Assembly (NCBI GenBank): GCA_018710945.1 | Contig: DVIW01000017.1 | Location: 1-64,000, forward strand | Source: Candidatus Aphodovivens avistercoris | GTDB lineage: Bacteria > Actinomycetota > Coriobacteriia > Coriobacteriales > Eggerthellaceae | DNA: 64,000 bases | Direction of reading: 5' to 3' | In this document: piece after piece, positions 1-64,000 of the stretch | Layout of the letters: the number at the start of each line of letters is the position of its first letter | Numbering within the stretch: position 1 is the stretch's first letter | Notes under the pieces: model-generated | Seen by the model: the letters and a program-made list of their open reading frames with translations, nothing else | The model's database searches: none | Told to the model about the DNA's origin: nothing | Program-made: the position numbers and the translations under genes

Positions 1-47
1 CCTGCGGAAAGGCCGATTATCCAACACGCATCATCCTTGGTGACCAT
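1..47 (-). CDS. 5' end of an unidentified gene running off the left edge
   Basis: The minus strand has ATG at 47 preceded by a good AAGGAG-type ribosome binding site with normal spacing. It opens a frame reading MVTKDDACWIIGLSA before the window ends. Further upstream on the same strand a TATAAT box lies at 93-88. Fifteen residues are too few to identify the product. The gene is divergent from the Mrr-type nuclease that starts at 366 and sits in the same low-GC stretch, so it may belong to the same acquired island. Confidence 0.5.
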   Translation of the reverse strand, partial: MVTKDDACWIIGLSA

Positions 48-365
48 AGGAGCTCCTTCGCTTTCGCCTGCTATCTAAGCAAGAAAGATTATAGGAAAAG
101 TCCCAGTATCCAAAGCGGTCTAACACAACGATAAAACCGGACAAATCAATACCAGACGCCCGCTTTCCGAGCACAATTCGCTCGAGGCGATGAGACGAGA
201 ACCGCGCTCGTCCAAAAGGAAGCCGGCTGCCCGCCTCGCCGCACGTCGCAAACGGCACAGCAGCGATTGCGTCCCCTATCACCAAATCCCTGGATCATTG
301 CGCCACTAAAACAAACTTCACTGCTAGAATTGCGACAGCCCCCATTGCTCCGAAAGGATTCGCCT
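48..365. other. Divergent intergenic region with AT-rich promoter segment
   Basis: This spacer separates the minus-strand partial gene from the plus-strand Mrr-type nuclease. A TATAAT hexamer on the minus strand (88-93) is a plausible -10 box for the left gene; its -35 is not clear. On the plus strand TAGAAT at 325-330 lies 36 nt before the nuclease ATG, without a well-spaced -35. No convincing gene is present; the open frames here have no ribosome binding site. Confidence 0.4.
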
Positions 366-1319
366 ATGGCCGTCCCCAAGTACAACGAAATGATGCTTCC
401 CATTCTTCAACGCCTTGGACAGAACGAGGACGACGACGCTCTTTCGTCAAAGCAGATCCGCGAATTCGTGGTCGACTATTTCCACCTCACGGAGGAAGAT
501 CGAGCTGAAGCTATACCCAGCGGCTTCGCCCGTTACATGAACAATGCACAATGGGCATGCACTTACCTCAAACAGGCGCACCTTATAAAGTCGCCCAAAC
601 GGGCCGCATTCCAAATAACCGAACGCGGGCGACAATACCTCGATAGAGGGAAAACCAAGATCAGCAAAAACGATCTTATGGAGTTCCCCGAATTCAAAGC
701 GTTCGCCACCAAAGGAAGAAAGAAAACTGGTCCTGAGCCTTCGGAAAACACAATCGTCAACGAAGGGAGCAAGCGGCAGTCAGACACCACTCCCGAAGAT
801 GTCATCGACCAGTCTTTCGAGGACATCAACAATGCGCTGGCTAGTGATCTCATTGATCTCGTCATGCAGCAATCTCCCGAGTTCTTCGAAAAGCTCGTGG
901 TTGACCTCCTGCTCGCAATGGGCTATGGCGATTCGCGCTCAGAATCAGGAACGGTCACCAAGCGCTCCGGTGATGGAGGGATTGACGGCATCATCCGAGA
1001 AGACAAGCTCGGCTTCGACAACATTTATATCCAAGCCAAGCGCTGGGACCCCGCCAAAAGCGTCAACTCCCCCGAACTTCAAGCGTTCGTCGGCGCGCTT
1101 ACCGGAGCTGGAGCAAACAAGGGCCTGTTCATCACCACAGCCCGTTTTTCTTCAGGCGCAAAAGAGTACGCGAAGAAACAACACGCCGTGAAGCTGGTGC
1201 TGGTCGACGGCAACGAGCTCGCGCAGCTGATGATCGCGCACGGCGTAGGCGTATCCGTGAAGCACCGCTACGAGATAAAGGGCGTAGACCGCGACTATTT
1301 CGAGACCGAATCGGAGTAG
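366..1319 (+). CDS. Mrr-family restriction endonuclease
   Basis: Predicted 317-aa type IV-like restriction endonuclease that would cut foreign or modified DNA. Residues about 8-95 resemble the Mrr N-terminal winged-helix domain. Residues about 165-290 form an Mrr_cat PD-(D/E)xK nuclease core, with SGDGGIDG (Asp207) and YIQAKRW (Gln223, Lys225) matching the D...QxK active site. A polar linker (about 105-160) joins them. The frame is open from 267, but ATG at 366 follows a GAAAGGA site at normal spacing and begins the conserved domain. It lies in a lower-GC island with an unknown 406-aa gene downstream. Family assignment is firm; which DNA modification it recognises cannot be told from sequence. 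Confidence 0.9.
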   Translation: MAVPKYNEMMLPILQRLGQNEDDDALSSKQIREFVVDYFHLTEEDRAEAIPSGFARYMNNAQWACTYLKQAHLIKSPKRAAFQITERGRQYLDRGKTKISKNDLMEFPEFKAFATKGRKKTGPEPSENTIVNEGSKRQSDTTPEDVIDQSFEDINNALASDLIDLVMQQSPEFFEKLVVDLLLAMGYGDSRSESGTVTKRSGDGGIDGIIREDKLGFDNIYIQAKRWDPAKSVNSPELQAFVGALTGAGANKGLFITTARFSSGAKEYAKKQHAVKLVLVDGNELAQLMIAHGVGVSVKHRYEIKGVDRDYFETESE

Positions 1320-1964
1320 AGGCATTAGGCTCCACGGCTAAGCCCGCTGCTGATGTCAACGAAAAGACCTCGTGGAAAGCCAGCGCGACGCTCTGCATCC
1401 CCCTGCTATTATGCACCCGCACGTAGCGCAGTGCTTATCGCGCAGTTTTGATAGTCGCGCAAAGTGTATTGGGGCGGGACTCCCCAACCGATCGCGCACG
1501 CGCGGAATATGTCCGTTTTGAGACCAAAAGCGGGGTCAAGCCCAGAGAAAAACGTGTTGGCCGACTTGAGGACGCCCTCAGCAAAGGGCTCCAGGCCGCT
1601 GTTCGATTCCCAGGCGCAACTCGCTAAGTCAGGTCAAACTCAGATTGCTCTTTGCATTGAAACGAGAGTCAGCCAGGAAGAAAGACCCATAGATTCCTTG
1701 CCAACGACCCCATAGAAGCAAACCGCATTGTCCGCTACTGCAACGTTGGATCTAACGCTAACTCACCAAATGCCGCGTCGCATCATAAAGCAAGAACCTC
1801 GGCTATCGAAACGTTCAGCTCAATCCGCATCACTTCTTCAGTCTCGACATTACGTCGAAGCTGACGGACAACGCCACCTTGCGGATAACCTAAAATGAAC
1901 CAAGAGATTAGCCGTTTCGCTGCCCTTCCAGCAGCACTTTTTGCAGAAGATTCGGAGGCGCCTC
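1320..1964. other. 645-nt low-GC gap without a supportable gene
   Basis: This stretch between the Mrr nuclease and the 406-aa unknown gene has a clearly lower GC than the rest of the window. An open frame at 1464-1715 (83 aa) has no ribosome binding site and a composition unlike a real protein. I see no tRNA, inverted repeat or transposase fragment. It may be decayed coding sequence of the island. The last 25 nt carry the GGAGGCG ribosome binding site of the next gene. Confidence 0.5.
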
Positions 1965-3185
1965 ATGTCCGAAAGCACCCAGGAAACCAAGCTGACCCCC
2001 ATGACTCCAAGCAAGGTTGAAATCACCCAGCAGATCGCCGGCGAAATCGTCCGTCTAGCACCCGCAGACATCGACATCGACCTCGCGCCCGCCGTAAAGG
2101 TGCCATTGGATCAGATAGCTTCACTCGGCACTGGATTCGCATCGATTCCGGAGCGGTTCCGAACGATCACCATGCAAAACAGCGGCACCCTAATGGAAGC
2201 GTTCGACAAGTCCGGAAGACAGCTGAACTTGTCGGAGCTCCAAAAGTTCAACAATGGCTCCGGCAGCCTCGGATCGCTAAGAGATGCAACCGGTTTTCAC
2301 CAGGCGAGACTCCGCGAAGCCCCCGGCGCACCATTCACTGCCCCCATCAACCCCGCAACTATCGCCATGGCGGTCGCGCTTTCGCAGATCAATCAGAAAC
2401 TCGACACCATCCAACAAACTCAACAGGAGATGTTCGACTATCTAAAGCAGCAGGACAAAGCGAAGCTTCGCGCTGACCTCCAGACACTTGTCGACATGAT
2501 GGATGGCTACCGATTCAACTGGGAGAACTCGACGTTCCGACAGAACAAGCACGCCAAAGCGCTGGACATCAGACAAGATGCCGAGCAGTCCATCATTCAC
2601 CTTCGTGCGCAGATCAAAACGAGACTCGCCGAGAAAAGCCCGATAGCAAATCGCTTTGAGATCTCCCGGCGCTTAAATGAGGTGCTTGACCGTCTGAAGG
2701 AGTATCAACTGTCGCTGTATCTCTATGCGTTCGCAGCCTTTGCTGAGGTCATGATGCTGGGAAACTTCGACGAGGACTACCTCAAAGCCATCGCCAACAA
2801 AATCGAAGAACGCTCTCTTCAATACCGCCAGGTATACACAGAATGCTACAACATCATCGAAAGCAGTTCCGAAAAGGCTTTGGACAGCACCGTCCTTGGT
2901 GGCCTCTCCATCGCCGGCAAGACACTTGGCGGCTTCATCAAGAACACGCCCCTTGGAAACCTCACGCCCATCGACGAAGCGCTCGAAGGTGCCGGAGAGA
3001 GCATCGGTTCCTTCAACGAAAGTCAAACCGAAAAACTGCTCGAAAAGCTCCGCCTTGCGAAGACCCCCGAAGTGAAAGCTTTCTCAGACAGCCTGGCGTC
3101 GGTCAATGTGATCTACAACAAGCCCACACGAATCCTCGCTGACTCCGAAAACGTTTACATGCTCCCGCTCGAGCAATCCGCGTGA
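1965..3185 (+). CDS. Conserved hypothetical protein, 406 aa, in restriction-type island
   Basis: Function unknown. The ATG at 1965 follows GGAGGCG by 5 nt; an in-frame TTG at 1941 is less likely. The protein is soluble (no signal peptide or clear membrane span) and mostly helical. Residues 17-60 contain a conserved-looking ITQQIAGEIVRL...DIDLAP segment. Residues 140-180 are a Gln/Lys-rich predicted coiled coil (QINQKLDTIQQTQQEMFDYL). Residues 240-300 are rich in Tyr/Phe/Leu (KEYQLSLYLYAFAAFAEVM), and 310-350 are Gly-rich (LGGLSIAGKTLGGF). It resembles hypothetical proteins I associate with Firmicutes mobile regions, but I cannot name a domain. GC and codon use are lower than in core genes, and the Mrr nuclease lies 645 nt upstream, so a defence or island-maintenance role is possible but unproven. 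Confidence 0.75.
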   Translation: MSESTQETKLTPMTPSKVEITQQIAGEIVRLAPADIDIDLAPAVKVPLDQIASLGTGFASIPERFRTITMQNSGTLMEAFDKSGRQLNLSELQKFNNGSGSLGSLRDATGFHQARLREAPGAPFTAPINPATIAMAVALSQINQKLDTIQQTQQEMFDYLKQQDKAKLRADLQTLVDMMDGYRFNWENSTFRQNKHAKALDIRQDAEQSIIHLRAQIKTRLAEKSPIANRFEISRRLNEVLDRLKEYQLSLYLYAFAAFAEVMMLGNFDEDYLKAIANKIEERSLQYRQVYTECYNIIESSSEKALDSTVLGGLSIAGKTLGGFIKNTPLGNLTPIDEALEGAGESIGSFNESQTEKLLEKLRLAKTPEVKAFSDSLASVNVIYNKPTRILADSENVYMLPLEQSA

Positions 3186-3223
3186 CGGATCTACGAAAAC
3201 CGCAAAGCCGCCGATAATCGCTT

Positions 3224-4132
3224 TTGCAAACGCCGAAGCGCGACAAAGTCCTTTCCCACGACAGCCCTCTGTACGGAAGGAGGACGGCACAGCTCCGCCT
3301 CAAACCCCTCGCCTTCTCCGAATTGCGCGAGGCGTACCCCATGATTCCCTACAAGCAGCTGGCGAGCCTGTACGCGATCACCGGAGGAGTGCCGAAATAC
3401 CTGGATATCCTCGACCCTGCGGAACTCGCGGCGTGCGCCAACGAAACCGAAGCCGCCTTGTTTTTCGAGGAAGGGATCGTGCGCAACGTCCTTTCCCCTT
3501 CGGGTTTTCTGTACGAGGAACCCTATTTCCTCTTCGCGCAGGAAGGGCGCGACCCTGCAAGCCACCTCTCGCTGGTCTCGGTCATCGCGCGGGGAAGCCG
3601 ACGCGCCGCAGAGATCGCCCGCACGACGGGAATGAAGGAATCAGCCCTGCCGGTCTACCTTAAAACGCTCATCGACCTGGGCAACATCGAGAGGGAGGTG
3701 CCGTCCAACGAAGACGCTCCGGAAAGAAGCAAGAACGGGCTCTACCACGTCGCAGACGAGTTCCTGACGTTCTGGTTCCGCTACGTGCAGCCGTTCGCAA
3801 GCGATTTGGAGATGGGAAACGTCCGCCCAAGCCTCAAAGCGCTTGAAAAGACGTTTGAAAGCGACGCGGTTCCGTTCCTCTTCGAGCGCCTGTCCCGCCA
3901 AGCGTTCACGCGTCTGTGCGCCGAAGGGAAGATCGACTTCCAGCCGTTGCGCGTCGGATCGTACTGGACGCGCACCTCCGAATGGGAGCTGGACGTGTGC
4001 GCGTTCGATCGCGACAGCGGAAGGGCGTTCTACGGCGAATGCAAGTGCCACAAGAACAAGCCGTTCTCGCTGGAAGAGTACCGCGCTTTGGTCCGTGACG
4101 CAGCAAGCGCCCCGGTCAGCTCCCCATCGTGA
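3224..4132 (+). pseudogene. Truncated AAA ATPase with DUF234 domain (both ends missing)
   Basis: The translation from about 3245 (KVLSHDSPLYGRRTAQLRL) matches the middle of archaeal-type ATP_bind_2/DUF234 ATPases. These normally start with a P-loop about 150-180 residues earlier, and no Walker A exists here or in the other frames upstream. The DUF234 region is recognisable through LYHVADEFLTFWFRYV and a nuclease-like core (SEWELDVCAFDRDSGRAFYGECKCHKNK). Family members continue well beyond EYRALVRDA, but here the frame ends in SSPS at 4132, inside the 3' end of the opposing RhuM-Fic gene. No proper start or ribosome binding site is visible. I read it as a remnant deleted at both ends; the intact family is an ATPase of unsettled function. 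Confidence 0.8.
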
Positions 4133-5060
4133 TGAAGTTCACCACCAGCGCGATCATGATGTCCTTCTCCTCGGGTTTCGACTCGGCGATCATGACGGTC
4201 ACCGCCACCAGCGTGCTGTCGTCTATCGCCTTGCGGCCATTGACGAACAGCGCGCCGTTTCGGTCGAGGAAGTAGAGGAACATGGTCGCCGCGATGCGCT
4301 TGTTCCCGTCGAGGAACGCATGGTTCTTGATCACCAGGTAGAGCAGGTTGGCCGCTTTCTCCTGAAGGCTCGGGTAGATCTCCTGCCCGTCGAAGCCCTG
4401 GTAGATGCTGCCGAGCGTGCCCTTGAACGACTCGTCCTTCTCCACGCCGAACAGATCGCTCTCGCTACCGAACCGCATGCCGTCGATGACCTCCCGGCAC
4501 TCCCCGTACGAGAGCACGTGCGTGGCCTTGCTGCCCTCGGGCACCCGGACGCGCTGGTGATCGTAGTCGTCGAGCAAGTCGAGCGCCGCCGTGTAGCTGC
4601 TCACGATGTCGAGCACCTGGCGCGTCTCCAAGCTGTCGGGGATGCGCGCCATCACCTGCGCTACCTTCCCCAGCTGGGCCAGCCGGCGTTCGTTGGCCGC
4701 CGCGCCCTCGATGATGTAGCGCCGCAGCACGCCGGTTGCCCAACGGCGGAACTCCACGCCCCGCTGCGACTTCACGCGATAGCCGACCGAGATGACGACA
4801 TCGAGGTTGTAGAACTCGACCTGGCGCTCAACCAAACGCCCTCCCTCGTTTTGAACTGTTGCAAAAAATGCAACGGTTGAATCCCGCTCAAGTTCGCCCT
4901 CTTTGAAAACGTTGTTGACGTGCCTTGAGATGGTGGACTTGTCCCTCCCGAACAGCTCCACCATCTGCGCCTGGGACAGCCACACCGTGTCGCCGTCGGT
5001 GGCAACGTCAAGCGTCACCGCGCTGTCAGCCGATTCAAACAGGACAATGCCGTCGCTCAT
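4116..5060 (-). CDS. RhuM-type protein fused to Fic/Doc domain
   Basis: 314 aa. Residues about 5-120 match the RhuM virulence-protein family (FYNLDVVISVGYRVKSQRG, FRRWATGVLRRYI) and include an HTH-like segment WLSQAQMVELFGRDKSTISRH. Residues about 190-290 form a Fic/Doc fold with active-site loop HAFLDGNKR (His247, Asp251, Asn253, Arg255). This is Doc-like (Asp, Lys variants), so NMP transfer or phosphotransfer on a protein target is expected. The start at 5060 was chosen because GGGAGG lies 7 nt upstream; the ATG at 5066 would be too close to it. Its last 17 nt overlap the ATPase remnant on the other strand. Such genes often act in toxin or abortive systems; no antitoxin partner is obvious here. 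Confidence 0.88.
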   Translation of the reverse strand: MSDGIVLFESADSAVTLDVATDGDTVWLSQAQMVELFGRDKSTISRHVNNVFKEGELERDSTVAFFATVQNEGGRLVERQVEFYNLDVVISVGYRVKSQRGVEFRRWATGVLRRYIIEGAAANERRLAQLGKVAQVMARIPDSLETRQVLDIVSSYTAALDLLDDYDHQRVRVPEGSKATHVLSYGECREVIDGMRFGSESDLFGVEKDESFKGTLGSIYQGFDGQEIYPSLQEKAANLLYLVIKNHAFLDGNKRIAATMFLYFLDRNGALFVNGRKAIDDSTLVAVTVMIAESKPEEKDIMIALVVNFITMGS

Positions 5061-5290
5061 GCCCATCCTCCCATCGCCCGCATCGACACAGCGAAGGACG
5101 CCGCGCCGCTTTGAAACCGTTTCCGCTAGCATGAACGTACAACATCCGATAATGAAGCGAGAATCCCAAAAAGTCGAACTTTCTTGCGCGAAGCAGCAGA
5201 AGGCCAACGTCCGCCCCGTAGCTTCGGCATGACGACGCGCCTGCGCTACAATGCGAGCGGCAGCATCCCTTGGAAACGAAAGCGAGCCCC

Positions 5291-5980
5291 ATGCCTGAGA
5301 CCCGAAGCATCATGGACGTCATCCGCGCGCGGCATTCGGTGCGCGACTACGAGCGGCGCCCCATCGAGCCCGAAACGCTTGCCGCGCTGCAGCGCGTCGT
5401 GGACGGCTGCGCGCGGGATAGCGGGCTCGACATCCAGATCGTCACCGACAACCCCGAGGCGTTCCAGCTCGTCGCGCGCGTCGGGTTCGTCCGTGGCGCC
5501 GCGACGCACATCGCTTTCGTGACGGACGGCTCCGCGCAAGACGAGGCAGTCGGCTACTGGGGCCAGCGCATCGTGCTGGCGGCTCAGGCGCTCGGGCTTA
5601 ACACGTGCTGGGTCGCGTTCATCGCGCGGAAGAAGTCGCGCGCCCAGGTGCCTGCCGACAAGACACTGCGCATCGGCATCGCCGTGGGATACGGCACGAC
5701 GCAAGGATCGCCCCGCAGGACGAAGCCTGCCGACGCCCTGTGCGCGATCGAGGGCAGAGGCCCGGCTCCCGCCTGGTTCGCCACCGCCCTGGAGGCGGCT
5801 CAGCTGGCGCCGACGGCCATGAACAACCAGCACTTCCGCATCACCCTGCGCGCCGATGGCCGCACGGTCTGCGCCCAGGCCACCAAGCGCGGCGGATGGA
5901 ACGCCATCGACCTGGGCATCGTGAAGCGCAACTTCGAGGAAGCCGCCAACGAGACCGGCGCCGACTGGCGCTGGGAGTAG
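5291..5980 (+). CDS. Nitroreductase family protein (FMN-dependent)
   Basis: 229 aa, a putative FMN-binding oxidoreductase of the nitroreductase superfamily, closest by eye to the TM1586-like branch. Visible features are the N-terminal RARHSVRDYERRPIEP arginine-rich FMN-phosphate segment, YWGQRIVLAAQALGLNTCWVAF in the middle (helix and strand bordering the flavin) and a C-terminal half with APTAMNNQHFRI. Cofactor and family are well supported; the substrate is not. It stands alone, with RhuM-Fic divergent upstream and tRNA-Thr downstream. The ATG at 5291 is preferred over TTG 5270 because it is just ahead of the conserved domain, although neither has a strong ribosome binding site. Confidence 0.85.
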   Translation: MPETRSIMDVIRARHSVRDYERRPIEPETLAALQRVVDGCARDSGLDIQIVTDNPEAFQLVARVGFVRGAATHIAFVTDGSAQDEAVGYWGQRIVLAAQALGLNTCWVAFIARKKSRAQVPADKTLRIGIAVGYGTTQGSPRRTKPADALCAIEGRGPAPAWFATALEAAQLAPTAMNNQHFRITLRADGRTVCAQATKRGGWNAIDLGIVKRNFEEAANETGADWRWE

Positions 5981-6072
5981 TCCGTTTCTGCGGCGGTTCG
6001 CCCCGCTTCGCCGCAAGCGCGCGAAACAGCTCGCCGAGCGGGGCACGGCGAAGCGTGGCGCGTCGGCGCTTC

Positions 6073-6101
6073 TTCCCATTTCAAAGGGGTTGGCGTACAA
6101 T
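6073..6101 (+). promoter_or_regulatory. Promoter for tRNA-Thr
   Basis: TTCCCA (6073-6078) and TACAAT (6096-6101) are separated by 17 nt. The -10 ends 22 nt before the tRNA-Thr 5' end, a usual distance for a stable-RNA promoter. The -35 is a weak match to TTGACA, so the call rests mainly on the -10 and position. Confidence 0.5.
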
Positions 6102-6123
6102 AGCCCGACGCGGTTCTTGGAAA

Positions 6124-6198
6124 GCCAGCGTGACGCAACGGTAGCGTAGCGGTTTTGTAAACCGCCTGTTGCAGGTTCGAATCCTGTCGCTGGCTCCA
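6124..6198 (+). tRNA. tRNA-Thr (anticodon UGU)
   Basis: A full cloverleaf is visible: acceptor GCCAGCG pairs with CGCTGGC; D-stem ACGC/GCGT; anticodon stem GCGGT/ACCGC enclosing TTTGTAA, giving anticodon TGT (reads ACA); T-arm CAGGTTCGAATCCTG. The discriminator U and CCA (6196-6198) are genome-encoded. A single tRNA gene, not in a cluster; the radical SAM gene converges on it from the right. Confidence 0.96.
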
Positions 6199-6253
6199 GC
6201 TTTCCGCTTCCCACGCGGCGCCCTTCACCGCATCGAAGCTGCTTTTCGCGCGC

Positions 6254-7264
6254 CTATCCCTTCCCCGCAACGCCCGTCAGATCGAACGGCGGGATGAAGC
6301 TTTCCTCGGCCGCGCCGCCCTCTTGCCAGAAGTAGTCTTGAACGCCCAGGTCGTCCGCAAAGTCCATCAGGCGCTCGTAGTCCTCGTCGGGAACGCGGCA
6401 GGCCAGCTCCGGGCAAGCGTCCAGCACGCGCCGCGCCCGCTGGTCGCCCGCACGGGCCGCCTCGGCGACCACGGGCGTGTACTGGTTCATCAGAGACAGC
6501 AGCACCGAGCCGCCGTAGCGCTCATGCAGCAGCCGCACCACGCGCTTGGAGTCTTCCAGGCCTCCCGGCAGCATCAGATGCCGCACCACCACGCCACCCG
6601 CAAGGCGCGGCGCGCCGTCCACCTCGTCGAAACGCGGTTCGCCCGCCGTGCGCACCATCTCGTCCAGCGCCGCCAGGGCAACCTCAACGTAGTCGGGCGC
6701 GCTCGAGTACCGCCGCGCGGGCTCCGCCGAGCCGTACTTGAAATCGGTTAGGTACGCGTCCACCGTCCCGACGTTGGCCCGCACCGCCGCAACCGTCTCG
6801 TAGCCCGAGGTGTTCCACACCACCGGCACGCCCAGGCCTACCGCGCGCGCCTGGCGAACGGCCTCGCGCGCTTGCGGCGCATAGTGCGTGGGGGTGACGA
6901 AGTTGACGTTCAGCGCGCCCTGCGCCTCCAGCTCGAGACACATCTGCGCCACGCGTGCCACCGTCACCGGCGCGCCGGCGCGCCCCGCCGCGATGACGGC
7001 GTTCTGGCAGTAGGAACAGCGCAACGGGCAGTTGGAGAAGAACACGGTGCCGCTGCCGCGCGCGCCGCTCACAGGCGGCTCTTCCCAGAAGTGCAGGGCC
7101 GCGCGCGCCACCAGCAGCTCGTCACCTGCGCCGCAAACCCCCCGCTGCCCCGCGCGGCGGTTCGCCCCGCAGCGGCGCGGGCACAGATCGCACGACTCCG
7201 GAAGGAGCGCGGCGTCGCCCGATGCCGGCCCAAGCGCGCCCGGCTTCTCCGTCTCCTCGTCCAC
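6254..7264 (-). CDS. Radical SAM protein, PflA-activase-like
   Basis: 336 aa. The core motif CPLRCSYC (Cys79, Cys83, Cys86) has the CX3CX2C spacing that binds the SAM-cleaving 4Fe-4S cluster. Four N-terminal cysteines (CDLCPRRC at 25-32 and Cys44) could hold another metal or cluster. The layout matches the COG1313-type proteins related to pyruvate formate-lyase activase, whose substrates are mostly unknown. The GTG at 7264 was chosen because AAGGAGG lies 5-6 nt upstream; the frame stays open further upstream but in low-quality Arg-rich sequence. It requires anaerobic conditions, in keeping with the rest of the window. Confidence 0.87.
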   Translation of the reverse strand: MDEETEKPGALGPASGDAALLPESCDLCPRRCGANRRAGQRGVCGAGDELLVARAALHFWEEPPVSGARGSGTVFFSNCPLRCSYCQNAVIAAGRAGAPVTVARVAQMCLELEAQGALNVNFVTPTHYAPQAREAVRQARAVGLGVPVVWNTSGYETVAAVRANVGTVDAYLTDFKYGSAEPARRYSSAPDYVEVALAALDEMVRTAGEPRFDEVDGAPRLAGGVVVRHLMLPGGLEDSKRVVRLLHERYGGSVLLSLMNQYTPVVAEAARAGDQRARRVLDACPELACRVPDEDYERLMDFADDLGVQDYFWQEGGAAEESFIPPFDLTGVAGKG

Positions 7265-7495
7265 CCCGTCCTCCTTGAAACGCCAAGCGGCCTCCCCTGC
7301 TGCGGAAGGCCGCCTTCGATCTTTCGCTTCCAACCTGTGGGCAATCGGCCCGCGCGGCAGGCGCGCACACACGCCGTGCCGCGGCCGCACCCTTCTGCGG
7401 ACGACGGCACCGCCGCCCCAGCGCTCGATGCGACGCGCCAAGCACCGCCCCAGCGCGACCGCCGCCAGCCGCCGCAGCAGCGCTCGCCGCGCCCG

Positions 7496-8518
7496 CTAGT
7501 TCTGCGAGTACGCCCCGAACCCGCCGTGGTACACGCCGTCCTTGTCGTAGCCGCGGTACCCGTCGTAGTCGTCGTAGTCCCCGTACTCGTCGTAGTCGTC
7601 CGCGCCGTCCGCAGCAGCGCCGTCCGCGCCGTCGCCGTGGTCGTGGCCGTGCTCGCCGTAGACCTGCTCGGCGCGCGACCAGTCAAGCCCCTGCTCGGCG
7701 CAGGCCGCTTCCTCGTCGTAGACCAGCGCCAGTGCCGTGGGCGCCTTGTCCGAGCCGCCGATGACCGCCAGAAGCTCCAGCAGATGGCTGCACGCCTCGG
7801 CCTGCGGCAGGATCAAGTCGGCGTCGTCGGCCGCCATCAGCGCGGCGGACAGCTCGCCCATCATCATCTCCAGCGTGTAGGTGCCCTCGAAGCGCTTCTG
7901 CGCGATGGCCGCCAGGCACACGTCCGCGAAATCCGACTCTGGGAAAGGAGCCTTTGCGGCAAGGGAATCCGCCGAAGCGGCGCGGCGCACGGCATGGCAG
8001 AGCGCCTGGGCCTCCGCAGCGCTGACCAGCATGCCCACCTGCTGCACCGTGTGCGCCGCCCGCGCCAGCTGGGCGGCCCCGAACGGCCCCATCTCCCGCA
8101 CGTCGCCCGCGATGGCCTCCAGAAGCGGCAGCGCGGCGGCCACGTCGTCCTCTTCACCCGCTGCGAAGCAGCGCAGGTTCTCGCGCCGCGCGAACGCGTC
8201 GTCAAGCGCCGGGTCGATGACCGCCAGCGGCGCCTCGACAGGGTGCAGATCGCCGATGGTCGCCACGGCGGAAAGCTCGCGCGAGAAATCCGGCGTGGAC
8301 GGCGACAGGTCGATGAGCAGCGTGCCGGGATGGGCCGCCTGGATGAAGCCGCCCTCGTCGAAGTAGGCGTCCTCAAGCGCCTGCTGGGTGGTGCAGTAGG
8401 TCACCACGCACCCGGCGTCCTCCAGCCCCTCGACGCGCTGCCACCCCGCGTTGGCCGCAAGGCGCTCCACCGCGCCGCCCACCGTCGCGTTGCCGAAATA
8501 CACGAACGTGTTCTCCAT
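7496..8518 (-). CDS. NAD(P)-binding beta-hydroxyacid dehydrogenase-like protein
   Basis: 340 aa. The first ~290 residues follow the 3-hydroxyisobutyrate dehydrogenase fold: a Rossmann start with a degenerate glycine motif (VYFGNATVGGAVE), LLIDLSPSTPDF as the usual substrate-loop strand, and the all-helical C-terminal domain (LARAAHTVQQVGML). The glycine motif lacks the usual G-x-G-xx-G order and the canonical catalytic Lys is not obvious, so activity is uncertain. The last ~50 residues are a His/Asp/Tyr/Gly tail (HGHDHGDG, then DDYDEYGDYDDYDGYRGY) unlike normal family members. The ATG at 8518 has a GGGTGAT-type site upstream. DegV lies 61 nt upstream on the same strand. Confidence 0.72.
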   Translation of the reverse strand: MENTFVYFGNATVGGAVERLAANAGWQRVEGLEDAGCVVTYCTTQQALEDAYFDEGGFIQAAHPGTLLIDLSPSTPDFSRELSAVATIGDLHPVEAPLAVIDPALDDAFARRENLRCFAAGEEDDVAAALPLLEAIAGDVREMGPFGAAQLARAAHTVQQVGMLVSAAEAQALCHAVRRAASADSLAAKAPFPESDFADVCLAAIAQKRFEGTYTLEMMMGELSAALMAADDADLILPQAEACSHLLELLAVIGGSDKAPTALALVYDEEAACAEQGLDWSRAEQVYGEHGHDHGDGADGAAADGADDYDEYGDYDDYDGYRGYDKDGVYHGGFGAYSQN

Positions 8519-8579
8519 GAGATCACCCTTCCCGCCGACGGATACCTCCGCGCGGCGCAAGCAGGCCCCTTCGGGCCGC

Positions 8580-9506
8580 CTAGCCCTGCTTCACCTTGCG
8601 CGCGATGCGGTCGGCCACCGACAGTTCCTCGCGCTTGTCGCCGCCCCAGAACACCACCGCTATCATGCCCGGGCCCACGTGGCTGCCGATGACCGGCCCG
8701 ATGCTGCTTTCCAGGAACAGGATGGAGTCGTCAACCTTCGACAGCGCCTCCTTCAGGCGCTCGGCATCCTTCGGGCAGTCGGCGTTGCCGATGACCACGT
8801 ACTTCGCCGGCCCCTCGGAATCCACGCGCTTTGCGTAGTAGTCGGCCAGCTGCTTGATGCCCTTCTTGCGCCCGCGCGCCACGCCGGAAAGCGACAGCTT
8901 GCCGTCCGCGCCGATGGTCAGAAGCGGCTTCACGTCCAGCTTCGCACCGGCGTAGGCCACCGAGCCGGGAATGCGCCCGCCGCGGCGCAGCGACTCCAAA
9001 TCGTCCACCATGAACTCCGCGTCCACGAAGAAACGGGCCTCTTCCGCCCAGGCGGCAAGCTCCTTGGCCGACAGCCCGTTCTCGCGCTGGCGCAGCGCCT
9101 CGTGCACCAAAAGCGCCTCGGCCACCGAGGCCAGGCGCGTGTCCACCAGGTACAGCTCGGCGTCGGGATGCTCTTCCATCAGCTGGTCGTGCACGAGCGC
9201 CGCCGCGTCGTAGCTGCCGGACAGGCCGCTGGAGAACACCAGGCACACCGTGGGCACGCCGCTGGCGATGGCGCGCTCGAACGCCTCGCGGTACACCGGC
9301 ACGGGCACCTGCGCGGTGGTGGGCTGGGCCCCGTCGCGCATGGCCTGGAAGAACTCGTGCGCCGTGGTGGAGCGGTACAAATCGTCGGCGCGCTCGCCGT
9401 CCTCCATGATGTAGGGGAACTCGATCAGCTCCACGCCCTCGCGATCCACCACCTCGAAGGGCAGATCGCAGCACGAGTCGATGATGAGGTTGCACAAGCA
9501 GGTCAC
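8580..9506 (-). CDS. DegV family fatty-acid-binding protein
   Basis: 308 aa, full length for DegV/FakB proteins, which bind a single fatty acid and, in FakAB systems, present it to a kinase for phosphorylation. Typical motifs are NLIIDSCCDLP at the N-terminus, PTTAQVPVPVY, VFSSGLSGSYDAA and the LESLRRGGRIPG segment. No FakA kinase is in the window, so the partner is unknown. The GTG start at 9506 follows AAGGAGA at 5 nt. It precedes the dehydrogenase-like gene and follows pncB, both on the same strand. Confidence 0.9.
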   Translation of the reverse strand: MTCLCNLIIDSCCDLPFEVVDREGVELIEFPYIMEDGERADDLYRSTTAHEFFQAMRDGAQPTTAQVPVPVYREAFERAIASGVPTVCLVFSSGLSGSYDAAALVHDQLMEEHPDAELYLVDTRLASVAEALLVHEALRQRENGLSAKELAAWAEEARFFVDAEFMVDDLESLRRGGRIPGSVAYAGAKLDVKPLLTIGADGKLSLSGVARGRKKGIKQLADYYAKRVDSEGPAKYVVIGNADCPKDAERLKEALSKVDDSILFLESSIGPVIGSHVGPGMIAVVFWGGDKREELSVADRIARKVKQG

Positions 9507-9656
9507 GACGGTCTCCTTGTCTGTCGGGTGCCTCGTTGGCCGTTCCGAATCCGTTTCGCCCGCGCCGCCCCCTTTCAGGCGCGCGGGATGAGCCCGCCTT
9601 CCGCGTCCGGCCCCGAAAGGCGCGCCGGCGCGGGCCGTGCGGGCCCTTGCAGCATA

Positions 9657-11111
9657 TTACGCGATGCCGCGCATGCGCGCCACCAGGGCGTGGCGGCGCT
9701 CGTAAAGCCCGCGCTCCAACCCCACCGGGTAGGTGTGGGGGTTCAGCATGCGCTTCTGGCTTTCGTCGAGGGTCTCCAGCTGCGCCTGCGTGCGCTCGCG
9801 CGCCGCCAACGCATCGCGTCCGGACGCGTCCAGCACCGAAGCGCCGTTGCGGGCCAGGGGCTCGAGCAGCGTCTCGAAGCGCATGCCCCCCAGCTTCTTG
9901 CGGCGCAGCGAGTCGAACGGGTCCACGATCACGCCCTCGTCGTTCACCGGCGCGTTCACGTCGAACACCATGTCGCCGGCGATGCGGCCGTCCGGGTAGT
10001 AGCAGCGGCGCACGTTCAGCACGCCGGGCACGGTCAGCTTGGCCGCCGTCTCGGAGATTTTCAGGCGGTCCTCCCACGGCGCGTCCGCCGAAGCGCGCGA
10101 AGCCGACAGCTTGTACACGCCGCCGAGCGTGGGCTGGTCGTAGGCGCAGGCCAGCTTCGTGCCCACGCCCCACGAGGCCACCTGGGCGCCCTCGTCGCGG
10201 ATGGACTGGATGGTGTGCTCGTCCAGGTCGTTGGACAGCACGATGCCGCAGTCCTCAAGCCCCGCGGCGTCCAGCTTGCGCCGCGCCATCTTCGCCAGCC
10301 AAGCCAAGTCACCCGAGTCGATGCGGATGCCCGCCAGCCGCTGCCCGCGCGCCTTCATCTCCAGGCCCACCGTGATGGCGTTGTCGATGCCGCGCTCCAC
10401 GTCGTAGGTGTCCACCAGGAGCACGCAGTTGGTGGGGAACTCGCGCGCGTAGGCGCGGAACGCCTCCAGCTCGTCGGAAAACGACATCACCCACGAGTGC
10501 GCGTGCGTCCCCGACACGGGGATGCCGAACAGCCGGCCCGCCATCACGTTGGAGGTGGAGGCGCAACCGCCCACCACTGCGGCGCGCGACGCCCAAATGC
10601 CGCCGCCGGGGCCCTGCGCGCGGCGCAGGCCGAACTCCGCCACCGGCGCTTGGGCCGCCTGGCACACGCGCGCGGCCTTCGTGGCGATGAGCGTCTCGAA
10701 GCTCACGCAGTTCAGAAGCGCGGTTTCCAGCAGCTGGCACTCCATGATGGGGCCCATCACCCGCACGATGGGCTCGTTGGGGAACACCGCCGTGCCCTCC
10801 GCTACCGCGTCCACGTCCACCGACAGCCTGAAGCCGCCCAGGTAGTCCAAAAACGACGCGCTGAACAGCCGCCCGCCGCCTGGCGCGGGAAGGGAGGCCA
10901 GGTAGTCCACGTCCTCGGGCGTGAATGAGAACCCGTCGATCAGATCGGCCAGATGCGCCATGCCGCTGGCGATGGCGTAGCCGCCCTTGAACGGGTAGCT
11001 GCGGAAGGACATGTGGAAGCACGCCTGGGTGCCCGCCTTGCCGGAATCCAGGTAGCCCTGCGCCATGGTGAGCTGGTACAGGTCCGTCAGCAGCGCGTCG
11101 TGTATCTCCAT
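9657..11111 (-). CDS. pncB: Nicotinate phosphoribosyltransferase
   Basis: 484 aa. Converts nicotinate and PRPP to nicotinate mononucleotide in the NAD salvage pathway (cytosolic, ATP-stimulated). Recognisable pieces are the N-terminal LLTDLYQLTMAQGYLDSGK, GTHAHSWVMSFSDE (active-site His region), LLVDTYDVERGIDNAI, GIRIDSGDLAWL and SNDLDEHTIQSI, with WGVGTKLACAYDQPTLGGVYKL near the PRPP site. The ATG at 11111 begins the conserved fold; AAAGGGG lies somewhat far upstream (about 12 nt). ricT ends 40 nt upstream on the same strand, so the gene may be read from the tmk-holB-ricT transcript. Confidence 0.95.
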   Translation of the reverse strand: MEIHDALLTDLYQLTMAQGYLDSGKAGTQACFHMSFRSYPFKGGYAIASGMAHLADLIDGFSFTPEDVDYLASLPAPGGGRLFSASFLDYLGGFRLSVDVDAVAEGTAVFPNEPIVRVMGPIMECQLLETALLNCVSFETLIATKAARVCQAAQAPVAEFGLRRAQGPGGGIWASRAAVVGGCASTSNVMAGRLFGIPVSGTHAHSWVMSFSDELEAFRAYAREFPTNCVLLVDTYDVERGIDNAITVGLEMKARGQRLAGIRIDSGDLAWLAKMARRKLDAAGLEDCGIVLSNDLDEHTIQSIRDEGAQVASWGVGTKLACAYDQPTLGGVYKLSASRASADAPWEDRLKISETAAKLTVPGVLNVRRCYYPDGRIAGDMVFDVNAPVNDEGVIVDPFDSLRRKKLGGMRFETLLEPLARNGASVLDASGRDALAARERTQAQLETLDESQKRMLNPHTYPVGLERGLYERRHALVARMRGIA

Positions 11112-11151
11112 CGAGACGTTCGATCCCCTTTCGGTTTTCCCGGCCACGCTC

Positions 11152-12615
11152 CTACGCCTGGCCGGAGGTTCCCTGCGCCGGCGCGTCGCCGCCGTGGGCC
11201 TTGTGGCTGCGGCGCCGGCTGCGGCGTCCCGACCCGTCGCCGGAAGCGCGCTTGGGCGCCTGCTCGTCGCGCGGGACGCGGCGCGCGGCATCGGAGGGAT
11301 GCCCGCCGTCCTGCTGCCCGCCCGGCCGCTGCTGGCGCAGCGCCGAGGACTTCCGCCCGGGACGCGGCGCGCCGGCGGCGGCCTTCTTGCGCTCGCCGCC
11401 CTGCTGTTTGCCCGGCGTCGCCGCGCGCTTCTTCTGCTTGGAAGCCTGGTCGCGGCCGGCGTTCTTGCCCGCGCCCTTGCCGCCCTGCTGCCCGCGCTTC
11501 TTCTGCTCCTTGGCGCCGCCGTCGGCCGCGGCGCCCTCGCCCGTGACCACCTTCGAGCGGCGGCGCGGCTTGCGTCCCTGCGTCGGAGCGTGGTCGGCGG
11601 CGGCCTTGCCGCGCTTGCCGGAGCCGCCCTGCTTCGAGCCTCCCGAGCCCGATCCGCCCGTATGGCGCACCGCGCCCGGCTTCGCCAGCTTGTCCTTGCC
11701 CGTCAGGTTCGCCGAAGGCACGAGCGTCGAGGCGAACCCGGAGGGCACGGCCGGCGCCGTGGCCTCGTCCCATGCCTCCCGCCCCACCGCATGCGGGCGC
11801 CCGCCGTCCTCGGCGGGCTCGAAGGACGCCAGCGGCACCTTCGCCACCTGGCCGTCCTCGGTTCTAAGTGCCACCGTCTCGCGCGGCACGTCCAGATCGA
11901 CCACCTTCGCGGGGCCCTCGGGCGTGTCGATGAGGGCGTTTTTCTTCGGAGCGCGCGACTTGAAGTCCTTGTACGCGTCGAATTCGTAGCGCAGGCAGCA
12001 CATCAAGCGGCCGCACACGCCGGAGATCTTCTGCGGGTTCAGAGAGAGGTCCTGCTCCTTGGCCATGCGGATGGACACCGGGCAGAACTCGCCGCCCAGG
12101 CGCTTGCAGCACAGCTCCTGGCCGCAGTGGCCCAAGCCGCCCACCATGCGCGCCTCGTCGCGCACGCCGATCTGGCGCATGTCCACGCGCACGTGGAAGC
12201 GGGATGCCAGCTTGCGCACCAACTCGCGGAAGTCGATGCGCTCCTCGGCCTCGAAGTAGAACACCGCACGGTCGCCGTCGAGCAGGTACTCCACCGACAC
12301 GGGGTGCATGTCCTCGCTGGTCTCGGCCGCCATCTCCTTGAACACCGGCAGCGCCTCTTCGGAAAGGCGGCGCATCTCGGCGGCCTTCTGGCGGTCCTCG
12401 TCGGTCGCCTTGCGCTTCACGGGCTTCAGCGGGCTCTTCAGCTTCTTGACGCGCTCGGCGTCGACCTCCATCACGTCGTCCACCATCACGCCCATCTCCA
12501 GCCCGCGGGCGGTGCTCACCACCACCTCGTCGCCCTTGGCCACCTCAGCCTGGGCAGGGTCGAACCACAACGTGCGGTGGTTGTTCTTCAGTTTAACGGG
12601 TGCGACCCGCGTCAT
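11152..12615 (-). CDS. ricT: PSP1/RicT-type protein with long basic tail
   Basis: 487 aa. Residues 1-~275 are the PSP1 domain of RicT (YaaT), part of the Ric complex that assists mRNA cleavage by RNase Y in Firmicutes and carries Fe-S clusters. The cysteine signature is intact: GLGHCGQELCCKRLGG, FCPVS and GVCGRLMCCLRYE. RicT proteins usually end near 270-300 aa; here ~200 extra residues follow, rich in Lys, Arg, Gly, Gln and Ala, presumably disordered and suited to nucleic-acid contact. The ATG at 12615 has GAGG about 8 nt upstream. It starts 14 nt after holB stops; the tmk-holB-ricT order is also common in Firmicutes. Confidence 0.9.
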   Translation of the reverse strand: MTRVAPVKLKNNHRTLWFDPAQAEVAKGDEVVVSTARGLEMGVMVDDVMEVDAERVKKLKSPLKPVKRKATDEDRQKAAEMRRLSEEALPVFKEMAAETSEDMHPVSVEYLLDGDRAVFYFEAEERIDFRELVRKLASRFHVRVDMRQIGVRDEARMVGGLGHCGQELCCKRLGGEFCPVSIRMAKEQDLSLNPQKISGVCGRLMCCLRYEFDAYKDFKSRAPKKNALIDTPEGPAKVVDLDVPRETVALRTEDGQVAKVPLASFEPAEDGGRPHAVGREAWDEATAPAVPSGFASTLVPSANLTGKDKLAKPGAVRHTGGSGSGGSKQGGSGKRGKAAADHAPTQGRKPRRRSKVVTGEGAAADGGAKEQKKRGQQGGKGAGKNAGRDQASKQKKRAATPGKQQGGERKKAAAGAPRPGRKSSALRQQRPGGQQDGGHPSDAARRVPRDEQAPKRASGDGSGRRSRRRSHKAHGGDAPAQGTSGQA

Positions 12616-12629
12616 ACCATCAACCTCGC

Positions 12630-13805
12630 TTAACGTATTCCCGACGCGCCCGGCCGGGCACCGCGGCCCGGTCCGAACAGCGCGTCGCGCACTTCGAACA
12701 GCAATGCGTCCACGCATGTTTCCGGAGACACATTATAGGAGATCGCCTCGTCGCAGCGGCGCACGGCGACCAGCGCTTCGGCGGCGCGCGCCTCGTCGGT
12801 GTGCGCGGCCGCCTCTTCCAGCGCCGCGCGCACATCGGCATTGATGACCAGCTCCGGCGTCTCCGCGCAGATGGCCAGCACGTCGCGCAGCCACGACGCC
12901 GCGATGGCCGTGAGCTGCCGCAGCGACTCCTTGGACTTCGCCGTCAGGGCGCGCTTGTTGCGCGCCTCGATCTGGCGGATGGCCGACTTCGCCAAAAAGT
13001 CGGCGTTTTTCGCCAGCTCTTCCTCCTGCTCGGCGCGCACCGCGTCCAGCGGTGCCTTCGACTTCACCACCAAATCTCCGGCGGTCTGCAGGATGTCCCA
13101 GTCGTCGGCGTTGCGCAGCCGGTCCATCGCCTCCAGCACGAGGGAACGGAACGCCAAGCGCTCGTTGGACTTCAGGAACTCCACCGCGCGCGTGATCGAG
13201 CCGCCGCACGACTCGATGGCGATGCGGCACTTCTCCAGCGACGCGCCGGTGTTCTGCGCCAGGATGCCCGCCGCCTCGCGCGCAGGGATGTGCCGGAAGG
13301 GCACCACCTGGCAGCGCGACACGATGGTGGGCAGAACGCTCTCGCGGATGCGCGCCATCAGGATGAACACCACATCGGCAGGCGGCTCTTCCAGCGTTTT
13401 GAGGAAGGCGTTGGCCGCCTGGGTTCCCAGCCGGTCGGCGTCCTCCACGATGTAGACCTTGCGCTTGGCCTGGATGGGAGCCAGCGCCGAAGCCGACACC
13501 AGCTCGCGCACCTGGTCGACGAGGTAGCCGCTGGCCCCCTCCGGGCGCAGGTGCACCACGTCGGGATGCTTGCGGCGCAGGATGCGGCCGCAGGCGTCGC
13601 AGTCGCCGCACTGGCCGCCGCGCGGGCCGGTGGGGCCCTTCGGGCACATGACCGCCTGCGCCAGCGCGTAGGCGGCGGCCGTCTTGTTCGAGCCGGCCGG
13701 GCCCACGAACAGGTAGGCGTGGCTCACGCGGTCGTGCATGACGCTGGCACGCAGAAACTCGCGCACCTTCGGTTGCCCCAGGATGCCCTCGAACGCGTCA
13801 GCCAC
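12630..13805 (-). CDS. holB: DNA polymerase III delta-prime subunit
   Basis: 391 aa clamp-loader subunit. The AAA+ core has GPAGSNKT at 35-42 in place of Walker A (Asn instead of Gly before Lys), four zinc-ligand cysteines at 54, 66, 69 and 72 (CGDCDAC), VYIVEDADRL as Walker B-like strand and NAFLKTLEEPP, the hallmark of delta-prime and gamma/tau subunits. The C-terminal half is the oligomerisation collar. The GTG start at 13805 has GGAGG 7 nt upstream and overlaps the last 8 nt of tmk, implying translational coupling. Confidence 0.93.
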   Translation of the reverse strand: MADAFEGILGQPKVREFLRASVMHDRVSHAYLFVGPAGSNKTAAAYALAQAVMCPKGPTGPRGGQCGDCDACGRILRRKHPDVVHLRPEGASGYLVDQVRELVSASALAPIQAKRKVYIVEDADRLGTQAANAFLKTLEEPPADVVFILMARIRESVLPTIVSRCQVVPFRHIPAREAAGILAQNTGASLEKCRIAIESCGGSITRAVEFLKSNERLAFRSLVLEAMDRLRNADDWDILQTAGDLVVKSKAPLDAVRAEQEEELAKNADFLAKSAIRQIEARNKRALTAKSKESLRQLTAIAASWLRDVLAICAETPELVINADVRAALEEAAAHTDEARAAEALVAVRRCDEAISYNVSPETCVDALLFEVRDALFGPGRGARPGASGIR

Positions 13806-14559
13806 GGCCGCCCTCCTTCCGCGCGGGGCGCCCGCCCCGGTTGCGGCGGCGCGGTGGGCGGTCGAGCTGGGCGAACAGCCTCCCGTCGTCAAGCTCGTCG
13901 GCCATCCAGGGGAACAAGTCGGCCAGCTGGGCGAACACGGCGCGCGCGGTGTCGGAGCGCTTGCCGGCGCTCTCCACCGTGCGGATGCGCTCGGGCTCGC
14001 GGCGCGCCGCCTCCAGAAAGCCCTCCATCACGCGCTCGTGGAACGCCGCGCCGCCGCGCTCGATGCGGTCGGCCCCGCGGCGGGTGGCGCGCTTGAGGCT
14101 GGCAGCCGAGCCCCCCGCCACCAACAGGATGGTGCGGCAGGGGCAGACGCCCTGGCAGGCGAACTCGTTGGCGCGGCGCACGAACTCGGCGGAAAGGCCG
14201 CGCCCGCACGCCTGGTAGGCCAGCGTCGAATCGGTGAAGCGGTCGCACAGCACCACGGCGCCGCGCTCAAGCGCCGGCTTGATGACCTCCGACACCAGCT
14301 GGGCGCGCGCCGCCTCGAACACGAGCAGCTCGCTTTCGTCGGACAGCTCGCCGTTGCCGGGATCCAGCACCACCTGGCGCAGCTTCTCGCCGATGGGCGT
14401 GCCGCCCGGCTCGCGCAGGCTGACCACCTCCAGGCCATGGCGGCGCAGCGCCTTCGCCAGAAAGCGGATGTGCGTGGACTTGCCCGCGCCGTCGCCGCCC
14501 TCGAAGGTTATGAAAACGCCGCGGGCGCCGCCCGCGCTGTCCTGTCCGCCGTGAACCAC
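13798..14559 (-). CDS. tmk: Thymidylate kinase
   Basis: 253 aa, slightly long. Phosphorylates dTMP to dTDP for DNA synthesis. Motifs are the P-loop GGDGAGKS at 21-28, LREPGGTPIGE, LCDRFTDSTLAYQ (DR motif) and the arginine-rich lid RRGADRIERG. A C-terminal ~30-aa tail (RPPRRRNRGGRPARKEGGRG) is basic and probably disordered. The GTG at 14559 has AGGAAAG about 8 nt upstream. First gene of the tmk-holB-ricT run. Family and reaction are secure. Confidence 0.94.
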   Translation of the reverse strand: MVHGGQDSAGGARGVFITFEGGDGAGKSTHIRFLAKALRRHGLEVVSLREPGGTPIGEKLRQVVLDPGNGELSDESELLVFEAARAQLVSEVIKPALERGAVVLCDRFTDSTLAYQACGRGLSAEFVRRANEFACQGVCPCRTILLVAGGSAASLKRATRRGADRIERGGAAFHERVMEGFLEAARREPERIRTVESAGKRSDTARAVFAQLADLFPWMADELDDGRLFAQLDRPPRRRNRGGRPARKEGGRG

Positions 14560-14688
14560 CGATCCACTTTCCTATCGAAACCAAAGCCCCGCCGCTTGCG
14601 CCGCACCCGTTGCCGGAAAGGCGCGCGGGCGCGCTTCCGTCGCCGAACGCGAACGAAAGGGCGCGTCCCGCCGGCAGCGCCGACGAGA

Positions 14689-16221
14689 CTAGATGAGGTC
14701 GTACACGTCGTCGCCGTGGGCATCCACGCCCACGAACACCGGGAAGTCCGCCACCTCGATGCGGCGCAGCGCCTCGGTGCCCAGATCGTCGTAGGCGACC
14801 GTCTCCGATGATGCCACGCGCTGCGCCAGCAGGGCCGCCGCCCCGCCGCATGCCACGAAATAAACGGAATCCGTCTCGGCGCAGGCGCGCTTCACCTCGT
14901 CGCTGCGGTGCCCCTTGCCCACCGTGGCGGCGATGCCGGCGCGGTGCAGGGCGGGCGCGGCGAAGTCCATGCGCGAGGCGGTGGTGGGGCCCACCGCGCC
15001 GAACGGGCGCCCGGCGGCAGGCGGCGTGGGGCCGGCGTAGAAGATGGCCTGGCCCTCAAGCCCGTAAGGCAGCTTTCCGCCGTTGCGCTCGAGCTCGTCC
15101 ATCAGTCGCACGTGCCCGGCGTCGCGCAGCGTGTACAGCGGGCCGGAAAGCAGGCAGGCCTGCCCTGCTTCAAGCCCGCGCAGCTGCGCGCGGTCGAGCG
15201 GCAGCGAAAGGCGCACCGGCTCGTCGGCGGACGCCGGCCCCGCATCCGCACCCGAAGCCGCCCCCGCCGCTTCGGCAGCGCACGGAACCGCAGGCTCCGA
15301 AGACGCGGCGCGGCCGGGCGCGCAGCCCTCCGCAGGCGCAGCGGATCCTTCGTGCGCCCCCCCGGCCGACGACGCCAGATCAACCGTGACGCGGCGCATC
15401 GCGCTGCAGCCCATGTTGATGGCCACCGGCAGCGCCGCGATGTGGCAGGGCGCCGTCTCCACGCGCACCGCCAGCGCGGCGCACGCGCCGCCGAGCCCGC
15501 CCGGGCCCACGCCCGTAGCGTTCACCGCGGCCAGCAGCTCTTCCTCCAGCGCGCGCACGCGCTCATCGGGCACCGGCTCGTCCACGGGCCGCATCAGCGC
15601 GCGCTTCGCCATGCCCGCCACCTTGTCGAACGTGGCGCCGATGCCCACGCCGATGACAAGCGGCGGGCAGGCGTTCGCGCCCTTCTCGCGCACGCAGCGC
15701 ACCACTTCCGCCACGATGCCGGCACGCCCGGCGCCCGGCGGCAGCATGACCACGCGGCTGGCGTTGTCGGACCCGCCGCCCTTCAGCATGATGCGCAGGC
15801 GCGCCGCGCCCGGCTCGTCAACGGGATGGATGTCGCAGAACGCGGGCGTGTTGTCGCCGGGGTTAGAGCGGTCCAGCACCGCGTCGCGCACGGTGGACTT
15901 GCGCAGGCGCGCCTCGTCGTAGGCGCGCGCCACCGCCGCATCCACGCCGGCGAACACATCGGCGGGCACCAGCACGCCCGGGCCCGCCTCCAGGCTCACC
16001 CACACGGTGCCGGTGTCCTGGCAGATGGGCACCCGGTCGCGCGACGCGATGCGCGCGTTCTCCACCAGCTGCGCGAGCACCGCGCGCCCGCGCGGCGCCT
16101 CCTCGCGCTCCAGCGCCGCCTCAAGGCCCGCCAGCACGTCTGCGGGAAGATCGCAGGCCAGGCGGGGAATGGCTTCGTAGACGGCGGCGGCGACCGCCTC
16201 TTTCGAGATGATGGTTTCCAT
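14689..16221 (-). CDS. Class I fumarate hydratase, alpha and beta domains in one chain
   Basis: 510 aa. Interconverts fumarate and malate with a 4Fe-4S cluster. Residues 1-~280 are the alpha domain (ICQDTG with Cys67, MLKGGGSDNAS, PPLVIGVGIGATFDK, PVAINMGC). Residues ~336-510 are the beta domain (SGPLYTLRDAGHVR, YAGPTPPAAGRPFGAVGPTTASRMD, GKGHRSDEVK). Many anaerobes encode these halves as two genes; here they are joined by a ~50-aa Ala/Gly/Ser/Glu-rich linker (283-335). The related two-subunit L(+)-tartrate dehydratase is the main alternative. The start is uncertain between ATG 16221 and ATG 16230; neither has a strong ribosome binding site. The NTPase gene ends 29 nt upstream. With malic enzyme (21097-22248) it suggests malate/fumarate flux. 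Confidence 0.88.
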   Translation of the reverse strand: METIISKEAVAAAVYEAIPRLACDLPADVLAGLEAALEREEAPRGRAVLAQLVENARIASRDRVPICQDTGTVWVSLEAGPGVLVPADVFAGVDAAVARAYDEARLRKSTVRDAVLDRSNPGDNTPAFCDIHPVDEPGAARLRIMLKGGGSDNASRVVMLPPGAGRAGIVAEVVRCVREKGANACPPLVIGVGIGATFDKVAGMAKRALMRPVDEPVPDERVRALEEELLAAVNATGVGPGGLGGACAALAVRVETAPCHIAALPVAINMGCSAMRRVTVDLASSAGGAHEGSAAPAEGCAPGRAASSEPAVPCAAEAAGAASGADAGPASADEPVRLSLPLDRAQLRGLEAGQACLLSGPLYTLRDAGHVRLMDELERNGGKLPYGLEGQAIFYAGPTPPAAGRPFGAVGPTTASRMDFAAPALHRAGIAATVGKGHRSDEVKRACAETDSVYFVACGGAAALLAQRVASSETVAYDDLGTEALRRIEVADFPVFVGVDAHGDDVYDLI

Positions 16222-16250
16222 GCCGGCCATTGTAGCGCAACGCGCGGCCG

Positions 16251-16862
16251 TCACCGCGCCCGAAACGCCCCCAGCACCGCTTCCGCGCCCGCATCGTCCG
16301 GTGCAAGGGAGACGGGCTCTCCCCAGACGGGCCGGAAGCGCTCCTGCGCAAGCGGCAGCAGATCGGCGCGCACCACGACGAGCGCATGGGGAAACGCCTC
16401 GGTCGGCCCCCGGCCAAGCAGGCCCATCGCCGCGGCGAGGCCCTCCCCGCGCACAAGCTCCAACCGGCCGAGCTCGTCCACCGCAAGCAAGCCGGGACGC
16501 GGCGCGCGGCCCTCCGCCTCGCGAGCGAGCTCCAAGAAGTGCGCGTTCACCCGCGCGATGGCGCCGTCGTCGATGGCCCAGCCCAGTCCGGCGCGCCCCG
16601 CCTGGCTCGAAGCGTCGTAGCGGCCTTCCTTCCGGGCAAGGTCGGCCCGCCGCGCGAACGCGATCCGCTCGCCGCACGGCAGCAGCACGTTGTCGATGCC
16701 GAGCTTTTCGAACCCGCCGCTCCCCTCCCCGTCGGCGGCACGCCACACGCCCGGCGCGACGACGCCGGCGCAGCGGACACCCGCCTCGGCGAGCCGCTCG
16801 ACCAGCCGGACAAGCCAGCGCGTCTTGCCCGACTGCACCTCTCCCGTCAACGCGAACAGCAC
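16251..16862 (-). CDS. THEP1-like nucleoside-triphosphatase / DUF2478-like
   Basis: 203 aa small P-loop NTPase. Walker A is GEVQSGKT (residues 7-14) directly at the N-terminus and Walker B-like LLAVDELGRLEL is near residue 130, both as in THEP1/NTPase_1 and the related DUF2478 proteins. Substrate unknown. The GTG start at 16862 has AGGAGGG about 8 nt upstream. It reads into fumarase and is divergent from the DUF364-ABC importer cluster across a short symmetrical AT-rich region, so both sides may share control. DUF2478-type proteins are often near molybdenum genes (known context), which is suggestive here but not proof. Confidence 0.75.
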   Translation of the reverse strand: MLFALTGEVQSGKTRWLVRLVERLAEAGVRCAGVVAPGVWRAADGEGSGGFEKLGIDNVLLPCGERIAFARRADLARKEGRYDASSQAGRAGLGWAIDDGAIARVNAHFLELAREAEGRAPRPGLLAVDELGRLELVRGEGLAAAMGLLGRGPTEAFPHALVVVRADLLPLAQERFRPVWGEPVSLAPDDAGAEAVLGAFRAR

Positions 16863-16895
16863 GGCCCTTCCCTCCTTCAGCCCTTTTCTTCTCCA

Positions 16896-16933
16896 ATTAT
16901 ACTTTCATGCAAAGATTTTCATTTAAGTATAAT
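16896..16933. promoter_or_regulatory. Symmetrical divergent promoter/operator: ATTATACTT...AAGTATAAT
   Basis: A perfect 9-bp inverted repeat (16896-16904 and 16925-16933) is separated by 20 nt. Each arm contains TATAAT read outward, so both the NTPase (minus) and the DUF364 gene (plus) have a consensus -10 box at the same relative place. The spacer contains ATGCAAAGATTTT. The AT-rich block stands out sharply from the surrounding sequence. The -35 boxes are weak, as expected for regulated promoters. Regulator unknown. Confidence 0.6.
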
Positions 16934-16972
16934 ATAGGGAGCGCCGAACCGCCATCGATGAAAGAAGGTCCC

Positions 16973-17839
16973 ATGAGCCGCCAGACCGACTGCCGCGCCG
17001 ACCATCCTGAAAACGAAACGATCTCCTTCCCCGGAACCGGCGACGATGCCGCGCCGTGGAGGCTCTACAACCGCCTGATAGCCGACATCCCCGACGATGC
17101 GCGCGTCGTTGACTACTGCCTGGGAACGCACTGGAGCTACCTCGAGGCGGAATGCGGCATGGGCGTGAGCTTCACCTGCTCAGGCGGCGCGCCCCGACGG
17201 TTCACCTGCGACCTGCGCGGAAAGAGGCTGCGGGAGGTCGCCGAGCTTTCCAAGTCCTGGAACTTCGCCGAAGCGACGCTGGGCACGGCGGCGCTCAACG
17301 CGTGGCACGCGCAGCCTGCGCTGCTCGACCCGCTCGGGGCTGCCTACGACGAGCCGGTCGAGCAGCCCGACGGCACCCTGTGCAAGCTCGACGCGTTCGA
17401 GCTGTGGCGGCCGCGCGTCGAAGCCGCCGAGGCCTCCTCGGGGCGGCGGCAGAACGTCGTCGTGGTGGGCCATTTCCCCCACGTCGCCCGCATCAAAGAC
17501 TACGCCGAGCTCACCGTCCTCGAGCGCAACTGCACCCAAAGCGACGACACGCCCGACCCTGCCTGCGAATACGTGATGCCCAGCGCCGACTTCGCGTTCA
17601 TCACCGGCGTCACCTTCATCAACAAGACCGCGCCGCGCCTGCTGGAGCTTTCCCGAAGCGCGCGCACCGTCATGGTGGGGCCGAGCGTGGTGCTGGCCCC
17701 GCATCTGTTCAAATGGGGCGTCAACATGCTCGCCGGCAGCGTCGTGGCGGACCCCGAGAAAACGCGCTTCGCCGTCAAGAACGGCGCTGGCAAGCTGTTC
17801 GGCGAAGCGGTCCGGATGCTCACGCTCGAGCAAAGATAG
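16973..17839 (+). CDS. DUF364 (heavy-metal chelation domain) protein
   Basis: 288 aa. Residues ~110-285 match DUF364 (PF04016): VVVVGHFPHVARIK, LTVLERN, PSADFAFITGVTFINKTAPRLLELS and VMVGPSVVLAPHLFKWGVNMLAGSVV. The N-terminal ~100 aa (WRLYNRLIADIPDDARV, SYLEAECGMGVSF) correspond to the DUF4213-type enolase-N-like domain commonly fused to it. These proteins occur beside Fec-type ABC importers, as here (99-nt gap to the permease), and are thought to bind metals or metallophores. ATG 16973 is chosen because AAGAAGG precedes it by 5-6 nt; ATG 16958 lacks a site. Precise role unknown. Confidence 0.85.
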   Translation: MSRQTDCRADHPENETISFPGTGDDAAPWRLYNRLIADIPDDARVVDYCLGTHWSYLEAECGMGVSFTCSGGAPRRFTCDLRGKRLREVAELSKSWNFAEATLGTAALNAWHAQPALLDPLGAAYDEPVEQPDGTLCKLDAFELWRPRVEAAEASSGRRQNVVVVGHFPHVARIKDYAELTVLERNCTQSDDTPDPACEYVMPSADFAFITGVTFINKTAPRLLELSRSARTVMVGPSVVLAPHLFKWGVNMLAGSVVADPEKTRFAVKNGAGKLFGEAVRMLTLEQR

Positions 17840-17882
17840 ATTCTCGAATAAGGGTAATCTTGCGCCCATCGGCGCGGCGATG

Positions 17883-17934
17883 GTATATACTTTGCCACGT
17901 ATTATTCTTATATGCAAATATTTCTATTATAGGA
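17883..17934 (+). promoter_or_regulatory. AT-rich leader of the Fec-type importer operon
   Basis: The 99-nt gap between the DUF364 gene and the permease holds an AT-rich block with GTATATAC (17883-17890), ATGCAAATATTT (17912-17923) and AGGAG (17931-17935) just before the permease ATG. ATGCAAA-N-ATTT also occurs inside the divergent promoter region at 16907-16918, so one regulator may bind both. Whether transcription starts here or only continues from upstream is unclear. Confidence 0.4.
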
Positions 17935-17938
17935 GCAT

Positions 17939-19015
17939 ATGGAACGAAGAGGGGACAGAGCGGGAGCAGCCCCGGAGCGCGGACGACGGCCGGGGCCCAG
18001 CAAGGCGGCGCGCCGGGCGGCGCTTGTCATCGCGGGCCTGGCCGCCTTCCTCGTTGCCGCCGTTTGCGCGTCGCTCATGCTCGGGCGCTACCCCATCGAG
18101 CCCGCGCAGGCCGTGTCCATGTTGATCGACGCCATCCCCGGTGTCCAGCTTGAGCAAACCTGGACCGACCAGCAGGCAACCCTCTTCTTCAACGTGCGCC
18201 TGCCGCGCATCGCGCTTGCGCTCATGGTGGGCTGCTGCCTTGCCATCGCCGGCGCGGCGTACCAGGGAACGTTCCAGAACCCGCTCGTCTCGCCCGACAT
18301 CCTCGGCGCCTCGCAGGGCGCGGCGTTCGGCGCGGCGGTTGCCATCCTGGCGAGCACGTCGGCCTTCGGCGTGTCGGTGTCGGCTTTCGGGTTCTCGCTC
18401 CTCACGGTGTCCCTCGTGCTGCTCGTCAGCAGCCGCGCCAAGGGCAACCGCATCCTCGTGACGGTGCTCGCGGGCACCATGATCAGCAGCCTGTTCTCGG
18501 CAGGCGTGTCCTACGCCAAGCTGGTGGCCGACCCCACCGACGATCTTCCCGCCATCACCTACTGGCTGATGGGCAGCCTCACCGGCGCCACCATGTCTGA
18601 CGTCATGCTTGCCGTGGCGCCCATGGCCGTCGGCGTGGTGGTGCTGTTCGCGCTGCGCTGGCGCATCAACATCCTCACGATGGGCGATGACGAGGCGGCC
18701 ACCATGGGCATCAACGCGAAGCGCCTGCGCCTCGTCATCATCGTCGCCGCCACGCTCACCACCGCTGCGAGCGTGGCCGTGTCGGGCATGATCGGCTGGG
18801 TGGGCCTCGTGATCCCGCACCTGTGCCGCATGATGGTGGGCAGCGACTACCGCAAGCTCATCCCCACGAGCATGCTGCTCGGCGCGAGCTTCCTGCTCAT
18901 CGTCGACAACATCGCGCGCCTCGCCACCACCTCCGAGATTCCCATCGGCATCCTCACCGCCTTCGTCGGCGCGCCGTTCTTCCTGTACCTGATCACGCGG
19001 AAGAAGAAGGTGTAG
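17939..19015 (+). CDS. FecCD-family ABC transporter permease
   Basis: 358 aa inner-membrane permease of the iron-siderophore/cobalamin/metal importer type, with about nine to ten hydrophobic spans. Family marks are RLPRIALALMVGCCLAIAGAAYQG near 70-95, NPLVSPDILGASQGAAFG and GMIGWVGLVIPHLCRMMVGSDYRKLIP (the ATPase-contact region). ATG 17939 has AGGAG 4 nt upstream. The ATPase gene starts 3 nt after its stop. Substrate is not readable from sequence: iron-siderophore, cobalamin, or molybdate/tungstate (MolBC type) are all possible. Confidence 0.93.
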   Translation: MERRGDRAGAAPERGRRPGPSKAARRAALVIAGLAAFLVAAVCASLMLGRYPIEPAQAVSMLIDAIPGVQLEQTWTDQQATLFFNVRLPRIALALMVGCCLAIAGAAYQGTFQNPLVSPDILGASQGAAFGAAVAILASTSAFGVSVSAFGFSLLTVSLVLLVSSRAKGNRILVTVLAGTMISSLFSAGVSYAKLVADPTDDLPAITYWLMGSLTGATMSDVMLAVAPMAVGVVVLFALRWRINILTMGDDEAATMGINAKRLRLVIIVAATLTTAASVAVSGMIGWVGLVIPHLCRMMVGSDYRKLIPTSMLLGASFLLIVDNIARLATTSEIPIGILTAFVGAPFFLYLITRKKKV

Positions 19016-19018
19016 CCG

Positions 19019-19801
19019 ATGAGCATCGACATCAAAGACCTGTCGTTCTCCTACGGCAAGCGCGAGGTGCTCCACGACATCAGCCTGTCCATCCCCGACG
19101 GCACGCTCGTCAACGTGCTGGGCCCCAACGGCGTGGGCAAGTCCACCCTGTTCCGCTGCATCCTGGGACTGAACCCGCGCTATTCGGGCAGCATCCACGT
19201 GAACGGCAAGGACATGCGCAAGCTCTCCATCAAGGAGCGCGCACGCGAGATCTCCTACATCCCCCAGTCGCACGCCCCGGTGTACGACTACGAGGTGCTC
19301 GACGTGGTGCTCATGAGCACGGGCACCGACCTGGGCATGCTGCGCTCGCCCGGGCCGCGCCATGTCGAGCGCGCCTACGCGGCGCTCGCGCGCATCGGCG
19401 TGGAGCACCTGGCGCACCGCACTTACACGCAGATCTCGGGCGGCGAGCAGCAGCTCGTGCTCATCGCCCGCGCGCTGGCGCAGGACGCCCGCACCATCAT
19501 CATGGACGAGCCCACGAGCGCGCTGGACTACGGCAACACCGTGCGTGTGCTGTCGTGCGTGAAGCAGCTGGCGCGGGAGGGGCTGTCCATCGTGCAGTCC
19601 ACCCACCAGCCTGACCAGGCGTTTCTGTATTCCGACAAGACGCTCGTCATCAACGACGGGCGCGTGTTCGCCTACGGCGACCCCAAAGACGTCATCACCA
19701 GGGACCTGGTGAGCTCGATCTACGGGGTGGACGTGGAGGTGAACTCACTGTACGGCGACAAGGTGCGCGTATGCGTGCCTGTAAGCGAGATCGCACGATG
19801 A
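19019..19801 (+). CDS. FecE/BtuD-type ABC transporter ATP-binding protein
   Basis: 260 aa ATPase powering the importer encoded by its neighbours. Walker A GPNGVGKST (about 38-46), Q-loop ISYIPQSHAPVYDYEV, signature QISGGEQQLVLIARAL, Walker B TIIMDEPTSALD and switch His in VQSTHQPDQ are all present. The VLDVVLMSTGTDLG segment after the Q-loop is typical of the Fec/Btu branch. It starts 3 nt after the permease and the substrate-binding protein follows 58 nt later, giving the complete importer DUF364-permease-ATPase-SBP. Confidence 0.94.
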   Translation: MSIDIKDLSFSYGKREVLHDISLSIPDGTLVNVLGPNGVGKSTLFRCILGLNPRYSGSIHVNGKDMRKLSIKERAREISYIPQSHAPVYDYEVLDVVLMSTGTDLGMLRSPGPRHVERAYAALARIGVEHLAHRTYTQISGGEQQLVLIARALAQDARTIIMDEPTSALDYGNTVRVLSCVKQLAREGLSIVQSTHQPDQAFLYSDKTLVINDGRVFAYGDPKDVITRDLVSSIYGVDVEVNSLYGDKVRVCVPVSEIAR

Positions 19802-19859
19802 CCGGACTCGCGTTCGGCCGTCACCCGCATCCGTCAACAGAAAGGAAGGGATAAGGGAA

Positions 19860-21002
19860 ATGAGCACTATCCTCAACAAGCGCATGGCGAAGGTGCTCGC
19901 CGTGCTCGCCGCCGCGCTGCTGTGCATGGGCATCGCGTTCGGCGCCACCGGCTGCTCTTCGGGAGACAGCGGCTCGTCCGCAAGCAGCAGCGCGTCTTCC
20001 GACACCGCCACATCCGAGACGATCCAGTTCACCGACGACGCGGGCCGCACCGTCGAGGTTCCGGCGCAAATCGACCGCATCGCGCCGTCGGGTCACACCG
20101 CCAACCAGGTGCTGCTCACCATGGCGCCTGAGAAGATGGTGGGCCTGTCGCAGGAGCTCTCCGAGTCCCAGCAGAAGTACCTGGGCTCCAAGGTTGACGT
20201 GGCCAGCCTGCCCATCTTCGGCGCCGTGCTGGGCGCCGAGGACGACCTCAACCGCGAGGCACTGGCTGCCGCCGAGCCGCAGGTGATCATCGACACCGGC
20301 GAGATGAAAGACGGCATCGTCGAGGACCTGGACGCCCTCCAGGAGCAGATCGGCATCCCCGTGGTGTTCATCGAGACGAAGCTTGAGGACTACGGCGCAG
20401 CCTACGAGAAGCTCGGCGAGCTGCTCGCCATGGAGGAGCGCGGCCAGGAGCTTTCGCAGTACTGCCAGAACGCCTATGACGAGGTCAACGCCGTGATGGC
20501 GAACATCCCCGAGGGTCAGCGCGTGAGCGTGCTGTACCTGCTCGGCGAGGACGGCACCAACGTCATCGGCAAGGACACCTACCAGGCGCAGGTGGTCGAC
20601 ATGTTCGCCAACAACGTGGCCGTGTTGGAGAACGCCAGCAACAAGGGCACGGGCAGCGAATCGAGCCTCGAGCAGATCGCCCTGTGGAATCCTGACGTGA
20701 TCATCTTCGGCTACGGCAGCGTCTACGACACCGTGGCCGACAACCCGGCGTGGGAAGGCATCTCCGCCATCGACAACGGCACCTACTACGAGGCGCCCGG
20801 CACCCCGTACAACTGGCTGAACAACCCGCCGACGGTCAACCAGGTCATGGGCATGCAATGGCTGCCGCGCCTGCTTTATCCCGACCAGTTCGACGATACG
20901 ATCGCCGACGTGACGAAGAGCTACTACCAGACCTTCTACGGCTACGAGCTGTCCGACGAGGAGTGCGACGAGCTCATCGCCAAGGCAGTGCCGAAGGCGT
21001 AA
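19860..21002 (+). CDS. Substrate-binding lipoprotein of Fec/Btu-type ABC importer
   Basis: 380 aa. Signal peptide with lipobox ending GATGC (Cys32), followed by a Ser/Gly-rich tether (SSGDSGSSASSSASSD). The TroA-like two-lobe fold begins at IQFTDDAGRTVEVPAQIDRIAPSG, as in periplasmic iron, cobalamin and molybdate binders, and continues through PQVIIDTGEM, GIPVVFIET and LWNPDVIIFGYGS. It delivers an unknown metal chelate or oxyanion to the permease. The GGAAGGG-rich leader before ATG 19860 is strong. A terminator follows at 21042-21096. Confidence 0.92.
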   Translation: MSTILNKRMAKVLAVLAAALLCMGIAFGATGCSSGDSGSSASSSASSDTATSETIQFTDDAGRTVEVPAQIDRIAPSGHTANQVLLTMAPEKMVGLSQELSESQQKYLGSKVDVASLPIFGAVLGAEDDLNREALAAAEPQVIIDTGEMKDGIVEDLDALQEQIGIPVVFIETKLEDYGAAYEKLGELLAMEERGQELSQYCQNAYDEVNAVMANIPEGQRVSVLYLLGEDGTNVIGKDTYQAQVVDMFANNVAVLENASNKGTGSESSLEQIALWNPDVIIFGYGSVYDTVADNPAWEGISAIDNGTYYEAPGTPYNWLNNPPTVNQVMGMQWLPRLLYPDQFDDTIADVTKSYYQTFYGYELSDEECDELIAKAVPKA

Positions 21003-21041
21003 TCGCAGCAAAACCGCGCTGAAAGCCCAAGACGCGGAAAA

Positions 21042-21096
21042 GGCCGGGACGCTTCGATTGCGTCCCGGCCTTTCGATTGCGTCCCGGCCTTTTTTC
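21042..21096. terminator. Bidirectional intrinsic terminator with duplicated 3' arm
   Basis: GGCCGGGACGC (21042-21052) pairs with GCGTCCCGGCC at 21060-21070 and equally with a second copy at 21079-21089, which is followed by seven T (21090-21096). The unit from 21053 to 21071 is repeated at 21072-21090 with one difference. It ends the plus-strand importer operon. On the other strand it lies directly after the malic enzyme stop and could end that gene too. Confidence 0.9.
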
Positions 21097-22248
<1,152 letters not shown>

Positions 22249-22394
22249 GGCGTTCCGCCTTTCCTCATTCGGGCGGCCCCCTGCCGCCGCAAGCCAACCT
22301 CCGCATTGTATACCCTCGCCGCGCCCAACGCGCGGGTGCGCGCGATGCATTACACTATCCGTTCAGAACCCGCCGCCAAAGCGGCAAGACGGCG

Positions 22395-22414
22395 AAAAAA
22401 AAAAAGGGGGGGGG
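22395..22414 (+). repeat. Homopolymer tract A11 then G9
   Basis: Eleven A directly followed by nine G end 6 nt before the ATG of a 78-aa ORF. Such runs are rare in GC-rich chromosomes and change length by slipped-strand replication. Here a change would alter Shine-Dalgarno strength and spacing, not the reading frame. Confidence 0.85.
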
Positions 22415-22420
22415 ACGGCC

Positions 22421-22657
22421 ATGGCATCGACGGGAACGGGGCGGATCAAGCCCCGCGAGCTTTCCGACGACGAGGTGCGCGCGCTCGATCTGCCCGCCAC
22501 GCACTGCACGGGCTGCACACCCTGCTGCACGGCCCACGCCCATTTCCTCCACGAGGGGAAGGTCCTGTGGGCCTGCCAGCACAAGCTGCGCCGCAAACGG
22601 GAAGAGCGACCAGGCGCGCAGGCCGAGAGCAAGGCGCCGAGCGGCCCGCAGCGCTGA
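22421..22657 (+). CDS. Small Cys-rich protein behind an A11G9 homopolymer tract
   Basis: 78 aa, not recognised. The centre holds HCTGCTPCCTAHAHFLHEGK and then WACQHK, a CxxCxxCC...C cluster that could bind zinc or an Fe-S centre. The N-terminus (MASTGTGRIKPRELSDDEVR) and Lys/Arg-rich C-terminus look soluble. ATG 22421 is preceded by eleven A then nine G (22395-22414), the G run doubling as an over-strong Shine-Dalgarno 6 nt upstream. Codon use is normal for this genome. It lies alone between divergent malic enzyme and converging focA-like gene; I judge it more likely real than not. Confidence 0.6.
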   Translation: MASTGTGRIKPRELSDDEVRALDLPATHCTGCTPCCTAHAHFLHEGKVLWACQHKLRRKREERPGAQAESKAPSGPQR

Positions 22658-22687
22658 CGCGCAGGCGCGGGCGCGGGTCCTGACGAC

Positions 22688-23500
22688 CTAGGACGTGCGG
22701 CGGTTGCCGAACAGAAACCAGTACGCGCCGCCCACGACAACGCCGCCCACCACGTTGCCCAGCGTCACGACCGCCAGGTTCACCAGCACCGCCAGCGGGT
22801 CCACCGCCCCTGCGGCGCCCGCGCCCAGAAGGTTCTGCAAAAGGCCCATGGGCAGGAAGAACATGTTCGCCACGCAGTGCTCGAACCCGCAGGCCACGAA
22901 CGCCGTGATGGGCAGGAGCACGCCGACCACCTTGTCGGCGATGGAGCGCGCGGAAAACCCGATGCGCACCGCCAGGCACACGAACACGTTGCACAGCACG
23001 CCCTTGAAGAACAGCGCGGGCACGTCGAAGACGGCCTTGCCAGCAGCCACGTTGACCATGGCCTCGCCCACCCCGCCGCCGTTCATGGAGGCCACCTGGG
23101 CAAAGAACGCCACCGCCACCGCCAGAAGCGCACCGGCGAGGTTTCCCGTCCATACCAGCGCCCAGTTCTTCAGCACGGCACGCCACGAGACGGCGCCCGC
23201 GCCGAACGCGCCGACCATCAGCATGTTGCCGGTGAACAGCTCCGCCCCGCAGCAGATGACCAGCACCAAGCCCAAGCAGAAGCACGCCCCGCCCAGAACC
23301 CGCGTCGCGGCGAAGGGCAGCGCGGCGTCGGAGGACACCAGGCAGAAGAACAGCGCGCCGAAGGCGATGAACGCGCCTGCCAGCATCGACGAGACGAACA
23401 GGCGCGGCAGGGGCGAGAGCGTCTTGCCCACGGCCGCGGCTTCGACGGCGGCTTGGGTTTCGGCGGGAGAGAGCGCCACCGGGGGGTTCGCGTCGGCCAT
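22688..23500 (-). CDS. Formate/nitrite transporter family channel
   Basis: 270 aa FNT-family membrane protein with six predicted spans (FocA/NirC/HSC type), forming pentameric channels for formate, nitrite or hydrosulfide. Marks include LVICCGAELFTGNM (the L-F-T-G-N loop), NWALVWTGNLAGAL, GVLCNVFVCLAV and FEHCVANMFFLPMG, where the conserved FEHxxANM motif includes the central-gate His. Anion specificity cannot be decided. It starts 3 nt after the topA stop on the same strand, with its ribosome binding site inside topA, so the two are co-transcribed. Confidence 0.92.
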   Translation of the reverse strand: MADANPPVALSPAETQAAVEAAAVGKTLSPLPRLFVSSMLAGAFIAFGALFFCLVSSDAALPFAATRVLGGACFCLGLVLVICCGAELFTGNMLMVGAFGAGAVSWRAVLKNWALVWTGNLAGALLAVAVAFFAQVASMNGGGVGEAMVNVAAGKAVFDVPALFFKGVLCNVFVCLAVRIGFSARSIADKVVGVLLPITAFVACGFEHCVANMFFLPMGLLQNLLGAGAAGAVDPLAVLVNLAVVTLGNVVGGVVVGGAYWFLFGNRRTS

Positions 23501-23503
23501 GGC

Positions 23504-26053
23504 TTACGCCTTCTTCCGCGACGCGGCCCGACCGCCCTTGGTGCCGCCGCGCGCGGCGCGCTTGCCTCCGCGGGCGCCCTTGCCGGACGCCTTCCCTTCG
23601 TCCTTCTTCTCCTTGCCGGGGCAGTCGAAGTTCGGGCACAGCTTCCACGGGCCGCGGTTGGTGGTGACGATGACCAGCGGTGCACCGCAGTGCTCGCACA
23701 CCTCGTCGGTGGCCGTCAGCTTGCCGTACTGGGGCAGCGGGTAGCCCGTGCCGCACTCGTCGTAGTTCTCGCAGCGGATGAAGCGGTTCAGGGTCTTGGG
23801 GTTCTTGCGCGCGATGAGCTTCGCTTCCCTGCCCGCCGCCTTGCACGTCGGGCACGCGCCCACCACCACGTCGGGCTCTTTGTTGGTGGCGCAGTTCGGG
23901 TCGATGCAGAGGGTGCGCGGCTTGGAGCGGAACGCCGTCACCTTCACCTGGGGCATGCCGCAGGTCGGGCACGGATCGGACAGCGCCTCCACCTTGCCCT
24001 TCGGCAGCGGGTAGGTCACGTCGCAGTCGGGCCAGCCGGCGCAGCCGATGAACATGCCGCGGGTCTTCTGGCTGGCGCGCAGCTGAAGGTCCTTGCCGCA
24101 CTTCGGGCATTTGCCCACGTAGGCGTCGGCGGCCACGGCGTCGGCCAGGGCCTCCTTCACCTCCTCGGAGTGGGGCATGAGATCGGCAAGCTGGCCCGCC
24201 AGCAGGTTGCGCGAGTTCATGACCACCTCGTCTTTGGTCTTGGCGCCCTCGGCGATGCGGTCCATCTCCTCTTCCAGCTCGGCGGTCATCTGCGGGTGCG
24301 TGATGTGCGGGGCGAACTTGTCCAGCGCATCGCACACCGCCATGCCCAGCTGGCTGGGCTCGATGGGATCGTTCTGGATGTACTTCACCGTGTACAGGCG
24401 CTCGATGATGCTGTGGCGCGTGGACTTGGTGCCCAGCCCCAGCTTCTCCATCTCCTGGATGAGCTTGCCCTGGCTGTAGCGCGCGGGCGGCTCGGTCTGC
24501 TTCTTGGTGCACGTGGCGCCGTTGAAGGCGATCTGCTGGCCCTCGTCCATGGCCGGCAGCTGCTCGTCCTTCTTCAGGCCGTAAGGGTAGATGGCGCGGA
24601 AGCCCGGCTCCACCAGCACGTCGCCCTTCGCGACGAAGGGCTCGCCCGCCACATCGAGGGTCACCTTCGTGCCCTCCACCGTGGCGGCCTCCGACAGCGT
24701 GGCCAGGAAGCGGCGTGCGATGAGGTTGTACAGCTTCCAGTCGGCCGGGGCCAGATGGTCGGGGGTGGCCAGCGCCGTGGGATAGATGGGCGGGTGGTCG
24801 GTGGTCTCCTTCTTGCCGCGCGTGGCGGTGAGCTTGCCCTTGGACAGAAGCTTCTTGCAGTACGGCGCGTAGGCGGGGTTGCCGGCGATGGCCTGCACGG
24901 TTTCGCGCAGGTCGAGCGTGGAGGGGTACACCGTGTTGTCCACGCGGGGGTAGCTGATGTAGCCGTCCATGTAGAGGCTCTCGGCGATGCGCATCGTGCG
25001 CGCGGGCGACAGGCCCTCAGCCGAGGCGGCCGCCATGAGCGAGGTGGTGTTGAACGGCACGGGCGGGGCCACGCGGCGGCGCTTCTTCTCCACCGACGCC
25101 ACGCGCGCGCTGGAAGCGCCCTCGACGTGCGCCATGGCGGCCTGCGCGGCGGCCTCGTCCTTGAAGCGGGCGGTGGCATGCGGCGCCTCGAAGGCCAGCT
25201 CGCCGTCGCCTGCCGTGGGGCCGGCGGCGGCGCCTGCGTCGAAGCGGCCGCGGATGACCCAATAGTCCTCGGGCACGAACGCCATGCGCTCGCGCTCGCG
25301 CGCCACGATGAGGGCCAAAGTGGGGGTTTGCACGCGCCCGGAGCTGCGCACGTTGCCGTAGCCGGCGAACTTCACCAGCGTCAGGTAGCGCGTGAGCACC
25401 GCACCCCAGATCAGGTCGATGTCGCGGCGCGAGCCGCCAGCAGCGGCCAGATCGTCGTCCATCTCCACCAGGTTCGAGAACGCATGCGTGATCTCGCCCT
25501 TGGTGAACGCCGAGTAGCGAGCGCGGCTCACCGGCGCCGTGGGGTTCGCCTCGCGGATGCACGACAGCGCGTCGGAGCCGATGAGCTCGCCCTCGCGGTC
25601 GAAGTCGGTGGCGATGATGACGGAGTCGGCCTTCTTCGCCAGGTTCTTCAGCGAACGGATGATGTCCTTCTCCTTGGGCAGCTTCTCCACCGGCGCGTAC
25701 ACCAGGTAGGGCAGCGCGTCCATCTTCCAGCCCTTCAGCTCCACGCCGTCCTCGGTGAAGGGCTTCTTCTTTTTGAAGGGAGGCTTGGGAAGGCTTGCCG
25801 GCACGTCGGCGGGAACCGCCTCGCCCTCGGCGGTGACGCCCTGCCAGCCGCCGCGCTTCTTGTACACCAGCGACGGCGTGAAGTCGGGCTCCAGGATGTG
25901 GCCGCGCAGGCCGATGGTCACCCACTCTTCGCCGTCCACCTTGAAGCGGTACACCGGCGTGTTGTACACCTTGTCGGCTTTGGGCTTGGTCGCGCCCAGC
26001 AGGTCGGCGATCTTCTGCGCCGCGTCGTTCTTCTCGGTAACCACCAGCTTCAC
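23504..26053 (-). CDS. topA: DNA topoisomerase I (type IA)
   Basis: 849 aa. Relaxes negative supercoils. TOPRIM domain 1-~165 with IIATDFDREGELIG (Asp150, Asp152, Glu). The cleavage/strand-passage domains carry the active tyrosine in GYISYPRVDN (Tyr368). At least four C-terminal zinc ribbons follow (CPKCGKDL, CPTCGMPQ, CPTCKAAG, CEHCGAPL with paired cysteines) and a Lys/Arg/Gly tail. The overall style (YLVYAPVEKL, no N-terminal SKAK) is closer to archaeal-type TopA than to E. coli. GTG 26053 has AAGGAGG 6 nt upstream; the frame remains open for more than 2 kb upstream through cydC, but this is GC-driven. Confidence 0.95.
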   Translation of the reverse strand: MKLVVTEKNDAAQKIADLLGATKPKADKVYNTPVYRFKVDGEEWVTIGLRGHILEPDFTPSLVYKKRGGWQGVTAEGEAVPADVPASLPKPPFKKKKPFTEDGVELKGWKMDALPYLVYAPVEKLPKEKDIIRSLKNLAKKADSVIIATDFDREGELIGSDALSCIREANPTAPVSRARYSAFTKGEITHAFSNLVEMDDDLAAAGGSRRDIDLIWGAVLTRYLTLVKFAGYGNVRSSGRVQTPTLALIVARERERMAFVPEDYWVIRGRFDAGAAAGPTAGDGELAFEAPHATARFKDEAAAQAAMAHVEGASSARVASVEKKRRRVAPPVPFNTTSLMAAASAEGLSPARTMRIAESLYMDGYISYPRVDNTVYPSTLDLRETVQAIAGNPAYAPYCKKLLSKGKLTATRGKKETTDHPPIYPTALATPDHLAPADWKLYNLIARRFLATLSEAATVEGTKVTLDVAGEPFVAKGDVLVEPGFRAIYPYGLKKDEQLPAMDEGQQIAFNGATCTKKQTEPPARYSQGKLIQEMEKLGLGTKSTRHSIIERLYTVKYIQNDPIEPSQLGMAVCDALDKFAPHITHPQMTAELEEEMDRIAEGAKTKDEVVMNSRNLLAGQLADLMPHSEEVKEALADAVAADAYVGKCPKCGKDLQLRASQKTRGMFIGCAGWPDCDVTYPLPKGKVEALSDPCPTCGMPQVKVTAFRSKPRTLCIDPNCATNKEPDVVVGACPTCKAAGREAKLIARKNPKTLNRFIRCENYDECGTGYPLPQYGKLTATDEVCEHCGAPLVIVTTNRGPWKLCPNFDCPGKEKKDEGKASGKGARGGKRAARGGTKGGRAASRKKA

Positions 26054-26478
26054 GGGGTTCCTCCTTCTTGCGCAACGTCCGAAGCGCCGCGCGTTCGCGT
26101 TCACACGGTTGCCCCACCTGTTTATTAGCGTGTGCGGGGATGGGCGCCGCCGACAGCTGCGGCACGGAGCCGCGGCGCCGTCGGGCGCAGGGCGCGTCCG
26201 GGCGCGGGCCGCCCGAGGCGCAACGTGCGCTAGGATACACGATTTTCCTCGGACGGGCGAGCTTTTCCCGAATGACCGCACGCACGACGCCTCCGCTTCC
26301 GCAGGACGATGATAGCGCCGCAACCTTGCACGGCGGTTGCGCAACCGCCGCGAAAACCGTGCGCGCATCCCGCACGTTCCTTGCGCGGGCAGCGCGCGGA
26401 CCTTGTGCGTTCCTTGCGCGAAGCCAGCGCGGCACACACAGACCCAACGCCGGATCCGCTCGCAGCCCCCGCCCCGCC
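26054..26478 (-). other. Intergenic region with repeat element upstream of topA
   Basis: This 425-nt gap lies between cydC and topA, both minus strand. Nearest topA an AT-richer segment at 26117-26131 could hold a promoter. From about 26318 to 26440 there is a repeat-like stretch, including the palindrome GCGGTTGCGCAACCGC (26333-26348), that is partly repeated at 43.5 kb (see the repeat entry). No gene is supported: the open frames have no ribosome binding site and repetitive composition. Confidence 0.5.
26318..26408 (-). repeat. Intergenic repeat, copy 1 (reads toward topA)
   Basis: On the minus strand, GCACAAGGTCCGCGC (26408-26394) is followed 66 nt later by a 25-nt block beginning GCGCAACCGCCGTGCAAGG (26342-26318). 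The same two blocks, with 14/15 and 24/25 identity, occur in the same order at 43522-43601. Extra variants of CGCAAGG lie between. In both places the element lies upstream of a gene in the same orientation. Confidence 0.65.
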
Positions 26479-28248
26479 TCAGCGCGCCGCCATGCCCGCG
26501 TCGAGCGCCAGCAGGCGGCGGTAGAATGCGCTCTCGCGTTCCAGATCGGCCGGCGCGCCGTCCAGCTTCACGCCGCCCTCGCCTAGAAACACGACGCGGT
26601 CCATGCGCGAGACGCCCTGCAGATGGTGGGTGACCAGGATGAGCGTGCGGTCGGCGAACACGTCCAGCAGCGTGTCGAGCAGCTCGCGCTCGGTGACGGG
26701 ATCGAGCGCCGCGAACGGCTCGTCCAGGAGCACGACGGGCGCGCCCTGCAGAAGCACCCGCGCCAGCGCGATGCGGTGCCGCTCGCCGCCCGAGAAGCGC
26801 GCGCCGGCCTCGCCCGCGTAGGTGTCGAGCCCCTCCGGCAAACGCTCCAGCAGGCCGGCCAGCCCCACGCGGCGCAGAGCGTCGGCCACTTCCTCGCGCG
26901 TCGCATCGGGGCGCCCGATGCGCAGGTTGTCCAGAAGCGGAGCGTTGAACAGGTAGGTGCGCTGCTGGATGACGCCCAAATAGCGCGCCATGCCGTCGCC
27001 CAGCGCGGCGCAGGGAACGCCGCCCAGCGAGACCGACCCGGCCTGCAGGCGCGCGTCGCCGCGGATGAGCGCGGCCAACGTGGACTTCCCCGCCCCGCTG
27101 CGCCCGAGCACGGCCACCTTCTGCCCGAAGGGGATGGAAAGGCTCAGCCCGCGCAGCACGTCGGTATCGGTGCCCGGATAGCGAAACGTCGCGTCCGCAA
27201 TGACGATGTCGAGGGGCCGTTGCGGCTGGGGCGCGCCGCCGTCCCCATCGATGCCCGGCTCGTCGTCGGCGGGTTCGGGCAGGGCGTTCAGGCGCTCGAT
27301 GGAGCCGCGGTACGCCGAGGCCTCCTGCACCGCCGCAGGCAACGGGGCGAACGCCTCGATGAGCGGGAAGAATCCCAGCGCGAACGCCGCCACCCAGTTC
27401 GAGCCCCCGTCCGGCAGGCCGCCGAAGCGCGTGCCCGCCCACGCCAGAAGAACGACGACCACCGCGCCGAACGTCGCCTGGGCCGCCAGGTCGCGCCAAC
27501 GATCGAACCGCTCGATGCGGCGCTGCTCGGCGCGGATGCGCTCCTGCGCGCGCTCGTGGGCCGCCAGGTAGTCGGCGCCGCGCTGCGAGAACACCCAGTC
27601 GGCCACGCCCAGCACGTTGTCGGCCAGCTGGTCGTACAAGCCGGTGCGCAGCTGCTTGCGGCGCGCCTCGCGCGCGGCGTTCGCCAGCACCGACGCCAGC
27701 GGAGCCGCCACGGCGCCCAGCCCCAGCACGCCCAGGATCGCAAGCCCCAGCCACGGGGACAACACGCCCGTTGCCGCCACGAGCACCAAATAGAGAACCC
27801 CGGCTATGACCAGCGGAAACAACGTGCGCAAATACAGGTTCTGCAGATGCCCGATGTCTTCGGCCAAAAGCCCCAGCACGTCGCCGGTGCGCCTCTTGGC
27901 GCGCGGCGAGAGCGCCTCGGCCTCCACCGCACGGTACAGGCGCAGCCGCAGCGCGCTGGTCATGCGCAGCACCCAGTCGTGGCTGGCCAAGCGCTCGAAG
28001 TACTGGAGGAAGGGCTTGCCGACGCCGAACAGGCGCACCAGGCCGAGCGGCACGTTCAGGGCCAGCACCGTCACCACCAGCGGCGCCCCGCTGATGAGGT
28101 AGCCCGAGGTGAACATGAGCGCCGCCGCGAACACGAAGGTGGCCACGCCCAGCGCCAGCGCCGCCGCCAGCGCCTTGCGGTACTGCTTGAAGAAGGGCTT
28201 CACCCATCGGTCGCGCCGCCACAGAGGCGCGCTCTCCCGCCGGCTCAT
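26479..28248 (-). CDS. cydC: ABC exporter half-transporter CydC
   Basis: 589 aa: six membrane spans (residues ~20-300) and an ATPase domain (~345-589). Walker A GRSGAGKST, signature RFSGGERHRIALARV, Walker B VVLLDEPFAALD and switch His in VTHHLQ. Together with CydD it exports cysteine and glutathione or handles haem, needed to assemble cytochrome bd oxidase. It overlaps cydD by 4 nt (ATGA), so the two are translationally coupled. cydAB is not in this window. The CydC rather than CydD label rests on gene order and the first-domain sequence. Confidence 0.88.
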   Translation of the reverse strand: MSRRESAPLWRRDRWVKPFFKQYRKALAAALALGVATFVFAAALMFTSGYLISGAPLVVTVLALNVPLGLVRLFGVGKPFLQYFERLASHDWVLRMTSALRLRLYRAVEAEALSPRAKRRTGDVLGLLAEDIGHLQNLYLRTLFPLVIAGVLYLVLVAATGVLSPWLGLAILGVLGLGAVAAPLASVLANAAREARRKQLRTGLYDQLADNVLGVADWVFSQRGADYLAAHERAQERIRAEQRRIERFDRWRDLAAQATFGAVVVVLLAWAGTRFGGLPDGGSNWVAAFALGFFPLIEAFAPLPAAVQEASAYRGSIERLNALPEPADDEPGIDGDGGAPQPQRPLDIVIADATFRYPGTDTDVLRGLSLSIPFGQKVAVLGRSGAGKSTLAALIRGDARLQAGSVSLGGVPCAALGDGMARYLGVIQQRTYLFNAPLLDNLRIGRPDATREEVADALRRVGLAGLLERLPEGLDTYAGEAGARFSGGERHRIALARVLLQGAPVVLLDEPFAALDPVTERELLDTLLDVFADRTLILVTHHLQGVSRMDRVVFLGEGGVKLDGAPADLERESAFYRRLLALDAGMAAR

Positions 28249-30068
28249 CTGCAGCCCCCTTCCATCCTGTCCACCAGGCGCGCCAGCGCGCCGCCCGCCG
28301 CAAGCAGCGCGCGCGGCTCGCCCGCTTCCGCCACGCGTCCGTCCTCCAGAACCAGCACCAGGTCCATGTCGTCAAGCCAGTGCAGGCGATGGGTCGCGAA
28401 GAACACCAGCCGCCCTTCCATAAGCGGAAGCATCCGCTCCTTCAGCTCCAGCTCGGTCTCGATGTCCAGGTGCGCCGTGGGCTCGTCGAACAGCAGGATG
28501 CGGCGCCCTTCGTCCAGAAACGCGCGCGCCAGCGCGATGCGCTGGGCCTGGCCGCCCGAAAGCGCGCGGGCGCCTTCGCCGATGGGCGTGTCGAGCCCCT
28601 GCGGCAACACGGCGACCAGCTCTTCGAGGCCGGCGGCCGCAACGGCGCGGGCAACGGCGGCGTCGTCGGCACCAGGCTGGTAGAACGCGACGTTCTCGCG
28701 CAGCGTCGCGTGGAACAGGTAGGGGTCCTGCGGGATGTAGACCAGCTGGCGCTGCCATGACGGATCGCCCAGCGAAACGGGCGCGGCCCCCGCCGCAGCC
28801 GCGCCGTCGCCCGGACGCGTTTCCGCCGCAAAGAACGACCCCGCCGCGGGCGCCGCGAAGCCGCTCAGCAGGTTGACGAGTGTGCTCTTGCCCGACCCGC
28901 TCATGCCCACGATGCCCACCTTGGAAAAGCCCCGCACCGCAAACGACGCGTCCGCCAGCGCGCGCCGCTCGCCGTAGTCGAACGAAACCCCGCGCGCTTC
29001 CAGCACGCAGCTCTCCGACCAGGCGGGGCAGCGGCCCGCAACCCCGTCGGCTTCCCTATCGCCAGAGCCGCCCGCAAGCGCGCCGGCCCCTTCCCCGCCG
29101 TCAGCATCCGCGCCCGCCTCGTCCGCCTCCGGCATCGCCAGCGGCACGAGCGCCGCCAAGGCCGTCTTTCCGTCGAGCGAAGCGTGGTAGTCCGAGGCGA
29201 ACTCGCGGATGGGCTTGAAGTACTCCGGCACCAGCACCAGCACCAAAAGCGCCGGAAAGAACGCGATGGAGCCGTCCACCAGGCGGAACCCCAGCATGAT
29301 GGCGACCGCCGCCAGCGAGAACGTCGAGAACAGGTCGAGCACCGTGCCGCTCAAGATGGCCGTGCGCATCGTCTTCATGGTGGCGCGGCGGAAGCGCTCG
29401 CTCGATTCCCAGATGTCGGCGCCCTGCTGCTTGCCGCGCCCGAACAGCTTCAGGGTGTCGATGCCGCGCAGCGTGTCCACGAAGTGGTTCGCCAGACGCT
29501 TGAACTCCTGCTGCTGCTTGCCCGCCTCGGCCTTCGCCACCTTCCCCAGAAACACCATGTAGAACACGATGAAGGGAAACACGACAAGCATGATCAGGCC
29601 CGACACCCAGTCGAAGGGGAACACGAATGCCAACAGCGCCAGCGGCACCACGACCACGCACGCCATCTTCGGCAGGATGAGGCGCAGGTAGGTCTCCACC
29701 TGCTCGACGCCCTCCAGCGCCAGCGTCACCGCGCCGCCGGTGCCCAGCCGCCCCACCAGTGCCGGGCCCTCTTCGAACACGCGCGCCAGCAGGCCGCGCC
29801 GCAGCTGGGCGGCGCGCGCGGCGGCGTAGCGCGACAACGCGACATCCTGGACGAACGCCACGCCCTGCCGCGCGAGGAAGCAGGCGAAGAACCCCGCCAT
29901 ATGCCAGGCGGCGTCTGCCAGCGCGCCGCCCGCCCGCAGCCCGTCGATGGCGCAGGCCAGCATCCACGCCTGCCCGATGACGGCCGCCGCGCGCGCCAAG
30001 GCCAGCGCCGCCAACGCCGCCAGCATGGGCCGTGCGCCCGGCAGCCTGAGCAGGAACCTGTCCATCAT
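28245..30068 (-). CDS. cydD: ABC exporter half-transporter CydD
   Basis: 607 aa: N-terminal six-span domain (~10-310; RQGVAFVQDVALSRYAAARAAQLRRGLL, FVDTLRGIDTLKLFGRGK typical of CydD) and ATPase domain (~365-600) with Walker A GMSGSGKST, signature ALSGGQAQRIALARAF and Walker B ILLFDEPTAHLD. An Ala/Gly/Asp-rich insert sits between the domains. The start is ATG 30068 (an adjacent ATG at 30065 is equivalent), with AAAGGGGTGG about 10 nt upstream. First gene of the cydDC pair; works at the cytoplasmic membrane. Confidence 0.88.
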   Translation of the reverse strand: MMDRFLLRLPGARPMLAALAALALARAAAVIGQAWMLACAIDGLRAGGALADAAWHMAGFFACFLARQGVAFVQDVALSRYAAARAAQLRRGLLARVFEEGPALVGRLGTGGAVTLALEGVEQVETYLRLILPKMACVVVVPLALLAFVFPFDWVSGLIMLVVFPFIVFYMVFLGKVAKAEAGKQQQEFKRLANHFVDTLRGIDTLKLFGRGKQQGADIWESSERFRRATMKTMRTAILSGTVLDLFSTFSLAAVAIMLGFRLVDGSIAFFPALLVLVLVPEYFKPIREFASDYHASLDGKTALAALVPLAMPEADEAGADADGGEGAGALAGGSGDREADGVAGRCPAWSESCVLEARGVSFDYGERRALADASFAVRGFSKVGIVGMSGSGKSTLVNLLSGFAAPAAGSFFAAETRPGDGAAAAGAAPVSLGDPSWQRQLVYIPQDPYLFHATLRENVAFYQPGADDAAVARAVAAAGLEELVAVLPQGLDTPIGEGARALSGGQAQRIALARAFLDEGRRILLFDEPTAHLDIETELELKERMLPLMEGRLVFFATHRLHWLDDMDLVLVLEDGRVAEAGEPRALLAAGGALARLVDRMEGGCR

Positions 30069-30356
30069 CGCGCCGCCACCCCTTTCTTTTCCTTCGGTAA
30101 TTGATAGCTGCATCATAGCATTTTAGAACGGAAATACGGTGGTTATTCCATCCGCAAGCTTTGAAGATGCGGCGGACGTTTCATGAAGCGCCGCGGGTTC
30201 GGGTAGGCTTGGAGGCGGCGGGGCCGTCGGGAAACGTCCCACGAACGCAGACGACCGCACCCCGAACGCATCGAAAACCGCCGAACCATCGCAGCGACGG
30301 CGGGCCCGCCATGCCGCTGCCCCGCGCACCGCGGGCGGAAGGAAGGAAGCGATCCC

Positions 30357-30818
30357 ATGGGCAAGATCATCAAGCTGTTCGTCGGGCTCATCGCCCTCAT
30401 GATCGTCGGCATCATCGGCATCACCGCGCTTTCCAACGCCGACGGCGTGCTGGGAGACGTGGCCGGCTCAGCGAAGAACGCCGCCATGAACGCCGCGCTC
30501 GACGCGAGCGGCGTGAAGAACCGTGTGCAGGACGCACTCGACGCGCGCGCCGGCGACATCGCCGTCGCCACCGGCCTTCCCCTCGAGACCGTGCAGCAGG
30601 GCATCGACGATCTGTCCGTCCGGGACTGGCAGGTGACCGACCTGCCGGCGGGAGCGCAGGCCACCGGCACCATCGACGGCGCGGCGGCCGGCGTCGACGG
30701 AACGCTTACCACCTACGCCGACCCCTCCTACGTCACCGTGAACGCCTACGGCCAGACCGTCACCCTCGCCGTCCCCGAAAGCGCCCAATCCTACCTGGGC
30801 TACCTCGCATACCTGTAA
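30357..30818 (+). CDS. Hypothetical secreted or membrane-anchored protein, 153 aa
   Basis: Not recognised. Residues 5-25 (IKLFVGLIALMIVGIIGITAL) form one hydrophobic helix, uncleaved anchor or signal. The middle (35-75) is Ala/Asp-rich and helical; the C-terminal half looks beta-rich with Thr/Tyr/Val and ends in LGYLAYL. GGAAGGAAG precedes ATG 30357. Divergent from cydDC and converging with the DUF1385 gene. Normal GC for the genome. No conserved motif that would indicate a function. Confidence 0.65.
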   Translation: MGKIIKLFVGLIALMIVGIIGITALSNADGVLGDVAGSAKNAAMNAALDASGVKNRVQDALDARAGDIAVATGLPLETVQQGIDDLSVRDWQVTDLPAGAQATGTIDGAAAGVDGTLTTYADPSYVTVNAYGQTVTLAVPESAQSYLGYLAYL

Positions 30819-30882
30819 CCGCACAGCCGCGGCAGGGCGCGGCGACAGGGCGCGGCACCCTCTCCCGGCGCAGCCGGGGCGG

Positions 30883-32397
30883 CTACGCGGCGGTGCGGCG
30901 GGCGGCTTCGGCGTCCTCGCGCGCCAGGACGCGCTGCATGGCGGCGATGGCGCATTCCAGCATGCCGTCGTCGGGCTCCTTCGTCGTGAGCCGCTGCATC
31001 TGCATGCCCGGCCACAGCACCACCTTCACGAGCGGGTTGTCCGGGTGGCTGCCCGCCCACTTCACCGTGATCTCGTAGGACACGCCCGCGATGACGGGCA
31101 GAAACACGATGCGCACCGCGATGACCAGCGCCAGCTTCGGCGCGCCGTCGGGCACGCCCAAAGCGCCGATGAGGGCGTCCAGCGGGATGGCGGTGTACAC
31201 GAAGATGGCGATGATCATCACCATGATGAGGAACGCCGTGCCACAGCGCACGTGCAGCCGCGGGAACCGCCGCGCGTTCTCCGGCGTGAGCGGCAGGCCG
31301 TGCTCGTGGCAGTGGATGGTCTTGTGCTCGGCGCCGTGGTAGGCGAACATGCGCTTGATCTCCTGCATGCGCCCGATCAGCCAGATGTAGAACACGAACA
31401 CCGCCACGCGCAGGATGCCGTCCACGATGTTCCACGCCAGGGCGTTGGAGTCGTACTCGCCCACGATGAGGTTGGTGAGAAACGCCGGCGCCACGATGAA
31501 CAGCGCCACGCCCAGCGCCAGCCCCAGCACCATGGAAAGGGCCATCTCCTTCTTGCCGAAGCCGCCCTCCCCCGCCTCGTCGGCAGCGCCATCAGCCGGA
31601 TGCGAATCCGCCGCACGGTCCGTCCCGGACGCTCCGGCGCGCGCCGCGGACGCCGCATCCACCGGCAGCGGCTCGCACACCACCTCGAGCGTCCGCTGCG
31701 CGCCCAGCGCGTCGATCATCTCGTCAGGGTTGCCGAAGTCGTCCTTCCAGGAGAACGCCCGCCCCTCGCCGCGCGTGGACGCCAAGGTCGGCTCCGGCAG
31801 CGGCTCCGACGCTTCATCCCAGCCTGCGGCGCTTTCGGCAAGCGCATCTGCCGAAGCGGCCGCCTGCACGTCGTCCGCGCCGCCGTCCGCAGCGTCCGAA
31901 CGCGGCGAGCCGCACGCAGCCGCCACAGCCCCGGCAGCGGGGCGCTTCACCTCGGCAGCCCCTTCAGCCTCAGCCGCTGCAGGCGAACCTGCGCCGCCTT
32001 CGCCCTCTTCCTCGTCGCCGAACGCGTGGATGGCCGCAACCTCCAGCGCCTTGTAGCCCAGCATCAGCGACTCCACGAACGCGCGGCAGCCGCGCACGAC
32101 GGGCCAGTGCATCCAGCCGTTCTTCGCGCGCCCGCTGGCAAGGTCGTGCTCTTCCACGTACAGCGCGCCGTCAGGCTCGCGCACGCCCACCGCCCAATTG
32201 TACGTGCCGCGCATCATCACGCCCTCGATGAGCGCCTGGCCGCCCACGTGCGTCTTGCGCGGGCCGTCCTCGGCGAACGCGCGCGAAAGCTCGCTTCTCC
32301 GCTTGGCGGGCGAAGCCGCGCCGTCCGCCTCCGCGGCTACCGTGGCGCCCGCCTCCGCAAGCACCACGGCGCCTTCCGCCGCCTTCTGCTCCACCAC
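30883..32397 (-). CDS. DUF1385 membrane protein with Ala-rich insertion
   Basis: 504 aa; family members are usually near 300 aa. Conserved DUF1385 parts are at 45-125 (VGGQALIEGVMMRGTYNWAVGVR) and 290-500 (spans, then MFAYHGAEHKTIHCHE with a possible metal-binding His/Glu cluster, VRCGTAFLIMVMIIAI, GVSYEITVKWAGSHPDNPL). Between them, ~140 residues (~135-280) are Ala/Glu/Asp/Gly-rich and presumably disordered. At least four spans predicted. Function of the family is unknown; in many Firmicutes it lies by prfA or rpmE. GTG 32397 starts 1 nt past the thyX stop codon region, with GAGGG in the end of thyX. Confidence 0.85.
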   Translation of the reverse strand: MVEQKAAEGAVVLAEAGATVAAEADGAASPAKRRSELSRAFAEDGPRKTHVGGQALIEGVMMRGTYNWAVGVREPDGALYVEEHDLASGRAKNGWMHWPVVRGCRAFVESLMLGYKALEVAAIHAFGDEEEGEGGAGSPAAAEAEGAAEVKRPAAGAVAAACGSPRSDAADGGADDVQAAASADALAESAAGWDEASEPLPEPTLASTRGEGRAFSWKDDFGNPDEMIDALGAQRTLEVVCEPLPVDAASAARAGASGTDRAADSHPADGAADEAGEGGFGKKEMALSMVLGLALGVALFIVAPAFLTNLIVGEYDSNALAWNIVDGILRVAVFVFYIWLIGRMQEIKRMFAYHGAEHKTIHCHEHGLPLTPENARRFPRLHVRCGTAFLIMVMIIAIFVYTAIPLDALIGALGVPDGAPKLALVIAVRIVFLPVIAGVSYEITVKWAGSHPDNPLVKVVLWPGMQMQRLTTKEPDDGMLECAIAAMQRVLAREDAEAARRTAA

Positions 32398-32398
32398 G

Positions 32399-33079
32399 CT
32401 AGTCCCTCGTCACGCGCGGGTAGGGGTTGCCGCAGGTCATCTTGCCTTCGGGGCACGCACCGCGCACGCAGGGGGCGCCAGCGTCGGCGAACACGAACGG
32501 CGCCGTGGGGCGCGCGAGCTCCAGCATGCGGTGCGCCATCGCGCGTATCTCCCACTGCGCGCGGTTGCAGCAGCGCAGGCTGAAGAAGTGCAGCAGCTCG
32601 CGCACGTTCATCGTCACGACGATCTTGCTCTCCGCCGCGTTCGGCAGCAGGTAGCGCGCGTCCTCGGCGGGCACGCCCGCGTCGAGCAGCTTCTGGTAGG
32701 CGCTAACGCACGCCTCGATGGCCTCGTCGAACACGGCCTCCGTCTCGGGCGCAGCCGCCACGCTTTCCGGCTTCACCACGGCCACGCCGTCTTTGAACTT
32801 CACGTAGCGCTGGCTCTGCTGGTTGAAGCTGGCGATGCGATGGCGCACGAGCTGGTGCGTCAGCGCCCGCGACACGCCGTCGATGGCGAAGGTGTAGCTG
32901 GCGTGCTCGAGCGTGGAGAAATGGCCCGAGCCCATGATGGTGGACAGCACGCTTTTCACGCGCTCTTCGGGCATGGTCTCCATCAGCTCGGCGGCGCCCA
33001 CCGGCGCGTAGCACAGGCGCGCGGCGGTGGCGATGGCGCGCTCGGGGTCGGGGGTGTGGTACAGCAGTTCGACGTGCAT
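32399..33079 (-). CDS. thyX: Flavin-dependent thymidylate synthase ThyX
   Basis: 226 aa. Makes dTMP from dUMP using methylene-THF and FADH2/NAD(P)H. The defining ThyX motif RHRxxSxxxxSxR is present as RHRIASFNQQSQR (79-91). Other family parts are TLEHASYTFAIDGVSRALTHQL and LRCCNRAQWEIRAMAHRM. The C-terminal ~30 residues carry three Cys (CVRGACPEGKMTCG), common in actinobacterial and clostridial ThyX. ATG 33079 has GAGGAGC about 8 nt upstream. Followed directly by the DUF1385 gene. Confidence 0.95.
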   Translation of the reverse strand: MHVELLYHTPDPERAIATAARLCYAPVGAAELMETMPEERVKSVLSTIMGSGHFSTLEHASYTFAIDGVSRALTHQLVRHRIASFNQQSQRYVKFKDGVAVVKPESVAAAPETEAVFDEAIEACVSAYQKLLDAGVPAEDARYLLPNAAESKIVVTMNVRELLHFFSLRCCNRAQWEIRAMAHRMLELARPTAPFVFADAGAPCVRGACPEGKMTCGNPYPRVTRD

Positions 33080-33193
33080 GGATCGTTGCTCCTCATCTGA
33101 AGATATAATTCGCATGCGAGGATGATTCCTCGCCGCGTCCCGCGATACGCTAGTATGATACGAAATCCCATCGACGGATGCAGGGGGTCAACC

Positions 33194-34258
33194 ATGAGCG
33201 GAAACAAACCATCGAACGGCCCGGCGGCGCAGGGCGCAACGGCTGCGGCACCCGGCGCGGAGCCTTTCGTCCCGCTGCTGACCACACTTGACTGGAACGA
33301 GGAATGGAAGGCGCTGCAGCGCGCCCGGCGCACCGCCGACGATGCCGCGTACTGGGACAAGCGCTCGGCCACGTTCGGCACCAAGGACGCGCCGAACCCC
33401 TACGTGGAGCGCTTTTTGCAGCTGGCGAGCATCCGACCAGGCGAAACGGTGCTCGACATGGGCTGCGGCACCGGCGCCTTGGCGCTGCCGCTGGCGGAGT
33501 CGGGCTGCGACGTGGTGGCGGCCGATTTCAGCCGCGGCATGCTGGACGTGCTGGAATCCGATGCCCGCGCACGCGGCATCGGGCTGGGCGCGGTGCCCAC
33601 TCCTTCGCGCGACGCACTCAGCTTCCGCTTCACTGACGAAGCCCTGTCGGCAAGCGCCGACCATGGCAGCGGGTTCGTGGAAACCAAGCAGATGAGCTGG
33701 GAAGACGACTGGGAGGCGCAAGGCCTTGGCCCCGACAGCGTAGACGTGGCCTTAGCGTCGCGCTCCATCGCCACGGCGGATCTGCGCGATTCGCTGCGGC
33801 GCCTTTCCACCGTCGCGCGGCGACGCGTGTGCATCACGCTGTCCACCGGATCCTCGCCGCGCGCCGACGAGACGCTGCTGGCCGAGCTGGGGCTTGCCGG
33901 TCAGGCGGGACGCGACTACCTGTACGCGTTCAACATCCTGGCAAGCGAGGGCGTCATGCCGGAAGTGTCCTACATCAGCAGCGTCCGCGACGACACCTTC
34001 GACACGCGCGAGGACGCCCGGGCAAGCTTCGCCCGCATGATCGACAGCGCTCTGCGCATCGCGCCGAAGGACGGCTTGGATCCTGAGGAAGAAGCGCGGC
34101 GGTCCCGCGCCTTGGAGCGCTTGGAAGAATGGCTTGACGCCAACCTCGTCCCCAACCCCAACGCCGGCGCCCCCGACCGCAAGGGCGTCCCGCAGGGCCG
34201 CCTGAAGACACGTCGCCCGCGCATCATCAGCTGGGCGTTCATCGCCTGGAACAAGTAG
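33194..34258 (+). CDS. Class I SAM-dependent methyltransferase
   Basis: 354 aa. Rossmann methyltransferase with motif I VLDMGCGTGALALPLAESG near residue 95, motif II-like DVVAADFSRGMLDVL and the strand DVALASRSIAT. The N-terminal ~80 residues (WNEEWKALQRARRTADDAAYWDKRSATFG) match a group of anaerobe methyltransferases whose substrates are unknown; small molecule is likelier than nucleic acid. ATG 33194 sits after GGGGGT. Divergent from thyX and ended by a GC-rich hairpin at 34281-34328. Confidence 0.82.
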   Translation: MSGNKPSNGPAAQGATAAAPGAEPFVPLLTTLDWNEEWKALQRARRTADDAAYWDKRSATFGTKDAPNPYVERFLQLASIRPGETVLDMGCGTGALALPLAESGCDVVAADFSRGMLDVLESDARARGIGLGAVPTPSRDALSFRFTDEALSASADHGSGFVETKQMSWEDDWEAQGLGPDSVDVALASRSIATADLRDSLRRLSTVARRRVCITLSTGSSPRADETLLAELGLAGQAGRDYLYAFNILASEGVMPEVSYISSVRDDTFDTREDARASFARMIDSALRIAPKDGLDPEEEARRSRALERLEEWLDANLVPNPNAGAPDRKGVPQGRLKTRRPRIISWAFIAWNK

Positions 34259-34280
34259 GGGCTGAAGGATCGCAAGCAAC

Positions 34281-34328
34281 GGGCGGGGCGGCCCGTGCCC
34301 GCCGCAGCAGGCGCGGGCCGCCCCGCCC
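34281..34328. terminator. GC-rich hairpin between convergent genes
   Basis: GGGCGGGGCGGCCCG (34281-34295) pairs perfectly with CGGGCCGCCCCGCCC (34314-34328), an 18-nt loop between. There is no T-run on either strand, so it is a non-canonical terminator or transcript-end stabiliser for the convergent methyltransferase and flavin-reductase genes. Confidence 0.6.
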
Positions 34329-34336
34329 AATGCGGC

Positions 34337-34999
34337 CTACACCTCTATCTTCTCGAACACTTCCTTGCCCATGCCGCACACGGGGCATTCGAAGTCGTCG
34401 GGCAGCTCGTCTGCGTACTCGATGTGGCCGCAGATGGTGCAGCGCCAAGCGATGCGCTTCTCGCCGGACTCCGCCAAAGCGGCAGGCGCCTCCTCGCCCA
34501 GGTAGCTGGACGCCTTGGGCGGGGTCTTGCCGCCCTTCACGGCGTGGTAGTAGGCGTAGGTCATCGGCTCGCCGCCGCCCAGCACCTCCGCTTCGTCCAC
34601 CTGCGCGACGAACAGGATGTGGCTGCCCAGGTCCACCTCGCCCACCACGTGAGCCGAGAAGCGCGCCACGGCCTGCTCGGCCACGTACGGGATGCCCGCC
34701 GCGTCGCGGCCCGTCGCGCAGCCGGCGAACTTGTCGGTGTCCGTGCTGCAGTGGAAGCCGAACTTCCCGATGAGCTCCATCGTCGCCTCGGTCGAGAGCA
34801 CCGACACGGTGAAGCGGCCTGCGGCGCGGATGGCCGCGGTGGTGGCGTTGCCCTTGTTCAGCGCCACACTCACCTGCAGCGGATCGGAAGTGACCTGCTG
34901 GAAGGTGTTGCACACGCACCCGGCGGCGGCGCCGTCGGCCTCGGTAGCGATGAGGTAGAGCCCGTAGCTCAGGCTGTGGAAAGCCTTCTTGTCGATCAT
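34337..34999 (-). CDS. Flavin reductase-like protein with C-terminal rubredoxin domain
   Basis: 220 aa, the high-molecular-weight rubredoxin layout. Residues 1-~160 form an FMN-binding flavin reductase domain (FQQVTSDPLQVSVALNKGN, AGRFTVSVLS, YAYYHAVKGGKTP). Residues ~180-220 are a rubredoxin (WRCTICGHIEY ... FECPVCGMGKEVFEKI) with two CxxC motifs ligating one iron. In clostridia such proteins pass electrons from NADH systems to flavodiiron or other reductases, aiding oxygen and NO defence. ATG 34999 has GGAAAGGCGGGA upstream. An FAD oxidoreductase and another flavin reductase follow nearby. Confidence 0.92.
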   Translation of the reverse strand: MIDKKAFHSLSYGLYLIATEADGAAAGCVCNTFQQVTSDPLQVSVALNKGNATTAAIRAAGRFTVSVLSTEATMELIGKFGFHCSTDTDKFAGCATGRDAAGIPYVAEQAVARFSAHVVGEVDLGSHILFVAQVDEAEVLGGGEPMTYAYYHAVKGGKTPPKASSYLGEEAPAALAESGEKRIAWRCTICGHIEYADELPDDFECPVCGMGKEVFEKIEV

Positions 35000-35222
35000 G
35001 TTCCCGCCTTTCCGCCGCGCGCCGAATGCGGCGCCGCGGCCTTCCTGCCGGACGCGTGTCCGGTCTTTGGGAGGGGCGCACCCTCCCGCCATGCTTCACC
35101 GCCCATCATACGGGCGCCGGTCCCGCAGAGCAAGGGCGCAGCACCCAGCGCGCAAGGGAAAACCTTCCGATGGCCGCGCCCGCAGCCTTCCCGCGTCCGC
35201 ACGGCCGCCAACGAGCAGAGCG

Positions 35223-36638
35223 CTACCGCTCGGCCAGCCACTTCCCCATCAGGTGCCCCATCACCGAGGCCATCATCAGCCCGCGCGTCCACCCGCTCGC
35301 GTCCCCCAGGCAGTGCAGGCCGGGCAGGCTGCACTCGAAGCCCGCGCCCAGCGCCACGCGGTTGCTGTAGAACTTTAGCTCGGGCGCGTACAAAAGCGTC
35401 TCGCCCGCGGCGAACCCGGGGATGGCCTCGTCAACCGCCAGCATGAAGTTGATGATGGAGGTCATGGTGCGGTACGGCAGCGCGTTGGTAACATCCCCCG
35501 CCACGGCGTCGGGAAGCGTCGGGCGCACGTTCGAGCGCTCCAGCTCGTGCGCCCAGGTACGCTTGCCGTCCTGGATGTCGCCGAAGCGCTGCACCAGAAG
35601 ACGCCCCGCGCCCAGCATGTTCGCCAGCTCGCCGATCTTGCGGGCGTAGGCGATGGGCTGGTCGAACGGCTCGGTGAAGCGGTGGGAGCACAGAATGGCC
35701 AGGTTGGTGTTGGCCGACTTGCGGTTCTTGTACGAGTGCCCGTTGACCACCGCCAGACCGCCGGCGTAGTTTTCTTGGCTGACGAAGCCGCCGGGGTTCT
35801 GGCAGAACGTGCGCACCTTGTCGCGGAACGGGTTGGGATAGCCGATGAGCTTGCTCTCGTAGAGCACGTTGTTCACGCGCTCCATGATCTCGTTGCGCAG
35901 CTCCACGCGCACCCCGATGTCGACCACGCCCGGTTCGTGGCGGATGCCGTGGGCGTCGCAGAGCTTTTCCAGCCAGTCGGCACCGCGCCGGCCTGCGGCG
36001 ATGACCACGCGTTCGGCCCGCAGCTCCGCTGCGCCGTCAGGCCCCTCCAGCACCACGCCCGCGCAGCGTCCGCCCTCGACCACGATGTCGCGGCATGCGG
36101 TGCGCAGATGCAGATCCACCCCCACCTCGCGCAGACGCGCCTCAATGCGCGCGTAGATGGCCTGGGCACGCTCGGTGCCCAGATGCCGGATGGGGCAATC
36201 GACCAGCTTCAGCCCCGCGCGGATGGCGCGGCGGCGGATCTCCTTCACCTCCTCGTCCACTCCGGCGCCTTCCACATGCTCGTCGGCGCCGAACGACAGG
36301 TAGATGCCGTCTACCTCGCGGATGGCGCGCTGCGCCTCGTCGTAGCCGATGAGATCGGGAAGGTCCCCGCCCACCTCGGCGGAAAGCGACAGCTTGCCGT
36401 CGGAGAACGCGCCCGCGCCGGAGAACCCGGTGGTGATGCGGCACGGCTCGCAGCCCATGCAGCGGCCCGTCACCGCCTTCGGGCAGCGGCGCTCCTCCAC
36501 GGAAAGGCCCTCGTCAACCAGCACGATGCGCTTGCGCGCGCCCGCCTCCGCCAGCGCCAACGCGGTGAAGATGCCCGAGGGGCCCGCGCCCACGATGACG
36601 ATGTCGGCTTCCTGCGTTCTGCGTCCCGCCTCTGCCAT
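35223..36638 (-). CDS. NAD(P)/FAD-dependent dehydrogenase (COG2509 type)
   Basis: 471 aa flavoprotein. The N-terminus has the FAD Rossmann motif DIVIVGAGPSGIFTALALAE (about 11-30), then a cysteine cluster RRCPKAVTGRCMGCEPC seen in this family, TGFSGAGAFSDGKLSL, a second glycine-rich strand RVVIAAGRRGADW, and the C-terminal GLHCLGDASGWTRGLMMASVMG that closes over the flavin. Members are annotated as uncharacterised FAD-dependent dehydrogenases; substrate unknown. ATG 36638 has AAAGGAAG about 9 nt upstream. Divergent from the flavin reductase gene at 36836. Confidence 0.9.
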   Translation of the reverse strand: MAEAGRRTQEADIVIVGAGPSGIFTALALAEAGARKRIVLVDEGLSVEERRCPKAVTGRCMGCEPCRITTGFSGAGAFSDGKLSLSAEVGGDLPDLIGYDEAQRAIREVDGIYLSFGADEHVEGAGVDEEVKEIRRRAIRAGLKLVDCPIRHLGTERAQAIYARIEARLREVGVDLHLRTACRDIVVEGGRCAGVVLEGPDGAAELRAERVVIAAGRRGADWLEKLCDAHGIRHEPGVVDIGVRVELRNEIMERVNNVLYESKLIGYPNPFRDKVRTFCQNPGGFVSQENYAGGLAVVNGHSYKNRKSANTNLAILCSHRFTEPFDQPIAYARKIGELANMLGAGRLLVQRFGDIQDGKRTWAHELERSNVRPTLPDAVAGDVTNALPYRTMTSIINFMLAVDEAIPGFAAGETLLYAPELKFYSNRVALGAGFECSLPGLHCLGDASGWTRGLMMASVMGHLMGKWLAER

Positions 36639-36835
36639 GAGACCCGCTTCCTTTCCCGTTCTTCCTGCTCCCGCCGGCGGACCCGGCGTGCTGTGCGCGG
36701 GCGGCGGCCTGCTGCGGACGCGGGGCCGCGTTCGCGCTGCCGGCCCGCTGCGCGTTCCTTTCAAGTAGAATCGTACCATTCCCAACAGCCGCCCGCCCCT
36801 TGACTGGCGGACGGCCCCTGCGAAAGGAGGGCCCC

Positions 36836-37543
36836 GTGGGCAAGCAGACCTGGAAGCCCGGCAACATGCTCTACCCCGTGCCCGCCGTCATGGTGAGTTG
36901 TGCCGACCGCGCGGGGCGGACGAACATCATCACCGTGGCCTGGGCCGGCACTGTGTGCACCAACCCGCCGATGCTGTCCATCTCGGTGCGGCCCGAGCGG
37001 TTCAGCTACGGGCTTTTGCGCGACTCCGGCGAGTTCGCCGTGAACCTGGTGGGGCGCTCCCTGGCGCGCGCCTGCGACTGGTGCGGCGTGAAGTCGGGGC
37101 GCGACGTGGACAAATGGGCGGAGATGGGCCTGACCCCCGAGCCGGCGGAAACTCTGGAGCACGCGCCGGTCATCGCGGAGTCGCCGGTGAACATCGAATG
37201 CGCGGTGCGCGACGTGCTGGAGCTGGGAAGCCACCACCTGTTCCTGGCGGAGGTGCGGGCGGTGCGCGTGGACGAGCGCCTCATCGACGAGGCGGGGAAG
37301 CTGCACCTGGAGCGCGCCAACCTGGTGGCTTACTCCCACGGCGAGTACTTCGATCTGGGCCGCAGCCTGGGCACGTTCGGCTACAGCGTGCGGAAGAAGC
37401 CGGCGGTTGCGCCGAAGCGCCAGGGGAAAGGAGAGCGTCCTGGCAGCACGGGGCACGGCAGGCCGGAGAACGGCTCGAAGCGAAACGGAACCCGAAGCGA
37501 GAAAGGGCGGGAACGCGGCGGGAAAGGACGCCCGAAGCGCTAA
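36836..37543 (+). CDS. Flavin reductase family protein with basic tail
   Basis: 235 aa. Residues 1-~185 are an FMN-binding flavin reductase-like (split beta-barrel) domain: GNMLYPVPAVMVSCAD, ITVAWAGTVCTNPPMLSISVRPERFSYGLL, EFAVNLVGRSLARACDWCGVKSGRDVDKW. Clostridial relatives act as flavoredoxin-like electron carriers. The last ~45 residues are Lys/Arg/Gly-rich (ending RERGGKGRPKR), probably disordered. GTG 36836 follows AAGGAGGG with ideal spacing. It is one of two flavin-reductase-fold genes flanking the FAD dehydrogenase. Confidence 0.88.
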   Translation: MGKQTWKPGNMLYPVPAVMVSCADRAGRTNIITVAWAGTVCTNPPMLSISVRPERFSYGLLRDSGEFAVNLVGRSLARACDWCGVKSGRDVDKWAEMGLTPEPAETLEHAPVIAESPVNIECAVRDVLELGSHHLFLAEVRAVRVDERLIDEAGKLHLERANLVAYSHGEYFDLGRSLGTFGYSVRKKPAVAPKRQGKGERPGSTGHGRPENGSKRNGTRSEKGRERGGKGRPKR

Positions 37544-37615
37544 GGGCGGCCGCGGCCGCTCGCAACGTGAAGCTGAGGGCGACCGCAGCTGGAGCAGCGG
37601 ACGACCCGCGCGGCC

Positions 37616-38593
37616 CTACCTCCCGCCGTCCGCCTCGCCCCACGCCAGCAGCATCCGGCTGTTCCGGATGACGGCGGCGCCCATCGACTCGTCGCGCACT
37701 TCTTCCAAAGCCGCCAGCGCGCGAGCCAGCGAGGCGCGGATGAGCGCGGCGTCGTAGGCGTTGCAGGGCGCCTCCGGCAGGTCGGTTTCCAACACCAGGC
37801 GGTTAGCGGGGATGGCGCGGGCGTAGGCGCGGCCGCGGCGCGTCGCCAGCATGCGCTCGCCCACCGAGAAGAAGCAGCCCCGCGCGATGGCGCGCTGCAG
37901 CTGGTCGGACGGGCCGGAATACCAGTGCAGGATGCACGCGCAGGGTGCCGGCGCGACCGCGCCGCGTCCGTCGCCCGAAGCCGCGCCGACGCACCCGGCG
38001 CGCTCCAGCACGTCGAGTGCCTCCGCCGCGGCGTTCACCGCGTGGATGGAAAGCACCTTGCCCCCTGCGCGCCCCGCGACGGCGCAGATGCGCCCGAACG
38101 CGTCCAGCTGCGCGTCGCGCGCAGTGCCATGGCGCCGCCCGAAATCCAGCCCTACCTCGGCGATGAAGCGCGCCTGCGCAGCCAGCCGCTCGCAGGCCGC
38201 CACGTCCGCCTCGCCGCAGCGCCCGTCGGCGATCCACCACGGATGCAGCCCCACGCCCAGGCGCACTTCCTCCAGGTCGGGAAGGATGCGCTGCAGCCGC
38301 AGGAACTCGTCGGGCTCCACCGTGGCGCACAGCGCGCCCGTGCCGGAAGCGGCCAGATCGCGCGCAAGCCGGGCCGCGTTCGCCGCGAACCCCAGATGGA
38401 CGTGGAGGTCGCACAGCGCAGCCGGCGCCGCCTCGGATGCCGCCGCCGCTGCGCCCGCACGCTGCTGCACTCCCGGCTCGCCCGCCGCCGCGCGCCCACA
38501 AGCCGCCCGCTCCGCGTCCGGCGCGCCCGCCCCGGCTGGCGCGTCCTGCGCCGTGGGCCGCGCACCCGCCGCGATGCGCTCCGCCGCGCTCAT
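37616..38593 (-). CDS. TatD-family metal-dependent hydrolase
   Basis: 325 aa. The TIM-barrel amidohydrolase motif set is present: LCDLHVHLG (HxH) about 60, IAEVGLDFGRRHG (Glu), VLSIHAVNA (His), CILHWYSG (His) and LVLETDLPEA (Asp). TatD proteins are Mg-dependent DNases or exonucleases; substrate here is untested. The first ~58 residues before the barrel are Ala/Gly-rich and poorly conserved. ATG 38593 overlaps the tcdA stop by 4 nt (ATGA), so translation is coupled to tcdA. Confidence 0.86.
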   Translation of the reverse strand: MSAAERIAAGARPTAQDAPAGAGAPDAERAACGRAAAGEPGVQQRAGAAAAASEAAPAALCDLHVHLGFAANAARLARDLAASGTGALCATVEPDEFLRLQRILPDLEEVRLGVGLHPWWIADGRCGEADVAACERLAAQARFIAEVGLDFGRRHGTARDAQLDAFGRICAVAGRAGGKVLSIHAVNAAAEALDVLERAGCVGAASGDGRGAVAPAPCACILHWYSGPSDQLQRAIARGCFFSVGERMLATRRGRAYARAIPANRLVLETDLPEAPCNAYDAALIRASLARALAALEEVRDESMGAAVIRNSRMLLAWGEADGGR

Positions 38594-39348
38594 CGGCCCT
38601 CTTCCAAGCCCGCCAGCTCGCGGATGACCGCGCCGGCCATCATCTGCCCCATGATCGGCGGCATGAACGAGGCAGTGCCCAGGTTCGAGCGCTCGCTGCG
38701 CGCCGCCCCTTCGCGCGGCGCCACGCGCACCGGCTCCTCGCAGGAGTACAGCACGCGCAGGCTGCGGATGCCGCGCTTGCGGCCCTCTTTGCGCATGATG
38801 CGGCACAGCGGGCAGTTCACCGTGTCGTACACGTCCGCGATGCGCAGGCACTCCGGATGCAGCTTGTTCGCCGCGCCCATGCTGCTGATCAGGCGCAGCC
38901 CGCGCCGCTGCGCCGCCTCGGCCAGCGCCAGCTTCGCGGACACGGTGTCGATGGCGTCGATCACGTAGTCCAGGCTTCCGCCCGCTTCCCGCGCCCACGC
39001 CTCCATCTCGTCCAGCAACGCGTCCAGGTTCTCGCGCAGCACGAGCATGTGCCGCGTCTCCACGCGCGCCTCGGGGTTGATGTCGGCCGCCATGGCGCGC
39101 ATCACGTCCACCTTGCGACGCCCCACCGTGCTGCAAAAGGCGATGGCCTGGCGGTTGATGTTGCTGGCCTGCACGATGTCGCGGTCCACCAGGAACAGCC
39201 CGCCCACGCCGCCGCGCACGAGCGCTTCCACGCAGTTGGAGCCCACGCCGCCCAGCCCCAGCACGGCCACGCGCGCCGCCTTCAAACGGGCAAGCCCTTC
39301 GGCCCCCATGATCAGCTCAAGCTTCTCGTCGGCATCCGACAAGCCCAT
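38590..39348 (-). CDS. tcdA: tRNA threonylcarbamoyladenosine dehydratase (ThiF/E1 family)
   Basis: 252 aa. E1-like adenylating enzyme that cyclises t6A37 in tRNA. Motifs: VAVLGLGGVGSNCVEALVRGG (nucleotide loop), LVDRDIVQASNINRQ (conserved D..N..R..Q), IDAIDTVSAKLAL and NCPLCR. The C-terminal part (SNLGTASFMPPIMGQMMAG) is typical of TcdA (YgdL/CsdL). ATG 39348 has GGGGAGGGGG upstream. Pairs with the TatD-like hydrolase in a two-gene operon. Confidence 0.92.
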   Translation of the reverse strand: MGLSDADEKLELIMGAEGLARLKAARVAVLGLGGVGSNCVEALVRGGVGGLFLVDRDIVQASNINRQAIAFCSTVGRRKVDVMRAMAADINPEARVETRHMLVLRENLDALLDEMEAWAREAGGSLDYVIDAIDTVSAKLALAEAAQRRGLRLISSMGAANKLHPECLRIADVYDTVNCPLCRIMRKEGRKRGIRSLRVLYSCEEPVRVAPREGAARSERSNLGTASFMPPIMGQMMAGAVIRELAGLEEGR

Positions 39349-39377
39349 CGACCCCCTCCCCGTGCACGGCCCGCTCC

Positions 39378-40544
39378 TCATGCGGCTTCGTCCACAGTAG
39401 CCGATCCGCTTGATCCCGTCGAGCCTGAAGAGGAAGGGGGCGACGAGGAGCCCGAACCCGAGCCCGAGCCGCCATCGGACGACGACCCTCCCGAAAGGTC
39501 CGATCCGCCCGTTGCGGGATTCGAGCCGCCCCCTTCCTGGCCGGTTTGCGAAGCGCCGTCGCCCGGCTCTTGGCCCGCATCCGATGAGGCATCGTCCTCG
39601 GAGACGCCGGAACCGTCCTGGGACGCGCCGCCGCCGTCCTCCTCCGCCGCGCCGTCCGAAGGCTGCGCGCCAGAGGGGAGGGAATCCCCGCCCCGCGCAG
39701 CGGAAGGATCGGCGGTTTGGACGCTTTGCTGCGCCGCCGGCGGCGCGCCGTCGTAGGAGGGCTTGGCGCCCAGACCCTCCCCCAGCGTCGCGACCTCCAC
39801 CACCAGCGCAGTGAGCGCGACCGCGACCAGCGCCGACGCCACCGAAACCGCGACAACCCGGCGCTGGGCGCGCGCCTTCCCGCGGCGCAGGGCACGGGCG
39901 CGCAGCAGGGCCGAATCGGCGTAGGCGTCACCCTCGCCGAAACGGGGCGTCGCCGAACGGCGGGCAGGCGCGGGCGCGACGGCATCGACAGGATCGCCGA
40001 CGCCGGGGGCAGCGGCGGGCGGCTGGCAAGAGGCGTTGGGCGCAGAGGCGGCCGCTTCCGTCTCCGCAGCAAGAACCGCGCCCGAAACGGCCGCCTCCGC
40101 GCCGGACGAAGCGTCCGGAGCGGCGATCGAGGCCACAGGCGCACCCGGAGGGGCGGCGGCGCCAACAGCCTCCGAAGCATCGGACGCGAATGCGGCGAGG
40201 CCGTCCTTCGGCGCAGCGTCGGATGCCGCGGCCTCCGAAGCGTCGGAAACCGCCGAAGGCGCGTCATCGCCGGACGAGCCGCCCTCGCGCATGCCGCGCA
40301 GCTTCTCCGCCGAGGCGGCGAGCGCCTGTTTGTACAGCTGCGAGCAGACGGTCGACACGACGGAGCCGACGGCGACGCCTATGACCGATCCCGCGATCCC
40401 GATGCGCGACGAAAGCAGCATGGAGGTGACCGCCGCCAACGCGCCTGCCGCCACCTGGGCGGCGGAAAGCCCCTCGAACAGGCGTCGCAGCGCGCTCCCG
40501 CGCCGCGACGAGACAGAGCCGCCCTCTTCGAACCCGTCAGCCAA
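39378..40544 (-). CDS. Hypothetical Ala/Ser/Gly-rich membrane protein, TTG start
   Basis: 388 aa, not recognised. GGAAGGAGG sits 6 nt before TTG 40544, which I take as the start (MADGFEEGG). A first hydrophobic segment (~25-70, LSAAQVAAGALAAVTSMLLS, IGIAGSVIGVAVGSVV) suggests one or two spans; a low-complexity Ala/Asp stretch follows; another span lies near 228-250 (VVAVSVASALVAVALTALVV). The C-terminal ~140 residues are Ser/Gly/Asp-rich (GGSSSDGGSGSGSGSSS) as in a disordered extracellular tail. It looks like a cell-envelope protein of unknown role; tcdA follows 29 nt later. Confidence 0.72.
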   Translation of the reverse strand: MADGFEEGGSVSSRRGSALRRLFEGLSAAQVAAGALAAVTSMLLSSRIGIAGSVIGVAVGSVVSTVCSQLYKQALAASAEKLRGMREGGSSGDDAPSAVSDASEAAASDAAPKDGLAAFASDASEAVGAAAPPGAPVASIAAPDASSGAEAAVSGAVLAAETEAAASAPNASCQPPAAAPGVGDPVDAVAPAPARRSATPRFGEGDAYADSALLRARALRRGKARAQRRVVAVSVASALVAVALTALVVEVATLGEGLGAKPSYDGAPPAAQQSVQTADPSAARGGDSLPSGAQPSDGAAEEDGGGASQDGSGVSEDDASSDAGQEPGDGASQTGQEGGGSNPATGGSDLSGGSSSDGGSGSGSGSSSPPSSSGSTGSSGSATVDEAA

Positions 40545-40751
40545 AGCGCGCCTCCTTCCCGACTCTCCGGACGCCGCCGGGCGGCGGAAACGGCGCGCAG
40601 CCCACACGGCGGCGCCGAGGCGTCCCGACCGCCCCACACCGACCATAGCCCACGCCCGACGGAAGGAGGGCATCTCCATGCAACCGTTACCTGCGCGCCA
40701 CAGGCTCTTCGCGCTGAAAGCGGAAAGGCTCCACAGAAGCCCGCGGGAAGG

Positions 40752-41696
40752 CTACCCCCTAAGGAAGCGCTCCCACGCGTCGGCCTCGCGCCGAGCCTGG
40801 TCCAGACCGCGCTCGAAGCTGGCCTGCAGCTTCGCGAAATCGGTCTCCTTGTTCGACACGTCCATCGACTCAGGGTAGAACACGCAGGCGGCGCCCGACC
40901 GCTCCAGCCGCTCCACCTCGTCGCACAGCTCGTTGTAGGGCTGCCAGCGCTCGATGGTGCGCTGCGCCACCAGCGGGTGCTTGCAAAACGCCAGCTTCAT
41001 CGCCGCCGCCGCAGCGCCGGACAGCGGCTTCTTGCGGTAGCCGCGCGGACGGGTGCGCACGATGAAGAAGCGCTCGAACCCGTCGCGGCGCGCCGCCTCC
41101 AGGCAGATGCCCCAGCTCGTGCCCATGCCGCCGTCCATGTAGGTGCGCCCGCCGATCACCGTGGGCGGCATGAACAGGGGCATGGTGGAGCTGGCGCGCA
41201 CGCGCAGGCCCATGTCGCGCACCGTGGGCATGTCTGCCTTGGTCCAGGCCACCGTCTCGCCGGTTTCCCAGTCGAAGGCCTCGATGTGCAGGTCGGCGGG
41301 GTTGGCGCGGAAGGTGTCCCAGTCGAACGACATCACCTCGCCGGCGCCGAGCAGCTCTTCGGCCAGCCCTTCGTACAGATGAGCCGCGTTGAAGTAGCCG
41401 CGGCCGGAAAGGAGGCTGCCCACGCCGCCGAACTGCGGGTCCTGCACCAGATCCACGAAGGACGCCTTCGTGCGCGGGATGTCACGCGACACGTAGTTCA
41501 CCGCGTGGCTCGACCCGGCCGAGATGCCGTAGACGCGGCTGAAGTTCAGGTTGCGCTCAAGCAGCGTGACCATCGCGCCCGCCGTGTAGCTGGCGCGCAT
41601 GCCGCCGCCCTCGATGATGAGGGCGACGTCGGGGATGTTCACGGCGGGAACCTGCGGCGCGCGCCCCGCCGCAGCGCGCTCGAATTCGTTTTCCAT
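40752..41696 (-). CDS. Patatin-like phospholipase
   Basis: 314 aa serine lipid hydrolase of the RssA/YjjU type. Oxyanion loop ALIIEGGGMRASYTAG, nucleophile elbow VYGISAGSSHA (GxSxG) and catalytic Asp in TYMDGGM are all present, so a Ser-Asp dyad is intact. No signal peptide. Natural substrate unknown. ATG 41696 lacks a strong ribosome binding site; upstream sequence on the opposite strand leads to the RNA methyltransferase gene (divergent, 103 nt). Confidence 0.9.
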   Translation of the reverse strand: MENEFERAAAGRAPQVPAVNIPDVALIIEGGGMRASYTAGAMVTLLERNLNFSRVYGISAGSSHAVNYVSRDIPRTKASFVDLVQDPQFGGVGSLLSGRGYFNAAHLYEGLAEELLGAGEVMSFDWDTFRANPADLHIEAFDWETGETVAWTKADMPTVRDMGLRVRASSTMPLFMPPTVIGGRTYMDGGMGTSWGICLEAARRDGFERFFIVRTRPRGYRKKPLSGAAAAAMKLAFCKHPLVAQRTIERWQPYNELCDEVERLERSGAACVFYPESMDVSNKETDFAKLQASFERGLDQARREADAWERFLRG

Positions 41697-41799
41697 AGGC
41701 GGAAGTATAGCGGCACCGCCCCTCCGATGCACGCTACAATAACGGGCACGGACACGGCATGCTGGGCGCAGACGGAGGCGCGCGGCGGAAGGAGGCCCC

Positions 41800-42801
41800 A
41801 TGGCGAAGCGATCGGCCGAAGCGCTGGGAAGCGACCTGCCCGACGGGCTTGCCCGCCGGCTCGCCGACCAGTACGGCGAGGACGGCCTGGCCCTGATCCG
41901 CCAGGGCTTCGCCGAGCACCGGCCCGTCACGCTGCGAGCGAACGCGCTGAAGGCGAATGCCGCCGCCATCGCCGAGCAGCTTGACGCCGCCGGGATCGCC
42001 TGGGGACGGCCGCCGGCGCGCGCCCTGGAAAGCACGGCGTTCGTCGTGCGTGGCGCGCGCGAGGACGCCGTGCGCGCTCTGGCCGCCTACGACGAGGGCG
42101 CGCTGTACCTGCAGAGCCTCTCAGCCATGCTGCCCGCCCTGGCGCTTGCGCCGGCGGCCGGCGAGAACATCCTGGACATGGCCGCGGCACCCGGCGGCAA
42201 GACCTGCCAGATGGCGGCGCTCTCGGGCGGCGAGGCGCTGATCTGCGCCTGCGAGAAGAACCACGTGCGCGCCGAGAGGCTGCGCCACAACCTGGCGAAG
42301 CAGGGCGCCGCACGCGTGAACGTGATGGAATGCGACGCCCGCAAGCTCGATGACTTCTTCAGCTTCGACAAGGTGCTGTTGGACGCGCCGTGCAGCGGGT
42401 CGGGCACGGTGTCGCTTGCCGGCGGCACCTACCGCGGCGGCTTTTCCGACGAGCTTCTGGCCCGCAGCGTGAAGGCTCAGCGGGCGCTTCTGCGCAAGGC
42501 GCTCGACGTGCTGAAGCCCGGCGGCACCCTGGTGTACGCCACCTGCTCCATCCTGGCCGACGAGAACGAGCGCATGGTTGAAAGCGTGCTGGACGAATGG
42601 AACGGGCGCGCCGCCAAAGCGCGGCGGAAGGCGGGCGCAAGCCCGTCGAGCCGCGCGGAAGCCGAGCTTGCGCCCCTGCCCGCGAACCTGATGGAAGGCG
42701 TCCCTGCGCTGCCCTGCCGGCTGCCCGAGGCCGCCGTGGTGCGCCCGACGGAGCTGTTCGAGGGCTTCTTCCTGGCTCGCATCGAGAAGGGCCGCGCCTA
42801 G
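41800..42801 (+). CDS. RsmB/NOP-family RNA (cytosine-5) methyltransferase
   Basis: 333 aa. SAM-binding motif DMAAAPGGKTCQMAAL; two catalytic cysteines in DAPCSGSGT (motif IV) and VYATCSILADENE (motif VI), the usual pair for m5C RNA methyltransferases. The N-terminal LIRQGFAEHRPVTLRANALKAN segment is the family RNA-binding extension. Lacks the longer C-terminal PUA of RsmF. Target probably rRNA; the exact site is not predictable. GGAAGGAGG precedes ATG 41800. A terminator hairpin follows at 42862-42890. Confidence 0.92.
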   Translation: MAKRSAEALGSDLPDGLARRLADQYGEDGLALIRQGFAEHRPVTLRANALKANAAAIAEQLDAAGIAWGRPPARALESTAFVVRGAREDAVRALAAYDEGALYLQSLSAMLPALALAPAAGENILDMAAAPGGKTCQMAALSGGEALICACEKNHVRAERLRHNLAKQGAARVNVMECDARKLDDFFSFDKVLLDAPCSGSGTVSLAGGTYRGGFSDELLARSVKAQRALLRKALDVLKPGGTLVYATCSILADENERMVESVLDEWNGRAAKARRKAGASPSSRAEAELAPLPANLMEGVPALPCRLPEAAVVRPTELFEGFFLARIEKGRA

Positions 42802-42861
42802 CCGGGGCTGGGCTGGGCGCGCCGGCGCGGCGCCCGGCCTGCGCGATCCCGCCCGGAAACG

Positions 42862-42890
42862 ACGTAGCCCGGCAGATTGCCGGGCTACGT
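42862..42890. terminator. Bidirectional intrinsic terminator
   Basis: ACGTAGCCCGGCA (42862-42874) pairs perfectly with TGCCGGGCTACGT (42878-42890) with a 3-nt loop, followed by TTT on the plus strand and flanked by AAA on the other side. It lies between the convergent RNA methyltransferase and zinc-ribbon genes. Confidence 0.88.
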
Positions 42891-42929
42891 TTCGCGCGCG
42901 TGACGCGCCAACCGCTTTCGACGGAAGGC

Positions 42930-43262
42930 CTAGTCGCCGAACTCGAACAGATCCTCCAGGAAGCTGCCGGGACGCTTCTTTTTCTTCTTGTAGTGGTCGT
43001 GGCGGTAGTCGTGGTCGTAGTCGCGCTTCCGCTCGTAGTCGCGATCGTAGTCGCGCTCGCGTTTGCGCTCGTAATCGCGGTCGCGGTCGTAGTCGCGGCG
43101 CTCCTCGCGCGCCGAAGCGGGCGCCGACCCCACGGAGCGCTCGATGATCTTGTCGAGCTCGCCGCGATCCAGCCACACGCCGCGGCACTGCGGGCAGTAA
43201 TCGATCTCGATGCCCTGGCGCTCGCTCATCACCAAATCGACGTTGCACAGGGGGCACTTCAT
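42930..43262 (-). CDS. TFIIB-type zinc-ribbon protein with charged repeat tail
   Basis: 110 aa. Residues 1-~45 are a zf-TFIIB-like ribbon (MKCPLCNVDLVM, IDYCPQCRGVWLDRGELDKIIE) with two CxxC knuckles. Residues ~55-95 are Asp/Tyr/Arg/Glu/Lys tandem units such as RDYERKR and DYDRD, ending in KKKKK and FLEDLFEFGD. This architecture is common for small bacterial proteins of unknown function; RNA or protein contact is a guess. GGAGGAAG precedes ATG 43262. The repeat-coding DNA (TCGTAGTCGCG units) could slip and change tail length. Confidence 0.85.
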   Translation of the reverse strand: MKCPLCNVDLVMSERQGIEIDYCPQCRGVWLDRGELDKIIERSVGSAPASAREERRDYDRDRDYERKRERDYDRDYERKRDYDHDYRHDHYKKKKKRPGSFLEDLFEFGD

Positions 43263-43721
43263 GGGCTTCCTCCTACTCGCGTCACGTTCCTCATGCCATG
43301 AAACCTTGCCAAGCCAACGGCGCGCAGGCCGGCCGCTTGGCGCTTTCAGTATAGCGGCGGACCCCAGCGGCGCGCCGATCGGTTACCGGCGCGTAAGGAA
43401 GCCCGCCGCCTGCGGGGTCGAACGCGACAGCCGCCCGCCCGGCGCACGGCCGGCGCACGGCCGGCGGCGCTGGATGCGCGGCAGATCCGCGTCGGAAACG
43501 CGCAACGGTCCGACGGCGGGCGCGCAAGGTCCGCGCAGCTTCGGCGCAAGATCCGCTTCAGCGGCGGGCGACACCCGCGCAACCGCCGTGCAAGGTCGCG
43601 GATCTAGCATAGGCGCACCGGGGGCGCATCCGGCACCGACCCGCCGAGGCTCGGCGCGCGGACGCGCCCCACGGTGCCACGCGGAGGCGCAACGCGACGC
43701 CGGAAGAACAGGAGGCCCGCC
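43263..43721 (+). other. 459-nt intergenic region with repeat copy 2
   Basis: The gap between the divergent zinc-ribbon gene and the surface-protein gene. It holds the repeat element detailed at 43522-43601; a GCACGGCCGGC direct duplication lies at 43442-43464. Nearer the surface-protein gene, AGGAGG (43708-43713) is its ribosome binding site. I find no convincing gene: the open frames are Arg-rich and lack ribosome binding sites. Confidence 0.5.
43522..43601 (+). repeat. Intergenic repeat, copy 2 (reads toward surface-protein gene)
   Basis: GCGCAAGGTCCGCGC (43522-43536) and, 55 nt downstream, a 25-nt block starting GCGCAACCGCCGTGCAAGG (43577-43601). Both match copy 1 at 26318-26408 (minus) in order and orientation, with one mismatch each. 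Between them GGCGCAAGATCCGC (43553-43566) looks like another diverged unit. Confidence 0.65.
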
Positions 43722-46421
43722 ATGAAGAGAAGAACGCCCCAACCCGCCGCCCTCATCGCCGCCTGCGCGGCGATCGTGCTGGTGGCCGCCGCCTGCCTCA
43801 TCCCGCTGGGCGCATCGGCCGCAGGACAGCGCACGGCGGCCGCAGCGGAAACGGAAAACGTCGGCAACCCCTTCGAGAACGGCGATTTGACCTGGGACGG
43901 AAACACGCAGGCCTACCGCATCTCCGGGCTCTCCATCAAAGTGGGCGACATCTACGAGTCGGGAAGGCCCGGCAGCGCCGGGCCGTTCCCCTACCCCGCC
44001 TGTCTCCAGAGCGCCTACCAGCTGTTCCTGCGCGGCGAGGGCGGCGGCAACTGGCCCGGATGGGGCGTCTCCACGTTCAGCTACGGCTACGTGAGCGTCA
44101 CGGGGAACAGCCGCGGGATCGCCCTGCCCGCGCTGCCTGATTGGGGCTGGTGCGGCCAGGCAACCAACGACACCACCGTCCCTTGGGAGCGCGACGCGCG
44201 GCTTATCCTCGTCGAAGAGAACTCGTCCTGGTCGGCAGACGGCGGCATCTACCACGGATGCTTCGCTTTGGTGGTGGACAACGGGCACGGCTACGGCTAC
44301 TACGACCAGGCCACCATCGGCGGCGAGTACGCCTACATCGACTGGAAGGTGAACGGGAAGGCGCAGATCGCGAAAGCGAGCGCCAACCCCGCCCTCACCG
44401 ACGGCAACGCCTGCTACCGCCTTGACGGGGCGCGCTACGCCGTCTACGCCAGCCGCCAGGACGCGCTCGACGGCACCGGCGCCGTGGCGGAGCTCGAAAC
44501 CGGCGAGGACGGACGTTCCGAGCTGGTCGAGCTGGCTCCGGGAACCTACTTCGTCCGCGAGACGCAGGCGCCCGAGGGCTATGCGCTCGACGGCAACGTT
44601 CACGAGCTGGCGGTGGAAGCGGGCCAGACCGCCGTGCTGGAGACGGAGGACTGGCCGCAGGGCAACCCCGTCGAAGTCGCCGCGCGCAAGATCGACGGGG
44701 AGACGGGCGCGTCCGAACCCCAAGGCGCGGCCTCGCTTGCCGGCGCGCGCTTCGAGGTACGCTGCTACGACGGCTACTACGACTCGCCCGAGGAAGCGGA
44801 GGCTTCCGGCGAGCCGACGCGCACCTGGGTGCTGGAAGCCGATGAGGCCGGCGCGGCGCGCCTTGACGACGCGAGCGTCGTGGAAGGCGACGAGCTGTGC
44901 CGCGACAGCGCCGGGCGCGCGGTGCTGCCCTTGGGCACCGTGGTCGTCCAAGAGGTCCAGGCGCCGGAAGGCTACCTGCTGCCGGATCCCTCGCCCGCAA
45001 GCCTGCACCTCGTCACGCCGCAGGGGAATGGGGAATCCGTCGAATGCTTCAACGCGCCGACCGTCTCCGACGAGCCGGTGCGCGGCGGCGTGGCCGTGGA
45101 AAAGAACGATGCGGAAACCGGCCTGAACGAGCCCCAGGGCGCCGCCTCGGTGGACGGCGCCGTGTTCGCCGTCGTGAACCGCTCGGAGCACCCCGTCAGC
45201 ATCGGCGGCGAACTGGTGGCGCCCGGCGAGACGGTGACAGAAATAAGCACGGTGGACGGCCGCGCCGAAACGGCCGCCGACCTGCTGCCCTACGGAACGT
45301 ACTCCCTGGAGGAGATCACCGCCCCGCCGGGGTACCTGGGCTCGGGCGCGCTGCTTTCGTTCTCCATCACCAGCGACGGCCAGATGGTCGAGCTTTTCGG
45401 CGACGAGGCGTTCGAGAACTTCGTCAAGCGCGGCGACGTGTCCTTCAGCAAGAAGGACGCCGCCACCGGCACCGCGCTGGCAAACGTGCCCTTCCGCATC
45501 ACGTCCGAAACCACCGGCGAGAGCCACATCGTCGTCACCGACGAGAACGGCTGCGCGAACACTGCGTCGGCATGGAACCCGCACACCCGCAACACCAACG
45601 CCAACGACGACGCGTCCGAAGGGACCTTCGACGCAAGCGCGGGCATCTGGTTCACGGGAGCGCAGGAGGAAGGCGCCGCTGTTGACGACGAGCGCGGCGC
45701 GCTGCCGTTCGACCGTTACACCGTCGAAGAGCTGCCGTGCGCGGCGAACGAGGGGCGGCAGCTCGTCGTGCAGGAGGGTATCGCCGTGACGCGCGACGGG
45801 ACGGTCATCGACCTGGGCACCATCGACGACCCCTCCGCCAACGCGGCGACGCAGGCGCGCGATGCTGCCGACGGCGACCGCACGGTGACGGCAGGGACGG
45901 ACGCGGCGGCCGTCGACCGCGTGTTCTACAGCGGGCTCGTCCCCGGGCGGGAGTACACGGCGCGCGGGACGCTCGTGGATGCGGCCACGGGCGAGCCGCT
46001 CGACTGGGGCGCCGGTCCCATCTGCGGCGAGGCCGTCTTCACGCCCGAGGCGACCGGTGGCGTCGTGGAGGTTTCCTTCGACCTGTCCTCAAGCGCGCTG
46101 CTGCTGCCCGCCTCCGGGTGGGAGCGCATCGACGCGGCGGTGTTCGAGGAGATCAGCTGCGACGGACGCGTGGTGGCGGCGCATGCCGACGCCGACGACG
46201 CCGAGCAGCGCCTGGCCATCGTCGCCCCCGAGCAGGACGAGCAGGTAGAGCCGCCCGCCGAAAGCGCCCCGCAGGGAGGATCTTTCGGGAAGACGGGATT
46301 CGACGCCGCCCCCATCGCCGGCGCGCTGGCCGCGACGGCCGTGCTGGGAGCGGCGACGGCGGGGGCGGCCATGCTGCGGCGGCGCGGAGGCAAGCGCTGG
46401 CACGGGGGAACGCGGAAGTGA
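43722..46421 (+). CDS. Sortase-anchored surface protein with Cna-B/SpaA repeats
   Basis: 899 aa. Signal peptide (1-~35). An N-terminal ~200-aa domain not recognised. Then several Cna-B/SpaA-type beta-sandwich domains, each with a Lys near its start and an E-T/E-x-APxGY ending (YFVRETQAPEGYALD, VVVQEVQAPEGYLL, YSLEEITAPPGYLG), the pattern of intramolecular isopeptide bonds. A later VaFE-like module is around DRTVTAGTDAAAVDRVFYSGL. The C-terminus is a cell-wall sorting signal with a non-canonical motif: SFGKTG (about 854-858), a hydrophobic span, then RRRGGKRWHGG. Likely adhesin or pilin. AGGAGG precedes ATG 43722. The sortase gene overlaps its stop by 4 nt. Confidence 0.88.
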   Translation: MKRRTPQPAALIAACAAIVLVAAACLIPLGASAAGQRTAAAAETENVGNPFENGDLTWDGNTQAYRISGLSIKVGDIYESGRPGSAGPFPYPACLQSAYQLFLRGEGGGNWPGWGVSTFSYGYVSVTGNSRGIALPALPDWGWCGQATNDTTVPWERDARLILVEENSSWSADGGIYHGCFALVVDNGHGYGYYDQATIGGEYAYIDWKVNGKAQIAKASANPALTDGNACYRLDGARYAVYASRQDALDGTGAVAELETGEDGRSELVELAPGTYFVRETQAPEGYALDGNVHELAVEAGQTAVLETEDWPQGNPVEVAARKIDGETGASEPQGAASLAGARFEVRCYDGYYDSPEEAEASGEPTRTWVLEADEAGAARLDDASVVEGDELCRDSAGRAVLPLGTVVVQEVQAPEGYLLPDPSPASLHLVTPQGNGESVECFNAPTVSDEPVRGGVAVEKNDAETGLNEPQGAASVDGAVFAVVNRSEHPVSIGGELVAPGETVTEISTVDGRAETAADLLPYGTYSLEEITAPPGYLGSGALLSFSITSDGQMVELFGDEAFENFVKRGDVSFSKKDAATGTALANVPFRITSETTGESHIVVTDENGCANTASAWNPHTRNTNANDDASEGTFDASAGIWFTGAQEEGAAVDDERGALPFDRYTVEELPCAANEGRQLVVQEGIAVTRDGTVIDLGTIDDPSANAATQARDAADGDRTVTAGTDAAAVDRVFYSGLVPGREYTARGTLVDAATGEPLDWGAGPICGEAVFTPEATGGVVEVSFDLSSSALLLPASGWERIDAAVFEEISCDGRVVAAHADADDAEQRLAIVAPEQDEQVEPPAESAPQGGSFGKTGFDAAPIAGALAATAVLGAATAGAAMLRRRGGKRWHGGTRK

Positions 46422-48181
46422 GCCCGCGCGCAGCCGCTGCACGGAGCCGGGCACAGGTGCGCTCGCGCAGGGCTGCTGCGCGCTGTCGAACGCGGACGCG
46501 CTCGCGCAGGGGCGCCCTGCGCCGCAGGACGAAGGCGCGTCGGCGCAGGGCGGCGTGGCTCGGGGCGCTGGCGGCCGCAGGCGCCCTTGCAGCGGCGTTG
46601 GCGCTGGCCGGCCTGGCAACGCTGGCGCTGCTCAAGGACCGGGCCGCCAGCCCTCCGCCGTCACCGCAAGGGACGGCGGCGGAGGCGGCCGAAGGGGCAT
46701 CGGCGTGGCCCGAGGTTGACTGGGCCTGGTGGAAGCAGCAGAACCCCGACGTGATCGGATGGCTGTCCATCCCGGGAACGCAGGTGTCGCAACCCGTGGT
46801 GCAAGCGCCTGCCGACGACCCGGACTACTACCTGAGCCACGACGCCTACGGAAGATGGAACCCCTACGGAGCCGTGTACCTAGACGCCGACTGCGCCGAG
46901 GAAGGCCTGCTGGGCTCCCCGAACGCCGTCGTGTGCGGGCACCATGCCGACGACGGGACGATGCTCGCCGAGGCGGCTTCCTACGCCGACGAAGCCTGGG
47001 CGCGCGAGCACGCCGCCATCCTCGTGCAGACGCCCCAAGCGCGCGTCCGCTACGAGGTGCGCTACGCGGGAGCCGTCGACAACGCCACCGCCCCCAAGCG
47101 CACCTCCTTCGCCGACGCGCGCGACCAGCGCTCCTGGTACGAGCAGGGGCTGGCGCAAGCCTCGGCGAAGCTGGACGAGGCGTCGCGCCCGACGCGCACC
47201 CTGTCGCTCGTCACCTGCAGCTACGGCCTGTTCGTCGACCAGCGCACGGTGGCCGTCGCCTCCCCCGCCGCCTCCGGAGAAGCGGCAATGGAGGCTGCAG
47301 TGCAACCGCAGGCCGAAGGCCCGGAGGCGCAGCCGGCAGAGCAGTGCGGACCGCCCGCCCGTCCCTGCCGGCGCAGCCAACACGGGCGGCGCGGCCAGCG
47401 CGAGCGGCGCCGGCAGAGGCTACGCCCGGCGCATCCGCACGCTCATGTCGAGCGGCTTCGCGTTGAACGGCGCCGTGGTCGCCAGCCCGTCCACGCCCGT
47501 GGCGGCGTAGGCGGCGGCGTTGTGCGGCCCAATGCCCCCGGCCGCCACCAGCGTGAGGTGGGGGTCGATGCCGCGCAGCTCCTCCACCAGCGCCGCCAGC
47601 CGCTCCACCGGCACCTTGTCGAACTGGATGCCGTCCACGCCCGCGCGCGCGAGCACGCGCGCCTGCTCTTCGCCGGCTTCCACGAACAGCTTCTTCTCCA
47701 CGCAGCGGCGCTTGATGGCGGGAAGCTGCTCAACGAAGGCGTCGAAGCCTCCGAAGAAGGTCAGGTGGTGGTCGAACACCAACACCGTCTCGGACAGCCC
47801 CAGCCTATGCGGCCAGGCGCCGCCCGCCATCACGGCGGACACCAGCAGGTCCTTGGCGCCCGGCATGCTCTTGCGCGTGGTCAGCACCTCGCAGGCGGGG
47901 TTGGCCGCATGGGCGGCGTCCACCATCTGCCGCGTGCGCGTCGCCACGGCCGAAAGGTGGTCGAACAGGTTCAGGCACACCTTCCACGCCTGGTGCAACG
48001 CGGCGGCATCGCCCGTCACCGTCATGAACGTGTCGCCCGCTTCAATGCGGTCGCCGTCGGACCGCGCGAACACCACCTCGCAGCCCAGGCTGTCCATGAC
48101 GCGGCGCGCCGGCGCCATGCCGGCCAGCACGCAGTCCTCGCGCGTGTAGTAGTCCATCTCGCCGGCGCCCTCGATGCCTAG
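46418..48181 (+). CDS. Class B-type sortase; frame runs on past the domain
   Basis: Membrane transpeptidase predicted to anchor the protein encoded just upstream (GTGA overlap, coupled). An Arg-rich N-terminus and one span (~48-72) precede the catalytic domain, with His in VVCGHHADDGTML, Cys in LSLVTCSYG and Arg in DQRTVAV, the sortase triad; WWKQQNPDVIGWLSIPGT is typical of class B. The domain ends near 47270. The frame has no stop until 48181, running antisense through most of modD. Codon quality moves to another frame (AANTGGAASASGAG) from about 47335, so a +1 frameshift or sequence error is likely and the true end probably lies at or before 47510. Confidence 0.7.
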   Translation: MSPRAAAARSRAQVRSRRAAARCRTRTRSRRGALRRRTKARRRRAAWLGALAAAGALAAALALAGLATLALLKDRAASPPPSPQGTAAEAAEGASAWPEVDWAWWKQQNPDVIGWLSIPGTQVSQPVVQAPADDPDYYLSHDAYGRWNPYGAVYLDADCAEEGLLGSPNAVVCGHHADDGTMLAEAASYADEAWAREHAAILVQTPQARVRYEVRYAGAVDNATAPKRTSFADARDQRSWYEQGLAQASAKLDEASRPTRTLSLVTCSYGLFVDQRTVAVASPAASGEAAMEAAVQPQAEGPEAQPAEQCGPPARPCRRSQHGRRGQRERRRQRLRPAHPHAHVERLRVERRRGRQPVHARGGVGGGVVRPNAPGRHQREVGVDAAQLLHQRRQPLHRHLVELDAVHARAREHARLLFAGFHEQLLLHAAALDGGKLLNEGVEASEEGQVVVEHQHRLGQPQPMRPGAARHHGGHQQVLGARHALARGQHLAGGVGRMGGVHHLPRARRHGRKVVEQVQAHLPRLVQRGGIARHRHERVARFNAVAVGPREHHLAAQAVHDAARRRHAGQHAVLARVVVHLAGALDA

Positions 48182-48259
48182 AATCTCGCACGTCAGATCG
48201 CAGTACGGCACGTCCTCGGCGACAAGCTGCTCGATGCGCCCCATAGGAAACCTCACCAT
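47420..48259 (-). CDS. modD: ModD, nicotinate-nucleotide pyrophosphorylase-like molybdenum transport protein
   Basis: 279 aa. Homologous to quinolinate phosphoribosyltransferase (NadC) but with ModD-type sequence: RIEQLVAEDVPYCDLT at the N-terminus, WKVCLNLFDHLSAVATRTRQMV, VLTTRKSMPGAKDLLV, GGAWPHRLGLSETVLVF and LTLVAAGGIGPHNAAAYA. Context decides: it follows modABC on the same strand. ModD's biochemical role in molybdate uptake is unknown. A bona fide NadC cannot be fully excluded, but nadA/nadB are absent here. ATG 48259 has GGAGGAGGG upstream. The 263-nt gap from modC contains an AT-rich stretch that may be its own promoter. Confidence 0.8.
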   Translation of the reverse strand: MVRFPMGRIEQLVAEDVPYCDLTCEILGIEGAGEMDYYTREDCVLAGMAPARRVMDSLGCEVVFARSDGDRIEAGDTFMTVTGDAAALHQAWKVCLNLFDHLSAVATRTRQMVDAAHAANPACEVLTTRKSMPGAKDLLVSAVMAGGAWPHRLGLSETVLVFDHHLTFFGGFDAFVEQLPAIKRRCVEKKLFVEAGEEQARVLARAGVDGIQFDKVPVERLAALVEELRGIDPHLTLVAAGGIGPHNAAAYAATGVDGLATTAPFNAKPLDMSVRMRRA

Positions 48260-48522
48260 CGGATGCCCTCCTCCGTTGCGGCGCCCTGCCAACAGGCTGA
48301 AACCCGCAAGCAAGACGCTCCCTTTAGCTGGAATAATTCTCTCACAACAATAATGAAGCGCAAGCATTTCGAGAAGGGAAACCACCCTGCACCAAACCCC
48401 ACGCGCACCGCGTCCCAGACAGAACGTCCCAGCGCGCCAACCGCCGCCGCGCCTCGCTCGAAGCCCCGCCCCCCCACGCCGCCGTCCGACCCGCAGCAGG
48501 CGGCGCGCGCTTCGCCTGCCGC

Positions 48523-49236
48523 TCACCGCCTGCCCAGAAACGCGCGCACCTCCTCGTCGCATTCGACCTCGAACAGACCCGATGCCGGCAGCACGCAGCG
48601 CAGGCGCCCGTCCAGCACCACGCCGACGCGGTCGGCCAGAATGGCCGCCTCGTTGAAGTCGTGCGTCACGAACACGATGGTGCAGTCGAAGCGCCGATGG
48701 ATGGAGCGCACCGTCTCGTACATCCGCTCCTTGGTGGAGGGATCCAGCGCCGAGAACGGCTCGTCCAGGATGAGGATCTCGGGGCGCAGCACCAGCGCGC
48801 GGGCCAGCGCCGTGCGCTGCGACTCGCCGCCGCTGATGATGCCCGGATGCTTGTCCGCAATGCTCTCGATGCCGAACAGCTCCAGCTGCTCGCGCACCCG
48901 CGCGGTCGCCTCGTCGCGCGCCACGCCGTTCATCCGAAGCCCGTAGCCGATGTTCTCGCGCACCGTCATGTGAGGGAACAGAGCGTGATCCTGGTAGACC
49001 ACGCCCAGGTGCCGCTGCTGCACCGGCAGCGTCTGGGCGTCTTTGCCATCAAGCAGTATCGAGCCGCCGTCCAAGGGAAACGCCCCTGCGATGGCCTCCA
49101 TGAGCACGGTTTTGCCCGCGCCCGTCCGCCCCAGAATGGCGAACACCTCCCGCGGGGCTATCGACAGCCGTTCCACCCGCAGGGTGAACGAGCCGCGGTG
49201 CACCGTCAGATCGCGAATCTCAATGCTGCCGGCCAT
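48523..49236 (-). CDS. modC: Molybdate/tungstate-type ABC transporter ATP-binding protein
   Basis: 237 aa. Walker A GRTGAGKT (about 35-42), Q-loop VVYQDHALFPHMTVRENI, signature ISGGESQRTALARAL, Walker B ILILDEPFSALDP and switch His in VTHDFNEA. It lacks the C-terminal Mo-binding (TOBE/MOP) domain of classic E. coli ModC (length ends at the ATPase core), as in WtpC-like or short ModC forms. ATG 49236 has GAGGAGG 6 nt upstream and overlaps modB by 17 nt. Energises the ModAB permease. Confidence 0.9.
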   Translation of the reverse strand: MAGSIEIRDLTVHRGSFTLRVERLSIAPREVFAILGRTGAGKTVLMEAIAGAFPLDGGSILLDGKDAQTLPVQQRHLGVVYQDHALFPHMTVRENIGYGLRMNGVARDEATARVREQLELFGIESIADKHPGIISGGESQRTALARALVLRPEILILDEPFSALDPSTKERMYETVRSIHRRFDCTIVFVTHDFNEAAILADRVGVVLDGRLRCVLPASGLFEVECDEEVRAFLGRR

Positions 49237-50119
49237 CGCCGCCTCCTCGCCTGCGCCGCCGCTGCGGCCCCACGCGCACCTCTCCAACGGGGCGGTTGAG
49301 CACGTTGGCCAGCACCAGCGTCCCCGCCGAGAGAAGCAGCATGATCATGGCCGTGGCCATGGCCGTCTCGTTGTTGCCGGTTGAGATGCTCAGGTAGATG
49401 CTGCCCGGCAGCGTCTCGGTCTTCATGCGCGTCACGCCCACCAGCATCAGCGTCGCGCCGAACTCCCCCATGCCGCGCGCCCAGGTGAGCACGAGCGTGC
49501 TGATGAGCGAATTGCGACACAAAGGCAGGATGATGGTGCGGAACACCTCTCCCGGCGTCGCGCCCAGCGTCATGGCCACGAACTCCATGCGGGGACTCAC
49601 CTCGGAAAACGCCGTGCGCACCATGCGTATGGCAAACGGCAGGTTCACGATGAGCTGGGCGAACACGATGCCCGTGGGCTCGAACACCACCGCGAAGCCC
49701 GCCTCTTTGAGCGCCTTGCCGAAAGGCGACGAGAATATCAGCAGCAGCGCGAAGCCCAGAAGGATGTAGGGCAGCGACAGCGTCAGCTCCATCAAAACCT
49801 CGGCCACGCGCTTGAAGGGCATGTTCGTCCGCGACAGCGCATAGGCCGACGGCAGCGCCAGAACCAGGCACAGCGCGGTGGAGATGGTGGAGGTGACCAC
49901 GCTCATGCGCAGCGAGAACAGCACCTCCTCGGAGCGTATCGCCTCCCCGAAGTGCGCCACCCCGCCCGCAACGATGGCGACGATGGCGCTGCCCACGAAC
50001 AGCAGCACCACCGTCGCCGCCGCGATGGACACGCCAGAGAACACGTCGCGCTTGCGTCCGCGATGCTTCCTCGCGCGCCCCTTGGGGCCGAGCGGGCGGC
50101 GCCCCAAGGGCGCCCGCAT
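49220..50119 (-). CDS. modB: Molybdate-type ABC transporter permease
   Basis: 299 aa with about six spans. Homologous to the ModB/CysT/WtpB family: SLRMSVVTSTISTALCLVLALPSAYALSR, GIVFAQLIVNLPFAIRMVRTAF, and the EAA-like ATPase contact loop EFVAMTLGATPGEVFRTIILP followed by ARGMGEFGATLMLVG, the latter strongly typical of ModB. An Arg-rich N-terminus and tail. It starts 3 nt after the modA stop with a weak ribosome binding site (GAGCGGGTG), so coupling to modA translation is likely. Could equally be tungstate-specific. Confidence 0.9.
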   Translation of the reverse strand: MRAPLGRRPLGPKGRARKHRGRKRDVFSGVSIAAATVVLLFVGSAIVAIVAGGVAHFGEAIRSEEVLFSLRMSVVTSTISTALCLVLALPSAYALSRTNMPFKRVAEVLMELTLSLPYILLGFALLLIFSSPFGKALKEAGFAVVFEPTGIVFAQLIVNLPFAIRMVRTAFSEVSPRMEFVAMTLGATPGEVFRTIILPLCRNSLISTLVLTWARGMGEFGATLMLVGVTRMKTETLPGSIYLSISTGNNETAMATAMIMLLLSAGTLVLANVLNRPVGEVRVGPQRRRRRGGGDGRQH

Positions 50120-50122
50120 CGT

Positions 50123-50965
50123 CTACACCCGCTCGTAGCCGAACTCGGCCCAGATGTCCCACGCCGCGTCGCTTTGCAGGAAGTCGTTGAACGCCGCAAC
50201 GGCATCGGCGTCGGCGGCGCAGGTGAGCTGCGCAGCAGGGATGGTCTTCACGAACGCGTCGAGGTCGGCGGTGTCAACGATGACGGCACCGTCGTCGGTG
50301 ACGTTCTCCTTCCACACGATGCCCGCATCACCCTCGCCGTTGGCCAAAGCGGTGGAGATCTGCGGTGCGGTGGTCGTGGTGGTGATGACGCCGCTGGTGG
50401 AAAGCTCGTCCCACAGCCCCAGCTTGGTCAGGGCGTTCTGGGCGATCTTGCCGATGGGAGTGGCCTCGGGGTCGCCCACCAGCACCCTTTCGCATGATGC
50501 CAGATCGGCAAGGCCCGTCACGTTCTTGGGATTGTCGGCGGGCACCGCCAACACGGGAATATGCTGCACCAGATCGGTCTGGGCCTCCACGTAATCAGCC
50601 ACCGGCCCAAGCTCGTCAGCCGATCCCGCGATGAAGAAGTCGCCCTCTTCCGTGGTGGTTATCTGCGTCTGGATCTGCGCCGCGTTGGCGTAGGTGACGT
50701 TCATCGTGCAGCCCGTCTCGGCCTCGAACGCCTCGGCGATCTTCTGGAACGGATCGGTCATGCCCGCGCCGCAGTAGATGTTGAGCTCCTTGCCCTCAAG
50801 GCTCGCCTGCTGCTCCCCTGCGGGTTCGGACTGCTGCGCGCTGGAAGGCTGCCCCGACGAGCAGCCGGCAAGGGCCAGCGCCAGAAGCGCCGCGCACGCC
50901 GCAGCCGCCAGCACGAGGATCCGTCCGCCGTGAAGCGTGGCGCGTCCCTTGGAATTCGCTTTCAT
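50123..50965 (-). CDS. modA: Molybdate/tungstate-binding lipoprotein
   Basis: 280 aa. Signal peptide and lipobox LAGC (Cys35), Ser/Gln-rich tether, then the type II periplasmic-binding fold of ModA: LNIYCGAGMTDPFQKIAEAFEAETG, NAAQIQTQITTTEEGDFFIAGS, ERVLVGDPEATPIGKIAQNAL, ALANGEGDAGIVW. Captures oxyanion outside the membrane for ModBC. ATG 50965 has GAGAGGGGA upstream. Promoter at 51161-51133. Molybdate versus tungstate cannot be told by eye. Confidence 0.9.
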   Translation of the reverse strand: MKANSKGRATLHGGRILVLAAAACAALLALALAGCSSGQPSSAQQSEPAGEQQASLEGKELNIYCGAGMTDPFQKIAEAFEAETGCTMNVTYANAAQIQTQITTTEEGDFFIAGSADELGPVADYVEAQTDLVQHIPVLAVPADNPKNVTGLADLASCERVLVGDPEATPIGKIAQNALTKLGLWDELSTSGVITTTTTAPQISTALANGEGDAGIVWKENVTDDGAVIVDTADLDAFVKTIPAAQLTCAADADAVAAFNDFLQSDAAWDIWAEFGYERV

Positions 50966-51132
50966 GGAAATCCCCTCTCCCCTTCGTCGGGCGACGCCGC
51001 CCCGGCGCCGCATCCGCCTTGATCGCCGCGCCTTGTCCGCCCGTCCGCCTGTGCGGACGCTCCGGCCAGAAGCCCCTTTGGCGGGCGCCTGGCCGGAGCC
51101 GGAGGAAAGGAGCGTCGATTTCTCCTTTCCGC

Positions 51133-51161
51133 AGTATAAAGCTATTATCCTTAAATACCAA
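51133..51161 (-). promoter_or_regulatory. mod operon promoter
   Basis: On the minus strand TTGGTA (51161-51156) and TATACT (51138-51133) are exactly 17 nt apart, a near-consensus sigma-70 type promoter inside an AT-rich block. It points to modA, whose ATG lies about 165 nt downstream. Confidence 0.75.
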
Positions 51162-51203
51162 TATAGATTAATAAGAATATTTTTATACAAGGAGTATTTC
51201 AGG

Positions 51204-51249
51204 CAAAAAGAGAGGCAGGGCCGGCAGGGCGCAACGACGCCCTGCCGGC
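51204..51249 (-). terminator. Intrinsic terminator after the amidohydrolase gene
   Basis: Minus strand: a perfect 12-bp stem, GCCGGCAGGGCG (51249-51238) with CGCCCTGCCGGC (51231-51220), 6-nt loop, followed by CTCTCTTTTT. It lies 11 nt after the amidohydrolase stop and separates it from the mod promoter. Confidence 0.88.
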
Positions 51250-51259
51250 GGCCCGCCCG

Positions 51260-52555
51260 CTACAGCTCGGAGATGATGCGCTGGGTGCGCTGGGCCACCT
51301 CGGCCTTCGCGCGCTCGACGTCCACGCCCGGCCACACGCCGTCGCGGTAGATCACGCGGCCGTCGCACATCGTCAGCACCACGTCGGCGCCATGCCCCGC
51401 GTACACCACGTTGGTCAGAGGGTCGGTCATGGGATGCCACGACGGGCCGGAAGTGTCCAGCACCGTCAGGTCGGCCTTCATGCCCTCCTTCACCAGGCCG
51501 CAGTCCTCGCGGCCCTGCGACAGCGCGCCGGTGCGCGTGGCGGCGGCGAGCACTTGCTTGGGCGTGACCACCGTCGGGTCAAGGGCGCTGCCCTTGTAGA
51601 TGAGCGCCATCAGGTACAGGTCCTGGAACAGGTCGTGGTTGTTGTTCGACGCCATGCCATCGGTACCCAGGCACACGTTCACGCCGCGCTCAAGCATCTT
51701 CGGGATGGGCGCGAAGCCGCTGGCCAGCTTCATGTTGGAAGCGGGGTTGCACACCGCGAACACGCCGTGGCGCGCAAGGATCTCCAGGTCGCCGTCGTCA
51801 CACCACACGCAGTGCGCTGCGGTGGTGGGGCTGTCCAGCACGCCGATGCTCTCGAAGTACGCCGCCGGCGTCAGCCCGCCGTGGCGCTGCTTGCACTCCT
51901 CGTGCTCGCTCTTCGTCTCCGACAGGTGCAGGTGCATGCGCAAGCCGGCCTCCTTGGTCACCTGGGCGATGTCGCGGCAAGTCTGCTCGTTGGAGGTGTA
52001 CTCGGCGTGGATGTTGTAATCGACCAGGATGCGCCCGTCGAGCGCGCCGTGGTAGCGCGCGATGTAGTCCTGCATCTTGGCGCAGATGGCATAGTCGGAA
52101 AACGGCTTCGACTCGAAGAACAGCTCGCTTTCGCACACGTTCATCTTCATGCCCGCCTCGTTCACGGCGCGCACGCGCTCGTCGGTGGCGTAGTACATGT
52201 CGGAGAAGCCCACCGTGCCGTAGCGCGCCATCTCGGCGCAGGCCAAAAGCGTGCCCCAGTAGTTGTCCTCGGGCGTCATCTTCGCCTCGAACGGCCAGCA
52301 CTTCGTCTCCAGCCACGCCTGCAGCGGCAGGTTCTCGGCGAAGCCGCGCAGAAGCGTCATCGGCGCATGCGTGTGCGCGTTGTACAGCGCCGGCATCAGC
52401 AGCTTGCCGCGCCCGTCGTATTCCTCGCCGTAGTCCGCCGCGTCGGCTGGCGCCTCGTCGCCGATGTAGGCGATGCGGCCGTCCTTCACCCCCACCCACT
52501 GGTGCGCGCGGTAGTCCAGCTGCTCGTCCAGCAGGTCGATGTCCTTGAAAAGCAT
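51260..52555 (-). CDS. mtaD: Amidohydrolase, MTA/SAH deaminase type
   Basis: 431 aa TIM-barrel metal hydrolase of the MtaD/TrzN group, which deaminate 5'-methylthioadenosine, S-adenosylhomocysteine or related purines. Metal motif NAHTHAPM (His61, His63), HLHLSETKSEHEE with the conserved His, TAAHCVWCDDGDLE and LGTDGMASNNNHDL (catalytic Asp). The late KADLTVLDTSGPSWHP segment is the shared beta-sandwich. Exact substrate uncertain. ATG 52555; a GAGGG site lies just upstream. It has a good own promoter at 52648-52620 and a terminator at 51249-51204, so is monocistronic. Confidence 0.88.
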   Translation of the reverse strand: MLFKDIDLLDEQLDYRAHQWVGVKDGRIAYIGDEAPADAADYGEEYDGRGKLLMPALYNAHTHAPMTLLRGFAENLPLQAWLETKCWPFEAKMTPEDNYWGTLLACAEMARYGTVGFSDMYYATDERVRAVNEAGMKMNVCESELFFESKPFSDYAICAKMQDYIARYHGALDGRILVDYNIHAEYTSNEQTCRDIAQVTKEAGLRMHLHLSETKSEHEECKQRHGGLTPAAYFESIGVLDSPTTAAHCVWCDDGDLEILARHGVFAVCNPASNMKLASGFAPIPKMLERGVNVCLGTDGMASNNNHDLFQDLYLMALIYKGSALDPTVVTPKQVLAAATRTGALSQGREDCGLVKEGMKADLTVLDTSGPSWHPMTDPLTNVVYAGHGADVVLTMCDGRVIYRDGVWPGVDVERAKAEVAQRTQRIISEL

Positions 52556-53009
52556 GCGCCCTCGCTTCCTCGCTTCCGTTTCCGCCCTCCCCGTGCAGGC
52601 GGCGCTTCATTGCTATAGGATTATATCCAATAATGGCATGCAGCTGAAGAACTTTGAGCGCAGCGTCACGAAGCGCGGCGGCGGGCAAGCCTGAGGCCCT
52701 CGCGCTCGGCGAGCCGACGCAAACGCGGCAGCAGGCGCGCCGGGTGCCAAGCCCTCACGGCACGCGCTCGGCGCACCCCGCATGCCGTCCTCGCACCCCG
52801 CATCCGCCAAACCCTGCACGCCGCCTCCGCACCCCGCGCCCACCCCATTCCGCAGCCGCCCGCCGCGTCCTTGCCGCGCTTTCGGCACGCGAAGCGCAAC
52901 AGCGTAGCCATCCCCGCATGCGGGGGCTATCTGTCATCGGCATATATGCTATCATCCGCCTAGTTGAAAGCGGAGCCGCCCGGAAGACGGCGCCACCAAG
53001 GAGGTAGAA
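52556..53009. other. Divergent intergenic region between amidohydrolase and Mrp genes
   Basis: 454 nt. Left part: the amidohydrolase promoter (52620-52648, minus). Middle (52760-52840): GC-rich with the 11-mer GCACCCCGCAT at 52773 and 52793 (20-nt period) and a partial third copy at 52829. Then the palindrome CCCCGCATGCGGGG at 52912-52925, followed by an AT-rich TATATGCTATCAT stretch (52941-52954) that may hold the Mrp promoter. No gene is supported. Confidence 0.5.
52620..52648 (-). promoter_or_regulatory. Promoter for the amidohydrolase gene
   Basis: Minus strand: TTCAGC (52648-52643), 17-nt spacer, TATAAT (52625-52620), inside the imperfect palindrome GGATTATATCC. The -10 is consensus, the -35 weak. 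About 65 nt upstream of the ATG at 52555. Confidence 0.6.
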
Positions 53010-53867
53010 ATGGCAGAACAGGAGTGCACGCACGAGTGCGGCAGCTGCGGCGTCGCCGGATGCGGCGATCGCACCGAAGGGGGACCGCAGCTGCCCCAGA
53101 CCAACGCGCGCAGCAGCATCAAGCACGTCATCGGCGTGGTAAGCGGCAAGGGCGGCGTGGGCAAATCGCTGGTCACCAGCCTGCTTGCCAGCGAGATGCG
53201 CAAGCGCGGCCACAAGGTGGGCATCTTGGACGCCGACGTCACCGGCCCGTCCATCCCCAAGACCTTCGGCATCGTCAGCAAACTGACGGCCGACCAGGAC
53301 GGCATCAACCCCGCCCTCACCGAAAGCGGCATCCCCGTGATGTCGGTGAACCTCATGCTGCCCGCCGACGACATGCCGGTGGCGTGGCGCGGCCCGGTGG
53401 TGACGGGCATCATCAACCAGTTCTGGAGCGAGACGAACTGGGGCGAGATCGACTATCTGTTCGTCGACATGCCTCCGGGAACGTCGGACGTGTTCCTGAC
53501 CGTGTTCCAGTCGCTGCCGGTGGACGGCATCGTCACCGTGTCGGCGCCGCAGGACCTCGTGGCGATGATCGTGGGCAAGGCCGTGAACCTGGCGCACAAC
53601 CTGAACGTGCCGGTGATCGGCCTGGTGGAGAACATGGCCTACTTCAAGTGCGACGAGTGCGGCAAGCAGCACTTCATCTTCGGCCAGCCCCAGGGCGAGG
53701 CCGTGGCCCGCAAGTACGCCATCCCCTCCCACGCCACCTTGCCCCTCGACCCCGCCTTCGCACGCCTGTGCGACGCCGGCAAGGTTGAGGATTACGACGT
53801 GGAAGGCGCGCTGGACGCCATCATCGAGCAGGTGGAGAAGGCCCACCGCGAGAAGCAGGAGGCATAG
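53010..53867 (+). CDS. Mrp/NBP35-family P-loop ATPase (Fe-S carrier)
   Basis: 285 aa. N-terminal cysteines (Cys6, 10, 13, 18: CTHECGSCGVAGC), as in the NBP35 branch, precede the deviant Walker A SGKGGVGKS (45-53). Later motifs are DADVTGPSIPKTFG, DYLFVDMPPGTSDV and the CxxC pair in YFKCDECGKQH that bridges a 4Fe-4S cluster in the dimer. The role is scaffold or carrier in cytosolic Fe-S protein maturation. AAGGAGG is ideally placed before ATG 53010. Monocistronic, closed by the hairpin at 53951-53978. Confidence 0.93.
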   Translation: MAEQECTHECGSCGVAGCGDRTEGGPQLPQTNARSSIKHVIGVVSGKGGVGKSLVTSLLASEMRKRGHKVGILDADVTGPSIPKTFGIVSKLTADQDGINPALTESGIPVMSVNLMLPADDMPVAWRGPVVTGIINQFWSETNWGEIDYLFVDMPPGTSDVFLTVFQSLPVDGIVTVSAPQDLVAMIVGKAVNLAHNLNVPVIGLVENMAYFKCDECGKQHFIFGQPQGEAVARKYAIPSHATLPLDPAFARLCDAGKVEDYDVEGALDAIIEQVEKAHREKQEA

Positions 53868-53950
53868 GGCGAAGAGCCGCCCTTTGGCGAAGCGACAAGC
53901 AAGCGGCGGCGCACCTGCAAGCCGCACCGCCGCCCCCCCCTTGAAAAGCG

Positions 53951-53978
53951 AACGCCCCAGGCATCTGCCTGGGGCGTT
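53951..53978. terminator. Bidirectional intrinsic terminator
   Basis: AACGCCCCAGGCA (53951-53963) and TGCCTGGGGCGTT (53966-53978) form a perfect 13-bp stem with a 2-nt loop, followed by TCCGTTT; upstream AAAA serves the other direction. It lies between convergent Mrp and aldo/keto reductase genes. Confidence 0.88.
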
Positions 53979-54099
53979 TCCGTTTGCGCACCTTGTGCGG
54001 GCGCGGCACCGAACCGCTCAGCCGCCCGTCGCGCTCAGCCGCCGCGCAGCGGACGCTTCGGCGGCAACGCCGCGAACGCCCCGCCCGCCGAACAGCCGC

Positions 54100-55239
54100 C
54101 TACTTTCCCAGCAGCTCCGCGAAATCCGCCAGCGCAGCCGGGATGTCGATCTGCTGCGGGCACACCGCCGAGCAGCTGCCGCAGCCGATGCAGGCCTGCG
54201 GACGCTTGTCCTCGGGCATGACGCCGACGGCCATGGGCGCGATGAAACCGCCGCCGGTGACCTTGTGCTCGTTGTACAGCTCAAGCAGGCGCGGGATGTC
54301 CAGCCCCAGCGGGCAATGGCTCGTGCAGTAGCGGCAGGCCGTGCAGGGCAGCACGCTGCCGGCGGTGATGGCGCGGGCCGCCTCGGCAACGGCGGCGCGC
54401 TCCGCATCGGAAAGCGGCTTGGCGGCGTCGAAGATGGCGATGTTCTCCTTCATCTGCTCCAGCGAGGAGGCGCCGGACAGGATCGTGACCACCTGCGGGA
54501 GGTCCAGCAGCCAGCGCAGCGCCCACGACACGTTCGACTCGTCGGGGTTCACGGCGCGCAGCGCGGCCTCGGCGGCCTCGGGCAGCTTGCTCACCAGCTG
54601 GCCGCCGCGCACCGGCTCCATCACCCACACCGGGATGCCGTAGGAGGACAGAAGCTCCACCTTCGCCTTGGCGTCCTGGAACTCCCAGTCCAGGTAGTTC
54701 AGCTGCACCTGGCAGAACTCCATGCACTCGCCGTAAACTTTCAGGAAGCGCTCCAGCACCTCGTAGCTGCCATGGATGGAAAAGCCCAGATGGCGGATGC
54801 GCCCGGCGGCCTTCTGCTCCTTCAGGTAGCTGATGGTGCCGTACTTGGCGTCGTCAAGGTACTGCTCAATGTTCAGCTCGCAGATGTTGTGGGCCAGATA
54901 GAAGTCGAAATGCTCCACCTGGCACTTCTCCAGCTGCTTCTCGAAGATCTCCGGCGTCTTGCCGAAGCTGGACACGTCGTAGCCGGGGAACTTGTCGGCC
55001 AGGTTGAACGACGCACGCGGATGGCGCGCCAGAGCGCGGCCCATCACCAGCTCGGACGTGCCGTTGTGGTAGCCCCAAGCGGTGTCGAAGTAGTTCACGC
55101 CGTGCGCCAGCGCGTAGTCGACCATCTCAGTGGCGGCCGCCTCGTCGATCTTGCCCTCTTCACCGTCGATGACGGGCAGGCGCATGCAGCCCATGGCGTA
55201 GGCGGACAGCTTCTCGTCTTGGAAATCGCGGTAGATCAC
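54100..55239 (-). CDS. Aldo/keto reductase with two C-terminal 4Fe-4S motifs
   Basis: 379 aa. Residues 1-~280 are an aldo/keto reductase barrel with the catalytic set Asp/Tyr in YFDTAWGYHNG, Lys in LADKFPGYD and His in FYLAHNICE. The C-terminus carries two ferredoxin-type clusters, CTACRYCTSHCPLGLDIP and CIGCGSCSAVCPQQIDIP. This architecture is typical of anaerobes; Fe-S centres may feed electrons to the reductase or act structurally. Substrate unknown. GTG 55239 is preceded by AAGGAGG at about 7 nt; an in-frame GTG 6 nt earlier is less well placed. Confidence 0.92.
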   Translation of the reverse strand: MIYRDFQDEKLSAYAMGCMRLPVIDGEEGKIDEAAATEMVDYALAHGVNYFDTAWGYHNGTSELVMGRALARHPRASFNLADKFPGYDVSSFGKTPEIFEKQLEKCQVEHFDFYLAHNICELNIEQYLDDAKYGTISYLKEQKAAGRIRHLGFSIHGSYEVLERFLKVYGECMEFCQVQLNYLDWEFQDAKAKVELLSSYGIPVWVMEPVRGGQLVSKLPEAAEAALRAVNPDESNVSWALRWLLDLPQVVTILSGASSLEQMKENIAIFDAAKPLSDAERAAVAEAARAITAGSVLPCTACRYCTSHCPLGLDIPRLLELYNEHKVTGGGFIAPMAVGVMPEDKRPQACIGCGSCSAVCPQQIDIPAALADFAELLGK

Positions 55240-55434
55240 GGAAACCTCCTTGCAGAACCCCTCTTCAGCGCAATTGCGCGCGGCCCGGCCGGCGGAAAGC
55301 CGCCCGACGCCAAACCGCGCGAACGCGTTGTCGCTATTGAACACCTTTGAGCGCGCTCCAACACCAGCGACGCGCAGGAACCTCGAAAAGAACTCCACAT
55401 ATGGCGTCGCGCGAAACTTTTTCAAAATTGGGTC

Positions 55435-55463
55435 TTGCGCTCCCCCGGGCAATCGCGTAATAT
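55435..55463 (+). promoter_or_regulatory. tRNA-Ala promoter
   Basis: TTGCGC (55435-55440), 17-nt spacer, TAATAT (55458-55463). The -10 ends 31 nt before the tRNA 5' end. A good match for a stable-RNA promoter. Confidence 0.65.
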
Positions 55464-55494
55464 ATCCGTCGCTGCTTCGGTAGCAACCCGTTTC

Positions 55495-55570
55495 GGGGCA
55501 TTAGCTCAGCTGGGAGAGCGCATGGCTGGCAGCCATGAGGTCAGGGGTTCGATCCCCCTATGCTCCACCA
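55495..55570 (+). tRNA. tRNA-Ala (anticodon GGC)
   Basis: Acceptor GGGGCAT pairs with ATGCTCC; D-arm AGCTCAGCTGGGAGAGC; anticodon stem CATGG/CCATG around CTGGCAG gives anticodon GGC (reads GCC, the most used Ala codon here); T-arm AGGGGTTCGATCCCCCT. Discriminator A and CCA (55568-55570) are encoded. The 3' part from 55551 on, with the terminator after it, is repeated at 55725-55797. Confidence 0.96.
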
Positions 55571-55622
55571 TGAACGACACGGCCGTCAACCCTGGTTGGC
55601 GGCCGTTTTCGCTTTCCGCCTC
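55551..55622 (+). repeat. Direct repeat copy 1: tRNA-Ala 3' half plus terminator
   Basis: From the T-arm GATCCCCCTATGCTCC through the CCA, the following ATGAA, and a terminator hairpin ACGGCCG.../...CGGCCGT (55579-55606) with TTTT. The first 24 nt are identical to copy 2 at 55725-55748; the remaining ~48 nt differ at about eight places plus one indel. Confidence 0.85.
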
Positions 55623-55724
55623 AGGGGATCGAACCCGCGAGGGGCGAACAGCCCGGTGGGCTGTTCGCGACGGAGGGCCGCAAGGCCCAACGTCTCCAAG
55701 ACGCGACCGCAGGGAGCGGCTTAC
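55623..55724 (+). ncRNA. Hairpin-rich insert between tRNA-Ala repeat copies
   Basis: A 102-nt segment with compact foldable units. It begins with GGGGATCGAACCC (55624-55636), an exact reverse complement of the tRNA T-arm GGGTTCGATCCCC. Then an 11-bp stem GCGAACAGCCC/GGGCTGTTCGC (55644-55668), a GGGCC-GCAA-GGCCC hairpin with GNRA loop (55675-55688) and a CCGC/GCGG hairpin (55707-55719). No reading frame. It is labelled ncRNA only as a structural candidate; transcription and function are not shown. Could be a small non-autonomous element. Confidence 0.4.
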
Positions 55725-55797
55725 GATCCCCCTATGCTCCACCATGAATGGCACGCCCGTCAACCACCGGTTGGCGGGCGTTTTCGTTTTCCGCCTC
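55725..55797 (+). repeat. Direct repeat copy 2: tRNA-Ala 3' fragment plus terminator
   Basis: Repeats the tRNA-Ala 3' end without its 5' half, then a terminator hairpin ACGCCCG.../...CGGGCGT (55753-55781) with TTTT. Compared with copy 1 the stem has one G-C to C-G compensatory exchange, so pairing was selected while sequence drifted. Confidence 0.85.
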
Positions 55798-55893
55798 CCC
55801 GTCCGCCCTTCCCTGCGCGGGCTTTCCGCCGGCTTTGCCTATAATGGGGCTCGGAAACGCAAGCGCACCGCCGTCGCACCGCAAGGAGGGCCC

Positions 55894-56805
55894 ATGTTCG
55901 GAGAAAACCTCGACCGCATCGTCGCGGCCATCGAGAAGAACTACGAAGCTGACGAGATCTTCTTCACCAAACCCGGCCGTCGCTTCCCCAGCCGCGCCGC
56001 CGTGAAGAACGTGCTGAAGACCCTGCGCCGCGTGCTGTTCCCCGGCTACTTCGGCCCGGAGATGCTCTCGGGCGCCGCCAGCCCGGGCTACTTCATCGGC
56101 AGCACGCTCATCGAGGTGGAGCGCGAGCTGCGCGACCAGATCGTGCTGGCGCTCACCTACACCTCCGACGACCCCGACGCCTGCTGCCCGCCCGAGGACA
56201 TCCAGAAGCGCGCCGACGAGATCATGGCCGCCTTCTTCGAAGAGCTGCCCAACATCCAGCGCGTGCTGCTGACCGACGTGCAGGCGCTGTTCGACGGCGA
56301 CCCAGCCGCCGGCTCGAAGGAAGAGGTCATCTTCACCTACCCCGGCCTGTACGCCATCTACGTCTACCGCGTGGCGCATGTGCTGTTCGAGCAGAAGGTG
56401 CCCATCATCCCCCGCGTCATGACGGAGCTGGCGCACTCCGGCACGGGCATCGACATCGGCGCGGGCGCCACGATCGGCGAGTACTTCTTCATCGACCATG
56501 GCACCGGCGTGGTGATCGGCGAGACCACCGAGATCGGCGACCACGTGAAGATCTACCAGGGCGTCACCCTGGGCGCGCTGTCCACCCGCGGCGGCCAGCG
56601 CCTGGCCGGCGTGAAGCGCCACCCCACCATCGGCGACAACGTGACCATATACTCCAACGCCTCGGTCCTCGGCGGCGAGACCGTGGTGGGCGAGGGCTCG
56701 GTCATCGCCGGCTCCACCTTCGTCACCTTCAGCGTGCCGCCGCATTCGCGCGTGTCGGTGAAGGACCAGGAGATCACCGTCCGCCAGCCCGGCGAGCGCG
56801 ACTAG
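55894..56805 (+). CDS. cysE: Serine O-acetyltransferase
   Basis: 303 aa. Acetylates serine for cysteine synthesis. The N-terminal ~150 residues are the helical domain (LTDVQALFDGDPAAGSKEEVIFTYPGLYAIYVYRVAHVLFEQ; the conserved D-P-A-A and R-x-AH segments). The C-terminal left-handed beta-helix has hexapeptide repeats (GIDIGAGATIGEYFFIDHGTGVVIGE, HVKIYQGVTLGALS) with catalytic Asp-His in FIDHGTG. The longer N-terminus is of the plant/anaerobe type. AAGGAGGG sits 6 nt before ATG 55894. No cysK is beside it in this window. A terminator follows at 56835-56869. Confidence 0.94.
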   Translation: MFGENLDRIVAAIEKNYEADEIFFTKPGRRFPSRAAVKNVLKTLRRVLFPGYFGPEMLSGAASPGYFIGSTLIEVERELRDQIVLALTYTSDDPDACCPPEDIQKRADEIMAAFFEELPNIQRVLLTDVQALFDGDPAAGSKEEVIFTYPGLYAIYVYRVAHVLFEQKVPIIPRVMTELAHSGTGIDIGAGATIGEYFFIDHGTGVVIGETTEIGDHVKIYQGVTLGALSTRGGQRLAGVKRHPTIGDNVTIYSNASVLGGETVVGEGSVIAGSTFVTFSVPPHSRVSVKDQEITVRQPGERD

Positions 56806-56834
56806 CGCCGGTCCGCCTGCAGCTCCGAACGCAC

Positions 56835-56869
56835 GAAGCCCTCGACGGCAGCGCGCCGTCGAGGGCTTC
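56835..56869. terminator. Intrinsic terminator after cysE
   Basis: GAAGCCCTCGACGGC (56835-56849) and GCCGTCGAGGGCTTC (56855-56869) form a perfect 15-bp stem with a 5-nt loop, followed by TTCATT. It ends cysE; on the minus strand it is 166 nt past the transporter stop and could back up that end. Confidence 0.88.
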
Positions 56870-57034
56870 TTCATTGCCGAAGGCTGGAGGGGTCCGCCGA
56901 CGGGAGGCGGCAGACGCCTTCGGCTCGCGGAGGAACGCGGGCCCTTCCCCGCCCGGCTGCGCAGATGCGCAAGGGCGGACGGGGAAGCCCCGCCGCGCGC
57001 CGGCATGGCGCCGGTCACGCGGCTGCGGCAAACC

Positions 57035-58354
57035 TTACACGGGCAGCAGACCGAACACCGTCGCGAACAGCGTGGCGATGATCACGCCCACTTCCATGTA
57101 GATGACGCCGCGCTTGCCCAGCTCCATGATGTCCACCTCGGCAACGGCGGTGGACACGTAGGTGGTGGCGGTCATCGGCGAGACGGCCGAGCCCATGCCC
57201 ATGACCACGGCCAGCGGCGCGATGATGGCGACGGCCGAGATGTCGAACGACAGGCCCACGGCGGCGATCATCGGGAACATCGCCATGTACATCTGGTAGG
57301 GCACCAGGCGCACGATGAACACGGCCAGCAGGATGAAGATGACGCCCGAGAAGCGCAGCAGGAAGCTGGGCACGACGCCCACCAGCCACGTGGACAGAAC
57401 GTTGAGCAGCGAGGTGCCGCCCTCAGGCGCGTAGCTGAACACGGCGATGTAGGCGGACACGGCCAAAAGCATCAACAGGATGTTCAGGATGGGAGCAGCG
57501 GCCTTGTTCCACACCTTGCCGGAGTCCTTCAGGTAGTTCACCACGGTGCCCAGGAACGCGGCGGCGGCGAAGATGAACCACGCCGGCAGGCCGGACAGCG
57601 TCAGGCACAGCACCACGGCCACGAACAGCAGCAGGTTGAACCAGAACAGCTTGGGACGGGCCAGCGGGTTCTCCTTCTTCTGGTGCTCCTCGGACTCCTC
57701 GACGGCGTCATGCGGCAGAGCCAGCGTGCCGTGCTTGCGCTTATGCATGATCGTGAAGTAGGCGATCTCCAGGATGAGCACGGGAATGAAGCACAGCGCC
57801 CACGGCATGGCCGCAGCGGACAGCTCGTTGATCTCGGCGCCGATCATCTGCGAGGCCATGGCCAGGCCGAACGACCACGGCAGGAACGAGAACACCACCA
57901 GCGACGTGCCGATGATGATGATCGCGGCCATGCGGTCCATGTTGAAGCGCTTGTACAGCTGCAGCACGATGGGCACGGTGACCAGGTAGGCCGCCGTGAT
58001 GTTGGTGGTCAGCGACACGATCAGCGAGATGACCGCCGTCAGGATCAGGATCACCAGCACGTTGATCTTGTCGCCCACGATGGACAGCAGCTTGTCGATG
58101 ATGATGTCGAACATGCCCGACTCGGTGACGATCTGGAAATAGATCAAGCTGAACAGGATCATGTAGCCGACGCTGGTCATGAGGCTGTTGAACTGGTTCG
58201 CCACGGCGGTGGCGGTGTCGAAGATGCTGTAGCCCGCGATGAGCGCGAACACGAACGGCACCACCATCATGGTGATGGGGGTGGGGATCTTGTTCCACAT
58301 CAGCGCGGCGAACAAGACCACCACCAAAAGGATTGCAAGGATGACCGGATCCAT
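57035..58354 (-). CDS. CitMHS-family anion/citrate-type transporter
   Basis: 439 aa with about 11-12 spans. Resembles the CitMHS/ion-transporter superfamily (Mg-citrate:H+ symporters and relatives): MDPVILAILLVVVLFAALMWNKIPTPI at the N-terminus, VSLTTNITAAYLVTVPIVL, WSFGLAMASQMIG and the C-terminal GMGSAVSPMTATTYVSTAVAEVDI. A cytosolic Lys/Glu-rich loop (~215-235) divides the two halves. Substrate is unknown; a carboxylate is likely. ATG 58354 has GAGAGGGGA upstream. It starts 39 nt after the MBL-fold gene stops, so the two form an operon below the TetR operators. Confidence 0.87.
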   Translation of the reverse strand: MDPVILAILLVVVLFAALMWNKIPTPITMMVVPFVFALIAGYSIFDTATAVANQFNSLMTSVGYMILFSLIYFQIVTESGMFDIIIDKLLSIVGDKINVLVILILTAVISLIVSLTTNITAAYLVTVPIVLQLYKRFNMDRMAAIIIIGTSLVVFSFLPWSFGLAMASQMIGAEINELSAAAMPWALCFIPVLILEIAYFTIMHKRKHGTLALPHDAVEESEEHQKKENPLARPKLFWFNLLLFVAVVLCLTLSGLPAWFIFAAAAFLGTVVNYLKDSGKVWNKAAAPILNILLMLLAVSAYIAVFSYAPEGGTSLLNVLSTWLVGVVPSFLLRFSGVIFILLAVFIVRLVPYQMYMAMFPMIAAVGLSFDISAVAIIAPLAVVMGMGSAVSPMTATTYVSTAVAEVDIMELGKRGVIYMEVGVIIATLFATVFGLLPV

Positions 58355-58393
58355 CTTTTTCCCCTCTCTTTGGAACAGTTTCCGGAAGCGGCG

Positions 58394-59242
58394 CTACATC
58401 TTGAACGCAACGCCGGCGGCGCGCTGCTCTTTCGCCTCGATGGCGCGGCCGCGGAACATCTCCAGGCAGTCGCGCACGGCCTCAGGCGACGACACGAACG
58501 GGTTGTTCACGCCGTCCACCATGCGGCGGACGATCTCGAGCTTCAGGTAGGCAAGGTCGACGAAGGGGTGGTTGGACACGTAGCAGTCCACCCCGCGCTT
58601 TTCGCAGACGGCCTCGAACTTGTCCACCGACGCCATGTACTCGTCGGGGTCGGTCCAGGGCATCACGCCCGTGCCACCCCACAGCATCACCTTGTGCGGC
58701 GCGCCGCAGTCGGTCACGTCGATCACGTAGCTCATGCAGCCAGGGGTGTGGCCCGGGGTCAGCACGCACTCGATGGTCGCATCGCCGAAGGTCAGCACAT
58801 CGCCGTCCTGCAGCAGCACGTCGGCATCCCAGGGAAGCGGCGCGAGCGGCGGCATGCCGGGGATCTGGTCGGGATCCTTGCCGTAGGCGTTGTCGATCTC
58901 GCTCAGGTAGATCTTCGTGCCGAACTCGCTGCGGAACCAGTCGGCGATGCCGTAGTGGTCCTCATGGGCGTGCGTCAGCACGATGTGCTTCACGTCGGAC
59001 AGCTCGTGGCCGAGCTCCTTGATGCCGGCCTTCAGCAGCTCCGCGTAGCGCTCGCGCGGCCACATGGCGTCGATGAGCACGCAGCCCTCGCTCGTCTCCA
59101 GCAGGTAGCAGCACACGCTGTGGTCGCCGATGTAACACAGCTGGTCGAAGAAGCGCGTCGGCTCGACCGGCTCCTCCGCGTTGAAGTCGGGCCGATGCGG
59201 CCGGATGGGCCGCCACCCGTTGTAGCGGATTTCCTCGGACAT
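58394..59242 (-). CDS. MBL-fold metallo-hydrolase
   Basis: 282 aa. Metallo-beta-lactamase fold with the metal motif HIVLTHAHEDHYGIADW (HxHxDH), LTPGHTPGCMSYVID (third His) and NHPFVD near the C-terminus (last His region). Dinuclear Zn or Fe. N-terminus PTRFFDQLCYIGDHSVCCYLLET. It is not a glyoxalase II or beta-lactamase by eye; substrate unknown, perhaps an ester or lactone related to the carboxylate imported by the partner transporter. ATG 59242 has GAAAGGGGAGA upstream. Likely repressed by the TetR protein encoded upstream. Confidence 0.9.
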   Translation of the reverse strand: MSEEIRYNGWRPIRPHRPDFNAEEPVEPTRFFDQLCYIGDHSVCCYLLETSEGCVLIDAMWPRERYAELLKAGIKELGHELSDVKHIVLTHAHEDHYGIADWFRSEFGTKIYLSEIDNAYGKDPDQIPGMPPLAPLPWDADVLLQDGDVLTFGDATIECVLTPGHTPGCMSYVIDVTDCGAPHKVMLWGGTGVMPWTDPDEYMASVDKFEAVCEKRGVDCYVSNHPFVDLAYLKLEIVRRMVDGVNNPFVSSPEAVRDCLEMFRGRAIEAKEQRAAGVAFKM

Positions 59243-59419
59243 GGTTCGTCTCCCCTTTCTTCTTCCGCGCGACCCCTTCTCCGGGATCGCCCTTAACTGC
59301 GACGGGACCCCTCGTCCCGCTATCGCCTCGATGGCCCGCCGCCTGCTCCTTTTCGGCGGCGCGGGCTCGTCGCGCTCCTTCCCCTTGCAGTGCGCATCAT
59401 CTGGAATGTTTATTATTAC

Positions 59420-59431
59420 GTAACACGTTAT
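59420..59431. promoter_or_regulatory. TetR-type operator 1, GTAACACGTTAT
   Basis: Near-perfect 12-bp palindrome (one arm position off), matching operator 2 at 10 of 12 positions. It is 178 nt upstream of the MBL-fold start codon and overlaps an AT-rich promoter-like stretch. Confidence 0.65.
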
Positions 59432-59515
59432 GTCATCGAGACAAAATAGCAGCCGGAAACGGGGCAAGATAGGGCTTTCTTTTCTTCGGAACAGGGCGTA
59501 TAGTGAATCAGTTGG

Positions 59516-59529
59516 CGTAACGCGTTACG
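59516..59529. promoter_or_regulatory. TetR-type operator 2, CGTAACGCGTTACG
   Basis: A perfect 14-bp palindrome, 97 nt from operator 1. The adjacent TetR-family gene is the obvious candidate to bind both. The spacing could allow looping or two promoters. Confidence 0.7.
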
Positions 59530-59641
59530 GAATGCGCAATCCCCTGCTCTTCTGAACACCGGCAGGGGCATCCGCAAGCGCGCGGCGGCCTTTCGCCGAA
59601 ACGCGCGAAGAAGCCATGCGAGCGGAACGAAGCGGGCAAAG

Positions 59642-60223
59642 CTAGCGGGCGATCCCTTCGATCGTCATGCGCAAGCGGCGCTTCACCAGCGCGCGCAGAT
59701 CCACCTCGGGGATGCTGACGACGTACTGGTACACGGCGCCGCGGTAGATGGCGGTAAGGCAGTCCACAAGCTCGTCCTCCCCCAAACCCTCGCGGAAGCA
59801 CCCCAGCTCAAGGCCGCGACGCACCAAAACGTCGAAGCAGTCGTCGAACTCGGTGCTGTGGTTGTAGTCGTAGAAGCGCAGCACGCGGTAGCGCGTGAAC
59901 TCGAAACCGTCGTCCTCGATGCGCTTCACCATCGTCTCGCCGAGGAACTCCACGATGTCGCCCAGCGGGTCCTCGCTGCGCGCGAACTTCTCGCTGAGCT
60001 CGCGGAACAGCGTCGCGTTCTCGCCGTAGACAGCCATGATCAGGTCGTCTTTGTTCTTGAAGTGGTAGTACAGCGCGCCGGTGGTCACGCCCGCCCGCTC
60101 GGCGATGTCCTTCACGCTGACCGGCTCGAACCCGTATTCGCCGAACAGCTCCTTGGCCGCCGTGGCGATGCGCCGTTTCGTCTCCTGCGTCTGCAGCTCG
60201 CGTTTCGTCGGTTTGATGGCCAT
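59642..60223 (-). CDS. TetR-family transcriptional regulator
   Basis: 193 aa. N-terminal helix-turn-helix VSVKDIAERAGVTTGALYYHFKNKDDLIMAVY (residues ~32-64) is textbook TetR; the C-terminal ~130 residues form the helical ligand and dimer domain (GDIVEFLGETMVKRIED, FYDYNHSTEFDDCFD). Ligand unknown. The gene lies just upstream of, and in the same direction as, an operator-bearing region, the MBL hydrolase and the CitMHS-type transporter, so it most likely represses them until an inducer is bound. ATG 60223; the upstream GGAAGAGA/GCAGG site is moderate. Confidence 0.9.
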   Translation of the reverse strand: MAIKPTKRELQTQETKRRIATAAKELFGEYGFEPVSVKDIAERAGVTTGALYYHFKNKDDLIMAVYGENATLFRELSEKFARSEDPLGDIVEFLGETMVKRIEDDGFEFTRYRVLRFYDYNHSTEFDDCFDVLVRRGLELGCFREGLGEDELVDCLTAIYRGAVYQYVVSIPEVDLRALVKRRLRMTIEGIAR

Positions 60224-60426
60224 CCTGCACGTCTCTTCCTTAATGCCGCATCGGACACTCTTCCCCATCCTTGCTGATATTGTACCAGTTGGCGCGCCCG
60301 CACCCGCCCTCCCGCGCCATTCTGCGCAAATGCCCCGCCATCGAGCGGCGGCGCGCAGAGGCGCTGCGGGAGTTGCGGAAGCTACGGGAGCTGGGCTGCG
60401 AACGAAGCCGGAGCTCCTGACGCGAA

Positions 60427-60450
60427 AAGGGCGGCCCGCAGGCCGCCCTT
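60427..60450. terminator. GC-rich intrinsic terminator
   Basis: AAGGGCGGCC (60427-60436) and GGCCGCCCTT (60441-60450) form a perfect 10-bp stem with a 4-nt loop. On the minus strand it is followed by TTCGCG and ends the 100-aa gene 29 nt after its stop. Confidence 0.75.
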
Positions 60451-60478
60451 CGCATGCTATTCGGTTGTGCGGAAAAGG

Positions 60479-60781
60479 CTATTCAGCCTTCTTCTCGGAC
60501 GCGTAGAAGGTGGCGTCCTCGAAAAGATCCTTGATGGACTTCCCTTCCAGGAACGGAAGCTCCAGGAATTCGCTGATGGTGGGCACGAGCTCGCTCGCGT
60601 CGACGTAGTGGCCCTTCTCGTTGAACTTGGTGGTGTCCTGGACGCGCCAGTAGCGGTCGTTCACGTCGGTGAGGTAGTACGTCGCCCCGTCGACCTCCAT
60701 GTACACGGAATGATTCGCGTGCAAGTAGGTCGGCAGACCCTCGTACGTGACGTCCAGCGCCTCCGCTGCTTTCGTTCCCAT
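60479..60781 (-). CDS. Small conserved-looking hypothetical protein, 100 aa
   Basis: Not recognised. A compact soluble acidic protein without cysteines: LPTYLHANHSVYMEVDGATYYLTDVNDRYWRVQD suggests a small beta-sheet domain, then helix-rich SELVPTISEFLELPFLEGKSIKDLFEDATFY. It begins MGTKAAEALDVTYEGLPTY. ATG 60781 has GGGAAAGGGG upstream. It is flanked by a terminator and by the methyltransferase gene. Codon use is normal for this genome, which supports a real gene. No function is inferred. Confidence 0.75.
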   Translation of the reverse strand: MGTKAAEALDVTYEGLPTYLHANHSVYMEVDGATYYLTDVNDRYWRVQDTTKFNEKGHYVDASELVPTISEFLELPFLEGKSIKDLFEDATFYASEKKAE

Positions 60782-60926
60782 AGCGAACCCCTTTCCCTTG
60801 GGAAATACGTTGCCCCTATCTTACAATAAGCGCAGGTGGTTCGGCCCCACAACCTGAAGCGGGGGGCTATTTTATGGGAGCGTCCTCCTGCCGCGGCGCG
60901 CGACCCGTGGCGGCCCGCAGCGGGCC

Positions 60927-62444
60927 CTAGTCTAAAAACACCACGTCCTCGCCAGGAATGCCCTCTTCGGCAGCCAACCGCGCCGCAGCCTCCGCTTCCG
61001 TCCCCGCACCCGGCACCGCCACCGCGCAGCCGTAGCGCTTCGCCACGGGCAGAAGCGCCGCCAGCGCCTGCGTCCCGCCGCGTGCCGGGCCCGCCACCGG
61101 CTTGCCGGCCAGGCTGCGCACGGCAGCCTCCAGTGCCGCGGGGTCGTCGGTGCGGATGACCAACGGCGTGGGCGCCGTCTCTTCCAGCTCCGCCACGACC
61201 GCCGCCAGAAGCGCGCGCTCCCGCTCGGGCGCGAGGCCGGCGCACGAAGCGTCCAGCTCCACCGCGTCGGCGTCGTCGCGCGCGTCCATCGCCTCGTCCG
61301 CCACCGCCTCCGCGTCGCCGGCACGCACGTCGTCCAGCAGATCCTCGTCGGCAGGGTCGATGGCCGCAGCAATCTCCAGCTGGCCGTCGCCGTCCGCCGT
61401 CGCCTGCGCGACGGCCTGCGCGCTGCAGATGCGCAGCGCCGGCTCGTAGGGTCGCTCTGCTGGGGCGCCGCGGCGGGCGGCCAGCTGGGCCAAAGCGCGC
61501 GTGAACGCGGGGTTCGTTCCGCAGCAGCCCCCCATCACGCTCACGCCTGCGTCCAGCATGAGCGCCATGCACTCCGCGAACTCGTCGGGCTGCACGTCGT
61601 AGACGGCGCGCCCCTCTTCCAGCCGCGGCATGCCCGCGTTGGGGCGCACCGCCACCGGGCAGCGCGATGCGCGGGCCAGCTCGCGCGCGATGGGCAGAAG
61701 CTCGCGAGGGCCCAACGAGCAGTTCACGCCCAGCACGTCGGCGCCGAGCGACGACAGAATGGCCGCGGCCGCTGCAGGGGGCGTGCCGAACAGCGTGCGG
61801 CCGTTGGCGCCGTAGGTCACCGACGCGAACACGGGCAGGTCGCACGCCTCGCGCGCGGCCAGCAGGGCCGCCTTCGCCTCGCGCACGTCGGACATCGTCT
61901 CGATGGTCAGCACGTCGGCGCCCGCTGCGGCCAACGCCCGCGCCTGCTGCAAGAACGGCTCGTAGGCGCGCTCGAAGGGCACCTCGCCGAAGGGTTCAAG
62001 CAGCGCCCCCAGAGGCCCCATGCTGCCCGCCACGTAGCGTGCGCCCGACGCCTTCGCACAGGCCACCGCCGCCGCGCACACCTCTTCCACCGATGCCACG
62101 CCGCCCAGCTTCAGCGCGTTCGCGCCGAAGGAGTTGGTGGTCACCATCTCCGCGCCCGCCTCCACGTACTCGCGGTGCACCTCGGTCACGATGTCGGGGT
62201 CGGTGAGGCAGGCCAGATCAGGGATGCTGCCGTTCGCCGCCAGCCCCTTCGCCTGCAGCTGCGTGCCGATGGCGCCGTCCTGCACCAGCAGGTCGCGTCC
62301 GCGCAGCACGCGCTCCAGATGGGCGTCGGCTATCGCGCGGTTCGCAAGCGGGTCGGGCAGCGGAGAGGCGTCGGGGTTGCGCAGCGCCTCCCAGGCGGAG
62401 AAGCCCGGGGCGTCGGCGGCGCGGTGCGAGGCAGCAAGGTTCAC
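60927..62444 (-). CDS. Homocysteine S-methyltransferase family protein, cut-off pterin domain
   Basis: 505 aa. Residues ~45-345 form a homocysteine-binding barrel: LLVQDGAIGTQLQAKGL, TTNSFGANALKLG, NCSLGPRELLPI and GGCCGTNPAFTRAL, the three zinc cysteines. After an acidic linker (~385-430) comes PLVIRTDDPAALEAAVRSLAGKP...LLPVAKRYGCAVAV...AAEEGIPGEDVVFLD. This resembles the beginning of the pterin-binding (methyltetrahydrofolate) domain of MetH, but the protein stops at VFLD where MetH continues. No cobalamin domain is present in the window. GTG 62444 has AAAGGAA upstream. It could be a corrinoid-dependent methyltransferase remnant or a functional SAM/SMM-type enzyme with a vestigial tail. Confidence 0.85.
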   Translation of the reverse strand: MNLAASHRAADAPGFSAWEALRNPDASPLPDPLANRAIADAHLERVLRGRDLLVQDGAIGTQLQAKGLAANGSIPDLACLTDPDIVTEVHREYVEAGAEMVTTNSFGANALKLGGVASVEEVCAAAVACAKASGARYVAGSMGPLGALLEPFGEVPFERAYEPFLQQARALAAAGADVLTIETMSDVREAKAALLAAREACDLPVFASVTYGANGRTLFGTPPAAAAAILSSLGADVLGVNCSLGPRELLPIARELARASRCPVAVRPNAGMPRLEEGRAVYDVQPDEFAECMALMLDAGVSVMGGCCGTNPAFTRALAQLAARRGAPAERPYEPALRICSAQAVAQATADGDGQLEIAAAIDPADEDLLDDVRAGDAEAVADEAMDARDDADAVELDASCAGLAPERERALLAAVVAELEETAPTPLVIRTDDPAALEAAVRSLAGKPVAGPARGGTQALAALLPVAKRYGCAVAVPGAGTEAEAAARLAAEEGIPGEDVVFLD

Positions 62445-62505
62445 GGCGGTTCCTTTCGACGGTGCGTTCAGACGATGCGCACTTATTATACGGAGCCGGA
62501 CGGCC

Positions 62506-63831
62506 TTACGCGATGCGCAGGCGCAGCAGGTCCCCTGGGCGCAGCGGCGCGGGCGAAAGGAAGCGGTAGCGCCCCAGCGAGCGGTTCGCCACGTTTGCGG
62601 GCACCGCCGCGGGAGCCGGATCGTCCTCGGTCGGGTCGGGCAGCCACAGAAGCCCCAGCACGCGCACCTTCTCCACCGCGCGGCGCGGCGAGAGCGCCTC
62701 CAGCACGTCGCCTTCCCCGAAGCGGTTGTGGCACAGCGCGTCCACCGCCCACAGCGACCCGTCGCCCAAAGGCGAGGGCGCGCAGGCGGCGACGGTGGCC
62801 GCATGCAGGCACTCCTTCACGTAGCCGTCGCGCTCCGGCGTCTGGTTGGGCTGGCCGTAGTAGAAGCCGGTGCCGTAGGGGCGGTGCGAGATGGCCAGCA
62901 GGTCCTCCATCGCCGCCGCAGGGTCGCCGCCGTCGAGCGCCGAGCGGTAGGCGTGCGCGACCGTGGCCACGTAGAACGCCTTCTTGTTGCGCCCTTCCAG
63001 CTTGATGGAATCCACCCCGGCGGCGGTCAGGTCGTCCAGATGGCCGATCATGCACAGGTCCTGCGCGTTCAGCACGTAGGTGCCGCGCGCGTCTTCTTCG
63101 ATGGGGAAGTACTCGCCCGGCCGCTGCTCCTCCACCAGCGCGTAGCTCCAGCGGCACGACTGCGAGCAGTGGCCTTTGTTGCCGGAGCGCCCCGTCATCG
63201 CAGCCGACAGCAAACAGCGCCCCGACACCGCCACGCACATGGCGCCGTGCGCGAACGCCTCCAGCTGCAGGCCGCGCGGGGCATCGGCGCGCAGGCGGGC
63301 GATCTGCTCGATGCTCATCTCGCGTGCCAGCACCACGCGTGCAGCGCCCATCTCGTGCCAGCGGCGGGCCGCTTCGGCATTGCACACGCTGGCCTGGGTG
63401 CTCACGTGCAGGGCGACGCCCGGCGCATGGCGCTGCGCCAGCGAGAACGCGCCCAGGTCGCTGACGATGAACGCGTCCACATCGGCGTCGGCAAGCGCTT
63501 CCAGGTATTCCGGCAGCGCGGCGATGTCGTCGGCGTCCATCAGGGTGTTCAGCGTCACGTGCACCGCCGCGCCCGCCTCGTGCGCGAAGCGAACGGCGTC
63601 AGGGATGTCGGCCAGCGCGAAGTTCTCCGCGCGTTGGCGCATGCCGAAGCGATCGCACGCCAAATACACCGCGTCTGCGCCGAACCGGACGGCCGCTTCA
63701 AGCTGCGCCCGTCCGCCAGCCGGCGCCAGAAGCTCCATCTTCCGAACCGCCGGCACACCGAACGCAGCCGACGCATCGGCTTGGCGGCCAGCAGGCTTCA
63801 CAGGTTCGCTATGGGAAGGCGTAGAAATCAT
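62506..63831 (-). CDS. U32-family peptidase
   Basis: 441 aa. N-terminal ELLAPAGGRAQLEAAVRFGADAVYLACDRFGMR, TLNTLMDADDI and the U32 signature EAFAHGAMCVAVSGRCLLS then SGNKGHCSQSCRW, with four conserved cysteines that hold a 4Fe-4S cluster in family members. Relatives (RlhA, TrhP) act in RNA hydroxylation rather than proteolysis, so the peptidase label is historic. ATG 63831 is taken as the start; the ribosome binding site is weak, and an internal Met just before ELLAPAGG is the alternative. It precedes the methyltransferase gene by 61 nt on the same strand. Confidence 0.87.
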   Translation of the reverse strand: MISTPSHSEPVKPAGRQADASAAFGVPAVRKMELLAPAGGRAQLEAAVRFGADAVYLACDRFGMRQRAENFALADIPDAVRFAHEAGAAVHVTLNTLMDADDIAALPEYLEALADADVDAFIVSDLGAFSLAQRHAPGVALHVSTQASVCNAEAARRWHEMGAARVVLAREMSIEQIARLRADAPRGLQLEAFAHGAMCVAVSGRCLLSAAMTGRSGNKGHCSQSCRWSYALVEEQRPGEYFPIEEDARGTYVLNAQDLCMIGHLDDLTAAGVDSIKLEGRNKKAFYVATVAHAYRSALDGGDPAAAMEDLLAISHRPYGTGFYYGQPNQTPERDGYVKECLHAATVAACAPSPLGDGSLWAVDALCHNRFGEGDVLEALSPRRAVEKVRVLGLLWLPDPTEDDPAPAAVPANVANRSLGRYRFLSPAPLRPGDLLRLRIA

Positions 63832-63916
63832 GCCGGCTATGGTAGCACAGACCGCCCCCGACGAAAGCCACACGGCGATCCGTCGCCGCCGGCGCTCGGA
63901 CGTGCGCCGTGCTCGT

Positions 63917-64000
63917 TTAGCCGTCCTGCCCCTCGACCACCGGGTGCCCGAACGCAGCGATGTCCCCGGAGGCGATGCTGGCGCGGATGCGCCGCTGCAG
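63917..64000 (-). CDS. 3' end of an unidentified gene running off the right edge
   Basis: The minus strand reads LQRRIRASIASGDIAAFGHP then VVEGQDG and a TAA stop at 63919-63917, in frame to the window end. GC3 is high and the frame is clean. The 27 residues do not identify the product. It lies 85 nt upstream of the U32 peptidase start on the same strand. Confidence 0.6.
   Translation of the reverse strand: MQRRIRASIASGDIAAFGHPVVEGQDG

Follow-up and report, generated by a model that had tools for sequence, protein, structure and literature searches.

A structured non-coding element behind a tRNA-Ala gene, flanked by copies of that tRNA's 3' end, with relatives in other bacteria

The closest described counterpart of the element analyzed here is the RtT RNA of Escherichia coli (Rfam RF00391, rttR). 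In the K-12 strain, which served as our control region, units of ~178 bp lie behind tyrV, and the RF00391 model matches four times at about 133–138 bits. Besides three distal units, these matches include one upstream of tyrV (L252, 1864–1995, minus strand; 132.9 bits), which apparently lies in the spacer towards tyrT. At 59 nt after CCA, the E. coli units carry GGGGAAGGAT, the inverse complement of the 3' part of tRNA-Tyr, a length of match that 4 of 1000 shuffles reached. An RttR transcript is annotated, a role of rtT RNA in tRNA processing or the stringent response was proposed, and the tyrT repeats have until now been read as a local oddity or as regulatory RNA. To our knowledge, RtT is known in E. 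coli from a single tRNA family, and we know of no other repeats than those at tyrT that are framed by copies of their own tRNA's 3' end.

Genomic islands and phages integrated at tRNA genes offer a second point of comparison. Integrases that target tRNAs typically cross over within the tRNA and restore the tRNA gene. The partial tRNA copies that integration leaves behind are summarized in PMC9897764.

The tRNA-Ala locus and its insert

The locus lies in a stretch of 64,000 nt (hereafter the window) from Candidatus Aphodovivens avistercoris (Eggerthellaceae; contig DVIW01000017.1 of assembly GCA_018710945.1), and all features described below are on the plus strand unless noted. The target gene, an intact tRNA-Ala(GGC) identified by ARAGORN (55495–55570; 64.1 bits to Rfam RF00005), is followed by a trailer (trailer 1, 55571–55623) with an intrinsic-terminator-like stem at about 55580–55605 and a T-run. 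A structured unit comes next, then a direct repeat of the tRNA 3' end that spans T-loop C56 through CCA (55724–55744) and begins at the breakpoint typical of the family (C56/T55, see below), and finally trailer 2 (55745–55797), a duplicate of trailer 1 with its own terminator-like stem at about 55754–55780 and 85% identity to trailer 1 over 40 nt. A first-pass annotation, made from the letters alone, had described this order of parts, and direct repeats bear it out: 55550–55591 recurs at 55724–55765 (42 nt) and 55594–55622 at 55769–55797 (29 nt), both at 93% identity and a spacing of 174–175 nt. The two blocks total 71 nt and define a repeat unit of 55550–55723 with a period of 174. The identical stretch that opens the repeats, previously given as 24 nt, is 25 nt long by reading (55550–55574 and 55724–55748), and a genome search also aligned 25 nt at 100%. 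Reading likewise confirmed the reported compensatory exchange between the terminator stems (CGGCCG..CGGCCG versus CGCCCG..CGGGCG), a single change of G-C to C-G.

The unit, as delimited by its match to our covariance model R1 (55624–55731; 98 bits, E = 1.2e-27, for a copy that itself belongs to the training set), opens with GGGGATCGAACCC (55624–55636). Over all 13 nt this is the exact inverse complement of the tRNA T-arm (55545–55557), as first noted from the letters, and when the 153-nt insert region was shuffled 1000 times, no such match arose; the same relation holds across the family. Helix P1, supported by model R1 and covariation, pairs GGGGATCG (55624–55631) with CGATCCCC (55724–55731). 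The fold further predicts P2 (55634–55643), a 3-bp stem with a GCGA loop of the GNRA type at 55637–55640; P3 (55644–55668), the 11-bp hairpin GCGAACAGCCC-GGT-GGGCTGTTCGC that is the hallmark of the family (arms 55644–55654 and 55658–55668); P4 (55669–55694), a hairpin with GGAG..CAAC flanks and a GCAA loop at 55680–55683; and a variable 3' hairpin segment of the core (55695–55723) that is poorly conserved among copies. The insert thus holds the 11-bp stem that had been claimed for it, and two GNRA hairpins where one had been noted. Its fold, at −55.2 kcal/mol (z = −4.2), was equaled by none of 200 shuffles.

Three open reading frames of the window span the tRNA and the insert (55506–55763 on the minus strand, 55560–55844 on the plus strand, and the N-terminal part of 55435–56805 on the plus strand; e.g., MVEHRGIEPLTSWLPAMRSPS). 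They look like the spurious reading frames typical of such loci.

A family of structured units at tRNA 3' ends

The insert belongs to a widespread family of structured non-coding units located at tRNA 3' ends, with a core of about 100 nt and a period of 150–200 bp. No Rfam 15 family scored above its gathering score in the insert, the tRNA being the sole match, and no published description of the family was found in a literature search that covered mainly freely accessible papers. The homologue and covariance-model search that the first-pass annotation had proposed returned multiple copies at other tRNAs with conserved stems. A second copy in the same genome, behind tRNA-Ala(TGC), is 95% identical over 130 nt and is also framed by two trailers. 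Model R1, built from an alignment (A2) of twelve copies from relatives, matched 83 of 138 genomes of the host's family and 53 of 298 genomes of its class, other families included; trained on Coriobacteriia, it undercounts other phyla. Among 87 tabulated matches, 75 have a same-strand tRNA upstream (Ala, Ser, Phe, Val, Met, Trp, Gly, or Pro), mostly with 51–55 nt between the tRNA and the first unit, and the orientation is constant among Coriobacteriia copies that have a tRNA. Among the remaining 12 are several at contig edges and a near-miss, L080, whose end is not a recognizable tRNA 3' end.

A wider scan for GAACC followed by the hairpin CAGYCCASTGGRCTG, with ARAGORN run on the matches, recovered the same layout in Oscillospiraceae, other Clostridia, and Atopobiaceae; in Burkholderiaceae and Geothrix it found relatives next to tRNA genes. 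The relatives in Clostridia, Burkholderiaceae, and Planctomycetota are looser ones. In Clostridia, the inverse T-arm, the hairpin, and the direct 3' end are unmistakable, and tandem units occur at Ala(CGC), Arg(CCG), and Pro(TGG). In one Planctomycetota genome, four tRNAs (Lys, two Ala, and Arg) have direct repeats of their 3' end of 154–199 nt, and the hairpin there, placed immediately ahead of the T-arm's GGTTC, is reversed with respect to the tRNA. Judging only from the hairpin and the layout, we take these copies to be probable relatives inserted the other way round, a reversal that would suit a DNA element. No copy was found in the phage or plasmid collections searched; IMG/VR gave 13 pattern matches, mostly unrelated, with two (L306 and L303) resembling copies of the Clostridia type.

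The hairpin scan also returned matches in Brucella and Bifidobacterium, which were rejected as other repeats; no tRNA lies upstream of them in the stretch examined. Eight Bifidobacterium loci (L140, L149, L159, L164, L166, L171, L177, and L204) carry intergenic repeats that follow the pattern GAACCGTTAA..-CAGYCCAGTGGRCTG hairpin-..TAGGT with no adjoining tRNA in that stretch, and the frame CCGTTAAG..GTAGG is also present within the first units of L010 and L032. Brucella and Pseudochrobactrum loci (L134, L135, L138, L141, L146, L148, and others) share a recurrent GGGAACCGCCTTCGCGGGGAAATCAGTCCACTGGACTGATTTCTGATCCCGCTACGAT, a palindromic repeat that is apparently unrelated. In related genomes, at L014 and L021 (around 1501–1530), yet another intergenic repeat (CAGACAGTCCTG...GCGAACAGCCCACTGGGCTGTTCGC...CGTGCGGAACT) has the hairpin of the family but no tRNA.

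The helices of the core are conserved by compensatory change. In an alignment of 91 distinct copies, fitted to model R1 and hence biased towards the modelled pairs, 95.1% of cells are paired and 27 of 28 pairs show double changes, a result reached by none of 500 shuffles, and sliding the partners by one column lowers pairing to about 50% (at most 51%). All modelled pairs of P4 show double changes. For P3, 97.9% of cells are paired across the 91 sequences, with double changes in 10 of 11 pairs, and this hairpin taken alone has many pair types at each position. The P2 loop is of the GNRA type in about 80 of the 91 copies, while P4 loops are mainly GNA; the GNRA loops could reflect selection at the RNA level. 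As a test of strand asymmetry, G-U pairs were counted against A-C mispairs in the core helices, and the excess expected of an RNA was small (35 versus 21). A unique locus, a lack of homologues or covariation, and an intact second tRNA-Ala in relatives, the outcomes that the first-pass annotation had set against its own reading, were each looked for and none was found.

Ends taken from the neighboring tRNA

The right end of a unit is the 3' end of the upstream tRNA, continued by that tRNA's trailer. Among the 21 loci with repeats similar enough to place the start, the 5' breakpoint of the duplication falls at T-loop C56 in 12, at T55 in 5, and at most five bases off in 4. Over the 40 nt after CCA, the two trailers of one locus share a mean of 77% identity (median 83%, up to 100%), compared with 60% for trailers taken from different loci of one isoacceptor and 51% for shuffled sequences. 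Because trailers are more alike within a locus than between loci of the same isoacceptor, the duplication from C56 was made locally, although homogenization between the repeats could mimic this pattern. A terminator-like stem precedes most Coriobacteriia units, with about 10–20 nt from stem to unit. The correlation between the 3' breakpoint and the terminator T-run was not significant (n = 12), so we make no claim that the copied piece stops at the transcript end.

The left end, the inverse T-arm, also follows the neighboring tRNA. It differs from its own T-arm by 1.79 mismatches of 9, versus 3.46 for permuted tRNAs and a minimum of 2.86 in 10,000 permutations. The inner six or seven bases match nearly always, and the outermost two or three often mismatch. 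Truncation of the right end is frequent, and the left end fits its own tRNA even where the right copy is truncated. The clearest example is a genome with a Ser and an Ala copy whose cores are near-identical from GAACC to GTCGA, with ends and trailers specific to the respective tRNA.

Presence varies between close relatives, and the tRNA itself is intact. At the orthologous site in a genus-mate, tRNA-Ala(GGC) and one terminator are followed by cysE with no unit between them. Both states occur within another genus, with arrays of three units at tRNA-Ser(GCT) or Ser(TGA) in two species and an empty tRNA-Ser(GCT) site in each of two others. Tandem multiplication has produced arrays of three near-identical units, and the repeat period is 161–183 in relatives. 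The core itself is mobile or recurrent, with near-identical cores on different tRNAs and across different genera; 16 of 62 copies have their nearest core at another locus of their own genome, versus 1.4 expected. Since core similarity tracks the genome only partly, many copies are old or vertically inherited, and no insertion was caught in the act among the loci compared. Many of the genomes are drafts or MAGs, whose assembly may have collapsed arrays or cut them short. In L088, a run of N adjoins the unit behind tRNA-Met (around 630–652, minus-strand reading), likely a sign of arrays breaking draft assemblies.

Together with the covariation and the multiple tRNA targets among hundreds of homologues, the empty sites favor one of the two alternatives left by the first-pass annotation, a mini-element that targets tRNA 3' ends. 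The other, a decayed tandem tRNA-Ala copy into which something was later inserted, would account for the repeated 3' half of the tRNA and can be given next to no credence: no copy has a 5' half, or indeed any tRNA sequence 5' of C56, different isotypes share the C56 breakpoint, and the empty orthologous site has a single tRNA. It was rejected as a general account on these last two grounds.

We consider it reasonably probable that the core moves or duplicates as a non-autonomous unit and adapts to its target. On insertion, the site would break at T-loop base C56 and the tRNA 3' end and trailer would be duplicated, so that tRNA function and termination are kept. The copied T-arm would form the terminal helix P1 and may offer the next site of insertion or recombination, and arrays would expand and contract as the direct repeats recombine. 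Neither of the two candidate mobility enzymes tested in ten carrier genomes, several of them incomplete drafts, could be linked to the element: a reverse transcriptase (RVT_1) was absent from all ten and a Y1 transposase (Y1_Tnp) from five. Both were rejected as the mobilizer, as their presence does not track the element. A trans-acting tyrosine recombinase is compatible with a breakpoint in the T-loop but would not account for target changes accompanied by newly copied trailers.

The main rival to a target-adapting element is a small RNA that benefits the host, comparable to RtT: read-through of terminator 1 would yield a transcript of the core plus the tRNA 3' end that is matured at CCA and acts in trans, and selection would keep P1, which would explain why the left end matches the tRNA. 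The strong compensatory evolution, the GNRA tetraloops on the tRNA-sense strand, the uniform orientation of those Coriobacteriia copies that have a tRNA, and the annotated RttR transcript of like anatomy in E. coli all suit this reading. We nevertheless regard it as rather unlikely, given the terminator-like stem ahead of most Coriobacteriia units, the sister genomes that lack copies at the same tRNA, the often truncated right ends beside left ends that still match the tRNA, the reversed core in Planctomycetota, and a G-U excess too small for a clear RNA-strand signal. A promoter of its own is also unlikely, because only about 10–20 nt separate the terminator-like stem from the unit.

Alternatively, the units could be relics of tyrosine-integrase activity, with a tiny circle whose attP equals the tRNA 3' end crossing over in the T-loop to leave attL (the intact tRNA) and attR (the 3'-end copy), and integrating in tandem. 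Integrases that target tRNAs typically cross over inside the tRNA gene and restore it, and direct repeats and tandem arrays would also follow. This origin seems improbable, as no single attP can fit the tRNAs for Ala, Ser, Phe, Val, Gly, and Pro, among others, the trailers duplicate the local trailer, there is no coding capacity, and an inverse T-arm that follows the tRNA would go unexplained. An origin in replication, requiring no enzyme of the element, is very improbable in our judgment: template switching at T-arm palindromes would create the inverse copy by quasi-palindrome correction, and slippage or gene conversion would spread the core between tRNA genes. The inverse and direct T-arm copies do lie within 70 nt, where such correction would perfect them, and neither enzyme tested (Y1 transposase, reverse transcriptase) correlates with the element; however, a near-identical core on unrelated tRNAs and the same C56 breakpoint are hard to obtain by slippage alone.

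Comparison with RtT and other known systems

Our data link an old E. coli curiosity, the tyrT repeats and their RtT RNA, to a large and apparently undescribed family in at least four phyla, so that the nature of tyrT-type repeats can be addressed by comparing hundreds of copies. Tentatively, and with somewhat less confidence than even, we suggest a bacteria-wide class of mobile elements whose gene-less core inserts at T-loop C56 of many isotypes and takes both ends from its target, so that insertion recreates the tRNA and the terminator along with the terminal helix of the element; this class would include the E. coli tyrT repeats. If the units are mobile, they would represent a mode of insertion that assembles both ends from the target and restores an essential gene every time; if they act as RNA, a tRNA-linked regulator would be far wider than thought. 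The family may also account for false reading frames and assembly breaks behind tRNA genes.

Other repeats and integrated elements share parts of this anatomy. As in the attL and attR sites of islands and phages integrated at tRNAs, the 3' part of the tRNA is duplicated, the tRNA is restored, and the break lies inside the tRNA gene; the combination of an intact tRNA and a direct repeat of its 3' end is that of a tyrosine-integrase att site. The window element differs from islands and phages in its size of 150–200 bp, its lack of genes, its locally duplicated trailer, and its inverse T-arm, and from integrase att sites in that the same core occurs at many isotypes with locally copied ends rather than with a fixed attP at one tRNA. 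REP/BIME-type repeats (linked to RAYT) and MITEs are likewise short, non-coding, structured repeats with several copies per genome, but the family described here is tied to tRNA 3' ends and its own ends copy the target, and the Y1 transposase was lacking in 5 of 10 carriers. Retroelements and retrons differ in that RVT_1 was present in 0 of 10 tested carriers.

The likeness to RtT goes furthest. Both consist of a tRNA, an inverse complement of its 3' end, a structured core, and a direct 3'-end copy to CCA, repeated in tandem behind the tRNA with a period of ~170–180 bp in RtT and 174 in the window, and the E. coli locus with the annotated RttR transcript has the anatomy of the window element. 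The core sequences differ, and E. coli is without a clear terminator between tRNA and unit. RF00391 had no match in the genome of Ca. Aphodovivens avistercoris, in the window, or in nine loci of the family, and model R1 did not match the E. coli units. As judged from sequence, the window element is built like RtT but is not a member of RF00391.
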